Shown one piece after another: positions 1 through 64,000 of a DNA stretch of 64,000 bases. The notes beneath the pieces were generated by a model that saw nothing but the letters and a program-made list of their open reading frames with translations, did not search any database and was not told the DNA's origin. Made by a program: the position numbers and the translations under genes. Within the stretch, counting starts at the first letter, position 1. Each line of letters opens with the position of its first letter. The DNA is from Aestuariimicrobium kwangyangense DSM 21549. GTDB lineage: Bacteria; Actinomycetota; Actinomycetes; Propionibacteriales; Propionibacteriaceae. The DNA is taken from positions 682,001 through 746,000 of the forward strand of contig NZ_ATXE01000001.1 in NCBI RefSeq assembly GCF_000421525.1. The letters are read 5' to 3'.

Positions 1-490
1 CCCCCAGCGCGCCGGTGGCCGTCGAGACGAGCCAGCGGCGGTAGGTCCGGGGGCTGTGGGACTCGTCCAGTACGGCTTGGCGGGCATCATCGAGTGCCAG
101 TCGTCCCGAGGCGATGTCGGCGCCGATCCCTTCGAGGCGAGCGAGCCGCTGGTAGTCGGTCTCCCGCGAACGGACGGTGCGCAGCAGCGTGATGGGGTCC
201 TCGTCGTAACCGCGCTGGTGGGTCATGGTGACCGAGGTGAAGGTGACGTCGACATGGGCGGGAACGTGGTGGTGGTCGGCCACCAACAGCGCGATCGCGG
301 TGGCGTCCGCGGCCGAGGCACCCGCACCCAGTGACAACGAGGCGAGGCGGGTGGCGATGTCGAGCACCATCCGAGCCTGTCTGGCCTCCATCTGTCGCAG
401 CGTCTCGTCGTCGCTGCGAGCGGGCGTCTGGTCGCGCCCGGCTTGCCAGACGGCGCGAGCCCGGTCACGCCAGCCACGTGGGTCGCCCAT
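1..490 (-). CDS. Threonine/serine exporter ThrE family protein, N-terminal part (runs off left edge)
   Basis: The first 163 residues of a leftward gene are present; the rest lies outside the window. The translation starts MGDPRGWRDRARAVWQAG and contains the stretch RLASLSLGAGASAADATAI followed by FTSVTMTHQRGYDEDP. This resembles the cytoplasmic N-terminal half of ThrE/DUF1212 exporters, a family that exports threonine and serine (established for Corynebacterium ThrE). The membrane-spanning half is not visible here. The start ATG at 488-490 has a GGAGAG ribosome binding site just upstream. The following gene on the other strand is divergent, with 136 bp between them. Family placement is from motif likeness only, so substrate is an inference. 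Confidence 0.72.
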   Translation of the reverse strand, partial: MGDPRGWRDRARAVWQAGRDQTPARSDDETLRQMEARQARMVLDIATRLASLSLGAGASAADATAIALLVADHHHVPAHVDVTFTSVTMTHQRGYDEDPITLLRTVRSRETDYQRLARLEGIGADIASGRLALDDARQAVLDESHSPRTYRRWLVSTATGALG

Positions 491-626
491 CGTCGCTCTC
501 CTGTGGTCTGGGGATCGTGGCATCTGTGGCACGATCGGCCCACGTCGTGGACGGGGCCGGTGCGAGCCTGATGCTAGTGGTGCACCCCTTCGAGCGCATC
601 GGCGGCCCGCACCCTAGGGTCGAGTC

Positions 627-1403
627 ATGATTCATTCCCGCCTCGAATTGTTCAGCGAATCCCTCGGCATGTGCACCTCGGTGACGGTGCTGCTGCCCCA
701 GCGCACGAGCGGTCAGATCGGCATGGCGGGGGCGACCGCTGCCGGCCCGCCACCGGTGCTGTGGCTGCTGCACGGTGCCAGTGACGACGACACCATCTGG
801 CTGCGGCGCACCTCGATCGAGCGCTACGCCGCCGAGTACGGCCTGGCGGTGGTCATGCCCCATGCCGGTCTCAGCTTCTACTGCGACGAGGCGCGGGGGC
901 AGAAGTGGTGGACCTGGATCTCGCAGGAACTGCCAGCGGTTCTCGACGACACCTTCAAGCTGGCCACCGAGCGTGACCAGACCTTCGTCGCGGGGCTGTC
1001 GATGGGCGGGTTCGGAGCCTTCAAACTCGCCCTCAACCAGCCCGGACGATTCGCCGCCGCCGCCTCGCTGTCGGGGGCCCTGTGGAAGGCGAGCCCGGAT
1101 CTGCGCGAGCGCCTCGGCGAGTGGTACGACCGCATCTGGGGCGAGGCGGGTCTGCAGGTGGGCGGGGTGGACGACCTGGCTGGGCTGTTGGGATCGGCCG
1201 ACAAGAACTCCCTGCCGAAGCTGTGGACGACCTGCGGCACCGAGGACTTCCTCTACCAGGACAACCTGGACTTCGAGGCCGCTGCCGCCGCCGCCGGGGT
1301 GCCGCTCGAGATCGAACACCGGCCCGGTGGGCACGAGTGGGGGTACTGGGACCAAGCCATCCAGGACGTGCTCGCGTGGTTGCCCATCGAGAAGCTCGCC
1401 TGA
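627..1403 (+). CDS. Alpha/beta-hydrolase fold esterase (tributyrin-esterase/S-formylglutathione-hydrolase type)
   Basis: A 258-residue hydrolase without signal peptide, so probably cytoplasmic. The nucleophile elbow GLSMGG places the catalytic serine at S125. GTEDF (D207) and GGHEW (H236) give the rest of the triad, and WLLHG near residue 48 supplies the oxyanion region. This order and the length match the putative-esterase family that contains tributyrin esterases and S-formylglutathione hydrolases. The natural substrate cannot be read from the sequence. A TAGGGT hexamer at 614-619 lies only 7 nt before the ATG, which suggests a leaderless transcript. It is followed by a secreted glycosidase-like gene, 117 bp away on the same strand. 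Confidence 0.8.
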   Translation: MIHSRLELFSESLGMCTSVTVLLPQRTSGQIGMAGATAAGPPPVLWLLHGASDDDTIWLRRTSIERYAAEYGLAVVMPHAGLSFYCDEARGQKWWTWISQELPAVLDDTFKLATERDQTFVAGLSMGGFGAFKLALNQPGRFAAAASLSGALWKASPDLRERLGEWYDRIWGEAGLQVGGVDDLAGLLGSADKNSLPKLWTTCGTEDFLYQDNLDFEAAAAAAGVPLEIEHRPGGHEWGYWDQAIQDVLAWLPIEKLA

Positions 1404-1520
1404 ACACGCCCCTGTGACCGGGCGAGCGAATCCGCCGAATCGGGGGCCCATGGCCCCCCGGCGTGTTTCGCTGGGCGAATCCGCTCCGCAGGGAGCGGTC
1501 CGACTCCCGGAAGGTTCGCC

Positions 1521-3170
1521 ATGTCCCCCCACGGTTCCCTGCCGTCCCGAGATCCTCTGCTGCCCGGCTCCGCACTGTCGCGGCGCTCGCTCATCAGCGC
1601 CGCCGCGGTCGGTGCCGCGGCCAGTTCCCTCGCTCTCAGCCAGACTCGGACGGCGGCAGCAGCTCCGCCGTCCGATCCGGCCGCCGTCACCCCGGGTGAC
1701 CCCTACGGCGCCGGCACCGACCCCCACCTGCGCAAGTTCGACCTGCGCGCGATGTGGGTCGCGACCGTCGCCAACATCGACTTCCCCTCCAAGCGGGGCC
1801 TCTCCGCCGACCAGATGAAGGCGGAACTGGTGGCCTGGCTCGACCTGGCCCGAGCCTCGAACCACAACGCTGTGGTCTACCAGGTTCGTCCCACGGCCGA
1901 CACCTTCTGGCCCAGCGCCCTGGAGCCGTGGTCACACTGGCTGACGGGCACCCAGGGGGTCGATCCCGGCTTCGACCCCCTGCAGTTCTGCATCGACGAG
2001 GCTCATGCGCGGGGCCTCGAGGTCCACGCCTGGTACAACCCCTTCCGGGTCGCCATGGACGAGGCCGGTTCGGCGCTCATCCCCAGCCACCCGGCGAGGG
2101 TGCATCCGGAGTGGACCATTCCCTACGGCGGCAAGCTCTACTACAACCCGGGGGTGCCCGAGGCGCGGCAGCACACCATCGACGTGATCATGGAGTCCGT
2201 CGCGGCCTACGACATCGACGCCGTGCACTTCGACGACTACTTCTACCCCTACCCGGTGGCGGGCAAGGTCTTCCACGACGAGGAGCAGTACGACCGGTAC
2301 GGCGACGGCCTGAGCCTGGCGGATTGGCGCCGATCGAACATCGACGACCTGGTCGTGCGGCTGGGCTGGGCCATCAAGGCCGTCAAGCCCACGGTGCAGT
2401 TCGGCATCTCGCCGTTCGCGGTGTGGCGCAATGTCGGGACCGACCCCGAGGGCTCGGACACCACGGCAGGTGCCCAGACCTATGACGACCTCTACGCCGA
2501 CACCCGTCGCTGGGTGCGTGAGGAACTGATCGACTACATCGCCCCGCAGATCTACTGGTCCCTCACCCTGGCGGCGGCCGAGTACGACAAGGTCGCCGAG
2601 TGGTGGCTCGAGCAGTGCGAGGGCAGGAACGTGCACCTCTACATCGGGCAGGCGACCTACAAGGTCGGGGTCAACTTCGACCCGCCGTGGAAGGACCCGC
2701 TCGAACTCAACCGGCACCTCGAGTGGAATGCCCAGTACGGGTCGCGGATCGGCGGGAACATGTACTTCTCCGCCAAGGACGTGCGCGCCAACCGGCTGGA
2801 CGCCACCGGCATCGTCAACCGCACCTGGTACTCCAAGCCGGCGCTGACCCCACGTTCACCCTGGCTGGACGCCGTGGCCCCGCCGACCCCCCAGCGCGCC
2901 TGGTTGTTGCCGGGCGGCCGGATGAACGTGCTGTACGGGTCACCCGAGGCGACATCCGTGCTCGTGTACCGGCTGCCGGAGGGGGTGGCGGCCACGCCGA
3001 CCACCCTCGCGGACACCCAGTACCTCGCAGCCGTCGTGCCCGCGGTGCCGAACACACCGGACGAGCGGCTGCAGACCATCACCCTGCCGCCCTCGTCGAC
3101 CGGTGACCGCTGGTGGGTCAGCGTCGCCGATCGCTGCAGCAACGAGTCCGCGGCCGTACCTGCCAGCTGA
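1521..3170 (+). CDS. Secreted glycosyl-hydrolase-like protein, GHL10 (YngK-type) family
   Basis: A 549-residue exported protein. The N-terminus carries a twin-arginine-like signal (SRRSLISAAAVGAAA, residues 20-34) with an alanine-rich cleavage zone around residue 48. Residues about 73-430 match the GHL10/DUF187 family of glycosidase-like TIM barrels: RAMWVATVANIDFPS near residue 75, AWYNPFRVA near 171 and HFDDYFYPYP near 236, with the paired acidic residues typical of the active site. The last 110 residues look like a beta-sandwich domain. The family acts on carbohydrate polymers, possibly peptidoglycan-related or storage glycans, but the substrate is unknown. It converges with a leftward GH2 gene across a long inverted repeat. 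Confidence 0.78.
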   Translation: MSPHGSLPSRDPLLPGSALSRRSLISAAAVGAAASSLALSQTRTAAAAPPSDPAAVTPGDPYGAGTDPHLRKFDLRAMWVATVANIDFPSKRGLSADQMKAELVAWLDLARASNHNAVVYQVRPTADTFWPSALEPWSHWLTGTQGVDPGFDPLQFCIDEAHARGLEVHAWYNPFRVAMDEAGSALIPSHPARVHPEWTIPYGGKLYYNPGVPEARQHTIDVIMESVAAYDIDAVHFDDYFYPYPVAGKVFHDEEQYDRYGDGLSLADWRRSNIDDLVVRLGWAIKAVKPTVQFGISPFAVWRNVGTDPEGSDTTAGAQTYDDLYADTRRWVREELIDYIAPQIYWSLTLAAAEYDKVAEWWLEQCEGRNVHLYIGQATYKVGVNFDPPWKDPLELNRHLEWNAQYGSRIGGNMYFSAKDVRANRLDATGIVNRTWYSKPALTPRSPWLDAVAPPTPQRAWLLPGGRMNVLYGSPEATSVLVYRLPEGVAATPTTLADTQYLAAVVPAVPNTPDERLQTITLPPSSTGDRWWVSVADRCSNESAAVPAS

Positions 3171-3176
3171 CCGAAC

Positions 3177-3248
3177 CCGGAAACTCGTCGCCAGTCGACG
3201 TCCGAATCCCCAGAGGGGGTCAGGGACGAACGGGCGACGAGTTTCCGG
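3177..3248. terminator. 16-bp perfect inverted repeat between convergent genes
   Basis: CCGGAAACTCGTCGCC at 3177-3192 is repeated exactly in inverse orientation at 3233-3248. The 40-nt spacer holds its own small CCCC-AGA-GGGG dyad. It sits 6 bp after the stop of the GHL10 gene and 53 bp before the end of the GH2 gene. A bidirectional terminator fits the position, but there is no T-run and the loop is long. Confidence 0.5.
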
Positions 3249-3301
3249 CTCCTGGGTCCATCTGCGTGGTTCTTGGGGCCTGTCTGCGTGGCCCAAGTCG
3301 C

Positions 3302-5713
3302 TCACTGTCCGACCGTGACCGTCACCACCTGGTCCAGAGCGTTGAGACGGACGGTCCCGGCGCCGCGCACGTACACCGCGAGGCGTCCGTGGTGTGTCCG
3401 ACGCCACGGCTCCCGGTAGGCCGTCGTGTCGGACAGGTTGCCGCTGTCGAGACCGAGCAGCTCAGCACCCTCGACCTCCACGGTCACCACCGGCTCGTGA
3501 TCCTCGGAGGGGTCGGAGGGCCCTGACCCCGCGCCCGTGACGGCTGGGCGGCCCTGGTCGTCAATCACCTCGCACAACAACTGGTGCACGTCCGAGACCC
3601 CGGCCACGTCGGCGACGAGCGGGGCGAGGTCGTCCGGTGCTGACCACGTCGTCACCCGCAGGGAGGCCGGAGCCCCGGCCGACACCAGTTCGTCGGTCAG
3701 CTCCTCGTCACCGGCCACATCCCCCCCAGTGGCTCGCGCCACCACGCGCAGCGCTCCCGATGCGGGCACGGCGCGCCCGAGATGGTGCCCACGGGTCTCG
3801 TCGAAGACCAGCTCGACCGGTTCACCACCGCAGGTCACCTCGATCGAGTCCGCATTGGTGAAGACGGCCACCTCGACCTCGTCGGTGCCGACCCAGTCAC
3901 GCCCGAAGGGACGCTGCCAGTCCTCCCCGTCAGCGATCGGGCGTGAGGCCAGGCGGACGACGGGCTGCTCACTCCACCAGCTGCGACGCAGGTGCCACCG
4001 CTCCTTGGGGAAGCCGGCGGTCGTCATCAGGCCGGCGGGGGAGCCGTGGCTCGGCCAGCCGTGGGTCTCACCCAGGTAGTCGATGCCGGTCCACAGGAAC
4101 TGTCCGGCCACGAACTCCTGGTCGACGACGGCCCGCCACTCCGCCCATCCGTGCCCGTTCTCGGAACCGACCAACGGTTGGTCTGGGAAGCGCGGGTGGT
4201 CGTCGGCGTAGAGATGTTCCTTGTAGTTGTAGCCGATCAGGTCGAGCCGATCGAGCAGCCCCGTGCGGCTGGAGAGTTCCGGGAACGCCGCCGCCAGGGT
4301 CACCGGTCGCGAAGGATCGGTGCGGCGCACGATGTCGATGAGCTCGTTGGCCAGCGTGGTGAGTCGGCGGGTGTCGGGCCGGCTGGGGTCGTACGCCCGC
4401 TCGGCGGCCGGCTTGTTGGCGTCGTTGTTGCCCGTCATCTCGGCGAACAGCGGGTTCGCGTAGGGGTCATTGGGGTAGTCGATCTCGTTGCCGATGCTCC
4501 AGGCGATCACCGAGGGGTGCAGCTTGTTGACCTCGATCATCGCCACCAGGTCACGCTCGTGCCAGGCCGGGTAGTCGTGGGCATAGCCCTCGTGCTTGGG
4601 CGGGTACACGTTGTGTCCCTGCCACCACTTGTTCTTCGGGTTCTCCCACTCGTCGAAGGCCTCGTCGATCACGAAGAACCCGAGCAGGTCGCACAGGTCG
4701 TACAGCTCGGGGGCGTGGGGGTTGTGCGCCATTCGCACGGCATTGCAGCCTGCCTCGCGCAACGTCAGCAGGCGCCGCAGCCACACCTCGGTGGGCACGG
4801 CGACGCCCAGGTTGCCGGCGTCCTCGTGCAGGCAGACCCCCTTGAGCAGGCGCGGCTCACCGTTGATCGAGAAACCGTGGTCGGGGTCGAAGGCAAAGGT
4901 GCGCAGGCCCACCACCTCGACCCGCCGGTCGATTTCAACCCCGTCGGCCGAGGTCACGGTGGTGGTCCAGCGGTGCAGGTGCGGGTGCTCGTCCGACCAC
5001 AACCGCGGCTCGCCGACCCGCTCGGTGCTGGTCAGTTCGGCCCGCTCGCCGGCGGCCAGGTCGAGTCGGTGTTCGCGGCTCGCGACCGTTCGGCCCTCGG
5101 CCGTGGTCAGGGTGTGCGCGACGACCACCCGCTGCGGCTGCAGGGAGTGGTTGACGACCGTCTGCATGAGGTCGACCACCGCGACGCCGGAGTCGGTGCT
5201 GGTGGTGGTGAGCATCGAGCCGTGCTCGGCCACCGAGACGGCGCCGTGTGCCTCGAGGGTCACCCGGCGCGTGATACCGGTGCCGTTGTACCAGCGGCAG
5301 TCGGCCAGGTCGCGGCGGTCAACACGCACCGCGATGACCAGGTCGTCATCGGGGGCGTACCCCAGGATCTCGGTGAGGTCGAACGAGAACTCGACCCAGC
5401 CGTTCGGACGACCGCCCAGGTGGTAGCCGTTCACCCAGACGTCGGCGTTCTTGTAGACCCCGCTGAAGACCAGGCGCAGGTGCTCCACCCCTGCGACCCC
5501 GAGCTGCGCGAGGGAGACGTGCGCGCGGTACCAGCCGATGCCGCCGGGCAGGTACCCGGTGCCGCTGGAGGCGGTGGGGTCGAAGTCCAGTTCGACGGCC
5601 CAGTCGTGGGGCACGCGGACGGGTCGGAACGCTGACTCGTCGGCATTCTTGCGGCTGGCCGCTGGGTCGTCACCGAGCAGGAAGAGCCAGTTCTCAACGG
5701 GGAGGGTGTGCAT
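3302..5713 (-). CDS. Glycoside hydrolase family 2 (beta-galactosidase/beta-glucuronidase type)
   Basis: An 803-residue cytoplasmic glycosidase with no signal peptide. Residues 1-150 form the sugar-binding jelly roll (PHDWAVELDFD at 35, GWYRAHVS at 60). An immunoglobulin-like domain follows, then the TIM barrel. WSIGNEIDYPND places the acid/base at E410 and GSENGHGW places the nucleophile at E518. Residues from about 600 on form C-terminal beta-sandwich domains. GH2 enzymes hydrolyse terminal beta-galactosides, glucuronides or mannosides; which one cannot be decided here. The start is chosen for AAGGA 8 nt upstream, and it overlaps the upstream YesL-like gene by 20 bp. It probably acts on sugar brought in by the adjacent ABC importer. 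Confidence 0.88.
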   Translation of the reverse strand: MHTLPVENWLFLLGDDPAASRKNADESAFRPVRVPHDWAVELDFDPTASSGTGYLPGGIGWYRAHVSLAQLGVAGVEHLRLVFSGVYKNADVWVNGYHLGGRPNGWVEFSFDLTEILGYAPDDDLVIAVRVDRRDLADCRWYNGTGITRRVTLEAHGAVSVAEHGSMLTTTSTDSGVAVVDLMQTVVNHSLQPQRVVVAHTLTTAEGRTVASREHRLDLAAGERAELTSTERVGEPRLWSDEHPHLHRWTTTVTSADGVEIDRRVEVVGLRTFAFDPDHGFSINGEPRLLKGVCLHEDAGNLGVAVPTEVWLRRLLTLREAGCNAVRMAHNPHAPELYDLCDLLGFFVIDEAFDEWENPKNKWWQGHNVYPPKHEGYAHDYPAWHERDLVAMIEVNKLHPSVIAWSIGNEIDYPNDPYANPLFAEMTGNNDANKPAAERAYDPSRPDTRRLTTLANELIDIVRRTDPSRPVTLAAAFPELSSRTGLLDRLDLIGYNYKEHLYADDHPRFPDQPLVGSENGHGWAEWRAVVDQEFVAGQFLWTGIDYLGETHGWPSHGSPAGLMTTAGFPKERWHLRRSWWSEQPVVRLASRPIADGEDWQRPFGRDWVGTDEVEVAVFTNADSIEVTCGGEPVELVFDETRGHHLGRAVPASGALRVVARATGGDVAGDEELTDELVSAGAPASLRVTTWSAPDDLAPLVADVAGVSDVHQLLCEVIDDQGRPAVTGAGSGPSDPSEDHEPVVTVEVEGAELLGLDSGNLSDTTAYREPWRRTHHGRLAVYVRGAGTVRLNALDQVVTVTVGQ

Positions 5714-6413
5714 GCGGGAGGTCCTTGGGAGGGTGGCGGGGGTCGGGGACGGACTCGAAGGTGTCGGGCCCCGGTTCGGGGAAGGCGCCGTAGCGGCGGA
5801 AGACCTGGACGAAGGTGATCGAGTTGAGGAACGCCACGGCGGCGAACCCGAAGGCCAGCCACGCGATGCCCCAACCCACGACGATCGGGTACCAGATCGA
5901 GACCATCACGGCGAGCACCGTGACCAAGGCCACGGTGAGGGACGAGATGGGGTGCCTCGCCGACAGACGGCGAGAGGTGTTGAGCACCTCGAGAGGGGTG
6001 TTCTCGAAGGTGGCCTGGTAGGGAAAGATGAACATCACCGTCGAGATCACCCGCACCCCGAACAGGATGACGGCGACCCACAGCGCCACCCGCACGGGGG
6101 TGGAGACGTTGAGGTTCTCGGCCACGACCCACCAGGCACCCACCACCGCGAGCAGACCCAGGCAGGCGAGGCCCAGGATCGTCCCCTGCTTGAGGTTCGC
6201 CCGGAACGTGTCGAGGTAGCGCTTCGAGACGGAGTCACACTCATCGGTGACCAGCCTCATGGCCGTGTCGTGCAGGGCCGTCAGGGAGGCGCCGAGGGTG
6301 ACGATCGGCAGCGAGGTGGCGATGAACAACAGGTTGAGGATCATCAGGTCGGCGAGCTTGCCGAGGAACCGCGAGAGCGGCGAGTACGGGCTGAACAGTG
6401 AGCTCACGGGCAT
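5694..6413 (-). CDS. YesL-family (DUF624) membrane protein
   Basis: A 239-residue membrane protein with about five hydrophobic segments. The N-terminus (residues 1-45, FLGKLADLMILNLLFIATSL followed by PIVTLGASLTALHDTAMRLV) is the signature of the YesL/DUF624 family. These proteins usually sit beside LplABC-type importers and polysaccharide-utilisation enzymes in Bacillus and actinobacteria, as here, and may help the importer or the glycosidase. No biochemical function is established that I know of. The final 30 residues are charged and proline-rich and lie in the region overlapping the GH2 start. Confidence 0.8.
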   Translation of the reverse strand: MPVSSLFSPYSPLSRFLGKLADLMILNLLFIATSLPIVTLGASLTALHDTAMRLVTDECDSVSKRYLDTFRANLKQGTILGLACLGLLAVVGAWWVVAENLNVSTPVRVALWVAVILFGVRVISTVMFIFPYQATFENTPLEVLNTSRRLSARHPISSLTVALVTVLAVMVSIWYPIVVGWGIAWLAFGFAAVAFLNSITFVQVFRRYGAFPEPGPDTFESVPDPRHPPKDLPHAHPPR

Positions 6414-6530
6414 CCGTCAGTCGGTGTGGACGAGGGGAGGTGACGAGACGAACCCGGGTGCGGGCCCCCGTCCAGCAAGGGGGAGGGCGCCGCACCCGGG
6501 TTCGGTCACGTCAGGCGGCGGGCAGGGGGC

Positions 6531-8102
6531 TCACTTGAGCTTCTTGTCGGTGGCCCACTTGTCCATGTCGGCCTGGATGGACTTCTTGGCGTCCTCGTAG
6601 CCGGCCTGCTTCAGCTTGTCGCGCATCTCGTTGATCGCCTTCTCGGGGTCGGCGAACTTGCCGTACTGCAGCTGCGGGATGTACTGCGAGAACACCGAAC
6701 CCATGGCTGCCAGGGTCGACTCGATCTGGGTCTTGTCGAAGATCAGCGTCGAGTACGGGTAGTCCTTGGCCATGCCGTCGAGTTCCTTGAACAGGGCCTC
6801 CTTGTTGGCGGGCTGGTTCACGCGCGGCAGCTCGAACTCGTCCATGCGACCGGCCCAGAAGTTGGTGCCGAGACCGTCCTTGGCGGGGTCGAACCCCTTG
6901 GGCTGGTCGATCTTCTTGTCGCTGGTCAGCACGTAGTCGGAGCCCTCGATGCCGAAGTTCATGAGGCGGTAGCACTCCTCGTCGTTGCGGATCAGGTCGT
7001 AGACCTTCAGCGCACGCTCGGGGTGCTTGGAGTTCGCCGCGACCGCCATGGCGCCGTGGGTCTTGATGTCACGGAAGATGTTCTTGTTCTCCTGACCGAA
7101 CCAGAACATCTTCGGGTTGGCATCGGGCTGGCGCGTGGCCATGGTGGTCTCGACGCCGAGGAAGGTCTGGGTGTGGTGCTGGTCGGCACCCGACAGACCG
7201 GCGAAGAACTCCTCGCGGGTGTCGCCGTCGTAGTTGAGGGCGTCCTCACGCCAGACGCCGATCTCGGCCCACTGCTTGGCGATCTTGGCGGCGGCGAGCA
7301 GTTCGTCCGACTCGGCGTACCAGGAACCGACGGTGTAGGGGTCGGCAGCGGTCGTCTGGAAGGGGTAGTAGTTCCCGGCGCTGAGCTGCTGGATGGTCTG
7401 ACCATCGGTGTGGCCCTGCAGGTAGCCGGTGAGCGGGGTCTCGTTCGCCCCGGCGACGTCCCACGGGAAGGCCTTCTTCTGGTTCTGCTTGACCCAGGTG
7501 AAGTAGGTGGTGAGCTCGTCCCACTTGGTGATGGTGCCGTCGGGGATGCCGGCCGCCTTGGCCCAGTCGCCACGGTAGAAGTAACCGTGGTTCGTCCACT
7601 GGGTGTAGTTGTCCTCGGGCATGAAGTAGATCTTCCCGTCGGGAAGCTTGCACAGGTCCCAGTCGCCCTTCTTGTTGACCTGCTCCCAGGTCTTGGGCGC
7701 ATTGGCCTTGAGGATCTCTTCGTCGAGCGCGTAGAAGGCACCCTTCTGGGCGTTCTCCCAGCCGAACAGCCAGTCGGTGGCGGTCGTGATCAGGTCGATC
7801 TTCGAGTCGCCCGACAGCAGCTGGACGTTGTACTGGGTCTGCCAGTCGGCCCACTCGACGTAGTAGAGGTCGAGGGTGGCGTTGGCCTTCTTGGTCAGGA
7901 TCGGGTTCAGCTTGGCCAGCATCTTCTGGTAGCGGCCGTTGGTGGGCTTGTCGCCGAGCACCAGCATGGTGATCTTGACGGGAGCGCCACCGGTCGGGTC
8001 TGAGCTGGCGGTGTCCTTGCTGCAAGCGGCCAGGCCGGCGGCTGCGGCGACAGCGGCGACCGAACCGAGCACGGCCCGGCGAGAGAGTGCGGAGTTGAAC
8101 AT
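6531..8102 (-). CDS. Lipoprotein sugar-binding protein of an LplA/YtcQ-type ABC importer
   Basis: A 523-residue lipoprotein. SRRAVLGSVAAV plus the lipobox LAACSK places the lipidated cysteine at C27. The body is a family 1 solute-binding fold; the C-terminal third resembles the DUF3502 extension of LplA/YtcQ-type proteins. It should capture an oligosaccharide outside the cell and deliver it to the two permeases encoded upstream. The start ATG has AAGGGA 6 nt before it. Longer in-frame starts would invade the promoter-proximal permease. Ninety-one bases separate it from the upstream permease. No ATPase gene is present, so a shared MsiK-type ATPase elsewhere is likely (known for this transporter class). 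Confidence 0.88.
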   Translation of the reverse strand: MFNSALSRRAVLGSVAAVAAAAGLAACSKDTASSDPTGGAPVKITMLVLGDKPTNGRYQKMLAKLNPILTKKANATLDLYYVEWADWQTQYNVQLLSGDSKIDLITTATDWLFGWENAQKGAFYALDEEILKANAPKTWEQVNKKGDWDLCKLPDGKIYFMPEDNYTQWTNHGYFYRGDWAKAAGIPDGTITKWDELTTYFTWVKQNQKKAFPWDVAGANETPLTGYLQGHTDGQTIQQLSAGNYYPFQTTAADPYTVGSWYAESDELLAAAKIAKQWAEIGVWREDALNYDGDTREEFFAGLSGADQHHTQTFLGVETTMATRQPDANPKMFWFGQENKNIFRDIKTHGAMAVAANSKHPERALKVYDLIRNDEECYRLMNFGIEGSDYVLTSDKKIDQPKGFDPAKDGLGTNFWAGRMDEFELPRVNQPANKEALFKELDGMAKDYPYSTLIFDKTQIESTLAAMGSVFSQYIPQLQYGKFADPEKAINEMRDKLKQAGYEDAKKSIQADMDKWATDKKLK

Positions 8103-8193
8103 GTGGGTTCCCTTGGGGGTAGTGGTGGTTGGGTCGGTTGGTGGTCGGGACGGACGGGGACGAGCGGGTGGTGCGAGGTGAACGGCGTTTCGG

Positions 8194-9222
8194 TCAGCCC
8201 TTGACGGCGCCGACGGTGATGCCGCTGACGAAGTACTTCTGGACGAACGGGTAGAGCAGGATGATCGGACCGGTGGCGACGACGGCACTGGCCATCTTGA
8301 GGGTGTTGCTGGGCAGGTCTGTGATGGTGACGTTGGCGCCCGCCACCGAGGTGCGCAGGGCATTGGCGGTGTTGATGATGTTGTAGAGGTAGTACTGCAG
8401 TGGCTTGAACTCGACAGTGCTGCCGAGGTAGAGCGAGGACAGGTACCACTCGTTCCAGTAGCCCAGGGCCAGGAAGAGGCCGATGGTGGCCAGGGCGGGC
8501 TTGAGCATCGGCAACACCAACTGCGCGAAGATGCGGAAGTCACCGGCGCCGTCGATCTTGCCTGACTCGATCACCTCGTAGGGCACCGAGCGGGCGAAGT
8601 TCTTCATCAGGATGATCAGCCACGGCGACAGCAGCAGTTGCAGGAACACCGCGAGGTAGTTGCCGCGAAGCCCCAGCGTGACCGCCACCCACAGGTAGGT
8701 CGGGGCCAGGCCCGCCGAGAAGAGGGTGGTGAAGTAGATGAAGAACGAGATGTGGTTGCGCAGCGGGAAGTCCTTGCGCTGCAGCGCGTAGCCGGTCATC
8801 GCCGTGATCGCCAGGCCCAGGGCCGAACCGGCGACCGTCATGATCACGGTCACGGCGTACGACCCGAGGATCTGCCGCGGCGAGCGGAAGATCAGTTGGT
8901 AGGCCTCGGTGGAGAACCCACGGGGGAGCAGGCTGAAGCCGTGCTCCATGATCTTCGACTCCTGCGAGAACGAGGCCGACACGATCAGCAGGAAGGGCAG
9001 GGCGCACAGCAGGGCGAACACCCCCACGACGGCGTACGAGATGGATCGCAGCGCCACCTCTGAGTTGTCGAGCTTCATCTTGCGCGGCGCGCCGGGAAGG
9101 GTCGTCCCGGTGAGATCGGGGGTCTCCAGGCTCGGTCCCCCGGGGACTGCCCCGGCGGCTGCGGGAACTCCGGCCCCGGGCAGGGCACCTCCGGTCGCTG
9201 GACCGGTCACGTTGGTGGTCAT
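8194..9222 (-). CDS. ABC importer permease (LplC/YtcP type)
   Basis: A 342-residue inner-membrane permease. About 60 polar, proline/glycine-rich residues precede six transmembrane segments. The cytoplasmic EAA-like loop for the ATPase reads VIESGKIDGAGDFRIF, and the C-terminus GAVKG is typical of LplC/YtcP permeases. It pairs with the LplB-type permease immediately upstream to form the membrane channel for the LplA-like binding protein. The start ATG has GAGGAG 8 nt upstream, and 28 bp separate it from the preceding gene, so they are one operon. Confidence 0.88.
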   Translation of the reverse strand: MTTNVTGPATGGALPGAGVPAAAGAVPGGPSLETPDLTGTTLPGAPRKMKLDNSEVALRSISYAVVGVFALLCALPFLLIVSASFSQESKIMEHGFSLLPRGFSTEAYQLIFRSPRQILGSYAVTVIMTVAGSALGLAITAMTGYALQRKDFPLRNHISFFIYFTTLFSAGLAPTYLWVAVTLGLRGNYLAVFLQLLLSPWLIILMKNFARSVPYEVIESGKIDGAGDFRIFAQLVLPMLKPALATIGLFLALGYWNEWYLSSLYLGSTVEFKPLQYYLYNIINTANALRTSVAGANVTITDLPSNTLKMASAVVATGPIILLYPFVQKYFVSGITVGAVKG

Positions 9223-9250
9223 CGCTTGCTCCTCAGTTCCTGGTTCCCGC

Positions 9251-10225
9251 TCAGAAGAGGGCGTAGTCGGAGTTGATGCGGCGGACGATCCAGTTGACCG
9301 TCATCACCAGCGCGAAGCCGAACAGCGACTGGTAGAGGCCGACCGCGGTCGAGGTGGTGAAGTTGTTCTGCGAGGTGAGCATGCGGTACACCGAGGTCTC
9401 GATGATGTCGGTGGTCTGGAAGAGCTGGGCGTTGTTGCCCACGAGGTTCCAGAACAGGCCGAAGTTGCCGCGCATGATGCCGCCCAGTGAGAACAGCAGC
9501 AGGATCACGAAGGTCGGCTTCAGGCTCGGCAGGATGATGTAGCGGATGCGCTGCCAGGCCGACGCCCCGTCGATCGCGGCCGCCTCGAACATCGACGTGT
9601 CGAGCCCCATGATGGCCGCGAAGTAGACGATGGAGCCGTAGCCGGTGCTCTGCCACAGGTGGGCGATCACGATGATGAACGGCCACAGACCCGCTTCGGA
9701 GTAGATCTTCACCGGGTTGCCACCGGTCGAGATGATCAGGGCGTTCAGCGCGCCGGTGTCGTAGTTGAGCAGGTTGAACGCGATCACGCCGATCAGCACC
9801 ACCGACACGAAGTAGGGCAGGAACATCAGCGTCTGGCTGACCTTCTTGAAGTACTTCGAGCGGATCTCGTTCAGCATCAGGGCCAGGGCGATCTGCAGCA
9901 CGTTGCCGATCACGATGAAGGCGACGTTGTAGAGCACCGTGTTCTTGGTCAGCAGCCACAGTTGGCCCGACTTGACCAGGAACTCGAAGTTCCGCAGGCC
10001 CACGAACGGGCTGCCGAAGATGCCGTCGCGGTAGTTGAAGTTGGTGAACGCGATGTAGGCACCGGGCATCGGGCCGTAGGCGAAGACCAGGAAGAAGACG
10101 ATGGCCGGCAGGCACATCACCAACAACACCTTGCTGTGCCGCATGGACTTCCAGAAGCTGGCGCTGCCCGAGCGGGTCGCAGCCGGGGTGGAAATGGCGG
10201 GTGGTTCGGTGGTTCGGGCTGCCAC
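9251..10225 (-). CDS. ABC importer permease (LplB/YteP type)
   Basis: The 324-residue first gene of the carbohydrate operon. After about 25 polar residues, SFWKSMRHSKVLLVMCLPAI starts the first membrane helix. The EAA loop is MFEAAAIDGASAWQRIRYII. Family members are about 300-320 residues, which argues for the GTG start at 10225 (GAGGA 7 nt upstream). The open frame extends to 10426, but that extra part would translate the promoter and a tandem repeat. The operon order is lplB-like, lplC-like, lplA-like, then yesL-like and GH2 after a 117-bp gap. Confidence 0.85.
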   Translation of the reverse strand: MAARTTEPPAISTPAATRSGSASFWKSMRHSKVLLVMCLPAIVFFLVFAYGPMPGAYIAFTNFNYRDGIFGSPFVGLRNFEFLVKSGQLWLLTKNTVLYNVAFIVIGNVLQIALALMLNEIRSKYFKKVSQTLMFLPYFVSVVLIGVIAFNLLNYDTGALNALIISTGGNPVKIYSEAGLWPFIIVIAHLWQSTGYGSIVYFAAIMGLDTSMFEAAAIDGASAWQRIRYIILPSLKPTFVILLLFSLGGIMRGNFGLFWNLVGNNAQLFQTTDIIETSVYRMLTSQNNFTTSTAVGLYQSLFGFALVMTVNWIVRRINSDYALF

Positions 10226-10306
10226 GTACCGGTCCTCACTGTCGGTGGGGGGGCTGGTCGACCATCGGTTTCGCGCCTGTGCGGGCAATGGTCGGGGGCC
10301 GCCCCG

Positions 10307-10355
10307 GGTTGTCGTCCTTGACTGGTTGTCGTCCTTGACTGGGTCGTCCTGGACT
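10307..10355 (-). repeat. Three tandem 15-17-bp repeats in the leader of the carbohydrate operon
   Basis: GGTTGTCGTCCTTGACT occurs exactly twice in tandem (10307-10323 and 10324-10340) and a third time in shortened form (10341-10355). On the transcribed strand each full copy contains AAGGA. The array lies in the untranslated leader between the promoter at 10397-10426 and the GTG start at 10225. It could be a regulatory leader element or a slippage product. Confidence 0.6.
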
Positions 10356-10396
10356 GGGAGGGTCTCGCCGACGTTGACGGCCCCTCGGTGAATGGA

Positions 10397-10426
10397 ACGA
10401 TACAAATCGCTTCGCGCGAGTGTCAA
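10397..10426 (-). promoter_or_regulatory. Sigma-70-type promoter of the carbohydrate operon
   Basis: On the minus strand TTGACA (10426-10421) and TATCGT (10402-10397) are separated by 18 bp, the best consensus promoter in the window. The spacer contains an imperfect TCGC/GCGA dyad that could be an operator, but no regulator is encoded nearby. The resulting leader would be about 165 nt. Confidence 0.65.
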
Positions 10427-10550
10427 GGGAAATCATGGTTGCGTTGCCATTTCGTGATCTTGCTTGTCACGGGGTGGTCGGTCGCCGGGGTGGGAGTGGG
10501 GCTGCTGGGGCGGCGGGTGGGCTCTCGTCCGGCGCAAACCTCACCTCCTG

Positions 10551-10604
10551 CGCAGACTCTCGCCGCCGAACGCGAGAGTTCGTCCCCGAAGGCGAGAGTG
10601 TGCG
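10551..10604. repeat. Nested inverted repeat in a 305-bp gene-free stretch
   Basis: The stretch 10427-10731 holds no convincing gene. CGCAGACTCTCGCC (10551-10564) is inverted at 10591-10604 with one mismatch. Inside the loop CGAAC and GTTCG form a second hairpin. It lies between two divergently transcribed units, so it is not an obvious terminator. Function unknown. Confidence 0.45.
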
Positions 10605-10731
10605 CCCGACTGGTCGGGTGGGACCAGGTGGCGGGGTGAGGGGGTCCACGTCGACCCGGTCCGGGGCGAGCAGGCGTCCCAATGGCGACCCCCGCTGTTT
10701 TCCACAACGAGGGTGTAGTAAATATGGACCC

Positions 10732-11025
10732 ATGACCGAAGAGCGCCCCACCCTGACCCTGACCGAGACCCACCACTGCGCCTGCGGGGAGCATGACTCC
10801 GAGCTTCCCGAACTCGACGCGCGCACCATCCCGCATGCCATCCGCCACGGGGCCATCCTCGGCGCCCTGGGTCAGCTGAGCCCCGGATCCGGCCTGGTGC
10901 TGGTCGCCCCCCATGACCCACAGCCGCTGTTGCGTCAGATCGACGAACTGTTCGGCGATGCCGTCACCATCAGCTACGACCAGCGCGGCCCGGAGGCCTG
11001 GAAGCTGCGGATGGTGCGCTCCTGA
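10732..11025 (+). CDS. DUF2249 domain protein
   Basis: A 97-residue soluble protein. An N-terminal HHCACGEHD segment (about residues 15-23) with clustered His/Cys could bind metal. The remainder (ELDARTIPHAIRHGAILGAL, SGLVLVAPHDPQPLL) is a DUF2249 domain, a small TusA-like fold. DUF2249 proteins often neighbour hemerythrins and nitric-oxide-related genes, but their biochemical role is not settled. A TAGTAA hexamer at 10716-10721 is 10 nt before the ATG, suggesting little or no leader. It overlaps the hemerythrin gene (TGATG), so the two are translated together. Confidence 0.75.
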   Translation: MTEERPTLTLTETHHCACGEHDSELPELDARTIPHAIRHGAILGALGQLSPGSGLVLVAPHDPQPLLRQIDELFGDAVTISYDQRGPEAWKLRMVRS

Positions 11026-11510
11026 TGTGCAGCTACTGCGGCTGCGACTCGATCGACGTGATCGGCAGGTTCATGAGTGAGCACGTCGAGATCATCAATG
11101 CCACCGGCGACCTGCGCCGGGCGGTCGAGGCGGACGAGCCCCCACTCGTCCACCAGCGGGTCGCGGAGGTCGCCGGGCTGCTCGGCCCGCACACCGGTGC
11201 CGAGGAGGTGGGCCTGTTCAGCGTGATGAAGCGCCAGGACGAGTTCACCGACTACATCGGCCAGCTGTGCGGCGAGCACGTCACCCTGGACGACCTGCTC
11301 GAGCGGGTGGCCGAGGCCACCGATCCAGCGGTGCGACAGCACTTGTTCGAGGCCTTCGAGCAGGCGTTCCGCACCCACATCGACCGGGAGGACAATGCAC
11401 TCTTCCCCGCCGCTGCGGTCTCGTTGGTGGGGCCGGACTGGGACGAGGTCGACTCCCTCACCCACGACCACGACCACACCACGGGCCGCCCGCACGCCCA
11501 TCAGCACTGA
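11025..11510 (+). CDS. Hemerythrin HHE domain protein with N-terminal CxxCxC
   Basis: A 161-residue protein. It begins MCSYCGCDS, a cysteine cluster, followed by a four-helix hemerythrin domain whose candidate iron ligands are H in MSEHVEI, H and E in GPHTGAEEVGLF, H in CGEHVTLD, and H and E in RTHIDREDNALFP. Such domains carry a diiron centre binding oxygen, NO or peroxide. The tail is histidine-rich (HDHDHTTGRPHAHQH). The gene is coupled to the DUF2249 gene by a TGATG junction. A role in oxygen, NO or redox sensing or in iron-sulfur repair is an inference from the family. Confidence 0.82.
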   Translation: MCSYCGCDSIDVIGRFMSEHVEIINATGDLRRAVEADEPPLVHQRVAEVAGLLGPHTGAEEVGLFSVMKRQDEFTDYIGQLCGEHVTLDDLLERVAEATDPAVRQHLFEAFEQAFRTHIDREDNALFPAAAVSLVGPDWDEVDSLTHDHDHTTGRPHAHQH

Positions 11511-11536
11511 CCGGTCCGGATTCGGTCCGGGACCGG
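11511..11536 (+). terminator. Hairpin directly after the hemerythrin gene
   Basis: CCGGTCC (11511-11517) and GGACCGG (11530-11536) form a 7-bp stem beginning at the base after the stop codon. There is no T-tract, so this is at best a weak intrinsic terminator. The 117-bp gap to the end of the convergent MerR gene holds nothing else I can support. Confidence 0.45.
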
Positions 11537-11627
11537 GGAGCAACGGTTCGGGCGCGCGTCTGCGCTCGAGGCGAGGCCCGTGTCGAGGAGGGCCGCGCCG
11601 AGCACTGCTCGTCGCCCTGCGGTCGGC

Positions 11628-12524
11628 TCAGGCGCGTCCGCCGAGCAGTGCCCGGTGCAGGTGGTGGGCCGCCTCGACGACGTCGTCGGGAAGTGGTGAT
11701 GCCCCCGTCACCTGTCGTGCCGCGGAACCTCCCGACCACACCGGGACGAGCGGTGACAGGTCGGCCAGGGCCGCGGCCACCTCTGTGGCGCCCGCGGCAT
11801 CGGTACCGCAGTGGGCGCCCACCACCGCCACCCTGGCCTGACTCCTGATCGCCGCTGCGCGCCAGTCGTCCGGTGGCAGGTCGGCCCCCAGGTAGATGAC
11901 CCGAGATCCCAGTCGACGCAGACACGTGGCGAAGGCCAGCAGCGCCAACTCGTGACGCGCGCCCGGTGGGAGTCCCACCAGCGCCGTTGGCCCACCCCGG
12001 TCGGGGGCCTCATGGAACAGGTGCGAGAGAGCGCGCATCAGCTCGGCGGTGATCTGGTGCTCCTGGGCGACCGAGATCTCACCCCTGGCCCACGCCTGCC
12101 CGATCCGGTGCAACTGAGGCATCAGCCAGGTCCTGACCACCTGCTCGAACTCGCGGGAGTCGAGCGCGCCGTCGACGGTGTCGGCGAGGCGTCTGGGATC
12201 GAGGGAGACCACCGCCTCGACCAGGTCGAACGCGACCCGATCGTGGCCATCCGCGTGATCGTCACCGTCAGGCCGACCCACGTGTCCGCCAACCTGTCTG
12301 CCGTCGAGTGAGGCTCCGGCCAGGCTCGCCGCGGCCTGGGCCGCCCGCATGCCTCCCTCCACCCGCGCCGCCATCTCGCGCAGCAGGGCCACCTGGCCCG
12401 CGTCGTAGAGGCGATAGCCACCCTCGGTCCGGGAGGGGTGGATGATGCCGTAGCGCCGCTCCCAGGCGCGCAGGGTGCTCTTGGAGACACCGGACAGTGC
12501 TGCAGCCTGGCTGACTGTGTACAC
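11628..12524 (-). CDS. litR: MerR-family transcriptional regulator with B12-binding domain (LitR/CarH-like photoreceptor)
   Basis: A 298-residue regulator. Residues 1-68 are a MerR winged helix (YTVSQAAALSGVSKSTLRAW, then RRYGIIHPSRTEGGYRLYD). Residues about 95-170 are the helical B12-capping domain with the W-x9-EH motif (W145, E155, H156). Residues 178-298 are a Rossmann-type cobalamin domain. Family members (Thermus CarH, Streptomyces LitR) bind adenosylcobalamin in the dark, repress carotenoid genes as tetramers, and let go in light. Here the lower-ligand region reads PGARHELA: H191 is kept, but the usual Glu and Gly of ExHxxG are both Ala. The residue after W145 is also Ala. It is divergent from idi-crtE across 137 bp that holds 11-bp direct repeats, so it probably controls both directions. 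Confidence 0.85.
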   Translation of the reverse strand: MYTVSQAAALSGVSKSTLRAWERRYGIIHPSRTEGGYRLYDAGQVALLREMAARVEGGMRAAQAAASLAGASLDGRQVGGHVGRPDGDDHADGHDRVAFDLVEAVVSLDPRRLADTVDGALDSREFEQVVRTWLMPQLHRIGQAWARGEISVAQEHQITAELMRALSHLFHEAPDRGGPTALVGLPPGARHELALLAFATCLRRLGSRVIYLGADLPPDDWRAAAIRSQARVAVVGAHCGTDAAGATEVAAALADLSPLVPVWSGGSAARQVTGASPLPDDVVEAAHHLHRALLGGRA

Positions 12525-12580
12525 CCTTCCCCCTCCTGTTCCCCGTCCCGGGCGAGCCCGACAAAGATGGCACGGATTGC

Positions 12581-12609
12581 TTGCGCCGACCGATCGGCCC
12601 AGCTACGTT
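12581..12609 (+). promoter_or_regulatory. Promoter of the idi-crtE-crtI-crtB operon
   Basis: TTGCGC (12581-12586) and TACGTT (12604-12609) are separated by 17 bp. The predicted start site, near 12616, gives a 45-nt leader. The -10 and start region are covered by the 11-bp direct repeats. Confidence 0.5.
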
Positions 12610-12637
12610 GGTACAACATTAGACAAACATTCGACAG
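12605..12637 (+). promoter_or_regulatory. Three tandem 11-bp repeats, putative LitR/CarH operator
   Basis: ACGTTGGTACA, ACATTAGACAA and ACATTCGACAG follow each other without gaps (12605-12637). The last two agree at 9 of 11 positions. The same unit, consensus ACRTTNNACAA, recurs twice in the P450/photolyase promoter region. CarH-type tetramers are known to bind tandem 11-bp repeats overlapping the promoter, which matches this layout. Binding by the adjacent regulator is an inference. Confidence 0.6.
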
Positions 12638-12661
12638 CTTCGTCGACTTGAGGGGGACGAC

Positions 12662-14311
12662 ATGTCGCAAACTTCCACCCAGGGGGGCTCTCCCTCGGGC
12701 GATGACGTGGTGTTGCTCGACGACGCGGCCCGACCCATCGGCAAGGCCGACCGGTTGACGGTGCACTCGTCGACCACTCCGCTGCACCTGGCCTTCTCGA
12801 CCTACCTGTTCAACGCGCACGGCGACGTGCTGCTGACCCGCCGGGCCGTCACCAAGGCCACCTGGCCAGGGGTGTGGACGAACTCGGCGTGCGGGCACCC
12901 TCGTCCGGGAGAAGACCTGGAGTCCGCCGCCCGGCGCCGGATCAAGGAGGAGTTGGGACTGACCGTGGGGCCCCTGGTGCCTCTGCTGCCCGACTTCCGC
13001 TACCGCGCCACCGATGCCTCGGGGGTGGTGGAGAACGAGGTCTGCCCGGTCTACGCAGGCTTCGTGACCGATGACGACCCGACCCCAGACCCCGACGAGG
13101 TGGCCGAGTGGGTCTGGGTGCCTTGGCGCAGCCTGACCACCGCCGTCGCTGCCGTCCCGCAGGCCTACAGCCCGTGGGCCGTGCTGCAGGTGCCCCAGGT
13201 CGACCGCGCCCTCTCGGCGGGCATGGCCGGGGGTCTGACCGTCACCCCGGACCTCGCCGCCGCGAAGCGGGAGGTCGACCAGTTGTTGCGCGAGACCCTG
13301 GTCACGCTCGGCGCCCAGTGGGCCGTGCACACCGAGGGCCTGGGGGTCGACGTGCTCGCCGAAGACCTGCCGGACTGGTTGCTCGGCCTGCTCGCCAACG
13401 GAGGCAAGCGGCTGCGCACCACGATGGTCTACTGGGGATTCATCGCCGCCGGCGGTGTGCAGGACGGTCAGGGGCACCGGCACATGGTGCGTGCCGCTGC
13501 CGCCATCGAACTGCTGCACCTGTTCGCATTGATCCACGACGACGTGATGGACGAGTCCGACCAGCGCCGCGGTCACCCCTCCGCGCACGTCCGTGCCACC
13601 CGCTGGCACCTCGCACACGGGGCGCGGGGCGACAGCGACGTGTTCGGACGCAACCTCGCGATCCTGCTGGGCGATCTCGCCCATGCCCTCGCCGACGGCC
13701 TGGTCGACAGCCTGCCCGAGTCGATGCGCCGCATCTGGCGGGAGTTGTCGGTGGAACTGATCGCCGGACAACGTGCCGACCTCACGGGGGCCGCGGCCGG
13801 GCGCCTCGACCGCCCCCACGCCGAGCACGTGGCGCGCACCAAGTCGGGGCGGTACACGGTCACGCGGCCGCTGCAGTTGGGGGCGGCCGCGGCTGGCGCC
13901 CAAGACCGGGTGCTCGACTGCCTGACCACCTGCGGAGACCATCTCGGACGAGCCTTCGCCCTTCGGGACGACCTGCTCGGGGTCTGGGGCGACCCGGCCC
14001 AGACCGGCAAGCCCGCCGGCGATGACCTGTTCGAGGGCAAGGCCACGGTGCTGCTCTCGCTGGCCAGGGAGAACCTGACCGGGGAATCGGCCGCCCTGCT
14101 GGCCAGGGTGGGCACGCCCGCGTTCACCCATGAGGACGTGCCCGTCCTGGCCGATCTGATGCGAGAAGCGGGGGTGGAGTCGATGGTGGAGTCCATGATC
14201 ACCGATGCGGTCGACGACGCCATGGCGTGCCTGTCCGGCGCACCACTGGCCCGCGCCGGCGTCAACGGTCTGACCGAGGCGGCGCAGGTGCTGGCATGGC
14301 GCTCCGCATGA
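12662..14311 (+). CDS. idi-crtE: Fused isopentenyl-diphosphate isomerase / geranylgeranyl diphosphate synthase
   Basis: One 549-residue frame joins two enzymes. Residues about 15-180 are a type I IPP isomerase: TNSACGHPRPGED (catalytic Cys C77), Nudix-like RRRIKEELGL and ENEVCP. It interconverts IPP and DMAPP. Residues about 198-549 are a trans-prenyltransferase with GGKRLR, the first aspartate motif DDVMD (293-297) and a second motif DDLLGVWGD (436-444). It should make C20 GGPP for carotenoids. No start codon with a ribosome site or stop lies at the junction, so the fusion appears real. The start ATG follows AGGGGGA. crtI overlaps the end by ATGA. In most carotenoid clusters these are two genes. 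Confidence 0.9.
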   Translation: MSQTSTQGGSPSGDDVVLLDDAARPIGKADRLTVHSSTTPLHLAFSTYLFNAHGDVLLTRRAVTKATWPGVWTNSACGHPRPGEDLESAARRRIKEELGLTVGPLVPLLPDFRYRATDASGVVENEVCPVYAGFVTDDDPTPDPDEVAEWVWVPWRSLTTAVAAVPQAYSPWAVLQVPQVDRALSAGMAGGLTVTPDLAAAKREVDQLLRETLVTLGAQWAVHTEGLGVDVLAEDLPDWLLGLLANGGKRLRTTMVYWGFIAAGGVQDGQGHRHMVRAAAAIELLHLFALIHDDVMDESDQRRGHPSAHVRATRWHLAHGARGDSDVFGRNLAILLGDLAHALADGLVDSLPESMRRIWRELSVELIAGQRADLTGAAAGRLDRPHAEHVARTKSGRYTVTRPLQLGAAAAGAQDRVLDCLTTCGDHLGRAFALRDDLLGVWGDPAQTGKPAGDDLFEGKATVLLSLARENLTGESAALLARVGTPAFTHEDVPVLADLMREAGVESMVESMITDAVDDAMACLSGAPLARAGVNGLTEAAQVLAWRSA

Positions 14312-15786
14312 CGGGCCGCCACACCGTCGTGGTCGGGGCCGGGCTGTCGGGGCTCGCGGCCGCGATGCACCTGGCCGGTGCGGGAGAGCGGGTGACCTTG
14401 CTGGAGCGGGAGGACCAGCCCGGCGGCCGCAACGGTTCCCTGGAGCAGGACGGGTTCCGCTTCGACACCGGCCCCACCGTCTTCACCATGGTCTCGCTGC
14501 TGCAGGAGGCCTTCTCAGCGGTGGGCCGACGGGTCGAGGACTACGTCGGCATGACCCTGCTCGACCCTGCCTACCACGCGTTCTTCGCCGACGGCTCGCG
14601 ACTGCTGGTTCGCCCGGGACACGAGAAGATGCGTGAGGTGATCGCCCAGGAGTGCGGGGAGCACGATGCGCGGGCCTTCGACGACTTCGTCGTCTGGTTG
14701 CGTCGGCTGAACGACGTCGAGGTGCCCCATTTCATCGACACGAACTTCGACTCCCCGTTGGGTCTGGTCCGATCCCCAAGGGCGGTGGCCGAGTTGCTGC
14801 GCCTGGGCGCGTTCCGCAGTCTGGGACCGGAGGTGGCCAGGCGCTTCCGCGACGAGCGACTGCACCGGGTGTTCAGCTTCCAGGCCATGTACGCGGGCCT
14901 GGCGCCGCGGCAGGCCCGCGCCCTCTACGCCGTGATCACGTACATGGACTCCATCGAAGGGGTCTGGTTCCCCGAGGGTGGCATGCACGCGGTCCCGCGG
15001 GCCATGGCACGGGCGGCCACGGATGCCGGGGTCGAGATTCGCTATTCGTCCCCGGTCGAGCGCGTGGTGAGGCGACAGGACGGTTCGGCTGGGGGCGTGG
15101 AACTCGAGTCGGGGGAACGGATCTCGTCCGATGCGGTCGTGGTGACGGCAGACCTACCGGTGGCCTACGAACGACTGCTTCCCGACCTGCGGGGGCCACG
15201 GGTGGCCCGACGAGGACGGTTCTCGCCCAGCGCCGTGGTCTGGCACCTGGGGGTCCGGGGTGGGGCTCCCTCGGGTCACGGACACCACAACATCCACTTC
15301 GGACGGGCCTGGGACTCCGCCTTCGACGACCTGTTGGTGCGCGGCCGGGCCATGCGCGACCCGTCGCGGTTCGTGGCCATGCCGTCCTTGGACGACCCGA
15401 CCGCAGCCCCCGCGGGGAGCAACACCCTCTACGTGCTCGAGCCGGTTCCGAACCTCGAGGTGGGCAGGCTCGACTGGACGACGGAGGGTCCACGACTGCG
15501 GGAGCGGATGCTCGCCTTCCTGGCCGGCGCCGGCTACCCCACCGACATCGTCACCGAGCAGCTGGTCACCCCGGCCGACTGGAAGCAGCAGGGGATGGCG
15601 GCCGGGACCCCCTTTGCACTGGCCCACACCATCGCCCAGACCGGCCCCTTCCGACCCAGCAACGTCGACAAGCGAGTTCCGGGCCTGGTGTTCGCGGGCT
15701 CTGGCACCACACCCGGGGTGGGAATCCCGATGGTGCTGATCTCGGGCAAACTGGCCGCCCAGCGGGTGAGGGAGATGACCCGGTGA
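14308..15786 (+). CDS. crtI: Phytoene desaturase
   Basis: A 492-residue FAD-dependent desaturase converting phytoene to lycopene. The dinucleotide fold VVVGAGLSGLAAAMHLAG lies at residues about 6-23. The family C-terminal signature VFAGSGTTPGVGIPMVLISG is present near the end. It is membrane-associated in known relatives. The ATG at 14308 overlaps the idi-crtE stop (ATGA). An in-frame ATG at 14296 would add four residues. The gene overlaps crtB in turn (GTGA), so the three genes form one translationally coupled operon. Confidence 0.92.
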   Translation: MTGRHTVVVGAGLSGLAAAMHLAGAGERVTLLEREDQPGGRNGSLEQDGFRFDTGPTVFTMVSLLQEAFSAVGRRVEDYVGMTLLDPAYHAFFADGSRLLVRPGHEKMREVIAQECGEHDARAFDDFVVWLRRLNDVEVPHFIDTNFDSPLGLVRSPRAVAELLRLGAFRSLGPEVARRFRDERLHRVFSFQAMYAGLAPRQARALYAVITYMDSIEGVWFPEGGMHAVPRAMARAATDAGVEIRYSSPVERVVRRQDGSAGGVELESGERISSDAVVVTADLPVAYERLLPDLRGPRVARRGRFSPSAVVWHLGVRGGAPSGHGHHNIHFGRAWDSAFDDLLVRGRAMRDPSRFVAMPSLDDPTAAPAGSNTLYVLEPVPNLEVGRLDWTTEGPRLRERMLAFLAGAGYPTDIVTEQLVTPADWKQQGMAAGTPFALAHTIAQTGPFRPSNVDKRVPGLVFAGSGTTPGVGIPMVLISGKLAAQRVREMTR

Positions 15787-16676
15787 ACCAGCTCGAGCTC
15801 GGCTACCGGCGCTGCGGTGAGCTCACCCGCCAGTACGGCACCACCTACTACTGGGGGGCACGGCTGTTGCCGCCGGCCCAGCGCAGGGACGTGTTCACCG
15901 TCTACGCGCTCTGCCGCCTGGCCGACGACATCGTGGACGAGCCGGACCGGGTCGACCTGGCCGTGCCCCAGCAGGGCACCTCGGCCGAGCGGCTGGCCGC
16001 CTTCCGCGCCCAGTTCTTCGAGGCCCTCGCCGTGGGCGGGTCGCAGGAACCCGTGATGGCCGCCATCGTCGACAGCATCAACCGCCGTGGCACCGACCCC
16101 GAGTGTTTCGAGCGCTTCTTCGCAGCAATGGCCGCCGACCTCGACCGCACCACGTGGGAGACCTGGGACGAGCTCCGCGAGGTCTACATGGAGGGCTCGG
16201 CCGCCGTCATCGGCGAGATGATGCTGCCGGTGCTTGAGCCCTACACACCTGAGGCCAAGGGCCCGGCCCGGGCACTGGGCAACGCCTTCCAGCTCACCAA
16301 CTTCCTGAGGGACGTGGCGGAGGATCTCGACCGCGGACGCGTCTACCTGCCGCAGGCCGATCTGCGGCGCCACCACGCCGATCCTTGGCTGCGCGAGGTG
16401 ACCCCGCAGTGGCGGGCCATGATGACCGAACAGATCGCCAGGAACCGGGGGCTCTACGCGGAGGGTCAGCGTGGCCTGGCGATGCTTCCCCCCGCCTCCC
16501 GACGCTGCGTCGGTACCGCGTTGGTGCTCTACAGCCGCATCCTCGACCGGATCGAGCGCGCCGACCATGACGTCTTCTCCGGGCGGATCAGGGTGCCCGA
16601 CTCCGAGAAGCTTGCGGTACTGGTGCGTTCACTCGTGGTGGGAGTCCCGCGGGTCGACTTCGGCGCTCGGGGCTGA
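15783..16676 (+). CDS. crtB: Phytoene synthase
   Basis: A 297-residue squalene/phytoene synthase condensing two GGPP to phytoene. The first Asp-rich motif is DDIVDE (near residue 47) and the second is FLRDVAEDLDRGRVYLP (near 175). YALCRLADD and QLTN are further family landmarks. The GTG start is chosen because it forms a GTGA overlap with the crtI stop. The 3' end overlaps the convergent crtU gene by 48 bp, so each transcript is antisense to the other there. Confidence 0.93.
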   Translation: MNQLELGYRRCGELTRQYGTTYYWGARLLPPAQRRDVFTVYALCRLADDIVDEPDRVDLAVPQQGTSAERLAAFRAQFFEALAVGGSQEPVMAAIVDSINRRGTDPECFERFFAAMAADLDRTTWETWDELREVYMEGSAAVIGEMMLPVLEPYTPEAKGPARALGNAFQLTNFLRDVAEDLDRGRVYLPQADLRRHHADPWLREVTPQWRAMMTEQIARNRGLYAEGQRGLAMLPPASRRCVGTALVLYSRILDRIERADHDVFSGRIRVPDSEKLAVLVRSLVVGVPRVDFGARG

Positions 16677-18323
16677 TTCCCGGGATCGGCGTCCACCAGC
16701 GTCCACCCTGGGGGCGAGCAGTCCACGCAACGGCACCGTCCAGACGTCGACCCCCTGCACCCCCCACCCCTGCAGCAGCTGGTTGGCCGCCTGGAAGCCG
16801 GTGGTCGCCGCCCGCTCCATCAGGGCCACGGGTTGGTCACAGCGCACCCAGTCGCCGGCCAGCACCAGCCGGGGGGAGGGAGTCGCCACCCCGGGACGCT
16901 CGTCCCACGGGTCGGGGGTGATCAGCCCGCAGTCGTCCCGCACGAGCACCTCCCGGTGCAGGACCGCCGACGTGGCCGTCTCGGGGTAGGCGCGATGCAG
17001 CTCTGACTCCAACGCACTCACGATCGCATCGGCCGCGGCGGGATCGTCCATCACGTTCGCCGGGCAGGCGTAGGCATGCAGTTCGACCACGGATCCACCA
17101 TGCTCACTGGCCCAGGTCGCCGCGCCGGCCTCGAACCGTTCGAGCACGGAGATGTTGTCCAGCGGGCCGTAGCCCGCCGTCCCGAGGAAGGGGGCACGGT
17201 CGGGGGACACTGGCGTCCCCAGCCACAACCTGACCACCACGAAGGGCGGGGCGTTGCGGGTGCCTGCCACCCGCCCGGCCCATGCGGGATCGACACCGGG
17301 CATCCCTGCCACCAACTCACGGGCCGTTCGCGGGTCGGTCGCCAGTACGCAGGCGTCGGCCTCGAGGACGACGTCCGTGAGGTGCACGCGGACACCGCGA
17401 CCCCCAAGATCGGTGGAGGCAGAATCGGTGGGGGCAGGTTCGGTGTGGGCAGGATCGGTGGGGGCAGAATCGGTGGGGGCAGGATCGGTGTGGGCCCCCT
17501 CCGATGGTCCGACGTCGATCCGGGTCACCGGCGACCCCGTCAGCACCCTCACGCCCAGATCGCTCAGGTGGCGCCCCAGCGGCGCCCAGAGGCGGGTGTC
17601 GTAGTCGTCGTCGGGCACGTCGAAGAGCAGGCCCTCGGCCGACCCCATGAAGTAGGTGTGGAACATGGCGACCAGTTCGCCGGCCCCGAACTCGCGTGGG
17701 TCGGCGAAGAACGACCGGGCGAACACCTCCAGCGCCAGGTCACGGGCGGGCTGGGGGAACCGGAGCCGGTCGAGGAAGTCGGCCGCGGACTGACCGTCAT
17801 AGGCGGCGTGCGTGCCGGGGAACCGAGTGCTCAGCAGTTCAAGGGCTGCGGGCAGGTTCACCCGGCTCAGCGAGCGCAGCGTGAACGCAGGGCTGCGCAT
17901 CACGAACCGCAGCACCGACCACGGCGGGGTGGTGGGCAGGCCGGCGAACGAGTCCCGCATGCCGTCGGGGCGCTGCAGCGGGTAGTCCTCGATCGGACGA
18001 AGGAAGTCCAGCCGGGGATCGACCCGCTTCAGCAGGGCCCGCAGGTTGTAGTACTGACGGAAGAAGGCATGGAAGCCGCGGCTCATGGTTCGCCCGTCCG
18101 GCAGACGCCATGCCGCCACTCGGCCGCCCAGGCGGTCGGTCGCCTCGAGCAGGGTCACCCCGACGCCGGCCTCCGCCAACACGGTGGCGGCCGCCAGTCC
18201 GGCGATGCCCCCTCCGACCACGACGACGTGCCGCGACCCGTCCGCGCGCGGGCTCCCGGAGGGCCCGGGGTGACGGACGGCCCGTCGGTCGCGACCGGGG
18301 AGTTGCCGGTCCACGGAGCTCAT
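16629..18323 (-). CDS. crtU: Carotenoid phi-ring synthase / isorenieratene synthase (beta-carotene desaturase/methyltransferase)
   Basis: A 564-residue FAD-dependent enzyme. VVVVGGGIAGLAAATVLAEA near residue 30 is the FAD-binding fold. GFHAFFRQYYNLRALLKRVD and the C-terminal QGVDVWTVPLRGLLAPR match actinobacterial CrtU. The family converts the beta-ionone rings of beta-carotene into aromatic rings, giving isorenieratene. An unusual in-frame insertion of TDPAP/TDSAP-type pentapeptides, encoded by 15-bp tandem repeats, lies near residue 290. The start ATG at 18323 overlaps the crtYd stop (ATGA). The longer open frame upstream reads through crtYd and is not used. Confidence 0.88.
   Translation of the reverse strand: MSSVDRQLPGRDRRAVRHPGPSGSPRADGSRHVVVVGGGIAGLAAATVLAEAGVGVTLLEATDRLGGRVAAWRLPDGRTMSRGFHAFFRQYYNLRALLKRVDPRLDFLRPIEDYPLQRPDGMRDSFAGLPTTPPWSVLRFVMRSPAFTLRSLSRVNLPAALELLSTRFPGTHAAYDGQSAADFLDRLRFPQPARDLALEVFARSFFADPREFGAGELVAMFHTYFMGSAEGLLFDVPDDDYDTRLWAPLGRHLSDLGVRVLTGSPVTRIDVGPSEGAHTDPAPTDSAPTDPAHTEPAPTDSASTDLGGRGVRVHLTDVVLEADACVLATDPRTARELVAGMPGVDPAWAGRVAGTRNAPPFVVVRLWLGTPVSPDRAPFLGTAGYGPLDNISVLERFEAGAATWASEHGGSVVELHAYACPANVMDDPAAADAIVSALESELHRAYPETATSAVLHREVLVRDDCGLITPDPWDERPGVATPSPRLVLAGDWVRCDQPVALMERAATTGFQAANQLLQGWGVQGVDVWTVPLRGLLAPRVDAGGRRSRESAPSAEVDPRDSHHE
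17411..17494 (-). repeat. 15-bp tandem repeats inside crtU
   Basis: About 5.6 copies of a 15-bp unit (CGGTGGGGGCAGRAT on the plus strand) encode repeated T-D/E-P/S-A-P/H/S pentapeptides. The copies differ at a few positions and stay in frame. Such arrays change copy number by slippage and are often strain-variable. Confidence 0.85.
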
Positions 18324-18670
18324 CGTGCTTCCTCCTGCAGGGCGCGGCGCGGGCGTGCCCCCTGGTCGTCCCGGCTGCCCAGGCGGCACCACACGAGCAG
18401 CGTCAGGGTCACCATGGCCCAGCCGAAACCGAAGTCCTCCACCGGGATGTCCCACGGCGCCCGAAGCCCCAGGTGTTCCTCGGGGGAGTAGAGCACGATC
18501 GGGTTGCTGAGCTTGGTGAGCCACCCGTCGACCGGAACCTGGAAGGCGAAGACGATGGCCATGGCGAGCCAGTACTGCAGGCACCGGAACAGGCCGGTCC
18601 GCAGCCACACCACCTCGACCAGGGCGACGGCCACCACCGCGAACACCGTCAGGGCCGTGTACTCAGGCAT
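18320..18670 (-). CDS. crtYd: Lycopene beta-cyclase, CrtYd subunit
   Basis: A 116-residue membrane protein with three hydrophobic segments. The segment LSNPIVLYSPEEHLGLRAPW followed by DIPVEDFGFGW matches the conserved PxE(D/E)FGF region of the small heterodimeric lycopene cyclase subunits of actinobacteria. With CrtYc it should cyclise lycopene to beta-carotene. The ATG at 18670 is preferred: the family is about 100-120 residues, and it overlaps the crtYc end by 8 bp. It overlaps crtU by ATGA. Confidence 0.87.
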   Translation of the reverse strand: MPEYTALTVFAVVAVALVEVVWLRTGLFRCLQYWLAMAIVFAFQVPVDGWLTKLSNPIVLYSPEEHLGLRAPWDIPVEDFGFGWAMVTLTLLVWCRLGSRDDQGARPRRALQEEAR

Positions 18671-19049
18671 GGTCGGTCCCCCTCGGTGCTCCGACCCGCT
18701 CTCGTCGCAGCAGACCTCGCCCAGCCCTGTCCGGTCGGACGCGGTCGAGCACGGTGCCCACCGCCTCATAGGTCAGCAGGCCGCAGATCGGGATGACGAT
18801 GAAGAAGACGAGTTCCTCGAGCGGCATCGGGCCGATCATCAGCCCGCTGGAGAAACGAGGGCTGTAACTCCAGTGGTCGCGGATGATGCCCAAGACGTCC
18901 CAGGCGACGAACACCGCCACGGTGGGCAGCAGCGACACCAGCAGCCGTAGCGGTCGGCGATAGACGCGGGCGCGCAGCACGAACTCCAAGGGCAGGGTCA
19001 GGACCAGGCAGGCTGCCATCAGACCCAGGTACTGCAAGTGGTCATTCAC
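18663..19049 (-). CDS. crtYc: Lycopene beta-cyclase, CrtYc subunit
   Basis: A 128-residue membrane protein with three hydrophobic segments. It begins (GTG) VNDHLQYLGLMAACLV. The motif PLEELVFFIVIPICGLLTYE near residue 75 is the hallmark of the CrtYc/CarR lycopene cyclase domain. Together with CrtYd it forms the heterodimeric cyclase found in Brevibacterium, Corynebacterium and relatives. The GTG start overlaps the P450 stop (GTGA), showing coupling within the P450-crtYc-crtYd-crtU operon. Confidence 0.87.
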   Translation of the reverse strand: MNDHLQYLGLMAACLVLTLPLEFVLRARVYRRPLRLLVSLLPTVAVFVAWDVLGIIRDHWSYSPRFSSGLMIGPMPLEELVFFIVIPICGLLTYEAVGTVLDRVRPDRAGRGLLRRERVGAPRGTDHA

Positions 19050-20311
19050 TCCACACCTCCTGGTGGTGGGGTACGGCCGGGGGCGGCCTCGACACGGTTC
19101 AGGCTCACTCGCAGCCCGCGCAGCACGTATCCCTCGATCAGGTCGACCCACCCGATCTCGGGTTCGGAGACCACGACGGGGTGCAGCTCCAGCAACCTGC
19201 TCAGCAACACTTCCGCCTCGACGATCGCCAGCGGCTGCCCGGGGCAACGGTGTGCGCCGTCTCCGAAGGTGAGCCCGGTGGCATTCACCCCCGTGGGCAT
19301 GGCACGTCCGGGGCACAGGTCCATGGCGTCGGCCCCGACGGAACGCGGATCAGTGTTGGTCTGCCTCACCGAGACGTCGACCAGTTCGCCGGCTGGGATG
19401 GTCCACCTCTGCTCACCCTCGACCAGGTCGACAGGTTCTGTGGTGCGGCGGTAGAGGTGCCCGACCACCGGTTCGAGGCGCAGGATCTCGGCAAGGATCG
19501 TCCGCCTGCCCTCACCGTCGGCGGCACGGTAGCGGTCGGCGAGTTCGGCGTCGGTGAGCAGGTGCCAGGCAGCCATGGTGATGAACTCCCGGGTGGTCAC
19601 CATGCCGGCTGTGCCGTAGGTGACGCACTCGACGAGGATGTCGGTGTCGGTGTACCCCTCGGCGATCAGGTGACTGATGATGTCATCCTGGGGGTGTGCC
19701 CGGCGCTCCCGGATCGCCGGGCGGACGTCCGCGACATGGAAGCGGAGGATCGGCAGCAGCCCGTTCACCGCGGCCATCGCCCACTGTCGTCCGGTGCGCC
19801 CCAGGCGTGGTTTCGACAGGTCGAGAGGCGGCTGGCGGAAGAAGGTGGTCAGTCGTCGGGCCATCGCCGGAGTGCTGGAGTGGGTCAGTCCCACCACCGC
19901 CCCGGTAACCTCGACGCTGAAGTGGAGAGCCAGCAGGTCGAGGTCGAAAGGAGCGGTCCAGGCGACCTCGGCCAGCATGCGGTCGGCCGTGCCCTCCATT
20001 GACTCGAGGTAGCGCTGCTCGATCACGGTCGGGGCGAAGAAGCGGGCCACCTTCGAGCGCTGGGCATCGTGCACGGGCCCGTCGGACAGCAGGATCGGGT
20101 GGTTCCTGAGCCAGGTCTTCGGGATCCATTCGGCGGTGAACCCGGCCTGGGTGGTCTGGTGTCTCGCCCGCAACGCCTGGCGGGCGACCATCAGCGACCG
20201 GATCCGCCAGATGCCCTGCTCGTACGCGACCCGCGGTTCGGTCGATTCCCCGCGACGAACCGCCCGGCGCCGGGAGCGCGCCGAACCCGGTGCGCCTGCA
20301 TCGTCGCCCAT
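19046..20311 (-). CDS. Cytochrome P450, candidate aromatic-carotenoid hydroxylase
   Basis: A 421-residue soluble P450. The haem loop FGDGAHRCPGQPLA gives the thiolate at C356. E275 and R278 form the ExxR pair in the K helix. The I-helix segment is AGMVTT (235-240), in which the usual acidic residue is replaced by Val. As first gene of the crtYcd-crtU operon it probably modifies the carotenoid. A P450 next to aryl-carotenoid genes has been linked to 3-hydroxylation of isorenieratene in Brevibacterium linens, so hydroxylation is a reasonable but untested role. Redox partners are not encoded nearby. The SD-containing leader CTTGAGGGGGACG is identical to that of idi-crtE. Confidence 0.85.
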   Translation of the reverse strand: MGDDAGAPGSARSRRRAVRRGESTEPRVAYEQGIWRIRSLMVARQALRARHQTTQAGFTAEWIPKTWLRNHPILLSDGPVHDAQRSKVARFFAPTVIEQRYLESMEGTADRMLAEVAWTAPFDLDLLALHFSVEVTGAVVGLTHSSTPAMARRLTTFFRQPPLDLSKPRLGRTGRQWAMAAVNGLLPILRFHVADVRPAIRERRAHPQDDIISHLIAEGYTDTDILVECVTYGTAGMVTTREFITMAAWHLLTDAELADRYRAADGEGRRTILAEILRLEPVVGHLYRRTTEPVDLVEGEQRWTIPAGELVDVSVRQTNTDPRSVGADAMDLCPGRAMPTGVNATGLTFGDGAHRCPGQPLAIVEAEVLLSRLLELHPVVVSEPEIGWVDLIEGYVLRGLRVSLNRVEAAPGRTPPPGGVE

Positions 20312-20342
20312 CCGTCCCCCTCAAGCCTGGATCCCTGCATCC

Positions 20343-20410
20343 ACCCTAGTGGGTCGATCACCGGTTTTGTGCACTGTTTGTTCAACGTTGAGCACGAGTC
20401 GGTCTAGGCT
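20343..20410. promoter_or_regulatory. Divergent promoters of the P450 operon and photolyase with two 11-bp repeats
   Basis: Leftward: TAGGGT (minus strand of 20343-20348), with the -35 region around 20367-20372. Rightward: TTCAAC (20381-20386), 18 bp, TAGGCT (20405-20410). Reading the minus strand, ACGTTGAACAA (20388-20378) is followed directly by ACAGTGCACAA (20377-20367). These match the ACRTTNNACAA repeats at idi-crtE and overlap both -35 regions. The layout suggests shared repression by the LitR-like protein. Confidence 0.58.
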
Positions 20411-20460
20411 GACCCATGAGCAGGGGCGAAACGTCCGTCGGACCAGCGGGGAGGATCGCG

Positions 20461-21831
20461 ATGACGGCCATGGTGTGGCTGCGCAGGGATCTGCGTCGCG
20501 CTGACCTGCCGTTGCTGGCGGCCGCCCACGAGCACTCCGGCGGTGCGCCGGTGAAGGTGGTCTTCGTGCTCGACCCTGTCTTCCTGGAGGGAGCAGGCGC
20601 CGCCCGAACGGCATGGCTGGCCGCCACCCTGCTCGCGCTGCGACAGAGCTACGAGGGAAGGCTGACCCTGCTCGAGGGCGATGCCACCGAGGTGATCCCC
20701 CGAGTGGCGTCGGCCGGGGGAATCACCTCCGTCCACGTCTCGACGGAGACGGAACCGGGCGGTGCCGACCGTGACCGGCAGGTGGCTCGTGCCCTCGGCC
20801 GCGTCGGCGTGGAGTGGGTCGAGACCGGCAGCCCCTACGCCGTCACCCCGGGCCGGGTGCGCACCAAGGCCGGCGGCCCCCACGGAACCTTCTCGAGCTT
20901 CGCCCGCACCTGGGTCGAACACGGCTGGCGCGCCCCGGCCGAGGAGCCCGCCGACCTCGCTCTCGCCCCGGACGCGTCCGACCAGGGCGCGTGGGCACGG
21001 GTCGAGCGGCTACTGCGGGCACCCGGCGCGCCGGAACTGCCTCCCGCCGGCGAAGTGGCTGCCCACGAGCGCTGGTCGCAGTTCCTCGCCGATGACCTCG
21101 ACGGGTACTCCACCCAGCGCGACAGAGCCGACCTGGCCGCCACCTCGCAGTTGTCACCCCATCTCAAGTTCGGGGTGCTGCACCCGAGGACCCTGCTGGC
21201 CGACCTCGCTCCTCGTCCGGGGCAGGGCGCCGAGCGGTTCCGCACCGAACTGGCGTGGCGTGAGTTCTACGCCGACGTTCTCCACCATCACCCCGGGAGC
21301 CTGACCGGAGACCTTCGTCCCGCACTCGCCGGCATGGCCTATGACCCGGATGGCGACCATGTCGAGGCGTGGCGCCGGGGGCGCACGGGATTCCCGCTCG
21401 TCGACGCAGGCATGCGCCAACTGTTGGCCACCGGCTGGATGCACAACCGGGTGCGGATGGTCACCGCCAGCTTCCTGACCAAGGACCTGCACGTCTGGTG
21501 GCCGATCGGCGCCCAGTGGTTCCTCGACCACCTGGTCGACGGCGACCTTGCCTCGAACACCCACGGCTGGCAATGGGTGGCGGGCACCGGAACCGACGCG
21601 GCCCCCTACTTCCGCGTCTTCAATCCCGTCAAGCAGGGGCTCACCCACGACCCGCAGGGCGACTACGTGAGGCGCTGGGTGCCGGAGTTGGCCCATCTCG
21701 CCGGTGACCTGGTGCACCAGCCGTGGGAGGCGTCCGACGGCTACGCCCACGGGTACCCCACCCGCATCATCGACCACGCGGACGAGCGCCGAGAGGCCCT
21801 GGCCCGACTGGAGATGGCCCGACATGCCTGA
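20461..21831 (+). CDS. phr: Deoxyribodipyrimidine photolyase (class I CPD photolyase)
   Basis: A 456-residue light-driven DNA repair enzyme splitting cyclobutane pyrimidine dimers. The N-terminus MTAMVWLRRDLRRAD starts the antenna-binding Rossmann domain. The FAD domain shows WREFYADVLHHHPG, GWMHNRVRM, WQWVAGTGTDAAPYFRVFNP and the surrounding tryptophans used for electron transfer. The start is chosen for GGGGAGG 6 nt before the ATG. An upstream ATG at 20416, only 5 nt after the -10, could give a leaderless form 15 residues longer. It is divergent from the carotenoid operon, as in other LitR-type light regulons, and the next gene overlaps its end by 8 bp. Confidence 0.93.
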   Translation: MTAMVWLRRDLRRADLPLLAAAHEHSGGAPVKVVFVLDPVFLEGAGAARTAWLAATLLALRQSYEGRLTLLEGDATEVIPRVASAGGITSVHVSTETEPGGADRDRQVARALGRVGVEWVETGSPYAVTPGRVRTKAGGPHGTFSSFARTWVEHGWRAPAEEPADLALAPDASDQGAWARVERLLRAPGAPELPPAGEVAAHERWSQFLADDLDGYSTQRDRADLAATSQLSPHLKFGVLHPRTLLADLAPRPGQGAERFRTELAWREFYADVLHHHPGSLTGDLRPALAGMAYDPDGDHVEAWRRGRTGFPLVDAGMRQLLATGWMHNRVRMVTASFLTKDLHVWWPIGAQWFLDHLVDGDLASNTHGWQWVAGTGTDAAPYFRVFNPVKQGLTHDPQGDYVRRWVPELAHLAGDLVHQPWEASDGYAHGYPTRIIDHADERREALARLEMARHA

Positions 21832-22585
21832 GGTGACCACGCACCGGACGAGCCGGCTGGGACTCGGCCGAGGGGTCTCGGAACTGCGGGCCTTCGTCGA
21901 AGCGGCCCTGCTCGACCCGGTGGACGAACCACCGATGCAGACCGGTCGACAACTCCTGCGCCGCCGGATCGTCGTCGTGGTCACCATCGCCGTCGGCGCC
22001 GTTGCCCTCGGGCTCGCCCTCGACATCGCCCCCGGTGACGTCAGCTTCTACCCCGCCGCCCTCGGTGTCGCCGCGTTGTGGATGGTGGGGGCCGTCGCCT
22101 CCGGGCCGCTGCACCTGGGGCGTGGCCGTACCCGCTCGGGTGGCGGCAGCCGCGGCGTGCTGCAGGGATTCCTGCTCGGGCTTGGTCTGCTGGTGGTGTT
22201 CCTGCTCGGTGCCGTCGTCGTCGGCCGCATCCCTGTGCTGCGTCGACCGGTGGACGACCTGCTCGCCCACGCGGCCCACGGCTCGCTGCCCATCGTGGCC
22301 GCCATCACGTTCGTCAACGGTGTCGCCGAGGAACTCTTCTTCCGCGGCGCCGTCTACAGTTCGTCCCCCCGCCGGTGGGCGATCCCCGTCTCGACGCTGT
22401 GCTACGCGGCGTCGACCCTGTGGTCGGGAGTGCCACTGCTGACCTTCGGCGCGCTCTGCCTGGGTCTGCTCACCTCCGCCCAGCGGCGGGTGACCGGCGG
22501 TGTCGCCGGCCCCATCGCCGCCCATCTGACCTGGTCGCTCGGCATGCTCCTGCTGCTCGGCCCCGCCCTTTCCCTGGGAGATTGA
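21824..22585 (+). CDS. CPBP-family intramembrane metalloprotease-like protein
   Basis: A 253-residue membrane protein with about six to seven helices. VAEELFFRG near residue 169 is the EExxxR motif of the CPBP (CaaX protease/bacteriocin-processing) family, and AAHLTWSLG near 234 supplies the second metal-binding His motif. The ATG at 21824 overlaps the photolyase stop by 8 bp. The longer open frame upstream lies inside the photolyase gene and is rejected. Its presence between phr and an NAD-binding protein suggests a stress or light-related membrane role, which is an inference. Confidence 0.78.
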   Translation: MPEVTTHRTSRLGLGRGVSELRAFVEAALLDPVDEPPMQTGRQLLRRRIVVVVTIAVGAVALGLALDIAPGDVSFYPAALGVAALWMVGAVASGPLHLGRGRTRSGGGSRGVLQGFLLGLGLLVVFLLGAVVVGRIPVLRRPVDDLLAHAAHGSLPIVAAITFVNGVAEELFFRGAVYSSSPRRWAIPVSTLCYAASTLWSGVPLLTFGALCLGLLTSAQRRVTGGVAGPIAAHLTWSLGMLLLLGPALSLGD

Positions 22586-22586
22586 G

Positions 22587-23516
22587 ATGACCTCGACCGT
22601 GCTCGTCACCGGCGCCACCGGCGCCATCGGGACACCGCTGGTGTCCTCGCTGCTCGATGCCGGCTGGCACGTGCGCGTGCTCGCCCGGCACCCCGAGCGG
22701 ATCGATGCGCACTGGCGCGACCGGGTGGAGGTGGTGGTCGGCGACATCTCCGACGCCTCGGTGCTGGACGAGGCACTGTCCGGCTGTCGGGTGGCCTACT
22801 ACCTGGTGCACTCCATGAGCGCCGGTCACGACTTCGTGAGCCGTGACCGCGAGTTGGCCACGTCGTTCGCCGAAAGGGCGAAGGCCGCGGGGGTGGAACG
22901 CATCGTGTACCTCAGCGGACTGCACCCGCGGGGCAAGCTGTCGCACCACCTCGGATCGCGCGTCGAGGTGGGCGACATCTTGCTGCGGTCCGGGGTCCCG
23001 ACCGCCGTGCTGCAGGCGGGGGTGGTGCTCGGCGCCCAGTCCGCCTCGTTCGAGATGTTGCGCTACCTCACCGAGCGGCTGCCGGTGATGGTTGGACCCA
23101 AGTGGCTGCGCAACCGCATCCAGCCGATCGCCCTCGACGACGTCATCCACTACCTCACCGCAGCCGCCTCGCTGCCCCCCGACGTCAACCGCACCATCGA
23201 CATCGCCATGCCCGACGTGATGACCTACACCGAGATGATGCAGCGGTACGCCCGTGTCACCGGCAGGCGTCGCCGGATCGTGGTCACCCTGCCCGTGCTG
23301 ACGCCGTGGCTCGCCTCCCACTGGGTGGGCCTGGTGACGCCCGTCGACCCGGACGTGGCCAAGCCCCTGGTGGGCAGCCTCATCCATGAGGCCGTGGCGC
23401 ACGAGGACGACGCGGACTCCCTGCTGGGAGCGCCCCCGGGCGGGATCTTGGGATTCGACGATGCCGTCAGGCGAGCGCTGGACGAGAGCCACTCCGGGAA
23501 GAAGGACGAGCAATGA
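22587..23516 (+). CDS. NAD(P)-binding Rossmann protein of the NmrA/atypical SDR type
   Basis: A 309-residue soluble protein. VLVTGATGAIGTPLVSSLLD at residues 5-24 is a TGxxGxxG dinucleotide motif. VVVGDISDASVLDEAL and YYLVHSM match the NmrA/YbjT-like atypical SDR group, which often lacks the Tyr-Lys catalytic pair. The substrate is unknown. It starts 2 bp after the CPBP gene stop and overlaps the next gene by ATGA, so it is part of the phr operon. Confidence 0.78.
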   Translation: MTSTVLVTGATGAIGTPLVSSLLDAGWHVRVLARHPERIDAHWRDRVEVVVGDISDASVLDEALSGCRVAYYLVHSMSAGHDFVSRDRELATSFAERAKAAGVERIVYLSGLHPRGKLSHHLGSRVEVGDILLRSGVPTAVLQAGVVLGAQSASFEMLRYLTERLPVMVGPKWLRNRIQPIALDDVIHYLTAAASLPPDVNRTIDIAMPDVMTYTEMMQRYARVTGRRRRIVVTLPVLTPWLASHWVGLVTPVDPDVAKPLVGSLIHEAVAHEDDADSLLGAPPGGILGFDDAVRRALDESHSGKKDEQ

Positions 23517-24319
23517 ACACGACGCGTCGACTGGTCGACACCGCAGCCCTGCTGCTGATGATGGTCGGAACCCTGTGGGGCTTCGGGCTGCTGGGCAGCC
23601 CGGTCAACCAGACCAATGGGGGAGCGCTGTCGGCCGAGGCGACCCTGCTGGCGCCGTCGACCACCGCGTTCTCGATCTGGTCGGTGATCTACCTGCTGCT
23701 GGTGGCCTACGTCGTCTGGGTGTGGACCCCCAGTGGTGGCCGGTCCCGCCGGGCGGCGAGCCTGGGCTGGTTGCCCGCGGCGTCCATGGTGCTGAACGGG
23801 GCCTGGCTGGCCATCACCCAGGCGGGTGGGCTCTGGCTCAGTGTGGTCGACATCGCCGCGTTGGCCCTGGTCCTGGGACTGCTGATGCGCAGACTCATGG
23901 TGCGTCGTCCCGCGGGAACCCTCGAGGCATTGCTGCTCGACGGAACCTTCGGGCTGTACCTGGGGTGGGTCACCGTGGCCACGTGCGCCAATGTCACCGC
24001 CGCGGCCGTCGCCTCCGGCGCGAATCTGGGCCGGGTCGGAAACACGGTGGCCGCGGTCGTGGTGCTGGTCGTCGCCGCAGCCCTCGGTGTCACCTTCTCG
24101 CGCGTCTACCGGGGTGCCGGCGGGGTCGCTGCCGCCATGGTCTGGGGGCTGGGCTGGATCGCCCACGGACGACTGGCCGTCGGCCCCCACAACACGGTCG
24201 TGGGGGTCGTCGCGGCCCTCAGTGCGCTGGTGGTGCTCGCCGCCTTCCTGCGCCTGTGGTGGCGCGCCGAGTCGCTGCGCGGTTCAAACGAGTTGGATGG
24301 CGCCGTCGCGGCGAACTAG
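23513..24319 (+). CDS. TspO/MBR-like (tryptophan-rich sensory) membrane protein
   Basis: A 268-residue protein with seven or eight hydrophobic segments. The segment APSTTAFSIWSVIYLLLVAY (about residues 44-63) resembles the first conserved region of TspO-type proteins, which bind porphyrins and are often linked to light or oxidative stress. The overall similarity is weak, and the length is greater than that of minimal TspO (about 160 residues). It matches the longer tryptophan-rich sensory proteins seen in actinobacterial carotenoid clusters. It overlaps the preceding SDR gene. Its stop codon TAG is part of the -10 hexamer of the ileS promoter. Confidence 0.55.
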   Translation: MNTTRRLVDTAALLLMMVGTLWGFGLLGSPVNQTNGGALSAEATLLAPSTTAFSIWSVIYLLLVAYVVWVWTPSGGRSRRAASLGWLPAASMVLNGAWLAITQAGGLWLSVVDIAALALVLGLLMRRLMVRRPAGTLEALLLDGTFGLYLGWVTVATCANVTAAAVASGANLGRVGNTVAAVVVLVVAAALGVTFSRVYRGAGGVAAAMVWGLGWIAHGRLAVGPHNTVVGVVAALSALVVLAAFLRLWWRAESLRGSNELDGAVAAN

Positions 24320-24534
24320 AATCTGTCCGTCCACACGGCTGGGATGGGGCCATCACCCCGGAGCCGCCGGAAGAACGGGCCCTCCTGCGGGAGTGCCTCA
24401 CTAGAACCGGCAGTGGCGGCGATGAGTGGGTGCGTGACCTCGTGCAGACGGGGAGCGCGCCAAGGAGGGTGGTACCGCGGGGTCCGCGTGAGCGGGTTCT
24501 CGTCCCTTCGTCCGTGAACACAGACGAGGGAACC
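24293..24534 (+). promoter_or_regulatory. Promoter and isoleucine T-box riboswitch of ileS (translational type)
   Basis: TTGGAT (24293-24298), 18 bp, TAGAAT (24317-24322) form the promoter. The leader has a short Stem I with GGGGC-CATC-ACCCC, exposing an ATC isoleucine specifier. Downstream at 24463-24480 is the canonical T-box core AGGGTGGTACCGCGG, which contacts the tRNA acceptor end. TCCCTTCGTC (24503-24512) can pair with GACGAGGGA (24523-24531), the ileS ribosome binding site, with one bulge. This sequestrator lacks a T-run, so control of translation is expected, as in other actinobacterial ileS leaders. Uncharged tRNA-Ile should open the site. Confidence 0.88.
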
Positions 24535-27500
24535 ATGAGCACCGAGACCTCCCCGGCCGCGCCGAGCGACGCCCAGCAGCAGGGCGGCACCACCTACCGC
24601 CCCGTGCCAGCCAGCGTCGACCTGCCCGAGATCGACCGGCAGGTGCTCGAGCTGTGGTCACGACAGGGCACCTTCGACGAGTCGCTCGCGCAGACCGCGC
24701 AGGGTCCCGCCTGGACCTTCTACGAGGGACCCCCCACCGCCAACGGCCAGCCCGGTACCCACCACGTCGAGGCGCGTGTCTTCAAGGACGTCTTCCCCCG
24801 CTTCAAGACCATGCAGGGATTCCACGTCGAGCGCCGTGCCGGCTGGGACTGCCACGGGCTCCCCGTCGAACTCGCAGTCGAGAAGGAACTGGGATTCGAC
24901 GGCCGCGCCGACATCGAGACCTACGGCATCGAGGCCTTCAACCAGAGGTGTCGCGAGTCCGTCGGCCGTCACGTCGGTGAGTTCGCCAAGCTGACCCAGC
25001 GGATGGGCTACTGGGTCAACATGGACCAGGCCTACTGGACGATGTCTCCCGAGTACGTGCAGAGCGTCTGGTGGGCCCTCAAGCAGATCTTCGAGTCGGG
25101 GCTGCTGGTCGAGGACTTCCGGGTGGCGCCGTGGTGCCCACGCGACGAGACCACGTTGTCCGACCACGAACTGGCGCAGGGCTACGAGGATGTCGTCGAC
25201 CCCTCGGTCTACGTCACCATGCCCCTGACGTCGGGCCCGTTGGCCGGTCAGGCGTCGCTGCTGGTGTGGACCACCACCCCCTGGACGCTGCCCTCCAACA
25301 CCGCCGTGGCGGTGCATCCCGGGGTGACCTACGTCGCCGCCACGAACGGTGAGCAGACCTTGGTGGTCGCCGAGCCGCTGTTCGAGAAGAACCTGGGCAC
25401 GGTCGCCGAGGGGGAACCCTGGCAGGTCACCCAGCGTTTCCTCGGCTCCGAGATGGAGTACTGGACCTACGACCGCGTCTTCGACCTGGTCGAGTTCCCC
25501 GAGAGCGACCTGGTCGGCCCGCCCGGACGCGAGGCGGTCGGCACCCGCAGCCACTTCGTCGTGCTGGCCGACTACGTCACCACCGAGGACGGCACCGGTC
25601 TGGTGCACCAGTCGCCGGCCTTCGGAGCCGACGACATGGCCGTCTGCCGCGCCTACGGATTGCCGATGGTCAACCCGGTTCGTCCCGACGGGACCTTCGA
25701 GGCCGGCATGCCGGTGGTCGGTGGGGTGTTCTTCAAGACCGCCGACCCGTTGCTGGTCACCGACCTGGCCGAGCGCGGTCGTCTGTTCAAGAAGGTCGAC
25801 TACGAGCACAGCTACCCCCACTGCTGGCGCTGCCACACGGCCCTGCTCTACTACGCACAGCCGTCCTGGTACATCCGCACCACCCAGCGCCGCGAGGAGT
25901 TGCTGCGCGAGAACGAGAAGACCACCTGGTACCCCGACAACATCAAGCACGGCCGCTACGGTGACTGGCTCGACAACAACATCGACTGGGCCCTGTCCCG
26001 CAACCGGTACTGGGGCACCCCGCTGCCGATCTGGCGCAACGATGCCGACCCGTCGAAGCTGGTCTGTGTCGGCTCCCTGGCCGAACTGTCGGAGCTGACC
26101 GGCCTCGACCAGTCGGGGCTCGACCCGCACCGTCCCTTCGTGGACGACGTCACGTTCACCAAGCCGGGGGAGCCGGGCACCTATCGTCGGGTGCCCGAGG
26201 TGATCGACGCCTGGTTCGACTCCGGGTCGATGCCCTTCGCCCAGTTGGGCTACCCGCACGCGACCGGTTCGGTCGAGGCCTTCCAGAAGGCCTACCCCGC
26301 CGACTTCATCTGCGAGGCCATCGACCAGACCCGCGGCTGGTTCTACACGCTGATGGCGATCGGAACCCTCGTGTTCGACGAGAGCTCCTACAAGAACGTG
26401 CTGTGCCTGGGTCACATCCTCGCCGAGGACGGCAAGAAGATGTCGAAGCACCTGGGCAACATCCTGCTGCCCATCCCACTGATGGACGAGCACGGTGCCG
26501 ACGCGGTGCGCTGGTTCATGGCAGCCTCCGGGTCACCGTGGGGGGCCCGCCGGGTCGGTCACACCGCCCTGCAGGAGGTCGTCCGCAAGGTGCTGTTGAC
26601 CTACTGGAACACGGTTGCCTTCCAGGCCCTGTACGCCCGCGCCAACCACTGGTCACCGGCCGACGGCCTGGTCGAACCGACCCATGTGCTCGACCGGTGG
26701 TTGACCTCCTCGCTGAACCAGTTGGTCGGAGAGGTCACCGCCCGACTCGAGGACTTCGACACCCAGGGTGCCGGCGCAGCCCTGTCGGAGTTCATCGACG
26801 TGCTGTCGAACTGGTACGTCCGCCGCTCCCGCCGCCGCTTCTGGGACGGCGAACCGGGTGCGCTGTCGACCCTGCACCGGGTGCTGGTGACGCTCACCCA
26901 GCTGATGGCACCGATGATGCCGTTCGTGACCGAGCGGGTCTGGCAGGACCTGGTGGTGGCCACCGACCCGTCGGCGCCCGCCTCGGTGCACCTGTCGACG
27001 TGGCCCGTCGCCGACCCGGGCCTGGTCGACGAGTCCCTCGACCGTGCCATGCTGACCACCCGCAGGATGGTCGAGTTGGGCCGGTCGGCGCGAGCCGAGT
27101 CGAAGATGAAGACCCGCCAGCCGTTGTCGCGGATCCTGATCCCCTCGCAGGCGCATCGTCACCTCGACGAAGCCCTGCTCGCTGAGATCAAGGCCGAACT
27201 GAACGTGCAGGCGGTCGAGTCCTTCGCCTCGGCCGGAGACCTGGTCGACCACTCGGCCAAGGGCAACTTCCGCGCCCTCGGCAAGAGGTTCGGCAAGCAG
27301 ACCCCGCAGGTGGCCCAGGCCATCGCGGACGCCGACGCGGCTGCCCTGGCGGCTGCCCTGGCCGCCGATGGGGTGGCCACCGTCGACTACGCCGGAGGCA
27401 CCCAGGTCACAAGCGAGGAGGTGCTGATCTCCGAGCGTCCGCGCGAAGGGTGGTCGGTCGTCAACGAACAGGGCGAGACCGTCGCGCTCGACCTCGTGCT

Positions 27501-27789
27501 GACCCCCGCCCTGGTGGCGGCGGGACTGGCCCGCGAGGTCGTCCGCTTCGTGCAGGAGACCCGCAAGTCCTCGGGACTCGACGTCTCCGACAGGATCTCG
27601 CTGGACTGGGCGGCATCCTCGGACGACCTGGCCGCTGCCGTGCGCGAGCACCAGGCGATGATCGCCGACGAGGTGCTCGCGACCAGCATCACCGAGGTGG
27701 ACGAGCCGTCCTTGGCCGAGGTCGGCAAGGAGTGGGCCCGGGAGCCCGATCTCGGCCTGACGGTTCGCGTCAGTCGTCGCGCTGGGTGA
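24535..27789 (+). CDS. ileS: Isoleucyl-tRNA synthetase
   Basis: A 1084-residue class I synthetase attaching isoleucine to tRNA-Ile. GPPTANGQPGTHHVEARVFK near residue 66 is the HIGH region, and GKKMSKHLGN gives KMSKH starting at residue 635. An editing domain lies between them and a tRNA-binding C-terminal half follows. The length and HIGH/KMSKS variants fit the eukaryote-like IleRS subgroup, which is often less sensitive to mupirocin; that property is inferred only. The start ATG follows GAGGGAACC, the site hidden by the T-box sequestrator. The last 20 bp overlap the convergent oxidoreductase gene. Confidence 0.95.
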   Translation: MSTETSPAAPSDAQQQGGTTYRPVPASVDLPEIDRQVLELWSRQGTFDESLAQTAQGPAWTFYEGPPTANGQPGTHHVEARVFKDVFPRFKTMQGFHVERRAGWDCHGLPVELAVEKELGFDGRADIETYGIEAFNQRCRESVGRHVGEFAKLTQRMGYWVNMDQAYWTMSPEYVQSVWWALKQIFESGLLVEDFRVAPWCPRDETTLSDHELAQGYEDVVDPSVYVTMPLTSGPLAGQASLLVWTTTPWTLPSNTAVAVHPGVTYVAATNGEQTLVVAEPLFEKNLGTVAEGEPWQVTQRFLGSEMEYWTYDRVFDLVEFPESDLVGPPGREAVGTRSHFVVLADYVTTEDGTGLVHQSPAFGADDMAVCRAYGLPMVNPVRPDGTFEAGMPVVGGVFFKTADPLLVTDLAERGRLFKKVDYEHSYPHCWRCHTALLYYAQPSWYIRTTQRREELLRENEKTTWYPDNIKHGRYGDWLDNNIDWALSRNRYWGTPLPIWRNDADPSKLVCVGSLAELSELTGLDQSGLDPHRPFVDDVTFTKPGEPGTYRRVPEVIDAWFDSGSMPFAQLGYPHATGSVEAFQKAYPADFICEAIDQTRGWFYTLMAIGTLVFDESSYKNVLCLGHILAEDGKKMSKHLGNILLPIPLMDEHGADAVRWFMAASGSPWGARRVGHTALQEVVRKVLLTYWNTVAFQALYARANHWSPADGLVEPTHVLDRWLTSSLNQLVGEVTARLEDFDTQGAGAALSEFIDVLSNWYVRRSRRRFWDGEPGALSTLHRVLVTLTQLMAPMMPFVTERVWQDLVVATDPSAPASVHLSTWPVADPGLVDESLDRAMLTTRRMVELGRSARAESKMKTRQPLSRILIPSQAHRHLDEALLAEIKAELNVQAVESFASAGDLVDHSAKGNFRALGKRFGKQTPQVAQAIADADAAALAAALAADGVATVDYAGGTQVTSEEVLISERPREGWSVVNEQGETVALDLVLTPALVAAGLAREVVRFVQETRKSSGLDVSDRISLDWAASSDDLAAAVREHQAMIADEVLATSITEVDEPSLAEVGKEWAREPDLGLTVRVSRRAG

Positions 27790-28822
27790 CGCCCAGGTCG
27801 TCCAGCGCCCGTTGCATCAGCGACTGCACGTGCAGGGTGTCGACCACCGGCACCCGGTCGACCTCGGTGCGGCCGGCGCGGACGGCCTCGGTGGCCGCGA
27901 TGAACTCGTGGGTGTAGCCCTTGCCGATCAGACCCTCCGCCGGGAACTCGCGGCTGGGCTCACCGGGGCGGTTGAGCACCAGCCCGGGTGAGTGGTGGAA
28001 GCGGGGCAGGATCTCGATGAAGCCGCGGGTGCCGCACAGGATCACCCGTCCGGGGCCGGCCGCAGCCAGGGAGATCATCAGGGACGAGTGCCGTCCGTTG
28101 CCGTGGTCGAGCACCATGGTGGCCTGCCCCTCGACACCATTGGGCAGCTTCGATCCCCAGGTGTGGATCGACTCGGCATGGCCCAGGAAGTCGGTGGCCA
28201 CGTGCAGGGCGTACGGACCGAGGTCGAGCATGGCCCCGCCCCCCAGTTCTGGCTTGAACAGTCGGTCGTCGGCGTCGAACTCCCGCAGCGCGTAGAGGTC
28301 GCCCTGGATGCTGCGCAGTTCGCCGATGTCGCCGGCGTCGATGAGGGCGTGGGCCTGCATGATCACCGGATGGAAGCGGGTCCACATCGCCTCCATGCAG
28401 AACACCCCTGCACTCTGGGCCGACTGGACGACCTCCTCGGCACCGGCGAAGGTGGCCGCGAACGCCTTCTCGACGACCACCCCGGCACCAGCCGCGATGG
28501 CCTCGAGGGCCGCCCGTCGGTGGCCCGGATGGGGGGTGCCGATGTAGACCACGTCGACATCGGGGTCCGACGCCAACGCGGTGACGGAGTCGCAGGCCTG
28601 GGGCAGGTCGTGTTCGTCGGCGAAGGCCTGGGCACGGTCAAGGCTGCGCGAGGCCACCCCCACCACTCGCACGCCGGGGACCAGGCGAAGGTCGCTCAGC
28701 ACTGTGGCACTCACGCGCCCCGGGCCGACGATGCCCCAACCGATCTCCCGCTGCTCGGTATTCGGCTGTTCGGCATTCGGCTGCTCAGTCACGCGGTTGC
28801 CCGTCCCTCGATCATCAGTCAC
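27770..28822 (-). CDS. Gfo/Idh/MocA-family NAD(P)-dependent oxidoreductase
   Basis: A 350-residue enzyme. GWGIVGPGRVSATVLSDL near residue 28 is the dinucleotide-binding fold. VYIGTPHPGHRRAALEAI and VVVEKAFAATFAGAEE follow, with EKA in place of the more usual EKP. The second half is the mixed alpha/beta substrate domain (GALMD-like GGGAMLDLGPYALHVA). Family members oxidise or reduce sugars and cyclitols, but the substrate is unknown. The first 27 residues contain a repeated TEQPN/AEQPN run and may be unstructured. It overlaps both ileS (convergent, 20 bp) and the DUF1707 gene (ATGA, co-transcribed). Confidence 0.85.
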   Translation of the reverse strand: MTDDRGTGNRVTEQPNAEQPNTEQREIGWGIVGPGRVSATVLSDLRLVPGVRVVGVASRSLDRAQAFADEHDLPQACDSVTALASDPDVDVVYIGTPHPGHRRAALEAIAAGAGVVVEKAFAATFAGAEEVVQSAQSAGVFCMEAMWTRFHPVIMQAHALIDAGDIGELRSIQGDLYALREFDADDRLFKPELGGGAMLDLGPYALHVATDFLGHAESIHTWGSKLPNGVEGQATMVLDHGNGRHSSLMISLAAAGPGRVILCGTRGFIEILPRFHHSPGLVLNRPGEPSREFPAEGLIGKGYTHEFIAATEAVRAGRTEVDRVPVVDTLHVQSLMQRALDDLGVTQRDD

Positions 28823-29301
28823 TCGGATTCCTCCCTACGCCGATCCCGGCCCAACTCTCGCTGTTCCGCCTGACGTTGCCGACGCTGCCGCCCGGACTCG
28901 AGCCCGACGGCGTTCAGGATCGCGGGCGCCGCGAAGGCGGGAACGATGAACAGCCACCACCACTCCCACCCGAAGGCGAAGTTGATGACCAGCGCCAGCG
29001 GCCACATCAGCCCCACCACCACCTTGGCCGCACGCTGCAGCGAGGTCTCGGCAGACCTGGCCACCGGGGCCGGTGCTCCGGAGGGAGCACTCGGCACGGC
29101 GAGGGTCCGGGCGGAGAATTCGGTGCTCGGCAGGTCTCGGAACAAGGGGACCAGGTCAGCGTTCGTGCGGGCCTGGAGGGCTGCCTGCATGCGCTCGTCG
29201 AACTCCGCGAGATCGAGTCGACCCGCCGCGTGGTGGGCCTGCAACTCCTGCACGGCCCGATCACGCTCGGCATCGCCGATTCGCTGCGGCACGTCTGACA
29301 T
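28819..29301 (-). CDS. DUF1707 membrane protein
   Basis: A 160-residue protein. Residues about 6-58 (RIGDAERDRAVQELQAHHAA, then GRLDLAEFDERMQAALQART) form a DUF1707 domain, a short helical N-terminal domain common in actinobacteria. Two hydrophobic segments lie around residues 100-140 and a basic C-terminal tail follows. The function is unknown. TAGGCT on the minus strand (29314-29309) is 7 nt before the ATG, a likely leaderless start. The following oxidoreductase overlaps by ATGA. Confidence 0.75.
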   Translation of the reverse strand: MSDVPQRIGDAERDRAVQELQAHHAAGRLDLAEFDERMQAALQARTNADLVPLFRDLPSTEFSARTLAVPSAPSGAPAPVARSAETSLQRAAKVVVGLMWPLALVINFAFGWEWWWLFIVPAFAAPAILNAVGLESGRQRRQRQAEQRELGRDRRREESE

Positions 29302-29435
29302 GAGTGCAGCCTAGTCACCTGCGTCGTTCGGCAGCGCACGGGCACCTGCTCGGGGACGGCTCGGGGACGCGCGTGACGGGTTGGCGTCCGTCTGCTCCCC
29401 AGCCGTGGCCGACCACCTGCTCCATCTGGTGCACC

Positions 29436-29660
29436 TGCCCTCATCCGGTGCAATTGCCCCCTCGCCGCACCAGTTGCCCTCGTCCGGTCCAGGTGCCCCC
29501 TCGCCGCACCAGTTGCCCTCGTACGGTGCAGGTGCCCCCTCACCGGACCAGTTGCCCTCGCCCGGTGCAGTTGCCCCCGTTCAGGGATAGGGCAAGTGGC
29601 GCGAACGAGGGCAGCTGGAGCGGAACGAGGGCACCTGGGAACGGAGCGAGGGCAGCTGGG
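29436..29660. repeat. Strand-switching array of TGCCC/GGGCA units, 19/20-bp period (locus 1)
   Basis: Eight TGCCC units start at 29436, 29455, 29475, 29494, 29514, 29533, 29553 and 29572, alternating 19 and 20 bp. They form 39-bp superunits, three of them nearly identical from 29447. Then GGGCA units on the opposite strand start at 29590, 29609, 29629 and 29650. The left half can pair with the right half. It occupies the middle of the 504-bp divergent gap between the DUF1707 gene and lysC. The rest of that gap holds only an imperfect GCCGTC/GACGGC hairpin (29661-29716) and the lysC upstream region. Confidence 0.8.
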
Positions 29661-29805
29661 GCCGTCGGGACAGGGTGCGCCGACAAACGACGACCGAACG
29701 AGCACACCCTGACGGCCGGACCTTCGCCGAGGTCGTACCGCAGGCGGACTCCGCACCTGTCACCGTGCGGCGATGACTACAGTGGTCGGCGACCCAGGAG
29801 GTGTG

Positions 29806-31086
29806 ATGGCTCGAGTCGTCCAGAAGTTCGGTGGATCGTCTGTCGCGGACGCGGAATCGATCAAGCGCGTGGCCCGGCGCATCAGCGCGACCAAGCGTGC
29901 CGGCAACGAGGTCGTCATCGTCATCTCGGCCATGGGCGACACCACCGACGAGCTGATGGACCTCGCCCTGCAGGTGTCGCCGCAGCCGCATCCCCGCGAG
30001 CTCGACATGTTGCTGACCACCGGGGAGAGGCAGTCGGCCGCGTTGTTGGCGATGGCGCTGTCCGATCTGGGCATGAAGGCGAAGAGCTACACCGGTTCCC
30101 AGGCCGGTGTGATCACCACCGGCACGCACGGCGATGCCCGCATCACCAAGATCACCCCCGGCCGCATCGAGGACGCTCTCGTCGACGACAACATCGTCAT
30201 CGTGGCCGGCTTCCAGGGTGTCAGCCAGGACTCGAAGGACGTCACCACTCTCGGACGAGGCGCATCCGACACCACGGCGGTCGCACTCGCCGCTGCGCTG
30301 CAGGCCCAGTACTGCGAGATCTACTCCGACGTCGACGGCGTGTTCACGGCCGACCCGCGCATCGTCAAGGGCGCCCAGCGCATCCCCGAGATCAGCTACG
30401 AGGAGATGCTCGAGATGGCCGCGAACGGTGCCAAGATCCTGCATCTTCGGTGCGTGGAGTACGCGCGCCGCGAGAACGTGCCGGTGCACGTCCGCTCGTC
30501 CTTCTCGGACAAGCCGGGAACCTGGGTCAAGGACGCCAACGACATCAAGAAGGACGAGGACAACGCCATGGAGCAGACCATCATCTCGGGTGTCGCGCAT
30601 GACCGCAGCGAGGCCAAGATCACCGTCGTGGGTGTGCCCGACCAGGTGGGTCAGGCAGCCCGCATCTTCGACGTGATCGCCCGCGCGAACATCAACGTCG
30701 ACATGATCGTGCAGAACGTCTCGGACATCTCGTCGAACCGCACCGAGGTCTCGTTCACCCTTCCCTCCAATGACGGTCGCAAGGCCATCGATGCCCTGCG
30801 CGCCGCCCAGTCCGAGATCGACTTCACCGACGTGTTGTTCGACGACGGCATCGGCAAGGTCTCGGTGATCGGCGTCGGCATGCGCTCCAACCCCGGCGTG
30901 ACGGCCCGGTTCTTCTCGGCCCTGGCCGCCGAGGGCATCAACATCCAGATGATCTCCACCTCCGAGATCCGCATCTCGGTGGTCGTGGCCGCCGAACGGG
31001 TCGACGACGCCGTGCGCGCCGCCCACACCGCGTTCGGTCTGGACGCCGACGGCGAGGCCGTGGTCTACGCCGGCACCGGTCGCTGA
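29806..31086 (+). CDS. lysC: Aspartate kinase
   Basis: A 426-residue enzyme for the first step of the lysine, threonine and methionine pathways (aspartate to aspartyl phosphate). [20 protein letters not shown] at residues 4-23 starts the kinase domain. [16 protein letters not shown] and [19 protein letters not shown] follow. Two ACT domains fill the C-terminus ([19 protein letters not shown] and [20 protein letters not shown]), so feedback inhibition by amino acids is expected. The start at 29806 has AGGAGG 5 nt upstream. An in-frame ATG at 30568 follows GGACGAGG and could start a separate beta subunit, as in Corynebacterium. No asd gene follows, which is unusual for actinobacteria. Confidence 0.94.
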
Positions 31087-31140
31087 GCCCGACCGCCTTC
31101 GACGTCTCGGTGGGTGCAGCGCGACCGCTAGCCTTGCGGC

Positions 31141-32880
31141 ATGTCTGATCCAGGGGTCGAAGCGGGTGCTCGTCCTCAGCGTGGTTTCGAGCTGCCGGAC
31201 GCGGCCCCCGAGGTGAGTGGTGAGACCGGAGCGGCGCCTCTTCGCGGAGCCGAACCGGCGGCACCCGAGGAGCCCTCGATCGGACGTAGCTCCGCGCTGA
31301 TGGCGGCGGGCACCCTGGTCAGCAGGGTGCTGGGCATGGTCAGGGCCTCGCTGTTGGCCGCGTGCGTGGGCATCTCACTGGGCGCCGACGCCTTCGCCAT
31401 CGCCAACACCCTGCCCAACTACATCTACATCCTGCTGTCGGCGGGCGTGCTGAACGCCGTGCTGATCCCGCAGATCACCAAGGCGATGAAGAACCCCGAC
31501 GGTGGACGCGACTTCGTCGACCGCCTGATCACCGCCTCGCTGTTGTTGGTGGTGGCGGCCGCCGTGGTCGCGACCGCTCTGACCCCGCTGTTGGTGCGCG
31601 CCACCTCGAACCTTCCCCCCGAGCAGTACCGGTTGGCGGTCATGTTCGGGTTCGTCTGTCTGCCACAGATCGCCTTCTACGGCCTGTACGCCGTGCTCGG
31701 CCAGGTGCTCAACGCCCGGAACCAATTCGCTGCCTTCATGTGGACACCCGTGCTCGCGAACGTGGTGCAGATCGGCGGGCTGGTCTACTTCCTCGCGGTG
31801 TGGGGCAGGCAGGGGAGCAACGCCGCCTGGACCTGGCCGATGGTCGGCGTGCTGGCCGGCACCACCACCCTGGGCATCGTGGTGCAGGGGCTCGCGCTCA
31901 TCCCACCGCTGGTCCGTGGTGGCTTCCGGTACCGTCCCCGCTTCGGCGTGCGCGGACGAGGATTCGGATCCGCGTCCAAGATGCTCGGGTGGACCTTCAC
32001 CGCACTCGTGCTCGCGCAACTGGGCGGGTTCGTCGTGCAGTGGGTGATCACCACGGTGCGCGGCGACAACGGCGGCGTGCCGGGTGTGATCGCACGCGAC
32101 AACGCCTTCCTGATCTTCATGCTGCCCCACAGTTTCGTCACCACCTCGATCCTGACGGCCCTGTTCCCCCGCATGACCAGGGCCCACCAGGCCGACGACC
32201 TGACCGCACAGCGACGTCTGGTGCGCCAAGGGCTCGAACTTCCCGCGGTCGCCGTGCTGCCGATGAGCGCCGGCATGATCGCCCTCGCCCTGCCGATCTT
32301 CCGGGTGCTCTTCCCCCGGTTGACGCCGGGGGAGGCGCAACAGGAGGCGTGGATCCTGACCGCGATGGCGATCGGGACGATGGCCTTCGGGGTGACGACC
32401 CTGCAGCAGCGGTACTGCTTCGCCCGCGAGGAGGGACGCAAGAACCTGTGGCTGCAGGCCCTGCTCACGACCGTTCAGGTGGGCTTCGCCGCCGCCGCCT
32501 TCCTGGTGCCGGTCGGCTGGGCCGTGGCGGTGACGGGACTCGGCATGTCGGTCGCCAACATCGTCACCGGACTGGTGTTCGTGCTGGTGGCCCGGCGTGA
32601 CCTCGGCCACCTCGGCCTGGCCGAGACCCTGCGGCTCTACGTCAGGGTCGGGTTCGTCTCCGCCTGCGCTGGGCTGATGTGTTGGGGAGTGTCGACGGCC
32701 TTGGGGGTGCTGGGCAGTGGGTTGCTGGTCCAGGGCCTGCGCCTGGCCGTGGCGGGGCTGGTCTTCGTCCTGGCCTACCTGGCATTGGCCAGGCTCTTCC
32801 ACATCACCGAGGTCGACGACTTCGTTCGTCCCGTGCTGCGGCGCCTCCCGTTCATTCGCCCTTCTTCCCAGGAGTCCTGA
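31141..32880 (+). CDS. murJ: MurJ/MviN-type lipid flippase
   Basis: A 579-residue membrane protein with about 14 helices. After 55 polar residues, ALMAAGTLVSRVLGMVRASL and ANTLPNYIYILLSAGVLNAV match the MurJ start, where lipid II flipping residues reside. RRLVRQGLELPAVAVLPMSA is another conserved loop. MurJ moves the lipid-linked peptidoglycan precursor across the membrane. It lacks the kinase-like C-terminal domain of some actinobacterial MurJ proteins and is not beside trxB, so it may be a paralogue or serve another lipid-linked glycan. TAGCCT 7 nt before the ATG suggests a leaderless start. Confidence 0.85.
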   Translation: MSDPGVEAGARPQRGFELPDAAPEVSGETGAAPLRGAEPAAPEEPSIGRSSALMAAGTLVSRVLGMVRASLLAACVGISLGADAFAIANTLPNYIYILLSAGVLNAVLIPQITKAMKNPDGGRDFVDRLITASLLLVVAAAVVATALTPLLVRATSNLPPEQYRLAVMFGFVCLPQIAFYGLYAVLGQVLNARNQFAAFMWTPVLANVVQIGGLVYFLAVWGRQGSNAAWTWPMVGVLAGTTTLGIVVQGLALIPPLVRGGFRYRPRFGVRGRGFGSASKMLGWTFTALVLAQLGGFVVQWVITTVRGDNGGVPGVIARDNAFLIFMLPHSFVTTSILTALFPRMTRAHQADDLTAQRRLVRQGLELPAVAVLPMSAGMIALALPIFRVLFPRLTPGEAQQEAWILTAMAIGTMAFGVTTLQQRYCFAREEGRKNLWLQALLTTVQVGFAAAAFLVPVGWAVAVTGLGMSVANIVTGLVFVLVARRDLGHLGLAETLRLYVRVGFVSACAGLMCWGVSTALGVLGSGLLVQGLRLAVAGLVFVLAYLALARLFHITEVDDFVRPVLRRLPFIRPSSQES

Positions 32881-33842
32881 TGTCTGCAACCGCCCGCCCG
32901 GGCGGGGCCGCCCTCGCGGTGGCCGTCCCCGTGGTCACCGCACTGCTGGTGCTCGGCGTCACCAGCGCGTGGGCCTGGTCGGTGCGCGACTCATTGGGTG
33001 ACCGGGTGGCGGTGCACTGGGGAGTGGCCGGACGACCTGATCGTTGGACCTCGCTGACGTCGGCCCTGGTCACCACCGCGGTGCTGACCGGGGTGATGAC
33101 CGCCCTGCTGGTCGGACTCGCGGTGGTGATGCGCGACCGCATCGCCGTGCCGTCGGCGGCCAGCGGGATGGCCGTGTTCCTGGCCGGGTCGGGCAACGGG
33201 CTGCTGGTCACCCAGGCCGGTGACCCCAACCACAGGCTGGGCTTCGAGCTGGTGTTCGCGTTGGTGGCGGGACTGGTGGTGGGGGTGCTGGTGGCCGTGG
33301 TGCTGCGCGCACTGGACCGGCGCCGACCCCACCCCGTGGCGGCTCGCCCGACCCCAGCAGCCGGGGACGCCAGCGTCCACCCCATGCCCTGGTCGGGACT
33401 CACGCGTACCGGTACGGCCGTCTACGTGCTGCCGTTGGTTGGCATGGCTCCCACCGCGGTGCTGCTCGCCTACGCCGCTGTCTACCGCGTCTGGGGACTG
33501 GTGGTGTTCATGCTCATCCTGATGCTGGTGATGGGGCTGCTGTTGACCATGCTGAAGTGCGAGGTCACCGTCGACGAGCGGGGGCTGCGCGCCACGGGCG
33601 GGCGCCTGACCTGGCTGAACGTGCCCCTGGAGCAGATCGAGTCGGCCGAGGTCGACCACGTGGAGCCCATGCGCGACTTCGGCGGCTGGGGCATCCGCTT
33701 CGGGGCTCGTGGCCTGGGTCTGGTCACCTCCCGCGGAGCCGCGGTCTGGGTGCAACGAGCCGGTGGACGGCCCGTCTGCGTCACCGTCACCGAGCCGGAG
33801 GCCTGCGCGGCGGCAGTCAACTCCTGGGTGCGGGTGGGCTGA
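32880..33842 (+). CDS. DUF1648 membrane protein
   Basis: A 320-residue membrane protein. Residues about 35-60 (LGDRVAVHWGVAGRPDRWTS) carry the DUF1648 motif, seen in SdpI-like and related membrane proteins. Five or six helices follow, then a soluble C-terminal part (VDERGLRATGGRLTWLNVPL) resembling a PH-like beta domain. The function is unknown. The ATG overlaps the murJ stop (TGATG), so the two genes are probably co-translated. The last 26 bp overlap the convergent rmlC-rmlD gene. Confidence 0.75.
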   Translation: MSATARPGGAALAVAVPVVTALLVLGVTSAWAWSVRDSLGDRVAVHWGVAGRPDRWTSLTSALVTTAVLTGVMTALLVGLAVVMRDRIAVPSAASGMAVFLAGSGNGLLVTQAGDPNHRLGFELVFALVAGLVVGVLVAVVLRALDRRRPHPVAARPTPAAGDASVHPMPWSGLTRTGTAVYVLPLVGMAPTAVLLAYAAVYRVWGLVVFMLILMLVMGLLLTMLKCEVTVDERGLRATGGRLTWLNVPLEQIESAEVDHVEPMRDFGGWGIRFGARGLGLVTSRGAAVWVQRAGGRPVCVTVTEPEACAAAVNSWVRVG

Positions 33843-35244
33843 TCCGTTCGAGGTGCTCCACGAGGCGGGAGTCGGCCGACACAGGCATGAACCCGGTCGC
33901 ACTGAGGCGTTCGAGCGACAGCGTGCTGTGGGTGGGGCGTGGCGCCGCCCCCGTGCCGGCGGTGTACTCCTCGGTGCTGACGCCGGTGACGTCCTTCGGG
34001 TCCCGTCCACACAGTTCGAACACCCGGGCGGCGATCTGGGCCCAACTGGTCACGGGGCCGGAGTTGGTCAGGTGGTAGGTCCCCGGCTCTGCCTGTGAGG
34101 TGAGCAGGTGGACGATCCCGGCTGCCAGGTCGGTGGCGAAGGTGAGTCGTCCGAACTGGTCGTCGACCACCCGGGGGCTCACTCCGCGTGCGGCCAGCGA
34201 GGCCATGGTGTCGACGAAGTTCCGGCCCTCCCCGATCACCCAGCTGGTGCGCACGATCCAGTGCCGGTCGACGGTGGCGGCCAGCAGGTCACCCGCGGCC
34301 TTGGTCTGCCCGTACACCCCCAGGGGAGCGAAGGGTTCGTCCACCTCGTGCACCTCGTGGGTGCCGTCGAAGACGTAGTCGGACGACACCTGGACGAACC
34401 CGAGCCGGTGCCGACGGCACAATCCGGCGAGGTGGGCCACGGCTGTCGCGTTGAGGGCCCAGGCGGTGCGGCGTCCGGTGGTGGTCTCGGCATCGTCGAC
34501 GGCGGTGTGGGCTGCCGCGTTGATGATGGTGTCGACCCCGGTGACGTCGAAGGCGTCGATCGCGGCCGGGTCGAGCAGGTCGAGGTCATCGCGGGTGAGG
34601 GCGGTGGCGTGGGGGAGCAGCCGCACCAGCGCTCGTCCGACCTGACCGTCGGCACCCAGGATGACGGTGGACCGGCTGTCGACGGCTGGGGGTGCCATCG
34701 GGGTGACCTCGGCCAGCGGCGGATGGTTGGCATCCGCGGCCGAGACCTCGCACTGCTCGCGGGGGATCGGCCAGTTGATGCCGAGGTCGGGGTCGAACAG
34801 GTTGACGTAGGTGTAGCGCTCGCGTGCCTCGGCGCTCCAGTGGTCGTTGACCAGGTAGGCGTAGGTGGTTGCGTCCTCGAGGGCCTGGTAGGAGTTGCCC
34901 ACGCCGCGCGGCACGAAGATCGCGGTCTCGGGGCCCAGTTCCACCGTCACCGTGGTGCCGAACTGGTCGCCGGGGCGCAGGTCGACCCAGGCGCCGAAGA
35001 CCCGACCGGTGGCGACACTGACCAACTTGTCCCACGGTTCGGCGTGCACACCGCGGGTGGCGCCCCGGGAGGCATTGAACGACACGTTCTGCTGCACCGG
35101 GCCGAAGTCGGGCAGCCCGAGTGCGGTCATCTTCTGCCGCTGCCAGTTCTCCTTGAACCAGCCGCGGGCGTCACCGTGCACGGGCAGGTTCACCACCAGC
35201 AGCCCCGGGATCGCGGTCGGGTCGATGGTCAACTGGGTCACCAC
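33817..35244 (-). CDS. rmlCD: Fused dTDP-4-dehydrorhamnose 3,5-epimerase / dTDP-4-dehydrorhamnose reductase
   Basis: A 475-residue bifunctional protein for the last two steps of dTDP-L-rhamnose synthesis. Residues 1-185 are an RmlC-type cupin (RGWFKENWQRQKM, RGVHAEPWDKLVSVATGRVF, FVPRGVGNSYQALED). Residues about 190-475 are RmlD: STVILGADGQVGRALVRLLP, INAAAHTAVDDAE, the Tyr-Lys pair in VYGQTKAAGD, and VRTSWVIGEGRNFVDTM. Such fusions are known in several actinobacteria. The cupin half is somewhat diverged from classical RmlC. rmlA and rmlB are not in the window. It stands alone on its strand, and 162 bp separate it from the next leftward gene. Confidence 0.85.
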   Translation of the reverse strand: MVTQLTIDPTAIPGLLVVNLPVHGDARGWFKENWQRQKMTALGLPDFGPVQQNVSFNASRGATRGVHAEPWDKLVSVATGRVFGAWVDLRPGDQFGTTVTVELGPETAIFVPRGVGNSYQALEDATTYAYLVNDHWSAEARERYTYVNLFDPDLGINWPIPREQCEVSAADANHPPLAEVTPMAPPAVDSRSTVILGADGQVGRALVRLLPHATALTRDDLDLLDPAAIDAFDVTGVDTIINAAAHTAVDDAETTTGRRTAWALNATAVAHLAGLCRRHRLGFVQVSSDYVFDGTHEVHEVDEPFAPLGVYGQTKAAGDLLAATVDRHWIVRTSWVIGEGRNFVDTMASLAARGVSPRVVDDQFGRLTFATDLAAGIVHLLTSQAEPGTYHLTNSGPVTSWAQIAARVFELCGRDPKDVTGVSTEEYTAGTGAAPRPTHSTLSLERLSATGFMPVSADSRLVEHLERISPPAPRS

Positions 35245-35406
35245 TGTCGCCTGTTCCTTCGGGTCACTGGGATGGGTGCTGGATGGTCTGCTCGCACTCG
35301 GCCGGGTCAGCCCACCTTCAGGGGATCCTACGGCCTGTGCGGGCGGGTGCGGGCCGGGCGCCGTGGGTGAGCGACGGCCAGCATCCCTGCCCGGGCCCGG
35401 ACGGGG

Positions 35407-36063
35407 TCACACGTGCAGGCGCTTGCGCACCTCGTGCTGGATGTCTGCCCCGTGGAAGACCTGCATCCACACCAGCATCAGGAATCCCATGGCGACCGAG
35501 ATCCACGAGGGCAGGGTGTGGTGCACCCAGCCGAAGGCGAGGAAGAGGGCGGGCACCACGCTGAACAGCAGTGTCAGCCACGAGTACACGAGGTAGTCCG
35601 CCGGGCGCATCCTGGCGATCCGGACGGCCACGAGCAGGGCGATGATCGAGACCGCGCAGATGATCGGGATGACGAAGGTGGTCGACCAGGCGCGCCACCC
35701 GCTCATGAAGTCGGCGTAGACGCACAGGCCACAGGCAGCAACCACCAGGTAGACGATCGTCTTGGCGACGTTGCGTCGTTTGCGCACCGTGATCAGGGCA
35801 ACCAGCCACAGGGCGGCGAGGCCCATGACCATCAGCCGCACCCACGGCACGGGGATGAACACGACCGTGCCCAGGGTGCCCGCGATGACGACCAACGAGA
35901 CCAGCCCGACCACCTTCAACCACACCCGCCTGTCGAAGCGCAGCGGCACGTCCGGCCACGGGGCGGGTGCCGGGGCACCCTCGCCGACGATCGGTCCGCG
36001 GCAGAGCGGGCAGGTCGTCCACCCACCCCTCACGTCGACCCGGCAGGCGGGGCAGCGGCTCAT
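35407..36063 (-). CDS. DUF6320-like membrane protein with N-terminal zinc ribbon
   Basis: A 218-residue protein. Four cysteines (C4, C7, C18, C21) form a CxxC-x10-CxxC zinc ribbon. About six hydrophobic segments follow, ending FHGADIQHEVRKRLHV. I recognise it only as resembling DUF6320-type proteins, which co-occur with an alpha/beta hydrolase and an alcohol-acetyltransferase-like protein, as here. Function unknown. Its start overlaps the acyltransferase stop (ATGA), so it is the last gene of a coupled three-gene unit. Confidence 0.65.
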   Translation of the reverse strand: MSRCPACRVDVRGGWTTCPLCRGPIVGEGAPAPAPWPDVPLRFDRRVWLKVVGLVSLVVIAGTLGTVVFIPVPWVRLMVMGLAALWLVALITVRKRRNVAKTIVYLVVAACGLCVYADFMSGWRAWSTTFVIPIICAVSIIALLVAVRIARMRPADYLVYSWLTLLFSVVPALFLAFGWVHHTLPSWISVAMGFLMLVWMQVFHGADIQHEVRKRLHV

Positions 36064-37475
36064 GGGGCCACCGCGGCCAGTTCATCGGCGGTGACCTTCA
36101 CCGCTGCCACGGTCACCTGCACCCCGCGCTCGGTCAGTTCGCGGACGAAGGCTGTCTGGTGCGCGGTCTCGGTGAAGGGCGAGGTGAAGTCGACCGTCAG
36201 CAGGTCGCCGTGACTCGCCATCGAGAACTGCGGACGGGCCGCCGACACCGCCAGGTGCACGGCACCCACGTGGGCGTCGACGGGGTCGGGGAAGCTGACC
36301 CGTCCGATGTTGGTCATCGCCACCGTCAGGTTGCGGTTGTTGAGCCGGTTCACCGCTCCCAACACCAGGTCCTTGAGGGGGCGCGGCAGCACTCGTCCGA
36401 TCGGATGGTGTTCGAACCCGATCAGCTTGCGCAGCTTCGCCTCGAGCGCGGCGGGCGTGGTCTGCTCGGCGAGTTGGCGGGCGAGCGAGGTGCACATGGC
36501 GTCGAAGCTGTCATCACTCTGGCAGTGCTCCAGCCGGGTGGTGGCGAAGAAGTTGCGCGCCGACCGCGACCCGAAGCGTTGGCGCAGGTCGACCGGCACC
36601 GACACGGCCATCGTCCGACCGGCCGCCGTCTCGGCGTCCACGTCTCGGATGGCGTGCAGGAACAGGGCCGTCAGGTAGACCGTCAGCGACACCCCCTGGG
36701 CTCGGGCCAGGGGCAGCACCTGGCCGACGGGCATGGTGAGTTCGATGATGCGGGTGCGGTGGTCGGGGTTGAGGTGCCCGCGCACCCGATGGACCCGTCG
36801 ACGACCGCGGCGAAAGAGGTCATGGGCCACCAGGTGGCGCGGTGGCGTGGCGGCGGCGACCGCGGCCGGGGCGGAACCCTCGACCGCGCCCTCGGCCTGC
36901 AGTGGGGCGGGTTCGGCTGCGACGGCGAACTGCCGGGGTTGGCGCGGGTGGAAGGCGCCGAAGCTGTCGGGGTCGAGGCCGTGCTTCACGCGGGTGGGCA
37001 GGGCCGGCGCTCCGGGCTGCGCGCCGTCGAGCGGGCTCTCGCCCCATTCCTCGGGGTGTCGCAGCCGTACGTACTCGCAGACCAGGTCGTGCAGCACCCA
37101 GGAGGCGCCGGTGCCGTCGGTGAGGGCGTGCAGCACCTCGAGGATGATCCGCCGGTCGTGGTGCATCACCCGGAACAGCAGGTTGTGACGGTCGAAGTGG
37201 TACAGGTGGTCGCAGGGTGGCAGGACGTCGTCGGTGACCTCGGGGCGCAGTTCACTCTCCTCGAGGTAGTACCAGAACACGCCTCGCCGCAGCACGGAGT
37301 GGTAGAGCACGTACTGGTCGTAGACGATCTCGAGGGCCTGCTGCAGCAGCGCCGGGTCGACGACGTCGTCGAGTTCAGCGCTGACCCGGAAGACCTTCGT
37401 GTCGACATCGCTCATGGCGGCCAGGAAGATGTTCGAGGCGTTGTCGAGACGCACCCACGCGCGACGATCACTCAC
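36060..37475 (-). CDS. Condensation-domain-like acyltransferase (alcohol acetyltransferase-like)
   Basis: A 471-residue protein. VLHALTDGTG places an HxxxDG motif at H116-G121, the catalytic motif of the CoA-dependent acyltransferase/condensation superfamily. FRVSAELDDVVDPALLQQAL near the N-terminus and VSLTVYLTALFLHAIRD near residue 275 fit two chloramphenicol-acetyltransferase-like halves. An alanine/proline-rich linker around residues 185-215 joins them. The acyl donor and acceptor are unknown. It sits between the hydrolase and the zinc-ribbon membrane protein with ATGA overlaps on both sides, so the three proteins are probably made in fixed ratio and may build or edit an acylated lipid or glycan. 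Confidence 0.72.
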   Translation of the reverse strand: MSDRRAWVRLDNASNIFLAAMSDVDTKVFRVSAELDDVVDPALLQQALEIVYDQYVLYHSVLRRGVFWYYLEESELRPEVTDDVLPPCDHLYHFDRHNLLFRVMHHDRRIILEVLHALTDGTGASWVLHDLVCEYVRLRHPEEWGESPLDGAQPGAPALPTRVKHGLDPDSFGAFHPRQPRQFAVAAEPAPLQAEGAVEGSAPAAVAAATPPRHLVAHDLFRRGRRRVHRVRGHLNPDHRTRIIELTMPVGQVLPLARAQGVSLTVYLTALFLHAIRDVDAETAAGRTMAVSVPVDLRQRFGSRSARNFFATTRLEHCQSDDSFDAMCTSLARQLAEQTTPAALEAKLRKLIGFEHHPIGRVLPRPLKDLVLGAVNRLNNRNLTVAMTNIGRVSFPDPVDAHVGAVHLAVSAARPQFSMASHGDLLTVDFTSPFTETAHQTAFVRELTERGVQVTVAAVKVTADELAAVAP

Positions 37476-38458
37476 GGCACGCTCCGGTGCTCGGTGACGC
37501 GGGGAGCGTGGTCGGTCTCGTCGAGGAACTCGTTGACCAGTTCGTGCAGCCGCACGACCGGACGGGCGAACCGCGGCAGTGTCATGAACCCGTGCAGGGC
37601 ACCCGGGAGCCGTTCGAGTCGGACGAAGGTGCCGGCCTCCTGAAGGCGCTGGGCGTAGGCCTCGCCCTCATCCCGCAGCAGGTCGAGTTCGGCCGTCACC
37701 ACCAGGGTGGACGGTTGCCCGCTCAGGTCGCTGGCCAGCAGGGGAGCGATCAGCGGGGTGCGGCGGGCCTCTGGGTCGGGTTGGTACAGGGCCATGTAGT
37801 CGTGCAGTTCGGTCGAGGTGAGGCGAAGCCCGCTGCCGTAGGTGCGCACCGACTCGTAGGGTGAGGTGAGCGGGTCGTGGTCGTACCAGGTCGCCGGGTA
37901 CAACAGGATCTGGCGGCTGGGCATCGGGCACCCGCGCTCCGCCAACCGCAGGCTGACGGCCGCCGCGAGGTTGCCGCCCGCGGAGTCGCCGATCAGCGTG
38001 ATGCCGCCGGCGTCGTCAAGATCGAGGGTCTGGGGTGAACGAGCCAGCACGTCGGTCACGCGGAGGCAGTCCTCGAACCCGTGCGGGAAGGGGTGTTCGG
38101 GGGCGAGTCGGTAGTCAACCGAGAGCACCAGCCGCCCGGTCGCATCGGCCAGGGCCGCACAGGCGGGGGTGTAGCTGTCGATGTTGCCGACCACCCAACC
38201 GCCCCCGTGGAAGAAGACGAGCACGTCATCGTGGGTGCGCTGCTTGGGCAGGAACACCCGCACCGGGATCTCGTGGCCGTCTGTGGCCCGGATGGACTGG
38301 TCGAGGGTGTGGAACCGTCCCGTCGGCCCGGCCGCCAGTCGCTGGACGAGCCGCACGCGGCGGTAGTCCTCACGCATGTTGAGCCGCGGGGCGGCGAAGA
38401 GTCCCAGGACGGCGCTGACCACCGGGTTGATCGGTGGGTCGGGCTCGTCGGTGGGCAT
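37472..38458 (-). CDS. Alpha/beta hydrolase of the hormone-sensitive lipase family
   Basis: A 328-residue soluble esterase. VFFHGGGWVVGN provides the HGGG oxyanion motif (H84). LIGDSAGGNLAAA gives the nucleophile S159. LVVTAELDLLRDEG and PGALHGFMTLPRF supply Asp and His. Family members cleave short-chain acyl esters. It is the first gene of the hydrolase-acyltransferase-zinc ribbon trio. The divergent gene is a PadR repressor 102 bp away that may control the trio. Confidence 0.83.
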   Translation of the reverse strand: MPTDEPDPPINPVVSAVLGLFAAPRLNMREDYRRVRLVQRLAAGPTGRFHTLDQSIRATDGHEIPVRVFLPKQRTHDDVLVFFHGGGWVVGNIDSYTPACAALADATGRLVLSVDYRLAPEHPFPHGFEDCLRVTDVLARSPQTLDLDDAGGITLIGDSAGGNLAAAVSLRLAERGCPMPSRQILLYPATWYDHDPLTSPYESVRTYGSGLRLTSTELHDYMALYQPDPEARRTPLIAPLLASDLSGQPSTLVVTAELDLLRDEGEAYAQRLQEAGTFVRLERLPGALHGFMTLPRFARPVVRLHELVNEFLDETDHAPRVTEHRSVP

Positions 38459-38532
38459 GACGCCACCCTACGAGGTGGGTGCTCGCTCGTACGTCGGGCG
38501 CGGCGGGAGGGAGGCCCCCCTGGCTCCGAAAT

Positions 38533-38556
38533 GCATCGATTCGAGGTATAGGATGC
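38533..38556. promoter_or_regulatory. Dyad over the PadR promoter
   Basis: GCATC (38533-38537) and GATGC (38552-38556) form a 5-14-5 dyad. The second arm touches a TATAGG hexamer (38547-38552) that lies 9 nt before the GTG start of the PadR gene. Position and symmetry fit autoregulation and a leaderless transcript. Confidence 0.45.
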
Positions 38557-38560
38557 GACC

Positions 38561-39097
38561 GTGATCGAGTTGATGATCCTCGGGTTCCTCGCCGAGGGCC
38601 CGCTTCACGGCTACCGGTTGCGGGAGCGGATGGAGCAGTTGCACGGGCACGCCCGCGCGATCAGTGACGGCACCCTGTATCCCGCCATCTCAAGACTGGT
38701 GGCCCAGGGACTCGTCCGATCCGACTCCGCTCCCGGTCGGGCCGGCGCTGCCAAGCGGATGTTGAGCCTGACCGAGGTGGGACGCGACTCCCTGCAGCAA
38801 CGGCTGCGGGAAGCCGACGGCCACGACATCACCGACGGACACCGCTTCATGGTGGTGCTCGCCTTCCTGTCACTGCTGCCCGAGCCCACCGAACGCGACG
38901 AGGTGCTGCGCCGCCGGCTGCAATTCCTGTCCGAGCCCGCTGGCTTCTTCTACGACGGGGATCATCCTCTCCGGGCCGACGAACTCGACGACCCGTACCG
39001 GCGGGGGATCCTGGTCTCTGCCCGGGCCACCAGCCGCGCCGAACGCGCGTGGCTCACCGAGATGCTGGAGGGATCCAGCGGAAGGGTCGCCCCTTGA
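38561..39097 (+). CDS. PadR-family transcriptional regulator
   Basis: A 178-residue repressor. The winged helix lies at residues 1-75 (MILGFLAEGPLHGYRLRERM, SDGTLYPAISRLVAQGLV). A helical C-terminal dimerisation domain of the PadR type follows. PadR proteins respond to phenolics, drugs or cell-envelope stress and are displaced from DNA by ligand. The GTG start has no ribosome site but follows a -10 hexamer closely. Downstream overlapping genes (an oxidoreductase and an MFS exporter stump) may be its original targets, with the divergent hydrolase trio a second candidate. Confidence 0.85.
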   Translation: MIELMILGFLAEGPLHGYRLRERMEQLHGHARAISDGTLYPAISRLVAQGLVRSDSAPGRAGAAKRMLSLTEVGRDSLQQRLREADGHDITDGHRFMVVLAFLSLLPEPTERDEVLRRRLQFLSEPAGFFYDGDHPLRADELDDPYRRGILVSARATSRAERAWLTEMLEGSSGRVAP

Positions 39098-39105
39098 ACG
39101 AGTTG

Positions 39106-40098
39106 ATGCGAGCAGTCGTGCTCACCGCCCCCGGGCCGGTGTCGAACCTTGAGGTGCGCGACCTCCCGATCCCCTCCCCGCGGGCCGGTGAGGTGCTGAT
39201 CCGGGTGATGGCCTTCGGGCTCAACCGCTCCGAACTGTTGACCCGGCTCGGCTTCTCGGGGGACGCGGTCACCTACCCCCGGGTGCTGGGCATCGAGGCC
39301 ACCGGAGTCGTGGCGGCCGCTCCCGGTGGGGAGTTCAGACCGGGCCAGCAGGTGGTCACCATGATGGGCGGAATGGGCCGGACGATCGACGGGGGCTACG
39401 CCGAGTACACCTGCGTCCCTGTCTCCCAGGTGATCGGCTTCTCATCCTCCCTGCCGTGGTCGGTGCTGGGCGCTGTCCCCGAGATGCTGCAGACCGCCCA
39501 TGGCTCCTTGACGGTGGGTGTCGACGCGCGTCCGGGCCAGACCCTGCTGGTGCGGGGCGGCACGTCCTCGGTGGGGATGGCCGCGGCCGTACTGGCCCAC
39601 CGGTGGGGGCTGACGGTGATCGCGACCACCCGCGACCCGGGCAAGGCCGAGTCGCTCACCCGCTTGGGGGTCGACCACGTGCTGGTGGACGATGGCCACG
39701 TCTCCGACCAGGTTCGCCGGATCATTCCGGCGGGGGTCGACGGAGCCATCGAGCTGGTGGGGACCGGGACTTTGCCCGACACCCTCCGGGCGACCGCAGT
39801 GCACGGGACGGTCTGCTTCACCGGCATGCTCTCCCACCAGTGGACGGTGCCCGACTTCTACCCCATCGACTACCTGCCGGCGGGGGTGCGGCTCACCGCC
39901 TACTCCGGCGACGCGGCCGACCTGCCCGCAGAGGTGTTGCAGGACTTCCTGGACGATGTCGCCGACGGTCGGGTGCGGCTTCCCCTCGGGCAGGTGTTCG
40001 GTCTCGACGAGATCAGGCGGGCCCACGAGGTGATGGAGGCCAATCAGGCCCGCGGCAAACTCGTGGTCGTCACCCGGACCGAGGACCTGCCCCGATGA
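39106..40098 (+). CDS. Quinone oxidoreductase-type medium-chain dehydrogenase
   Basis: A 330-residue enzyme. MRAVVLTAPGPVSNLEVRDL is a typical MDR start, with the GroES-like half up to about residue 120. VRGGTSSVGMAAAVLAHRWG near residue 148 binds NADP(H). Zinc ligands of alcohol dehydrogenases are absent, so it belongs with the zinc-free quinone reductases. A TTG at 39094 overlaps the PadR stop and would add four residues; the ATG at 39106 is chosen for similarity to the family start. The next open frame overlaps its stop by ATGA. Confidence 0.82.
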   Translation: MRAVVLTAPGPVSNLEVRDLPIPSPRAGEVLIRVMAFGLNRSELLTRLGFSGDAVTYPRVLGIEATGVVAAAPGGEFRPGQQVVTMMGGMGRTIDGGYAEYTCVPVSQVIGFSSSLPWSVLGAVPEMLQTAHGSLTVGVDARPGQTLLVRGGTSSVGMAAAVLAHRWGLTVIATTRDPGKAESLTRLGVDHVLVDDGHVSDQVRRIIPAGVDGAIELVGTGTLPDTLRATAVHGTVCFTGMLSHQWTVPDFYPIDYLPAGVRLTAYSGDAADLPAEVLQDFLDDVADGRVRLPLGQVFGLDEIRRAHEVMEANQARGKLVVVTRTEDLPR

Positions 40099-40277
40099 GC
40101 CTCGACGTCGTCCCGGCCGGCCACCGGGCACAGGTGGGTCTGGTGCCGGTCACCGCCACACTGATCGGCACCATCGCCCTACACACGGCCGTACCTCCGT
40201 TCGCCACCGACATGTACACCCCTCGTGTGGCCAGCTTCACGCTCCTGACTCGGAGGACGAGCAACCATGACCAGTGA
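40095..40277 (+). pseudogene. Truncated Bcr/CflA-type MFS drug exporter (N-terminal stump)
   Basis: A 60-codon frame overlapping the upstream oxidoreductase by ATGA. LVPVTATLIGTIALHTAVPP followed by FATDMYTPRVASF is the first transmembrane helix and conserved loop of Bcr/CflA-type MFS drug transporters. After about residue 46 the similarity ends and the frame closes, so 11 of the usual 12 helices are missing. The remainder is not found downstream. The oxidoreductase-exporter pair behind PadR looks like an operon cut by a later deletion or replacement. Recognition rests on one short conserved motif. Confidence 0.55.
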
Positions 40278-40926
40278 ATTCGTCCACCGCCTCGACGGTG
40301 TGCCCAAGGGTGCCCGCGCGCACTCAGTCTCAGCCGTCGCCGCGACCGTGGAGGGACGCGGCGCCTTGCGGATCTCGTTGACGGATGAGGTCTCCCTGCA
40401 CGGAGTGCCTGGCAGGGACTACATCGATGCCCCGACCTTCCTGGAATTGCCGGTAGCTTTCGCCGACGGCACCATTGAGGTCGACATTCGCAGTGGTCTC
40501 CATCGGTTGGCCCCCGACTATGCGAGAGGTTTCGCAGGTGTCGCCTACCGGATCAGTCCGCGGCGTGATCACTTCGACTGTGTCTACGTGCGACCGCTCA
40601 ACGGTCTGCGGACGAACCCACCCCCGCCTCGGGACCGTCGCGCCGTGCAGCACTTCAGCTACCCCGAATGGACCTTCGACAGGCTGCGCGAGGCCTACCC
40701 CGACGGCCGTTACGAGGCCGGGGCCGAGATCGGACCGGACCAGTGGCTGCACCTGAGGCTGGACGTGCAAGGCGAGCGGTGTCGGGTGACCGTTGACGGG
40801 GTCCCCGTGCTCGAGGTCACGACGCATGGGAGTTGGGGGATGGGCGCAGTGGGGCTGTTCGTCGACATCGGCACCGAGGCCTACTTCGCGGACCTGAGAG
40901 TGGTCAGTGGCTCGGTGCTCGATTGA
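40267..40926 (+). CDS. Concanavalin-like (LamG-type) domain protein
   Basis: A 219-residue protein with no signal peptide. The sequence alternates short beta-strands; VEVDIRSGLHRL, GFAGVAYRISPRRDHFDCVY and the C-terminal GVPVLEVTTHGSWGMGAVGL resemble the beta-sandwich of the LamG/3-keto-disaccharide-hydrolase-type domain, a carbohydrate- or ligand-binding fold. No catalytic function can be assigned. It has its own GGAGGA ribosome site 8 nt upstream, and the start overlaps the MFS stump. Codon use is slightly less G/C-biased than in the neighbours, in line with acquisition or replacement at this point. Confidence 0.6.
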   Translation: MTSEFVHRLDGVPKGARAHSVSAVAATVEGRGALRISLTDEVSLHGVPGRDYIDAPTFLELPVAFADGTIEVDIRSGLHRLAPDYARGFAGVAYRISPRRDHFDCVYVRPLNGLRTNPPPPRDRRAVQHFSYPEWTFDRLREAYPDGRYEAGAEIGPDQWLHLRLDVQGERCRVTVDGVPVLEVTTHGSWGMGAVGLFVDIGTEAYFADLRVVSGSVLD

Positions 40927-41026
40927 TGGAGAGCAAAGCGGTCGCATCGGGACCACCTACCGCCACGGCCGCGACAATGCCGGGGGTGCCCACAGCGCCC
41001 GGGACCGGCCGGATAGCGTGACGCGC

Positions 41027-41857
41027 ATGACCCCCAGCGTTGGGCGCAGACCACGACCCGTGGTGTGGACCTCAGTGATCGTCCCTCTCGTGCTTCTCGC
41101 CAGCCTGATGGGCTTGTTCCACCCAGCTCCCTACGCGGATGAGACCCGCAACTGGGCGCTGCAGGCGAAGGGGCAGGACGTCGGGAACCTCATCGCCGTG
41201 GTGGTCCTGCTGGCGGCGGCACTTCGCCATCACCGCCGGGCGTCCGCGAGGGCTGCGTCGATCTGGCTCGGAGCCATGCTCTACCTGATCTACGCGTACA
41301 TGGTCTATGGCTTCGCGGTTCACCTGAACGCGCTGTTCCTCGTCTACGTGGCGATCCTGGGTGTGTGCTCGTGGGGGGTCATCGTCACCGTGCCGGGACT
41401 TGGGGGCGACACGGTCCTCCCGAGCCGCGGACGACGGAGTTTCCCCGCTGTCACCCTGATCGCGATCGGGGTGGTCTTCGCGTTGCTGTGGCTCAGCGAC
41501 CTGGTGCCAGCACTGCTGTCGGGGACGGTGCCGGCAACGCTCCAGGAGGCAGGCCTGATGGTGAACCCTGTTCACGTCATCGACCTCTCCGTGGTTCTGC
41601 CCGCCCTGGTCGTCGCAGGAGTCGCGACCCTTCAAGGGCGTCACCACGGACTCTTCTGGGCGGCGCCCTGGCTGTGCTTCTCGGCGCTCATGGGCGCCAG
41701 CATCGTCGCCGCCATGGGATGGATGGCCGCGGCGGGCTTCCCGTCCGTGCTGGCCCCCGCGCTGATGGTGTCGGTGGTCGTGCTCGTGAGCCTCGCGGCA
41801 CTCGCGTGGTTGCTCGGGAGCAAGCCGTCCTCGTCGGAGTCGATGTCCCTCGCGTGA
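41027..41857 (+). CDS. Hypothetical polytopic membrane protein
   Basis: A 276-residue protein with seven or eight hydrophobic segments. It starts MTPSVGRRPRPVVWTSVIVP; the loop HPAPYADETRNWALQAKGQD lies outside or inside between the first two helices, and IYAYMVYGFAVHLNALFLVY is a conserved-looking helix. I do not recognise a characterised family. The ATG at 41027 follows TAGCGT by 7 nt, so a leaderless start is likely. The open frame extends upstream into the previous gene but without a better start. Confidence 0.65.
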   Translation: MTPSVGRRPRPVVWTSVIVPLVLLASLMGLFHPAPYADETRNWALQAKGQDVGNLIAVVVLLAAALRHHRRASARAASIWLGAMLYLIYAYMVYGFAVHLNALFLVYVAILGVCSWGVIVTVPGLGGDTVLPSRGRRSFPAVTLIAIGVVFALLWLSDLVPALLSGTVPATLQEAGLMVNPVHVIDLSVVLPALVVAGVATLQGRHHGLFWAAPWLCFSALMGASIVAAMGWMAAAGFPSVLAPALMVSVVVLVSLAALAWLLGSKPSSSESMSLA

Positions 41858-41883
41858 TCGCAGGGGACGCGGCGGTGCGGGGC

Positions 41884-42056
41884 TGCCCTCGAAACACACA
41901 CCTACCCTCGTCCTGCGCTGCCTGCCCGCGAAGCGCACACCTGCCCCAGTCCTGCACTACCTGCCCGCGAAGCGCACACCTGCCCCCAACCAGGAGCAGG
42001 GCAACTGCGCCGGACGCGGGCAACACGCACGGGACGAGGGCACGTGCGCGGCAGCC
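41884..42056. repeat. Strand-switching array of TGCCC/GGGCA units, 19/20-bp period (locus 2)
   Basis: TGCCC (once TACCC) units start at 41884, 41903, 41923, 41942, 41962 and 41981, alternating 19 and 20 bp. Two 39-40-bp superunits (41912-41950 and 41951-41990) are nearly identical. GGGCA units on the other strand start at 41999, 42018 and 42038. The rest of the 394-bp gap to the next gene holds a possible -10 (TACGAT, 42149-42154) and the GGAAGGGG ribosome site of the DUF72 gene. Confidence 0.78.
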
Positions 42057-42251
42057 CGTCACTGCGGGTGGGTCAACCGCAGCTGCGTGGCGGCCGCCAT
42101 TCGCGCCGCCCGTCCAGCCCGACCTGGCCCGCCGTGAGGACACCGGCCATACGATCGTGCTGGGACGAGAGGCCGTGCCCGGGAACCGAACCGGCCGCCG
42201 AGCGCCAAGGGCATTCTGGATCGTGGCGACTGTGGGAAGGGGTGGCTGCCC

Positions 42252-42986
42252 ATGGGCACGTGGATCGGGACATCCGGGTGGTCGTACGACCACTGGCAGG
42301 ACGTCCTCTATCACGGCTGTTCTCCCGCCGACCGACTCTCGCGCTACGCCGCGGAGTTCGACACCGTCGAGCTGAACGCGAGTTTCTACCGATGGCCCCG
42401 GGACGCGACCTTCAGCTCCTGGCAGCGTCGCCTCCCGGAGGGCTTCCGGATGTCGGTGAAGGCGCCGCGTGCGCTCACCCACGCCCGCAAGCTCTACTCA
42501 CCTGAGTACTGGACGGGGCGGATCTCAGCCGCCTGGGATCGGCTGTATGACAAGCGGGGACAGTTGCTCGTCCAGTTGCCGCCCGGGATGGAGCGCGACG
42601 ACGCCAGGCTCGAGTACTTCCTCGGACTGCTCCCGTGGTGGGTGCCTTCAGCCGTGGAGTTCCGCCACCCCTCGTGGGTGTGTGACGAGGTGTTCGCGCT
42701 GCTGGAGCGACACCAGTCGGCCTATGTGGTGATGTCGGGTGCCGGTCTGCCGTGCATTCTGCGGGCCACGGCCCCGACGGTCTACGTGCGATTGCATGGT
42801 CCGCACGAGCACGCGCTCTACGGGGGGTCCTACTCCGACGATGACCTGAGGTGGTGGGCCGAGCGCATCGCCGAGTGGGAGTCCCAAGGTCGGGACGTCT
42901 ACGCCTACTTCAACAACGACGGGGGCGGGAACGCGGTCCGGAACGCTCGCACGCTCCGATCGCTGGTGTCGGGGAATCGGGGCTAG
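42252..42986 (+). CDS. DUF72 (YecE-like) protein
   Basis: A 244-residue soluble TIM-barrel protein. WIGTSGWSYDHWQDVLYHG at the start, DTVELNASFYRWP near residue 37, FRMSVKAPRALTH near 67 and DVYAYFNNDGGGNAVRNA near the end are landmarks of the DUF72/YecE family. The barrel resembles sugar-phosphate isomerase-like folds, but no enzyme activity is established to my knowledge. The ATG is preceded by GGAAGGGG. It lies between two repeat arrays of the same type. Confidence 0.85.
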   Translation: MGTWIGTSGWSYDHWQDVLYHGCSPADRLSRYAAEFDTVELNASFYRWPRDATFSSWQRRLPEGFRMSVKAPRALTHARKLYSPEYWTGRISAAWDRLYDKRGQLLVQLPPGMERDDARLEYFLGLLPWWVPSAVEFRHPSWVCDEVFALLERHQSAYVVMSGAGLPCILRATAPTVYVRLHGPHEHALYGGSYSDDDLRWWAERIAEWESQGRDVYAYFNNDGGGNAVRNARTLRSLVSGNRG

Positions 42987-43120
42987 GTCGTCCCAGGCAT
43001 CGACGCGGCGGCATGTTGAGCCGCTGGACCTTCCCGACGGTGGACGGCCATCGCCACACTTGTCCGTCCGATCGGCTGCTTTGGGTGACCCGCCACCCCA
43101 GACCGTCGGGAGGCCGTGTC

Positions 43121-43282
43121 TGCCCCCATGTCGTCCCATCTGCCCCGGGACGGCTCACTTGCCCCATCCCTGGACGAGGGCAACTGCGCGGCGCGAGGGC
43201 AACTCGGACGGTACGCGGGCAACCGCGCGGAAGGCGCGCAACTCCCACGGTGCTGGGGCAACCGCGCGGGACGGGGGCGACG
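43121..43282. repeat. Strand-switching array of TGCCC/GGGCA units, 19/20-bp period (locus 3)
   Basis: TGCCCC units start at 43121, 43141 and 43160. GGGCA-type units on the other strand start at 43178, 43197, 43217, about 43236 (degenerate), 43256 and 43275. Spacing is again 19-20 bp. The array lies in the 384-bp gap between the DUF72 gene and tRNA-Leu. Nothing else is recognisable in 42987-43120. Confidence 0.75.
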
Positions 43283-43333
43283 TGGCCTCTACGCCGGCGC
43301 CCGGCAGGGGTTGCGCAGGGCCAATAAACGAAG

Positions 43334-43364
43334 AATGGCCCTGACCACTACGTAGTCAGAGCCA
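43334..43364 (-). terminator. Terminator of tRNA-Leu
   Basis: TGGCCCTGAC (43336-43345) and GTCAGAGCCA (43355-43364) form a 10-bp stem with one mismatch. On the minus strand it is followed by ATTCTTCGTTTATT, a T-rich run. It begins 6 nt after the tRNA 3' end. Confidence 0.75.
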
Positions 43365-43370
43365 TGTTCG

Positions 43371-43453
43371 TGCGCGAGAGAGGAGTTGAACCTCCACGTC
43401 CCAAGGGACACTGGCACCTGAAGCCAGCGCGTCTGCCATTCCGCCACTCGCGC
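43371..43453 (-). tRNA. tRNA-Leu (anticodon CAG)
   Basis: On the minus strand the 83-nt gene folds into a type II tRNA. The acceptor arms are GCGCGAG and CTCGCGC with discriminator A. The D loop has GGCGGAATGGCAGACGC and the anticodon arm is CTGGC-TTCAGGT-GCCAG. The variable arm is long (TGTCCCTTGGGACG) and the T arm is GGAGGTTCAACTCC. The CCA end is not encoded. TAGTCT at 43484-43479 is a possible -10. It reads CUG codons, the commonest Leu codon in this high-GC window. Confidence 0.96.
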
Positions 43454-43543
43454 ATCGCCGGATCGCTCCAGCCCGAGAAGACTAGCACGGGCAACTTGGA
43501 CGACGCACATCGAGCAGAGCTCCCCAGCAGAGGCCTCGCCCAG

Positions 43544-44185
43544 TCACTCGCTCTGGCTCGCCTCGGCCAGCGGCAGCCAGTTCCAGTGCAGGATCGCCGG
43601 GTTGTGGCGCTCGTAGCCGAGCACGCACAGCCCGCCGGCGTCCAGGATCAGCTGCGCTCCGAAGCGCGGCTCGGTCCGCAACCACACCGAGGCCAGCACC
43701 CGCAGCAGGTGACCGTGGGCCACCAGGGCCACGTCACCGTCCTGCAGCGCCGGCAGCACCCGGTCGATCACCGAGCGGGCGCGGGCCGAGACCTGTTCGA
43801 TCGTCTCGCCGGGCGTCTCGCCCGTGACCACGCCGTCGTCCCACACGTTCCAGTCGTAACCGAGCTCCTCGCGGATCTCGGCAGTCGTCCGTCCTTCATA
43901 GCCGCCGTAGTCCCACTCAACGAGGTTCTGGTCGACCTCGTTGTCGCCCAATCCGGCCAGTTCGGCCGTCCTGCGAGCCCTCTGCAGGGGAGAGGTGAGC
44001 ACCATCGAGAACTCGAAACCACCCAACTGGGGGGCGATCTCGGCGGCCAAACGCTCGCCCTTGGGCAGGAGCGGCACATCGGTCAGGCCGGTGTGCTTCA
44101 TGGCCTCCGACCACTCGGTCTTGCCATGGCGAATCAGCACCAGTCGGTGCTGGGGAGTCGGTCGGGCGCTCATGGCACTACTCAA
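43544..44185 (-). CDS. Histidine phosphatase (phosphoglycerate mutase-like) family protein
   Basis: A 213-residue enzyme. LVLIRHGKTEWSEAMKHTG carries the catalytic RHG motif with its phospho-accepting His. SPLQRARRTAEL and VALVAHGHLLRVL supply the other Arg and His residues. Family members include cofactor-dependent phosphoglycerate mutases and broad acid phosphatases; the short length and WDYGGYEGRTTAEI favour a phosphatase. Substrate unknown. An alternative ATG at 44173 removes four residues. It may be co-transcribed with the MFS gene 56 bp upstream. Confidence 0.85.
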   Translation of the reverse strand: MSSAMSARPTPQHRLVLIRHGKTEWSEAMKHTGLTDVPLLPKGERLAAEIAPQLGGFEFSMVLTSPLQRARRTAELAGLGDNEVDQNLVEWDYGGYEGRTTAEIREELGYDWNVWDDGVVTGETPGETIEQVSARARSVIDRVLPALQDGDVALVAHGHLLRVLASVWLRTEPRFGAQLILDAGGLCVLGYERHNPAILHWNWLPLAEASQSE

Positions 44186-44241
44186 GCAGGTGCGCCCCGC
44201 GGACGTGCCCGAACGTCACGCCGCGGGGCCCGGGCGCCAGC

Positions 44242-45486
44242 TCAGATGGGGACGGAGGCCTCACCGACACCGTCGAGTTCGACGCCCTTGCGTTCGGGGA
44301 CGAGAGCCAGCGTGACCACCAAATCGATCACGTAGATGGCGGCCAACATGGCGATCGCGAACGCAAAGCCGCGCCAGCCCACCACGAGACCGATCAGCCA
44401 CGGCGCGAACCCGCCGATGCCTCGTCCCACGTTGAACAGCAGGTTCTGCGCCGTGCCGCGGGCGTGGGTGGGGAACAGTTCGGCGGTCAGGGCTCCGTAG
44501 CCACCCATCATGCCGTTGACGAAGGCGCCCATCACGGCACCGCCAATGAGCATCGCGATCGGGTCGTCGAGGCGGCTGAACACGACTACCGAGACGGCCG
44601 CGCCGACCTGGTAGGCGAGGAACATGGGGCGTCGTCCGACCCGGTCGGCCAGCACGCCGAAGATGAGGATGCCGATGATCATCCCGAGCACCGTGACGGC
44701 CGTCCACAGGGCCGACTTGTTGATCGAGAAGCCGTGCTGCTTGGACAGGTAGCTCGGCAGCCACAGCATCAGTCCGTAGTAGCCGAAGTTCTGCACCGAG
44801 GTGAGCACCATCACGGCCACCGAATGCTTGATGCGCGTGGGGGTCGAGAACAGTTCGCGCACGGGGTTCTTCGACCGCTCCATGCGGGTGAACATCTCGG
44901 GCTCGTCGATGTGACGGCGGGTGAAGAACGCCAACACGGCCGGGATCGCGCCGATCAGGAACAGTCCGCGCCAGCCGATCGAGGGGTGGCTGAGGGCCCA
45001 CGCCGAGACCCCGGCCGCGAGCAGCACCCCCACCTGCCAGCCGACGGCGACGAAGGACGCCGCCCGGGCGCGCCACTTGGAGGGCCATGCCTCGGTCGCC
45101 AGGGTCATGCCGACCCCGTACTCGGCGCCCAGACCCACACCGGCCAGGAAGCGGAAGAACAGCAGCCATCCGTGGCTCGGCGACAGGCCAGTGGCGGCGG
45201 TGAAGACGGCGAACACGAGGATCGAGACGGTCAGCACCCTGACCCTGCCGATCCGGTCGGAGAGCACGCCGCCGATCGCACCGCCGAGCACGGCACCGAT
45301 CAGGGTGACGGTCGCCAACATGCCCGATTCACCCGGCGACAGGGTGAAGTGTGCGGCGATGGCACCCAGCGAGAAGCTGAGGATGAGCAGGTCGAACCCG
45401 TCCATGGCGTAGCCGACGCTTGAGGCGAGCAGGGCCTTGAGGGCGTAACGGTTGGGTCTGGTCTCGACCGGCGCTTCGATGGTCAT
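44242..45486 (-). CDS. MFS transporter (aromatic acid/sugar proton symporter type)
   Basis: A 414-residue permease with 12 predicted helices. MDGFDLLILSFSLGAIAAHF near residue 28 and GGVLSDRIGRVRVL (loop 2-3 motif) match the AAHS/sialate-type MFS symporters, which import aromatic acids, sugars or small organic acids. The mid-loop GVLADRVGRRPMFL is the second copy of the motif. The substrate is not determinable. The ATG at 45486 follows GGAGA at a good distance, and an upstream frame start at 45516 has no ribosome site. Confidence 0.83.
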   Translation of the reverse strand: MTIEAPVETRPNRYALKALLASSVGYAMDGFDLLILSFSLGAIAAHFTLSPGESGMLATVTLIGAVLGGAIGGVLSDRIGRVRVLTVSILVFAVFTAATGLSPSHGWLLFFRFLAGVGLGAEYGVGMTLATEAWPSKWRARAASFVAVGWQVGVLLAAGVSAWALSHPSIGWRGLFLIGAIPAVLAFFTRRHIDEPEMFTRMERSKNPVRELFSTPTRIKHSVAVMVLTSVQNFGYYGLMLWLPSYLSKQHGFSINKSALWTAVTVLGMIIGILIFGVLADRVGRRPMFLAYQVGAAVSVVVFSRLDDPIAMLIGGAVMGAFVNGMMGGYGALTAELFPTHARGTAQNLLFNVGRGIGGFAPWLIGLVVGWRGFAFAIAMLAAIYVIDLVVTLALVPERKGVELDGVGEASVPI

Positions 45487-45563
45487 GCGGTCTCCGTGGG
45501 GGTGGGGAGCGGACAAAATCGCCGCTCACCCTAGCCGGAAAACGTGTGCCCACCCGACACCGG

Positions 45564-46631
45564 TCACTCCACGCGCTCACCCTCGCGGAAGTACCAGACC
45601 TCGCCAAGTTCGACGCCGACCCGGTCGTCCACCTCGGGAGCGGCCCCGGTGACGTATGACACCAGGTCGACGCCCTCGTCGAGGCTGACCCGCACCTCGG
45701 TGAAGTGCCCGTGTGGTGTGACCCGCGTCACCCGCGCCGGACGTCCGCCGTCGGCGTCCAGCCGCACCGACTCAGGACGCACCGCCGAGGTCAGTCCGTC
45801 GTCGGCGCTCAGGGTGGACGGGGTGAGTCGCCCCGGGACCTTGTTGACCGAGCCCACGAAGCTGGCGACGAACTCCGTGCGCGGGTTCGAGTAGAGCTCG
45901 CGGGGTGCCGAGACCTGCTCGATGCGGCCGTCGTTCATGACCGCGACCCTGTCCGACATGGCCATGGCCTCGTCCTGGTCGTGGGTGACCATGACGGTGG
46001 TGATGCCGAGTCGCTGCTGGATCTCGCGGATGTCCTCCCGCACCCGCACCCGCAGCTTGGCGTCGAGGTTCGACAGCGGCTCGTCGAGCAGTAGCACCGC
46101 GGGTTCCTGGACGAGGGCACGCGCCAGGGCGGTGCGTTGCTGCTCGCCGCCCGAGATGCGTCCGGGGCGTGAGTCCTTGTGGTGCAGCAGGTTGACCAAC
46201 TGCAGCACCCGGTCGACACGCTCGTTGACCTCGGAGCGGGGACGCTTCGCCAACTTCAGTGGGAAGGCCACATTCTTCGCCACTGTCATGTGCGGCCACA
46301 GGGCGTAGTTCTGGAAGACCATCGCCGAGGGACGACGCTCGGGCGGCAGGTGCGTGACGTCTCGGCCGCTGACCACCACCGCTCCCCGGTCGGGTTCGAG
46401 GAAGCCGGCGATCATGCGCAGGGTGGTGGTCTTGCCGCAGCCCGAGGGGCCGAGCAGGCAGACCAATTCGCCGGCGGCGACGTGAAGGCTCAGGTCGTCG
46501 ACGATGGTGCGACCGCCCAGTTCCTTGTGCAGACCGTCAAGCCGCAGACCGTCGGCCTGCATCGGGTCTGCCTGCACAGCGTCGGGGTGGGGCGCCGCGG
46601 CCGCGGTTGGATCGTTCAGGGGGATGGTCAC
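45564..46631 (-). CDS. ABC importer ATPase (PotA/FbpC type)
   Basis: A 355-residue ATPase. Walker A GPSGCGKTTT (about residue 60), signature ISGGEQQRTALARAL, Walker B VLLLDEPLSNLD and the His switch VMVTHDQDEAM are all present. The C-terminal third (from about residue 265) is a TOBE domain. It energises the two permeases encoded just upstream. The GTG start at 46631 overlaps the permease stop (GTGA). The longer frame upstream lies in the permease gene. The first 25 residues are Ala/Asp/Pro-rich and precede the ATPase core. Confidence 0.9.
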   Translation of the reverse strand: MTIPLNDPTAAAAPHPDAVQADPMQADGLRLDGLHKELGGRTIVDDLSLHVAAGELVCLLGPSGCGKTTTLRMIAGFLEPDRGAVVVSGRDVTHLPPERRPSAMVFQNYALWPHMTVAKNVAFPLKLAKRPRSEVNERVDRVLQLVNLLHHKDSRPGRISGGEQQRTALARALVQEPAVLLLDEPLSNLDAKLRVRVREDIREIQQRLGITTVMVTHDQDEAMAMSDRVAVMNDGRIEQVSAPRELYSNPRTEFVASFVGSVNKVPGRLTPSTLSADDGLTSAVRPESVRLDADGGRPARVTRVTPHGHFTEVRVSLDEGVDLVSYVTGAAPEVDDRVGVELGEVWYFREGERVE

Positions 46632-47455
46632 TTGATCTGGAACCCTTCGGCAAGCTGGCCGCCCATGATCTGCTTGCGCACCAGCAACAGCAGACCCACC
46701 GACGGGATCGTCAACAGGATCGAGAAGACGGCCGACACCTGCTTGGGGTAGTTCAACACCAAGGAGTACATCTGCGTCGGCATCGTCATGTAGTCGGGTG
46801 CGCCGACCAGGTAGGTGCCCTGGGCCTCGTCCCAACTGGAGATGAAGCTCATGATGGCGGCCACCAGGATGGCGGGCAGCGCCATCGGCAGCGTCACCGA
46901 CCAGAACACGCGCAGCGGTCTGGCTCCGGCGTCGCGGGCGGCCTCCTCGAGTGATCGAGGCACCGACGAGAACGCCGCGGCCGGGATCCAGGTCATGAAG
47001 ACCACCGTGCCCAAGACGTGCACGATCAGCACCCCGAGGATGGTCTGCATCAGCTGCAGCGCGTAGAACAGGCTCGCGATGGCGACGAACAGTCCCATCT
47101 TCGGGAAGGCGTTCACGGCGAACAGCGCCACCAGCATCACCCGGCGTCCGGGGAACTGGTAGCGACTGAACGCGTAGGCGGCCGGCAGACACACCACCGC
47201 CGAGATGAGTACGGTCAACACCGCGAACGTCACCGAGTTCTGCAGGGCGATGTTCATCATCGGGTCGTTGACCACCACCTTCCACCAGCGCAGGGTGAAC
47301 CCCTCGGGCCACAAGTGCGGATACACCCACTCGGTGGCGAAGGCGCGGGCCGCCAGCCAGACCAGAGGTCCGAGGATGAACACGCCCAGAGCCAGCATGA
47401 AGAGGCTCACTCCGACCTTGCCCACCATCGAGCCGACGGAGCGTCGCGGACTCAT
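46628..47455 (-). CDS. ABC importer permease (second subunit)
   Basis: A 275-residue permease with six helices. LEEAARDAGARPLRVFWSVT is the EAA loop contacting the ATPase. It starts MSPRRSVGSMVGKVGVSLFM; the ATG overlaps the stop of the other permease (ATGA). The arrangement binding protein, permease, permease, ATPase resembles spermidine/putrescine, thiamine, iron or phosphonate importers, and the substrate cannot be chosen from sequence alone. Confidence 0.88.
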   Translation of the reverse strand: MSPRRSVGSMVGKVGVSLFMLALGVFILGPLVWLAARAFATEWVYPHLWPEGFTLRWWKVVVNDPMMNIALQNSVTFAVLTVLISAVVCLPAAYAFSRYQFPGRRVMLVALFAVNAFPKMGLFVAIASLFYALQLMQTILGVLIVHVLGTVVFMTWIPAAAFSSVPRSLEEAARDAGARPLRVFWSVTLPMALPAILVAAIMSFISSWDEAQGTYLVGAPDYMTMPTQMYSLVLNYPKQVSAVFSILLTIPSVGLLLLVRKQIMGGQLAEGFQIK

Positions 47456-48372
47456 GCCCCCGCCTCCTTGCTCGAGCGGAAGTTGGCCCAGATGTAGGCC
47501 AGCGCGATCAGCGACGCAGCTCCGAACACCACCACCGCCATCACGATCGACTGCTGGGGCATGTTGTAGGCCGTGAAGTAGTTCGCCATGTCGACGCCCA
47601 ACATGGTGGGCGCGTTCGGGCCCGTGAAGTAGGGCACCGTGAACGAGCCGATGATGCCGATGCCGGTGAACGTCGCGGCGATCACGATCGGCACGAAGGC
47701 CATCGGCAGGATCACCGAGAAGGTGGTGCGGACGAGCCCTGCACCCGCATCTCGGGCGGCGTCGATCAGGGCGTCGGGAACGGCCTGCACCCCCGAGGCG
47801 CACATCAGCACCGCGAACGGCAAGGAGCACCACACCTGCGCGATCACCACCCCGCTCACGGTGTAGCCGAAGGTGGGTCCCTCGAGGCCGGCCTGGGCGA
47901 ACACCGACCGCAGGAAGCCGTCAGGCGCATAGAACATCAGCACCGACCATGAGGCGATCACCACCGGGATGAACTGCGGCACGATGGCCAGCACCGTCAG
48001 CAGTTTCGCCGCCCAGCCGCCGGTCAGGCGCAGGTACAGAGCGATGATCAGCGCCAGCACCAGCACGATGGACGTCGACACCACCGTCACCATCACCGTC
48101 ACACCCAGGTCTCGACGGAACCGGGGGTTGGTGAGTACCTCGCGGTAGGCACCCAAGGTGCCCCACCACTCGTCGGTGATGTGCTGGTGCTGGGCGATCA
48201 GTGCCGTCGTCTGGTTGAGCCCTCCGGTGTGCCCCAGTGAGTAGGCCACCGCGAGCACGATCGGGAACCCGGTGAACGCAGCCACCAGCAGCAGGGGTGG
48301 TGAGGCCATCAACAGTCCGCGCAGCGACCGCGAACGGGGTCGCCGGATGCGCCGCCGTGCGGTGACCGTCAT
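47452..48372 (-). CDS. ABC importer permease (first subunit)
   Basis: A 306-residue permease with six helices following a basic N-terminus (TARRRIRRPRSRSLRGLL). LIDAARDAGAGLVRTTFSVI is the EAA loop. The ATG at 48372 is 17 bp after the binding-protein stop. A GTG at 48392 overlapping that stop (GTGA) would add seven residues and would imply coupling; neither has a clear ribosome site. Confidence 0.86.
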   Translation of the reverse strand: MTVTARRRIRRPRSRSLRGLLMASPPLLLVAAFTGFPIVLAVAYSLGHTGGLNQTTALIAQHQHITDEWWGTLGAYREVLTNPRFRRDLGVTVMVTVVSTSIVLVLALIIALYLRLTGGWAAKLLTVLAIVPQFIPVVIASWSVLMFYAPDGFLRSVFAQAGLEGPTFGYTVSGVVIAQVWCSLPFAVLMCASGVQAVPDALIDAARDAGAGLVRTTFSVILPMAFVPIVIAATFTGIGIIGSFTVPYFTGPNAPTMLGVDMANYFTAYNMPQQSIVMAVVVFGAASLIALAYIWANFRSSKEAGA

Positions 48373-48389
48373 CGAAGGTGCGCCCGCGC

Positions 48390-49559
48390 TCACTTGCCGG
48401 GAACCAACTGGTCCCACTGAGCCGACATGTCGTTGCCGACCTTGTCGAGGTAACCCGGACGAAGCACGTCAGGGTGGGCCTCCTTGAAGATCTTCTGGGT
48501 CTCGTCGGGCAGCTTCTCGAGCGGGATGACGGGGAAGCCGGCGATCTGGTTGGCGATCAGGACCTGGGCGTCGGACGACAGCACGAAGTTGGCAAGCTTG
48601 AGCGCATGCTCCTTCTTGGCACTCGCCTTGGGGACTCCCAGGTAGGCGGCGCCGCCGGTGAAGCTGGGGTTCGAGATCTGGGTGGCCTTGATCTTGTCGG
48701 GAACCAGTCCGGTCTTCTGACCCGAGATGAACTGGTCGCTCCACACCGTGCACATCGAGATCTGGCCGCTGGCCAGCAGCTCCAGCACCTGCGAGTTGCC
48801 GTTGGGGTAGACCCCCTTCTGGTAGATGGACGGTCCGAGCCCCTTGAGCTCGGCGAAGCCCTTGCTCCAGCCCTTCATGGCCTCCTGGTCGTAGGTGGTG
48901 CGCAGCTTCTCGGCGGCGGTCGGATCCAGGTACTTGTCGAGCACGGTGGTCACCCAGGCGCCACCGGAACCGCCCGACTTCGGCGGGCAGTAGGTGAACT
49001 GGCCGGGGTTGGCCTTGATCCAGGCCAGCACCTCGTCGAGGGTGGTGGGCACCTTCGTCACCTTGGCGGGGTCATAGGCCAGCAGCACCGACGACCCTCG
49101 GTAGGGAATGCCGCCGCCCTTGCCGGCGGTCACGACGTCGGCCGGTACCCCATCGAGGTTGGGCACGTTGCTGGTCGAGATCGGCTCCATGATCCCGGCC
49201 TCGGCCAGACCCGTGACGAACCCGGCGTCGATCAGGTCGAGGCCCGAGTCCTTTCCCTGCGACTGGGCGGCGGTGAGCTTGGCCTTGGTCTGGGCATCGT
49301 GTTCGCCGTGCAGGTCGAGTTGCACCTTCACCGAGTAGCCGGGGTTGGCCTTGACGAAGGCAGGGATCAGGGCCTTCTCCCACAGCTCCTGCATGTTGGT
49401 GTCGCCGGAGAGGAAGACGGTGAGGTTGGCGCCACCCGACGAGCCACTGGCCGACCCCTGCGGGGCGGTCGCGTCGGTGGACTTCTTGGCGCACCCCGCG
49501 ACGGTGGCGGCGCCGGCGAGTGCGGTGAGGGTGAGCAGTGAACGGCGGGCGAGGGCCAT
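48390..49559 (-). CDS. Lipoprotein solute-binding protein of an ABC importer
   Basis: A 389-residue lipoprotein. ARRSLLTLTALAGAATVAGC ends in the lipobox with C23. The mature part starts with a Ser/Gly-rich linker followed by NLTVFLSGDTNMQELWEKAL, a periplasmic-binding-like fold. It is the first gene of the four-gene importer operon and defines its substrate, which I cannot name. AGGAG lies 8 nt before the ATG. Confidence 0.87.
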   Translation of the reverse strand: MALARRSLLTLTALAGAATVAGCAKKSTDATAPQGSASGSSGGANLTVFLSGDTNMQELWEKALIPAFVKANPGYSVKVQLDLHGEHDAQTKAKLTAAQSQGKDSGLDLIDAGFVTGLAEAGIMEPISTSNVPNLDGVPADVVTAGKGGGIPYRGSSVLLAYDPAKVTKVPTTLDEVLAWIKANPGQFTYCPPKSGGSGGAWVTTVLDKYLDPTAAEKLRTTYDQEAMKGWSKGFAELKGLGPSIYQKGVYPNGNSQVLELLASGQISMCTVWSDQFISGQKTGLVPDKIKATQISNPSFTGGAAYLGVPKASAKKEHALKLANFVLSSDAQVLIANQIAGFPVIPLEKLPDETQKIFKEAHPDVLRPGYLDKVGNDMSAQWDQLVPGK

Positions 49560-49630
49560 GGGGGTAGCTCCTGTCGATCTCCGAGAGGTCGCGGGTGTCG
49601 CGAACCCCTCCGACCTTAGGCATCGGGGGA

Positions 49631-50896
49631 TCACTTGGGGGTCGGGTCGGCAACCTCTGCTGACTCTTCGGCTGAACTTTCGGTGACGTCCGACATCTTC
49701 CGCCCTCGTCCCCGCCGGTGGCCCATCAGGTAGGCGACCACCAGCAGCGGCAGGGCGCTGCCCACCGCCACCCCCACCAGTCCCCACTGTCGATCGACCG
49801 TGGTGGTCCTCACCGGGGTCGGCTCCTGACCGTTCGGATGCCGGCCGTCGTCGGGCGCGGACGCCGAGGAACTGGGCGCGGGTACGGCGAGGGGTGGGAG
49901 CTCAGCGATGGCGACACTGGCCTGGGCGAGCGTCGCCTCCAGCACCTGCGGTGTGTAGCCCGAGTGGATCGGTCGGGTGCGGCTGATCTCGGAGTCGAGG
50001 GTCGTGTTCTGCAGCATCACCTGCGCCATCGAGGGACCTGCGTCGCACACGAGGTCGCCGCTCTGGCACACCGAATAGGTTGCCTGGTAGGCGCCGGGCG
50101 GGATCTCGGCCTGCTGGCCCACCATGGCGGCCCGGATCGCGGCCGTGTCGATCTTGCCCTCGTAGAGGTTGATGGTGGTCTGGATGAGATTCCGCACCGC
50201 CTGGTCGCGGTTGGTCTCGCCACCGCGACGGGCCTGTTCGCGCAGCAGGGCGAGCATCGCTCCAAGACCGATGGCGTTCTGTGACGCCGACCCAGACAGT
50301 TCGCGGACGCTCTGCCCCGGATAGTGACTCGGGTTGCCGATCAGGATCGCCGCCGCCAACCTCGACGGGGCCTGGGGGACTGCATCCAGCGCCGAGGTGA
50401 TCACCTGGGCTCCCTGCGAGTAGCCGGCCAGGATCGTCCTCTCGGCGGGGCAGCGGTTGGCGGAATCGGCCAGCACCGTCGCCAAGTTCTTCGCACCCGT
50501 CTCGGCCGAGGTGAAGTACTCGGTGGTGGGCATCGGCTGGTCGAGCAGCAGCGACTGCATCGGTACGTTCGCCAAGGTGTGGGGGTCGCTCGCCGGGTAC
50601 TCGAGCCACAGTTGGCGCACGGTTCCCTTCGTCCATCGGGACGCCAAACCGTCACGCACGCGGGTGACGGTCGGGCCGTAGCCGGGGGACTCGCCCGAAC
50701 CCCTCACCCCGATGAACACGAAGTCGGCGCAGGCCTGCTGGCCGGCAGCGGACGAGGGCTGGACCCGGTCGGTCCACGCGGTGGGCACTGCGTGCGCAGG
50801 TGTGGCGCCGACCACACCGGTCGCGAGCGAGAACAGACAGGCCAGCACCACCAGGCAACCGTGGACCGCCGCACGCCGGCAGGCGACGAACCACAC
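49631..50896 (-). CDS. Cutinase-like secreted and membrane-anchored esterase
   Basis: A 421-residue protein. A signal peptide ends near VVGATPAHA (residues about 28-36). The cutinase domain follows: FVFIGVRGSGESPGYGPTV and the nucleophile elbow ILAGYSQGAQ. Pro/Ser-rich spacer residues precede a transmembrane helix (LVGVAVGSALPLLVVAYLMG) and a basic, then acidic, tail. Cutinase-family enzymes hydrolyse ester bonds in lipids or polyesters; in actinobacteria they are often cell-surface lipases. The GTG start at 50896 is the only in-frame start between the upstream gene and the signal peptide. Confidence 0.8.
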   Translation of the reverse strand: MWFVACRRAAVHGCLVVLACLFSLATGVVGATPAHAVPTAWTDRVQPSSAAGQQACADFVFIGVRGSGESPGYGPTVTRVRDGLASRWTKGTVRQLWLEYPASDPHTLANVPMQSLLLDQPMPTTEYFTSAETGAKNLATVLADSANRCPAERTILAGYSQGAQVITSALDAVPQAPSRLAAAILIGNPSHYPGQSVRELSGSASQNAIGLGAMLALLREQARRGGETNRDQAVRNLIQTTINLYEGKIDTAAIRAAMVGQQAEIPPGAYQATYSVCQSGDLVCDAGPSMAQVMLQNTTLDSEISRTRPIHSGYTPQVLEATLAQASVAIAELPPLAVPAPSSSASAPDDGRHPNGQEPTPVRTTTVDRQWGLVGVAVGSALPLLVVAYLMGHRRGRGRKMSDVTESSAEESAEVADPTPK

Positions 50897-50940
50897 CGCC
50901 CCGACTGGCGGCGGGGCGGTGGGGGTGGCGGAACCCGACC

Positions 50941-51405
50941 TCACTCGGGCTGGGCGAAGGTGGCCGTGAAGCTGGCCTGGTCGAGCGCTTGCGCGAGGAT
51001 CGTGAACCGCACCTGCGCCGAGGTGGCACCGTCGGGAACGTCGAGGTGCGCCGTCGGCAGGGCGTACACCGTGTGCACGTAGCGGTGCGCCGGTCCGGGT
51101 GGGGGACAGGCCCCTCCGTACCCCACGTAGCCGTAGTCGTTGACCCAGGCCCGGGCTCCGGCAGGCAGCGGCCCACCCTCGTCGATGCCGCTCAGCGTGC
51201 CGGGAATGTCGACGACCACCCAGTGCCACCACCCGGAACCGGTGGGGGCGTCCGGGTCGTAGATGGTCACGGCGAACGACTCGGTGCCGTCGGGTGCCTC
51301 GCTCCAGCGCAGGTCGGGAATGACGTTCTGTCCGCCGGCTCCCTGCTCGGCGTACTTCAGCTGGATGGCCGTGTCGGCCGGGATGGCGGTCGATTCGAGT
51401 TTCAT
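50941..51405 (-). CDS. YbhB/YbcL-family (PEBP-fold) protein
   Basis: A 154-residue soluble protein. YDPDAPTGSGWWHWVVVDIP and YGGACPPPGPAHRYVHTVYA are the two conserved ligand-binding segments of bacterial phosphatidylethanolamine-binding-like (Raf kinase inhibitor-like) proteins. The biochemical role is not established. GGGGGAGA lies a few nt before the ATG. It is upstream of the cutinase gene with a 44-bp gap and may be co-transcribed. Confidence 0.88.
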   Translation of the reverse strand: MKLESTAIPADTAIQLKYAEQGAGGQNVIPDLRWSEAPDGTESFAVTIYDPDAPTGSGWWHWVVVDIPGTLSGIDEGGPLPAGARAWVNDYGYVGYGGACPPPGPAHRYVHTVYALPTAHLDVPDGATSAQVRFTILAQALDQASFTATFAQPE

Positions 51406-51529
51406 GGTCTCCCCCTGTCGTGGGCAACGGCTGGTCGGTGGTGGTCACGTGTCCTGCCTCGAGGCTATCCCCGCGCGGGAAGCCGTGGGCGAGGTCGGGT
51501 GCCCCGGTCGTCCTGAGTGCTGTCGACAG

Positions 51530-53026
51530 TCATCGCGACGAGGCGGCTCGAGCGATCTCGGTGAGCGCCCTGGTCAGCTCGTCCTCGTCGAGTGCGCCGA
51601 AGCCGAACACGAGCCCCGAGCGGTTCCCTCCCCCCGACCAGTACTCCGAGAGGGGGCTGACCTTGACCCCGGCTTGGACCAGCTGCGCCACCACTTCGGC
51701 CTCGGGACGAGCGGTCTCGACGACCGCGTGGAGTCCGCCGTCCATCGGGTAGACCGTCACACCCGGCAGCTTCGACAGCGCGGCAACGACCTGGGTGCGC
51801 CGGCTGCGGTACCGGCGTCGCATGCGCTGGGTGTGCTGCCGCAGGGCCCCCGATGTGAGGTAGTTCGCCAGTGCGCGTTGGGTCACCAGGCTGACCGGTT
51901 GGCCGAGGTCGAGCCGGGCCTCGAGGACCGGTTCCAACAGTCGGGTCGGCAGGGCCAGGAAGCCCAACGCCAAGGTGGGGGTGAGGGTCTTCGAGAGGGT
52001 GCTGAGCAGGACCACGGTGCCGTCGTCCGGGTCGTCGAGGGAGGCCAGGGCGGGCAGGGGTTCGGAGGTGTAGCGCAGTTCGGAGTCATAGTCGTCCTCG
52101 ACCACCACGACCTGTTCGGCCCTGGCCCAGTCGAGCAGTCGCTGCCGCCGGTCGATCGGCAGTGAGCCGCCCAGCGGGTACTGGTGACTGGGGGTGACCA
52201 CCAGCACGTCCGGGGCGGCGGTGCCGGTGGGGAGGTCGGTGGTGACCAGCCCGTTCTCGTCGACCGGCAGGCCGACCAGCTCGGCCCCCAGTCGCGCCGG
52301 CACTCGGCGCAGGGAGGGGTAGCCCGGCTCCTCGACGGCCACCCGCAGCGGTCGTCCACTCCGTGGGCCAGTGGTGGACGAGCCCGCCGCCGGTGAAGCC
52401 GACCCCGACGATCCCGGCGACTGCGACCCCGGCTTCAGTGACCCCAGGTTGAGCGCCCCGAGCGACAGCAGCAGCAGGGCCAGACCCTCGCGGCCGCCGC
52501 CGGTGACCACGACGTGGCCGGGGTCCCGGACGACGGCCCGCATCCGCCGCAGGTGCTCCGACCAGGCCTGTCTCAGCTCTGGCAGCCCCAAGGCCGGAAC
52601 CGATGCCAGCACCGGGGCGGTCGAGGCCTGTCGCCACGCCGAGGTCCACGCCCGCCCCACCACCTCACCGGGCCACGGCCTGCCGGGGGTGAGGTCCAGG
52701 GCGGGGGGAGCAGGTTCCTGGCCCTGCCTGCGGCCGGCCGCCAGCGAGGGGCGCACGCGGCGCAGCTGTGGGTTCACCACCGTGGCGCTCCCGGCCGCGG
52801 CGCTCACGTACCCCTCGGCCATCAGCTGCTCGTAGGCCGCGACGACCGTGCCCCGTGACGTGCCGATCCGGGCCGCGAGGGACCGGGTCGACGGCAGGGG
52901 ATCTCCCGGGACCAGCACCCCTTGGCCCAGCAGTTGGCGCAGCTGGCGGGCCAGCTGGGCGGGCAGTGGCTCGACGTCAGTCCGGTCGAGGACCAGCGGA
53001 AGGCTCACCTCGCGGGTCGTGCGCAT
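51530..53026 (-). CDS. pdxR: PdxR, GntR/MocR-family regulator of pyridoxal phosphate synthesis
   Basis: A 498-residue regulator. Residues 15-80 are a GntR winged helix ([40 protein letters not shown]). Residues about 125-498 form an aminotransferase-like domain with the PLP lysine in [19 protein letters not shown]. MocR-type PdxR proteins sense PLP and activate or repress pdxST. The ATG at 53026 precedes the helix at normal spacing; the longer frame runs into pdxS. Divergent position and repeated boxes in the intergenic region support control of pdxST. Confidence 0.9.
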
Positions 53027-53040
53027 GGGCACCAGATTAC

Positions 53041-53102
53041 TGGCGCACGCAATACTGGTCCACCAACATGGATCACTTCTGGATCTGGTGATGGTCCACT
53101 TT
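53041..53102. promoter_or_regulatory. Four TGGNNCAC boxes between pdxR and pdxS, putative PdxR operator
   Basis: TGGCGCACGCA (53041), TGGTCCACCAA (53056), TGGATCACTTC (53069) and TGGTCCACTTT (53092) all run in the same direction. On the minus strand the last reads AAAGTGGACCA, close to the AAAGTGG-type PdxR box described for Corynebacterium glutamicum (from memory). The boxes fill most of the 94-bp gap between the two starts. Confidence 0.6.
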
Positions 53103-53120
53103 CGCGGGGATGATCGGTCC

Positions 53121-54026
53121 ATGAACTCCATGCAGACCGTCACCGGCTCACCTCTCGTCAAGCGCGGCCTCGCCGACATGCTCAAGGGGGGCGTCATCAT
53201 GGACGTCGTCACCCCCGACCAGGCGCGTATCGCCGAGGACGCCGGCGCCGTCGCAGTGATGGCCCTCGAGCGCGTGCCGGCCGACATCCGCGCGCAGGGT
53301 GGGGTGGCCAGGATGAGCGACCCCGATCTGGTGGAGGCGATCGTCGAGGCCGTGTCCATCCCGGTGATGGCCAAGGTGAGGATCGGGCACACCGTCGAGG
53401 CGCAGGTGCTGCAACACCTCGAGGTCGACTACATCGACGAGTCGGAGGTGCTCTCGCCGGCCGACTACGCCCACCACATCGACAAGCACGCCTTCACCGT
53501 GCCGTTCGTCTGTGGCGCCACCAATCTGGGCGAGGCGCTGCGCAGGATCGCTGAGGGAGCGGCGATGATCCGGTCCAAGGGCGAGGCCGGCACGGGCGAC
53601 GTGTCGGAGGCGACCAAGCACATCCGCACCATCCGTCGCGAGATCGCCGAGTTGAAGGCGCTCGCCGAGACCGCCCCCGAGGAGCTGTACCTGGCGGCGA
53701 AGAACCTGCAGGCGCCGATCGACCTCGTCCGTGAGGTGGCCTCATCCGGACGCCTGCCGGTGGTGCTGTTCACCGCCGGGGGAGTGGCCACCCCCGCCGA
53801 TGCCGCGCTGATGATGCAGCTGGGCGCCGACGGGGTGTTCGTGGGATCGGGCATCTTCAAGTCGGGCAACCCGGCTGCGCGTGCGGCCGCCATCGTCAAG
53901 GCGACTGCCTTCTTCGACGACGCCGCGGTGGTCACCGAGGCCTCCCGCGGACTGGGCGAGGCCATGGTCGGCATCAACGTCGCCGACCTGCCCGCACCCC
54001 ACCGCCTGGCCGAGCGGGGTTGGTGA
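53121..54026 (+). CDS. pdxS: Pyridoxal 5'-phosphate synthase, synthase subunit
   Basis: A 301-residue TIM-barrel enzyme making PLP from ribose 5-phosphate, glyceraldehyde 3-phosphate and ammonia supplied by Pdx[61 protein letters not shown] and [20 protein letters not shown] are family signatures and include the two catalytic lysines. The start at 53121 is the first ATG after the boxes and has GGGGA 9 nt upstream. pdxT overlaps the stop. Confidence 0.96.
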
Positions 54027-54628
54027 CGGTCGTGACGACCGTCGGGGTGCTGGCCCTGCAGGGCGGGGTGCGCGAGCACCGTCTGCTGCTGGAACACCTG
54101 GGTGCCACCACCGTGCCGATCCGATCCGAGCGCGACCTGAGGGGTGCGGACGGCCCGCGGGTCGACAGCTTGGTGCTGCCCGGTGGGGAGTCGTCGACCA
54201 TCGACCGGCTGCTCCGCCTGTATGACCTGGCCGAACCCCTGCGCGAGACCATCGCCGCGGGAGTGCCGACCCTGGGCACCTGCGCCGGATTGGTGCTGCT
54301 CGCTGACGAGGTGCTCGACCCCGCGCCGGGGCAGCAATCCCTGGGGCTGCTCGACGTGAGCGTGCGTCGCAATGCGCTGGGGCGACAGGTCGACTCGGCA
54401 GAGGTCGACCTCGACACGGCGCTGGGTACGGTGCGGGTGGCCTTCATCCGCGCCCCCGTCGTCGTCCGCGTGGGTGGCGGAGTGGAGGTACTGGCTCGGC
54501 GCGACGAGTCGGTGGTCGGGGTGCGGGCCGGGGCGATCACCGGCGTCTCTTTCCATCCCGAACTCACCGGCGACGAGACCTTCCACCGAGCCCTGCTGCA
54601 GTCATCGCCTGCGGCCATCAGCAGATAG
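54023..54628 (+). CDS. pdxT: Pyridoxal 5'-phosphate synthase, glutaminase subunit
   Basis: A 201-residue glutaminase delivering ammonia to Pdx[21 protein letters not shown] opens the protein. [15 protein letters not shown] precedes the nucleophile in GTCAGLVLL (about C86). [14 protein letters not shown] supplies His and Glu. The GTG at 54023 overlaps the pdxS stop (GTGA). A TTG at 54020 and a GTG at 54032 are alternatives. Confidence 0.93.
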
Positions 54629-54709
54629 GGGGCGCGCACCCACCACTGGGCCGCGCCCACCCCGTCAGCGGCGTTCGGGACGCTGGATGCCCACTGGCAT
54701 GATGGGCGC

Positions 54710-55357
54710 ATGAACGCGTTGCCCGCCTGCTTGGCCGAGCCGCGGCTGGTTGCCGCCCTTCCCCTGCGACCGGCTGAGGCCTCGTCCCTGCCGCGGGTGG
54801 GTGCCGTGCTCGAGATCCTCGCCCAACGCGGTTTCCGGACGGTGTCGTTGCACCACGGCAACCGGGACTGGCTCGCCGAACTGGTGCCCGTCTTCGGTGC
54901 CCGGCTCGCGTTCGGGCTGCACGGTGTGGTCTCCCCGGACGAACTGGAGCCCGCCCTGGCGCAGACTCCGGCGTTCGTGCTGGCCAACAATGCCAACCCC
55001 GCACTGGTGCGCACCGGTATCGATGCGGGGGTGACGGTGCTGCCCGCGGCCCTGACCCCGAACGAGTTGCTGGCGGCCAGTGACCTCGGCGCCCCGGCGG
55101 TGCAGGTGCTGCCCGCCGACGTGATGGGTGGTGCCTACGGCGAGTCGCTCCAGCACGTGCTGCCGCCTTCGGTGCAGTTGGTGCCCCGTGGTGGTCTCGG
55201 GGCGTGGGCCCTGGGCCGTTGGTACAAGGTCGGTGCTGCCTGCTGCGTCGCCGACGACACCCTGTTCGCGGACGCCTTCGACCCGGACGGTCACCTCGGA
55301 CAGTTGCGTGAGCGGTGCGGCAGCTTCGTCGAGCAGGTGCCCGAACCCCTCGGCTGA
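54710..55357 (+). CDS. KDPG/KHG aldolase-fold protein lacking the Schiff-base lysine
   Basis: A 215-residue protein aligning along its length with Eda-type aldolases. NANPALVRTGIDAGVTVLPA, ALTPNELLAASDLGAPAV and a glycine-rich phosphate site (VPRGGLGAWALGRWYKVGAA) are recognisable. Where Eda has the Schiff-base lysine (FKFFPAE), this protein has VQVLPAD, with Q132. The glutamate/arginine segment VEVTLR near residue 45 reads VSLHHG. Both catalytic positions are therefore lost, and normal aldolase activity is unlikely. K176 is a possible alternative nucleophile. CATGAT 7 nt before the ATG suggests a leaderless start. Role unknown. Confidence 0.7.
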   Translation: MNALPACLAEPRLVAALPLRPAEASSLPRVGAVLEILAQRGFRTVSLHHGNRDWLAELVPVFGARLAFGLHGVVSPDELEPALAQTPAFVLANNANPALVRTGIDAGVTVLPAALTPNELLAASDLGAPAVQVLPADVMGGAYGESLQHVLPPSVQLVPRGGLGAWALGRWYKVGAACCVADDTLFADAFDPDGHLGQLRERCGSFVEQVPEPLG

Positions 55358-55378
55358 CTCGGCGGGTCGCCTCGCTCC

Positions 55379-56464
55379 CTACTCAACCGAAGCTGCGTGG
55401 TGGCCGCTGTCCGGAACCACCAGGGCTCGCCCGATCAGCGAGATCGACATCCGGTCGCCCACCCGCACGGGCTGGTCGGTCGACACCGTGAACGTGGCGC
55501 CGCCCTCGGGCTGGCCGTGGACGACCGAGCCATCGGCCGAGCCCAGGGTCAGTCGACGGTGGTCACCGTGGAACGCCAATTGGCGCACCACCCATCGTCC
55601 GCGAATGTCGAGTCGGGCGGACACCTGATGGGGCCGGGCGATGACCGTGGCGCGCCCCTCGTCCACCCCCAGTGCCGGTACCGGCCCGATCACGGTCTGG
55701 GCGATGCCGCCCGAGACGATGGCATCCAGTTCGAGGGTTGAGCCGAGCAGACGGGCCGTGGCGAGGTCGACGGGGCGTTCGTAGACCACCTGCGGTGCCC
55801 CGACCTGGCGCAGTTCGCCGCCGTCGAGCACGGCGACCAGGTCGGCGAACGCCAAGGCCTCCTCCTGGTCGTGGGTCACCAACAGGGTGGTGACCCCGGC
55901 CCCCCGCAGCACCTCGCCGACCAGATCACGGGTGGCCTCGCGCAGGTGGGTGTCGAGCGACGAGAACGGTTCGTCCAGCAGCATCACGGCGGGTCGCCGG
56001 GCCAACGCCCGCGCCAACGAGACCCGCTGCTGCTGGCCACCCGACAACTGGTCGGGACGACGTGACGCCAGGTCGGCGGAGAGGTTGACCTTCGCCAGCA
56101 GGTCAGCGATCCGGTCGGTCGTCCGCTCGTGGCGGGGCAACCCGAAACCGACGTTCGCGCCGACGCTCAGGTGAGGGAAGAGGGCGCCGTCCTGCGAGAC
56201 ATAGCCGATCGAGCGCTTGTGCGGCGGCACCCATAGAGGGCCGCAGACGGGAGTGCCCTGGATGCGGACCTCACCGGCAGTGGGTGGCTCGAACCCTCCG
56301 ATGCACCGCAGCAGGGTGGTCTTCCCGCTGCCGGAGGGTCCGACGACCGCCAGCACTGCCCCCGTGGGCACCGACAGGTCAACCCCGTGCAGCACCTCGG
56401 TGGGACCGTAGGCGGCGCGTACCCCGCGCACCTCGAGCGCCGCCGTCGTTGACGCTTCGCTCAC
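55379..56464 (-). CDS. fbpC: Ferric iron ABC importer ATPase (FbpC type)
   Basis: A 361-residue ATPase. Walker A GPSGSGKTTLLR, signature LSGGQQQRVSLARAL, Walker B VMLLDEPFSSLD and the switch LLVTHDQEEAL are intact. The extended C-terminal region carries a TOBE-like beta domain. It overlaps the permease gene by ATGA and powers iron uptake with it. FbpABC systems move ferric iron released from siderophores or host proteins. Confidence 0.88.
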   Translation of the reverse strand: MSEASTTAALEVRGVRAAYGPTEVLHGVDLSVPTGAVLAVVGPSGSGKTTLLRCIGGFEPPTAGEVRIQGTPVCGPLWVPPHKRSIGYVSQDGALFPHLSVGANVGFGLPRHERTTDRIADLLAKVNLSADLASRRPDQLSGGQQQRVSLARALARRPAVMLLDEPFSSLDTHLREATRDLVGEVLRGAGVTTLLVTHDQEEALAFADLVAVLDGGELRQVGAPQVVYERPVDLATARLLGSTLELDAIVSGGIAQTVIGPVPALGVDEGRATVIARPHQVSARLDIRGRWVVRQLAFHGDHRRLTLGSADGSVVHGQPEGGATFTVSTDQPVRVGDRMSISLIGRALVVPDSGHHAASVE

Positions 56465-58017
56465 GGTCGGTCTCCTCCGGTCTGGCGGAACAAGATGATG
56501 GTCATCGGCACCGACAACGCGATCAGCAACAGCGCGTACGGGGCGCTGGCAGGGTAGTCCAGTTCGCTCGACAGCGACCAGAATCGCGTCGCCAGCGTGC
56601 TGGTGCCGGTGGGCGACAGCAGCAAAGTGGCGGTCAGTTCACCGGCAATGCCCAGGAAGGCCATTGACGCGGCGGCGCCGAAGGCCGGGGCCAGCAGCGG
56701 GATCGAGACGCGCACCAGCGACCTCACGGGACCCTGGCCGAGCGAACGCGCCGCCTCGCCCAGCCCCACCGGCACCTGCGCCATTCCCGCCCGGAGGCTG
56801 GCGACCGCGCGCGGCAGGAAGAGCACCACGTAGGCGGCGATCAGCAACGCGGCGGTCTGGTAGAGCGGCTGCACCCAGCGGATCGCGACCGTGACGAAGG
56901 CGAGGCCGACGACGATGCCGGGCAGGGACGAGCACACGAAGGCCAGCCCCTCGAGGGCGCGCGACCAGCGCGCCGGACGACGAACCGACAGCCAGGCGAT
57001 CGGTCCGGCGGCGAGACAGGTCGCCAGCGCGCCGACGAGGGCCAACCCGAGGGTGCTGCCCAGCGCGCTCACGATGGCCGGGTCGAGGGCCACCCCCACC
57101 GACAACCAGTGACCGAGCGACCAGACGGGAACGCCGAGTGCGGCGATGAGCAGGGCCGCCACTGCGATGGTCACGGGCAGGGCCCACCAGCCGAGCACGA
57201 TCCGTCGTTGTCGGCGCGCCACGCCCGACCCGATGCGGGCGTGACGCTGTCGTCCCCGGACGGCTGACTCGCCGCCCAGCACCAGCAGGCAGAGCAGCAC
57301 CAGCACTCCGGCGAGCATCGACGCCGCGGGAGCCGCGAAGGTCGAACGGAACTGGTCGTAGATGGCGGTGGTGAAGGTGTCGTAGCGGACGAACGCGAAC
57401 GCGCCGTACTCCGCGAGCAGGTGCAGGGCAACGAGCAGCGCACCGCCCAGCACGGGGAGGCGGAGTTGGGGCAGGACGACCCGGCGCAGAACTCCGCTCG
57501 GGGTGAGCCCAAGGGCCCGTCCGGACTCCTCGAGAGAGGGGTCGAGCCTTCGCAGGGTGGCGAGCACCGGCAGGTACACGAAGGGGAAGTAGCTGAGGGT
57601 GGCGATCAGGGACGCACCGGCGAGACCGGCGATGGAGGGCCACACCGTCGCCCAGGCGTAGCTCATCACGAAGGCCGGCACGGCGAGCGGGGCCACGAAG
57701 GCCGCCGACAACCAGCCCGGCACCCCAGTCCGCTCCACCAGCAGCGCCGCTCCGACCCCGATCAGCACCGTGGCGGGCACGACGACGACCATCAGCGAGA
57801 GCGTGTTGACCAGCAACTCACCGATCCGAGGGCGCCAGACCAGGCGGCGTACGAGGGCGGGCCCCGCGTCCACGGTGGCGGCGACGACGAACCCCAGCGG
57901 CACCAGGCACAACGCGACCACGAGCACCGCGGCAGCAATGGTCACCGGTTGGTGGTCCATCGGCCGCGATGCCCGGGTCGCGTGGGGGTCGGGTGCGCCG
58001 GTCGACGGCGCCAGCAC
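56461..58017 (-). CDS. fbpB: Ferric iron ABC importer permease (FbpB type, two fused permease domains)
   Basis: A 518-residue membrane protein with about 12 helices, made of two permease domains, as in FbpB. EESGRALGLTPSGVLRRVVL and LGEAARSLGQGPVRSLVRVS are the two EAA loops. The GTG at 58017 lies 11 bp after the fbpA stop. An ATG at 57960 (MDHQPVTIAAAVLVVAL) just before the first helix is an equally possible start. Neither has a strong ribosome site. Confidence 0.87.
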   Translation of the reverse strand: MLAPSTGAPDPHATRASRPMDHQPVTIAAAVLVVALCLVPLGFVVAATVDAGPALVRRLVWRPRIGELLVNTLSLMVVVVPATVLIGVGAALLVERTGVPGWLSAAFVAPLAVPAFVMSYAWATVWPSIAGLAGASLIATLSYFPFVYLPVLATLRRLDPSLEESGRALGLTPSGVLRRVVLPQLRLPVLGGALLVALHLLAEYGAFAFVRYDTFTTAIYDQFRSTFAAPAASMLAGVLVLLCLLVLGGESAVRGRQRHARIGSGVARRQRRIVLGWWALPVTIAVAALLIAALGVPVWSLGHWLSVGVALDPAIVSALGSTLGLALVGALATCLAAGPIAWLSVRRPARWSRALEGLAFVCSSLPGIVVGLAFVTVAIRWVQPLYQTAALLIAAYVVLFLPRAVASLRAGMAQVPVGLGEAARSLGQGPVRSLVRVSIPLLAPAFGAAASMAFLGIAGELTATLLLSPTGTSTLATRFWSLSSELDYPASAPYALLLIALSVPMTIILFRQTGGDRP

Positions 58018-58028
58018 CGGGGTGGTGG

Positions 58029-59075
58029 TCAGAGCAGTCCTGCCTCTTGCATGAGTTCGACGACCTTGGGACTGTTCAACGTCGCGGGGTCGATGGTCGG
58101 GGCATCCAGCTCCGACAGCGGCTTCAGTTTCTCATTGGCGGCCACCTTCGAGGCAACCGGGTACTCGAACGAGGTGCCGTCGCGCAGCACCGCCTGGCCG
58201 TCCTTGCCAGTGACGTAGGCCAGGAACTTCTGCGCCGCCTCCTGGTTCTTCGAACTCTTCAGCACACCGCCGCCCGAGATCGAGACGAAGGCACCGGGGT
58301 CCTGGTGGCCGAAGTAGTGCATGCCCACCTTGGCGCTGTTCTGGCCGCCCTTGGCCTGGTCACCGAAGTAGTAGTAGTGGTAGATGACGCCGCCCTCGAA
58401 CTCGCCGGCGTTGACGGCCTTCATCACCGCCGAGTTGCCCTTGATCGCGGTCGAGTTCTGCTTCATCGCCTTCAGCCAGGACAGGGTCTCGTCCTCGCCC
58501 TTGAGCTGAAGGATGGCGGTGATGATGGCCTGGAAGTCAGCGCCCGAGGGGGAGGCCGCCCAACGGCCCTTCCACTCCGGCTTGGCGAGATCCATCAGCG
58601 AGGCGGGCAGGTCGGCCTGCTTCAGCTTGTCGGTGTTGTACACGAAGACGGTCGAGCGGGCCGCGATGCCGGTCCAGGCGTTGGTGCTGGGACGGTACTG
58701 GCTGGGAACCTGACCCCGGATCTCCTCCGAGGTGGCCGCGAGCAGGCCCGCGTTCTCCACCAGGGTCATGGCCGGTGAGTTCTCGGTCAGGAAGACATCG
58801 GCGGGGGAGTTCGCCCCCTCGGCGACCAGCTGGTTGGCCATCTCGGTGTCGTCGCCCTGGCGGTGGGTCACCTTGATGCCGGTGGCCTTGGTGAAGCCGT
58901 CCATCCATTCCTGGGCGAGTGTTTCGTGCTGGGCGTTGTAGATGGTCAACGTGGCCCCATCGGCGCTTCCGGGGGTGGACGTCGACCCCGGCTTGGAGCA
59001 CGCGGCCAGTGCCGCGGCTGAGATGGTCGTGGCAGCAGCGCCGATCAGGGCGCGACGGGTGATGCGAAGGCTCAT
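58029..59075 (-). CDS. fbpA: Ferric iron-binding lipoprotein (FbpA type)
   Basis: A 348-residue lipoprotein. The Tat-like RITRRALIGAAATTISAA leads to the lipobox LAACSK (C26). TLTIYNAQHETLAQEWMDGF starts the binding fold. IYHYYYFGDQ (Y232, Y234-Y236) contains the adjacent tyrosines that hold Fe3+ in FbpA-type proteins. It is the first gene of the fbpABC operon. A 9-bp inverted repeat lies 11 bp upstream of its start. Confidence 0.9.
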   Translation of the reverse strand: MSLRITRRALIGAAATTISAAALAACSKPGSTSTPGSADGATLTIYNAQHETLAQEWMDGFTKATGIKVTHRQGDDTEMANQLVAEGANSPADVFLTENSPAMTLVENAGLLAATSEEIRGQVPSQYRPSTNAWTGIAARSTVFVYNTDKLKQADLPASLMDLAKPEWKGRWAASPSGADFQAIITAILQLKGEDETLSWLKAMKQNSTAIKGNSAVMKAVNAGEFEGGVIYHYYYFGDQAKGGQNSAKVGMHYFGHQDPGAFVSISGGGVLKSSKNQEAAQKFLAYVTGKDGQAVLRDGTSFEYPVASKVAANEKLKPLSELDAPTIDPATLNSPKVVELMQEAGLL

Positions 59076-59085
59076 GTGAGTAAGG

Positions 59086-59113
59086 GTTGCCTAACTACTG
59101 GCAATTAGGCAAC
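59086..59113. promoter_or_regulatory. 9-bp inverted repeat upstream of fbpA, putative metal-repressor operator
   Basis: GTTGCCTAA (59086-59094) and TTAGGCAAC (59105-59113) are perfect inverted repeats with a 10-bp spacer. TTAGG half-sites are typical of DtxR/IdeR boxes, and the position before an iron importer fits iron repression. A full 19-bp DtxR consensus is only partly matched (about 12 of 19 positions in my count). The 129-bp gap to the next gene holds nothing else clear. Confidence 0.55.
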
Positions 59114-59204
59114 TCGTCGGTTGTGAAATCTGACATGTGGACCGGTCCGGGGGTGGGAACGGTTTCTCGACCGGGCCGGGGCCGGGCTGGCCGACAGGGG
59201 TCGG

Positions 59205-60014
59205 TCAGCCGTCGATGAAGGAGTCAGTGGGCTCCTCGTCGTCCCCGCGGCCCCGGTTGAGCACCAGCCATCCGACCGACACCACCACTCCGGCCCCCAC
59301 CAGCAGCCCGAAGACGAGCAGGACGACGCCGGGGGTGCCCCCGCCGCTGGAACCGGCTGGCGGGGCAGGGCTCATCGAGGGTGTCACGGGAGTCGCGGCG
59401 ATCGTTGGTGTCGAAGGTGTGGCGCTGGGCGTGGGCGGTGCAGAAGTGGAGGGTGCTCGCTTGGGACTGGGAGCAGGTGTGGTCGTGGCCCGGGGTAGCA
59501 CGATCGCCTTGGGCACCGTGATCCGAAGCCACGTCTCGCTCGCCGCGTATTCCGGGGTGCCTGCGAATCTGACCACCACCTTCATCACCTCGGGGGCATC
59601 CATCGGGGCCAGCAGCACGAGGGACCAGCGGCCAGCGGTGTCGGTGGACGAGATCAGACCCACCGGCCGCCCTCCCATGGACGCGCTGAGCTCGGCCTGA
59701 GGAACAGGCGATCCCGAGCTGGCGCGCAGCTTCCCGGTGAGCTCGACGGTGGTGCCGCGTGGGGCGACGACGGTGGGCAGGTCAGCGGTGAGGCGGGTGG
59801 CCTGCACCGGCAGCGGCTGGATGACCGCGGGCACGTCCCCCTCGGCCGGGGGATCATCGGCCAGGGCGGGCGGTGAGGTGGTCATGGCCACGGCCGCGCA
59901 GAGACAGAGGGTCCACCACAGCCGACGGGACAGCCGCTGTGGCCAGCGTGCCGCGGCGGCGTCGGGCTCCCGGGTCGAGCACGCGGAAGCGCCCTCAGGT
60001 CGTGCCCACACCAC
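59205..60014 (-). CDS. Secreted membrane-anchored protein with an Ig-like domain and Pro/Thr stalk
   Basis: A 269-residue protein. The n-region WPQRLSRRLWWTLCLCAAVA leads to a signal peptide cleaved near PPALA. A beta-sandwich-like domain of about 110 residues follows (TVVAPRGTTVELTGKLRASS). A Pro/Thr/Ser stalk (about residues 190-225) and one transmembrane helix (VVLLVFGLLVGAGVVVSVGW) precede an acidic tail. It should project from the cell surface. No enzyme motif is visible. The GTG at 60014 is chosen for GAAGGGA 6 nt upstream and because it gives a normal signal peptide. Confidence 0.65.
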   Translation of the reverse strand: MVWARPEGASACSTREPDAAAARWPQRLSRRLWWTLCLCAAVAMTTSPPALADDPPAEGDVPAVIQPLPVQATRLTADLPTVVAPRGTTVELTGKLRASSGSPVPQAELSASMGGRPVGLISSTDTAGRWSLVLLAPMDAPEVMKVVVRFAGTPEYAASETWLRITVPKAIVLPRATTTPAPSPKRAPSTSAPPTPSATPSTPTIAATPVTPSMSPAPPAGSSGGGTPGVVLLVFGLLVGAGVVVSVGWLVLNRGRGDDEEPTDSFIDG

Positions 60015-60180
60015 GCTCGTCCCTTCGCTCGGATTGCCACACGATAGCCACCACCACACCCCTGAGGGGGTGGATTCCTCCCCAGTCGCTTGGTTTTCCT
60101 GAGAAAATGTTGGAAAATACTCAGGTGGCCCGGAGGTGAGAGACCGGGCAATCCCCCCCGATCTCGACCCAGAGGACGCG

Positions 60181-61272
60181 ATGAAGAAGGCAGAATCTGC
60201 CGCCCCGCGCCGCGGCATGGCCGTCGATGAGGGTTCGCGGAACTCCAGGGATCGGGCCCCGGGCACCGTCCCTGCCCGTCATGCGCAACTCGATCTCTCC
60301 CTCACCTCTGGGCTGGCCATCCCCTCGTCGCGGAGGCACGGCGTGTCGGCTGCTGCCGTGGCGATCGCGGCCCTGGCCGCCGCGTCGCTGACGGCCTTCG
60401 CCAGCGGTCCACCGCGCATCGAGGCGGCAGTCCCGCCCCCGTCCTGGGCATCGAGCCAGTCGGCTGCCACGACCACCGCTCTGCCAGCCCGCCAGACCGA
60501 CCAGGTCGACCGCTCCAATCGGCGCGCTCCCCTGATCGGTTCGAGCGAGGTCGCCCGGACGAGCGCCACCGCCTCCTCGACGAGTCCCGCTCCCAGCCCC
60601 ACCCGGGCCAAGGTGAAGGTGACCCAGCCCACGAAGAAGCCCTCTGCGGCAAGCCAGCCTGGCTACCCCCGGGCTCTGTGGAGGGTCACCGGCACGCGCT
60701 TCGCCACCACTGGCCTGAACCTCAGGACGATCCCCGTGGCCGGGTCGCCGGTGGTGACGGTCGTCGGGGCCGGACAAGCGCTCAAGGTCACCGACGCCAC
60801 CTTCGGGTCCTTCCGGCAGGTCAGCTGGAACGGCCGGCCCGTGTGGGTCAGCAAGGCCCATCTCGCATCGTCCAAGCCGGTGGTCACGTCCTCCTCGACG
60901 AGCGACAGGTCCGCGACGCCGACCGGCTCCTGCTCCAAGCAGATGCCCGCTGGGGTCACTGCGGCAGCCAGGACGGTGGCATGGGAGGCCTGCGCCCGGT
61001 TCCCGGCGATCTCGTCCTTCGGTGGTTACCGTGCAGGTGACAGCGGAGCCCACGGGTCGGGCAGGGCCGTCGACATGATGATCAGCGGCGATCCGGGCTG
61101 GCAGGTCGCCTTCTGGGCGCGTGCGAACGCCGGTCGCCTCGGCATCACCGAGGTGATCTACGCCCAGAAGATCTGGACGGCGCAACGCTCGTCCGATGGA
61201 TGGCGCCCCATGTCTGACCGCGGCGGGACCACGGCGAACCACTACGACCACGTGCACGTGACGGTGGGCTGA
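60181..61272 (+). CDS. Exported cell-wall protein with SH3-like and M15/ARB_07466-type C-terminal domain
   Basis: A 363-residue protein. A long basic N-terminus is followed by one hydrophobic helix (about residues 57-78) acting as signal or anchor. A Thr/Ser/Pro-rich linker leads to an SH3-like domain (LNLRTIPVAGSPVVTVVGAG, about 180-235). The C-terminal domain (about 265-363) contains HGSGRAVDMM and HYDHVHV, a His/Asp pattern like that of M15-type peptidases. It probably binds and perhaps cuts peptidoglycan. The ATG at 60181 has GAGGA 5 nt upstream. The A/T-rich segment at 60090-60120 with CCTGAG/CTCAGG and TTTTCC/GGAAAA dyads is probably the promoter. Confidence 0.72.
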   Translation: MKKAESAAPRRGMAVDEGSRNSRDRAPGTVPARHAQLDLSLTSGLAIPSSRRHGVSAAAVAIAALAAASLTAFASGPPRIEAAVPPPSWASSQSAATTTALPARQTDQVDRSNRRAPLIGSSEVARTSATASSTSPAPSPTRAKVKVTQPTKKPSAASQPGYPRALWRVTGTRFATTGLNLRTIPVAGSPVVTVVGAGQALKVTDATFGSFRQVSWNGRPVWVSKAHLASSKPVVTSSSTSDRSATPTGSCSKQMPAGVTAAARTVAWEACARFPAISSFGGYRAGDSGAHGSGRAVDMMISGDPGWQVAFWARANAGRLGITEVIYAQKIWTAQRSSDGWRPMSDRGGTTANHYDHVHVTVG

Positions 61273-61324
61273 ACCACACCTCCGGGGTGCCCGTCGGGGC
61301 GGCCCGAGCCATGCAGCGCGCTGC

Positions 61325-61354
61325 TGTGCCCCCGGCGGAGTTCCCCCGGGCACA
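61325..61354 (+). terminator. Hairpin between the cell-wall protein gene and pgi
   Basis: TGTGCCC (61325-61331) and GGGCACA (61348-61354) form a 7-bp stem extended by further C/G pairs. There is no T-run. It lies 53 bp after the upstream stop and 26 bp before the pgi -10, so it could end transcription of the upstream gene. Confidence 0.4.
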
Positions 61355-61392
61355 GGGCGCGTTGCAAGGAGCCGGTGTCTAGGCTGTGGCCC

Positions 61393-63069
61393 ATGACTGC
61401 TCCGGTTGATCCCACCACCACCCAGGCCTGGCAGAAGCTGGCCGACCTCGCCGATGACTTCACGCCCGACCTGCGCGGGTGGTTCGCCGGGGACGCCGAC
61501 CGCGCCGATCGCTTCACCCTTGACGCCGGCGACCTGCACGTCGACCTGTCGAAGAACTGGATCAGCGACGAGGTCCGCGACCAGTTGCTGGCGCTGGCTG
61601 ACGAGGTCGGTCTGGCCGGACGACGCGCCGCGATGGTCGCCGGGGAACACATCAACAGCACCGAGGACCGCGCCGTCCTGCACACCGCACTGCGGTTGCC
61701 CCGTGACGCCGCCCTCACCGTCGACGGGCAGGACGTCGTCGCGGACGTGCACGCCACCCTCGACAAGGTCTACGCGTTCGCCGACCAGGTTCGCTCGGGC
61801 GAATGGGTCGGGGTCACGGGCAAGCGCATCGAGACGGTCGTCAACATCGGGATCGGTGGCTCCGACCTGGGCCCGGTGATGGTCTACGAGGCACTGCTGC
61901 CGTACAAGCAGGAGGGACTGGCCTGCCGCTTCGTGTCGAACATCGACCCGACCGACATCGCCGAGAAGACTTCCGACCTCGACCCCGAGACCACCCTGTT
62001 CATCGTCTGCTCGAAGACCTTCACCACCCTCGAGACGCTCACGAATGCGAGGCTCGCCAAGGCCTGGCTCCTCGGTCGACTCGAGTCCGCAGGCCTCATC
62101 GAGGGATCGGACGAGGCCCGTGCCGAGGCGGTCGCCAAGCATTTCGTGGCGGTCTCGACCGCCCTCGACAAGGTGGCCGACTTCGGGATCGACCCCGCCA
62201 ACGCCTTCGGGTTCTGGGACTGGGTGGGAGGCCGTTACTCGGTCGACTCGGCGGTTGGCACCGCCGTGGCCGTGGCCATCGGCAAGGAGAACTTCGCCGA
62301 CTTCCTCGCCGGCTTCCACGCCATGGACGAGCACTTCCTCACGGCCGAGCCCGCGAAGAACGTGCCGCTGCTGATGGGGCTGCTGAACGTCTGGTACGTC
62401 AACTTCCACGGAGCGGCCAGCCATGCCGTGCTGCCCTATGCGCAGTACCTGCACCGTTTCCCCGCCTACCTGCAGCAACTCACCATGGAGTCGAACGGGA
62501 AGTCGGTGCGCTGGGACGGGTCCGAGGTCACCACCGACACGGGGGAGGTGTTCTGGGGGGAGCCCGGCACCAACGGGCAGCACGCCTTCTACCAGCTGAT
62601 CCACCAGGGCACCCGGCTGATCCCGGCCGACTTCATCGCCGTCGCCAACCCGGCCCACGCACTGCGGGACGGTGACGCCGACGTGCACGAGCTGTTCCTG
62701 TCGAACTTCTTCGCCCAGACGGCTGCACTTGCCTTCGGCAAGACCGCCGACGAGGTGCGGGCCGAGGGCACCGCCGAGGCGATCGTGCCGGCCAGGGTGT
62801 TCGAGGGCAATCGTCCGACCACCTCGATCATGGCCTCCGCACTCACCCCCTCGGTGGTGGGCCAGTTGATCGCCCTCTACGAGCACATCACGTTCACGCA
62901 GGGCATCGTGTGGGGCATCGACTCCTTCGACCAGTGGGGGGTGGAGCTGGGCAAGAAGCTGGCGCTGCAGATCGCACCCGCCGTGTCGGGCGACGACCAG
63001 GCCCTCTCGCACCAGGACGGGTCCACCCAGTCCTTGGTCCGCTGGTACCGGGCCGAGCGACGCCACTGA
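61393..63069 (+). CDS. pgi: Glucose-6-phosphate isomerase
   Basis: A 558-residue glycolytic enzyme interconverting glucose 6-phosphate and fructose 6-phosphate. [37 protein letters not shown], the family signature near [20 protein letters not shown] and the C-terminal [14 protein letters not shown] are all present. The length is typical of the long bacterial Pgi group. TAGGCT (61380-61385) lies 7 nt before the ATG, so the transcript is probably leaderless. A strong hairpin follows the gene. Confidence 0.96.
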
Positions 63070-63143
63070 CCGAACGAGCCGCCCCGGGCGGCGGGTCAGG
63101 CATCGGCGACCCGCCCCATGGGCTGGACCTGTCTGCAGCATGT

Positions 63144-63197
63144 GCACCTGAAACGGCCATCGCATCCCATTGGGGCTGCGATGGCCGTTTCGGGTGC
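63144..63197. terminator. Bidirectional terminator between pgi and the MarR gene
   Basis: Bases 63144-63164 pair with 63177-63197 in a 21-bp stem with a single G-T pair and a 12-nt loop. It lies between two convergent genes. There is no long T-run on either side, but the stem strength and position make a terminator the simplest reading. Confidence 0.75.
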
Positions 63198-63223
63198 GGG
63201 TGCTGCACGTCCTCTGCGATCCC

Positions 63224-63649
63224 TCAGTCGGACGAGGTCTCGATCACCCGCCGCAGGAGTGCCCCCAACTGCTGGCGCTCCTGCGGAGTGAGGCCCCGAA
63301 GGTGTGCCTCGTGACTCTCCCGGCGGGCGCGTTGGCCGGTGGCGAGCACCTCTCGTCCGCGGTCGGTGAGCAGCACCCGGACGGCCCGGCGGTCGGTGGG
63401 ATCGGGCTCGCGCAGCACCAACCCCATCAGCTCGAGTGAGTCGACCACTTCGGTGGCCGAGCGCGGATTGATCCGCAGTTCTTGGGCCACCACCCCCACC
63501 CGGGGACTCTCGGCCTGGTCGATGGCGACGAGCGCCCGGAACTCATGAGGAGAAACCCCGACCGGCTCCAACGCCTCGAGCCAGCGGCGGCGCATGCCTC
63601 GCGTGGCCCGCATCAGCAGACCGCCGAGGTCGTCCGGCTGTTCGATCAC
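63224..63649 (-). CDS. MarR-family transcriptional regulator
   Basis: A 141-residue winged-helix regulator. RVGVVAQELRINPRSATEVV is the recognition region and LREPDPTDRRAVRVLLTDRG is the conserved wing. MarR proteins repress transporters and detoxification genes until a ligand binds. The GTG at 63649 is chosen because TTGTGG (63685-63680), 18 bp, TATGAT (63661-63656) forms a promoter ending 6 nt before it, so the transcript is probably leaderless. The divergent gene is an ABC exporter, the probable target. Confidence 0.87.
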   Translation of the reverse strand: MIEQPDDLGGLLMRATRGMRRRWLEALEPVGVSPHEFRALVAIDQAESPRVGVVAQELRINPRSATEVVDSLELMGLVLREPDPTDRRAVRVLLTDRGREVLATGQRARRESHEAHLRGLTPQERQQLGALLRRVIETSSD

Positions 63650-63687
63650 CCAGCCATCATAGCGACCATTGACCCCATGCCACAATG

Positions 63688-63700
63688 TGAGGTAACCTCA
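63688..63700. promoter_or_regulatory. Perfect 13-bp palindrome between the MarR gene and ABC exporter
   Basis: TGAGGTAACCTCA (63688-63700) is a perfect 6-1-6 palindrome. It begins 3 bp upstream of the -35 of the MarR promoter and 75 bp before the exporter start. It is the best candidate for the MarR operator. Confidence 0.55.
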
Positions 63701-63774
63701 TAATTACATCGGCTAAGTGGGACCCCCGTGCGAGTGGACCACGAGAGCCGACCCTGCAACGAAAGGAGGCATCC

Positions 63775-64000
63775 ATGACTGCGATGCCACCCCCCGAAGG
63801 ACGAGGCGGAGGTGGGGGCTGGAGCCCCCGCAGGATCGATCCGGCCGACCGACGCCAACTGGCCGAGTCGCCGGTCTCGCTGCGTCGGATCGCCCGTCTC
63901 TTCTCGCCGTGGAAAGGGCAGGTGGTGGTCGTGATGGTGCTGCTGGTGGGGGCCTCGCTGCTGGGCATCGTGCCTCCTTTCCTGACCCGCGAGATCATCG
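63775..64000 (+). CDS. ABC exporter (fused permease-ATPase type), N-terminal part (runs off right edge)
   Basis: The first 75 residues are visible. A Gly/Pro-rich start is followed by SLRRIARLFSPWKGQVVVVM and a first transmembrane helix ending IVPPFLTREII, typical of multidrug or lipid ABC half-exporters. The ATPase domain lies outside the window. AAAGGAGG precedes the ATG by 6 nt. It is divergent from a MarR regulator, which suggests drug- or ligand-inducible export. Confidence 0.75.
   Translation, partial: MTAMPPPEGRGGGGGWSPRRIDPADRRQLAESPVSLRRIARLFSPWKGQVVVVMVLLVGASLLGIVPPFLTREII

Follow-up and report, generated by a model that had tools for sequence, protein, structure and literature searches.

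The regulator gene and its carotenoid neighbourhood

The window, as used here, is the whole analysed stretch of 64,000 nucleotides, numbered from its first letter. It carries a litR/carH-type regulator gene on the minus strand (a plus-strand reading of 11628-12524 was rejected because of stop codons), which is divergent from the first gene of a carotenoid cluster. The following genes and domains were recognized.

11628-12524, minus strand: litR/carH-type regulator gene (litR), GTG start at 12524, 298 amino acids
12327-12521, minus strand: MerR-type helix-turn-helix, residues 2-66, recognition helix RAWERRY (Pfam and alignment)
12018-12227, minus strand: B12-binding_2 four-helix bundle, residues 100-169 (Pfam)
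11715-11969, minus strand: B12-binding Rossmann domain, residues 186-270 (Pfam)
10420-11510, plus strand: DUF2249 ORF and, after it, an ORF with a hemerythrin domain; convergent with litR
12662-14311, plus strand: isopentenyl diphosphate isomerase and polyprenyl (GGPP-type) synthase, idi-crtE, both domains continuous in one ORF of 549 amino acids
14296-15786, plus strand: CrtI-family phytoene desaturase (start chosen by eye)
15783-16676, plus strand: CrtB-type phytoene synthase, SQS_PSY (start chosen by eye)
16629-18236, minus strand: FAD-dependent oxidoreductase of the amine-oxidase family (start chosen by eye)
18320-19316, minus strand: two ORFs with lycopene cyclase domains (18320-18769 and 18663-19316)
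19046-20311, minus strand: cytochrome P450 ORF
20416-21831, plus strand: DNA photolyase

In the 298-residue protein Pfam recognized MerR_1 (3.7e-14), B12-binding_2 (3.3e-13) and B12-binding (7.9e-9), all above the cut-off; the RxWERRY recognition helix and the C-terminal four-helix bundle with Rossmann B12 domain, both characteristic of class I CarH/LitR proteins, are present. T. thermophilus CarH (TtCarH) was the top solved-structure match by sequence (1.8e-30), and it was also the best match of the predicted fold (5c8d, E 7.9e-19; mean pLDDT of the model 84.2, with residues 72-96 below 50). Among chains consisting of the cobalamin domain only, the H132A variant, 8c35, came first by fold, with E 6.1e-13 and a chain TM of 0.83. 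The NCBIfam CarH equivalog NF052513 was still the best family match, but its score of 130.6 bits lies under the cut-off of 400, and this counts against assigning the protein to the CarH/LitR light repressors.

The idi-crtE ORF, divergent from litR, is the predicted main target of the regulator. AdoCbl is likely available in this host, since the genome has seven cobalamin riboswitches above the cut-off (an eighth match falls below it) and one cobalamin adenosyltransferase.

Pocket and interface residues compared with TtCarH

The window protein was aligned to the TtCarH reference sequence from plasmid pTT27, and is about 35% identical to it over the matched part. The residues concerned are located as follows.

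12090-12092, minus strand: W145 (TtCarH W131), by alignment
12087-12089, minus strand: A146, at the position of TtCarH H132, by alignment
12057-12062, minus strand: E155-H156 (TtCarH E141-H142), by alignment
11943-11963, minus strand: GARHELA (residues 188-194), the GxxH element with the lower-ligand H191 (TtCarH H177); A189 and A194 stand for TtCarH E175 and G180
11874-11888, minus strand: GADLP (residues 213-217), which supplies GxxxP in the light-response signature; D215 corresponds to TtCarH D201

The residues on which the original prediction was built (W145, E155, H156, Ala146 and ARHELA) were all found in the translation of 11628-12524 as claimed, and its statement that the cobalt-ligating His of Thermus CarH directly follows the Trp is right (PMC10442372). 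The Wx9EH motif is complete in W145, E155 and H156; its Trp, W131 in TtCarH, stacks against the adenosyl group (PMC10442372). With Ala146 after the Trp, the Thermus-type bis-His pair is absent. The light-response signature published as GxxW, EH, GxxH and GxxxP, which as given in the source does not include Glu175 (PMC11796333), and is that of SignatureFinder, is complete in the window protein (GQAW, EH, GARH, GADLP). The lower axial His is kept as H191.

A further departure, absent from the original prediction, concerns the Ser of the classic motif: G236 of the window protein stands in the column of TtCarH S222. According to one review, a CarH is recognized by two motifs, Wx9EH and ExHx2Gx41SxV/Tx22-27GG (PMC8156234). 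Of the second motif, read literally, the window protein has the His and the GG, and its Glu, first Gly and Ser are replaced by Ala, Ala and Gly. This mismatch counts against a CarH-like light response, and on account of it the protein was filed as CarH/LitR-like instead of as a strict two-motif CarH; judged from its sequence it should nevertheless work like a CarH, although the literal two-motif rule excludes it.

The altered Glu, Gly and Ser could also mean that the protein binds B12 and is no photoreceptor, being a sensor of the AdoCbl level, or that it is independent of B12 and follows some other input, as M. xanthus CarA does. CarA is indeed a precedent for a B12-independent relative of CarH (PMC8156234), but it has lost the Trp of Wx9EH (PMC9304148), which the window protein retains as W145. 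We consider such an explanation unlikely, and further evidence against it comes from the homologues and from the second operator-like site.

As to the oligomer interface, its Arg, Gly and Asp sites are presumably residues 176, 192 and 201 in TtCarH numbering. In the alignment R190 and D215 take the places of the Arg and Asp that are paired at the dimer interface in TtCarH; G206 retains one of the interface glycines, and Pro174 occupies the other (TtCarH Gly160). Such an Arg-Asp pair was described as crucial, and in the myxobacterial survey reported in the same source the second glycine is often Pro as well (PMC9304148).

TtCarH (5C8D, 5C8E, 5C8F) and the window protein have in common the domain order, Wx9EH, the lower His, GxxxP, the Arg-Asp pair and the WERRY helix, and their surroundings share nearby phytoene synthase and photolyase genes and a tandem 11-bp repeat operator, predicted in our case. 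They differ in His132, Glu175 and Gly180, all Ala in the window protein, in Ser222, which is Gly, and in Gly160, which is Pro.

Variability of the altered sites among homologues

Homologue searches gave matches in 62 of 197, 103 of 293 and 36 of 296 genomes. From these, 80 wider regions were taken by hand, from the tops of the lists and for spread, so that the resulting 85 homologues form a non-random sample; the window protein is included in it, TtCarH is excluded, and a duplicate of the latter (L068) was dropped. The divergent litR/idi pair occurs in 29 of the 85, which include the window and Kineosphaera limosa, the nearest named relative (56%). We call crt-linked the 29 of the 85 homologues (again with the window) that adjoin at least two of idi, crtE, crtI and crtB; they are approximately 35-56% identical to the window protein.

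In the 29 crt-linked homologues the three altered positions show the following residues.

Site 132: E 12, A 11, Q 3, H 1, L 1, S 1
Site 175: A 12, G 5, D 4, V 4, S 2, E 1, C 1
Site 180: A 10, M 9, G 7, S 1, C 1, P 1

W131, E141, H142, H177, G199 and P203 are invariant in all 29, and 28 have the full signature GxxW/EH/GxxH/GxxxP. The invariance of the Trp, the Glu and the two His at such identities points to selection for adenosyl capping, and argues against a regulator that does not sense light through B12. The other 56 homologues have no His at site 132 (0 of 56), and the W/E/H/H core is present in 53 of them; the full signature is found in only 39, which counts against the reading as a light-dependent repressor.

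Only six columns distinguish the window protein within the crt-linked set, none of them a discussed pocket site. That the regulator is a degenerate, non-functional relic, an idea for which the motif departures named in the original prediction are the only argument, is scarcely credible given these six columns and the intact frame, core, operator-type repeats and synteny. Motif decay special to the window protein was also rejected, because its relatives have the same departures.

In a Streptomyces-like genus, in which 22 loci were examined out of 44 genomes with a match, none of the 22 has a His directly after the Trp. The homologues of this genus (L186, L187, L222-L241) have ten residues, once eleven, from the Trp to EH instead of nine, and a strict Wx9EH search would miss them. 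At one of these loci (L227) an ECF-type sigma gene is divergent from litR; at another (L223) no sigma gene was found in the four adjoining ORFs scanned. Among the matches listed, 60 of 215 plasmid records, there was none from Streptomyces or Bacillus.

A sample of 396 genomes of the phylum yielded 41 listed places, of which 28 new ones were aligned. Site 132 is here A in 10, E in 7, R and Q in 3 each, S and L in 2 each and M in one; the core is complete in all 28, and site 175 is Glu or Asp in all 28. Outside the phylum, two contigs of Nitrospirota have His after the Trp, as does a single gammaproteobacterial contig with ER in place of EH.

A quick maximum-likelihood tree with 106 rows served for mapping these residues; L151_1 (no core), L167_1 (start wrongly extended) and L068 had been removed from it, and L186 and L187 stand in it twice as identical rows. 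By parsimony site 132 changed at least 38 times and the presence of Glu175 twice, and the core residues W131, E141, H142 and H177 changed 1, 0, 1 and 0 times; as 30 of the 101 inner branches are weak and TtCarH sits on a long branch, the exact counts are soft and it is the contrast between the sites that holds. A rare substitution at site 132 could be rejected on the basis of these 38 or more changes. Glu175 was apparently lost a single time, in the ancestor of a 60-row clade (support 99), and one row (L122) has it again. The loss of the Glu would thus be an old change of a large clade, not particular to the window protein, and a literal ExHxxG rule for CarH would discard this clade, in which the adenosyl-binding core is intact.

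The original prediction would be refuted by an alignment in which the Ala substitutions are standard in functional LitR proteins. Such an alignment was largely obtained: the substitutions are shared, and His at site 132 was counted in 1 of 29, 0 of 56, 0 of 22 and 0 of 28 homologues. As for function, published proteins that respond to light have Arg, Gln or Tyr at this site. The refutation is not complete, as no LitR with biochemical data was found within this particular clade.

The Ser of the classic motif (S222) probably has a role in binding the nucleotide tail. The altered Glu and Ser sites might therefore remodel the tail pocket in favour of a corrinoid other than DMB-cobalamin, with the light logic unchanged. 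This would fit the loss of Glu175 about once, maintained throughout the 60-row clade except for one row, and the Gly in the S222 column of 21 of the 29 crt-linked homologues. Ser, however, occupies this column in just 12 of all 85 homologues and in 3 of the 24 that retain Glu175, thus the column may be of no importance or only loosely aligned, and we regard a changed corrinoid preference as very unlikely.

Operator-type repeats

The operator of CarH is composed of tandem 11-bp repeats, nnnnTnnACAn (PMC9304148). Two candidate sites of this type are present in the window.

12616-12637, plus strand: two perfect tandem 11-bp CarH-type repeats, ACATTAGACAA ACATTCGACAG, in the litR/idi-crtE intergenic region; candidate operator
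20367-20388, minus strand: second tandem CarH-type pair, in the P450/photolyase intergenic region, by pattern match

The first pair finishes 24 bases ahead of the idi start codon, and possible imperfect repeats flank it at 12605-12615 and 12638-12648, as judged by eye. The 21-base pattern of the pair, with at most 3 mismatches, occurs once in the window (12616-12636) and in none of 100 shuffles. In the whole genome, with the same tolerance, it gave three matches at two sites, both in the carotenoid cluster, and none in the reversed control; two of the matches overlap at the litR/idi site and the third lies at 20368-20388, between the P450 and photolyase genes, this second site (20367-20388) being recognized by the 21-base pattern alone. 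The looser TnnACA pair was matched twice in the window, where 0.40 matches would be expected; 4 of 100 shuffles also reached 2.

Among the litR/idi intergenic regions, counted only at 60-400 bp (4 of the 29 divergent pairs, at 904-980 bp, were left out), at least one tandem TnnACA pair was present in 23 of 25, the window included; L114 and L153 are those without it. In the control of 200 rounds of dinucleotide shuffling the mean was 0.155 regions and the maximum 2. At the sequence level, the tandem direct-repeat operator of class I CarH/LitR is therefore present. The photolyase gene adjoining the second site is a further point against a regulator that is no photoreceptor.

Several loci that lack crt genes also have similar repeat pairs next to litR, and for this reason we suggest that the regulator may control its own gene there. 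A sigma-70 scan of 12400-12800 found no promoter to which the position of the repeats could be related, a point against the repressor reading. The predicted operator, together with a candidate regulon of two sites, would be a new, though modest, result. In two order-level relatives (L156, L159) two litR copies lie close together on the same strand, and in each a repeat pair stands upstream of one of them.

Light response in proteins without the upper His

In TtCarH, His132 is dispensable for AdoCbl binding: the H132A variant binds AdoCbl and forms the tetramer like the wild type, and light converts it to a Co(III)-water/hydroxide state (PMC10442372). In this 2023 study the variant remained mostly tetrameric in the light; an earlier report of disassembly is cited therein (PMC10442372). 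H132A (8C35-8C37) shares with the window protein the Ala after the Trp, which is natural in the latter, but it is an engineered single change with Glu175 intact.

CtMerR (8JBS, 8JBT), SasPcob and AbDPcob possess the light-response signature and, like the window protein, have no His after the Trp; the residue is Arg in CtMerR, Gln in SasPcob and Tyr in AbDPcob, compared with Ala here, and all three respond to green light (PMC11796333). In the description of CtMerR no bis-His state was seen in the anaerobic light-exposed crystal, and in solution the tetramer became monomer in the light (PMC11796333). The oligomer state of SasPcob and AbDPcob, examined without biliverdin, did not change in the light (PMC11796333); these photocobilins differ from the window protein in binding biliverdin in an added domain. 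As H132A mostly stays tetrameric and these two keep their oligomer state, release in the absence of the His is not a given. For myxobacteria, 'many' CarH homologues were stated to have the His (PMC9304148).

Streptomyces coelicolor LitR (class I), compared here by its published description, is likewise an actinobacterial B12-based photosensor of the MerR type for carotenoid genes, and differs in working through the ECF sigma factor LitS. The reports on it differ in sign, one describing light activation of litS (PMC12705666) and another derepression (PMC5401885), and this counts against a simple repressor reading. On LitR/CarH in propionibacterial or nocardioid bacteria no paper was found among the open-licence titles and abstract openings listed, which is weak evidence of absence; PMC5401885, in the portion available, names Propionibacterium solely for the MarR-type CrtR. 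'LitR' in PMC9279279 was discarded, as there it stands for 'litre'.

Proposed mechanism

Taken together, we read the window protein as an AdoCbl-dependent dark repressor which is released by light via a state other than bis-His, and which acts on idi-crtE and probably on the P450/photolyase region; we put the probability of this at roughly 0.83. The domains, the pocket core, the synteny, the operator-type repeats and the genes for AdoCbl supply are established from sequence, and AdoCbl binding, oligomerization, the light response, the sign of regulation and the form of the light state are inferred. In the dark AdoCbl would be held between two domains: the four-helix bundle, whose W145, E155 and H156 would surround its adenosyl group, and the Rossmann domain, whose H191 would lie below the cobalt. 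The holoprotein would be an oligomer whose helix-turn-helix domains sit on the tandem 11-bp repeats ahead of idi-crtE and block transcription, and the repeats between the P450 and photolyase genes would probably be occupied as well. Green or blue light would break the Co-C bond and the adenosyl group would leave; water or hydroxide, perhaps held by a Glu, would take its place instead of a second His. Loosening of the oligomer would then allow the expression of the carotenoid genes and perhaps of the photolyase.

This agrees with the original prediction of a B12-photoreceptor-like regulator. Its idea of altered ligand surroundings stands insofar as, lacking a His at site 132, the protein cannot form a Thermus-style bis-His light state through that residue; that this makes it unusual or a non-canonical sensor was not supported. 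From the alignments the window protein itself is ordinary, since the altered residues vary in most of the actinobacterial relatives examined. The site thought to be special is a labile one, and the Thermus bis-His state is therefore ill suited as a model for the B12 light repressors of actinobacteria. The kind of regulator and light sensing without the upper His are already known; what appears to be new, in a modest way, is that a large clade whose core is preserved apparently lost the Glu just once. A wider proposal, which we find doubtful, is that of an actinobacterial repressor clade marked by one old Glu loss, almost no His after the Trp, a water/Glu light state and a remodelled corrinoid tail pocket, a clade that motif-based CarH searches would miss as a whole.

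A paralogue in the same genome

The genome encodes a second MerR-B12 protein at 352829-353731 (6830-7732 of the fetched region L004, plus strand), 39% identical to the window protein over the match. No repeat pair was found in the fetched region around it. It has Ser after the Trp, and Lys replaces the Gly of GxxH. Its gene is divergent from that of a DUF4397 protein; DUF4397-like genes are also present in two litR-homologue loci, L150 (same genus) and L217, and on a Caballeronia plasmid (L069) an annotated DUF4397 gene follows a CarH-like gene.
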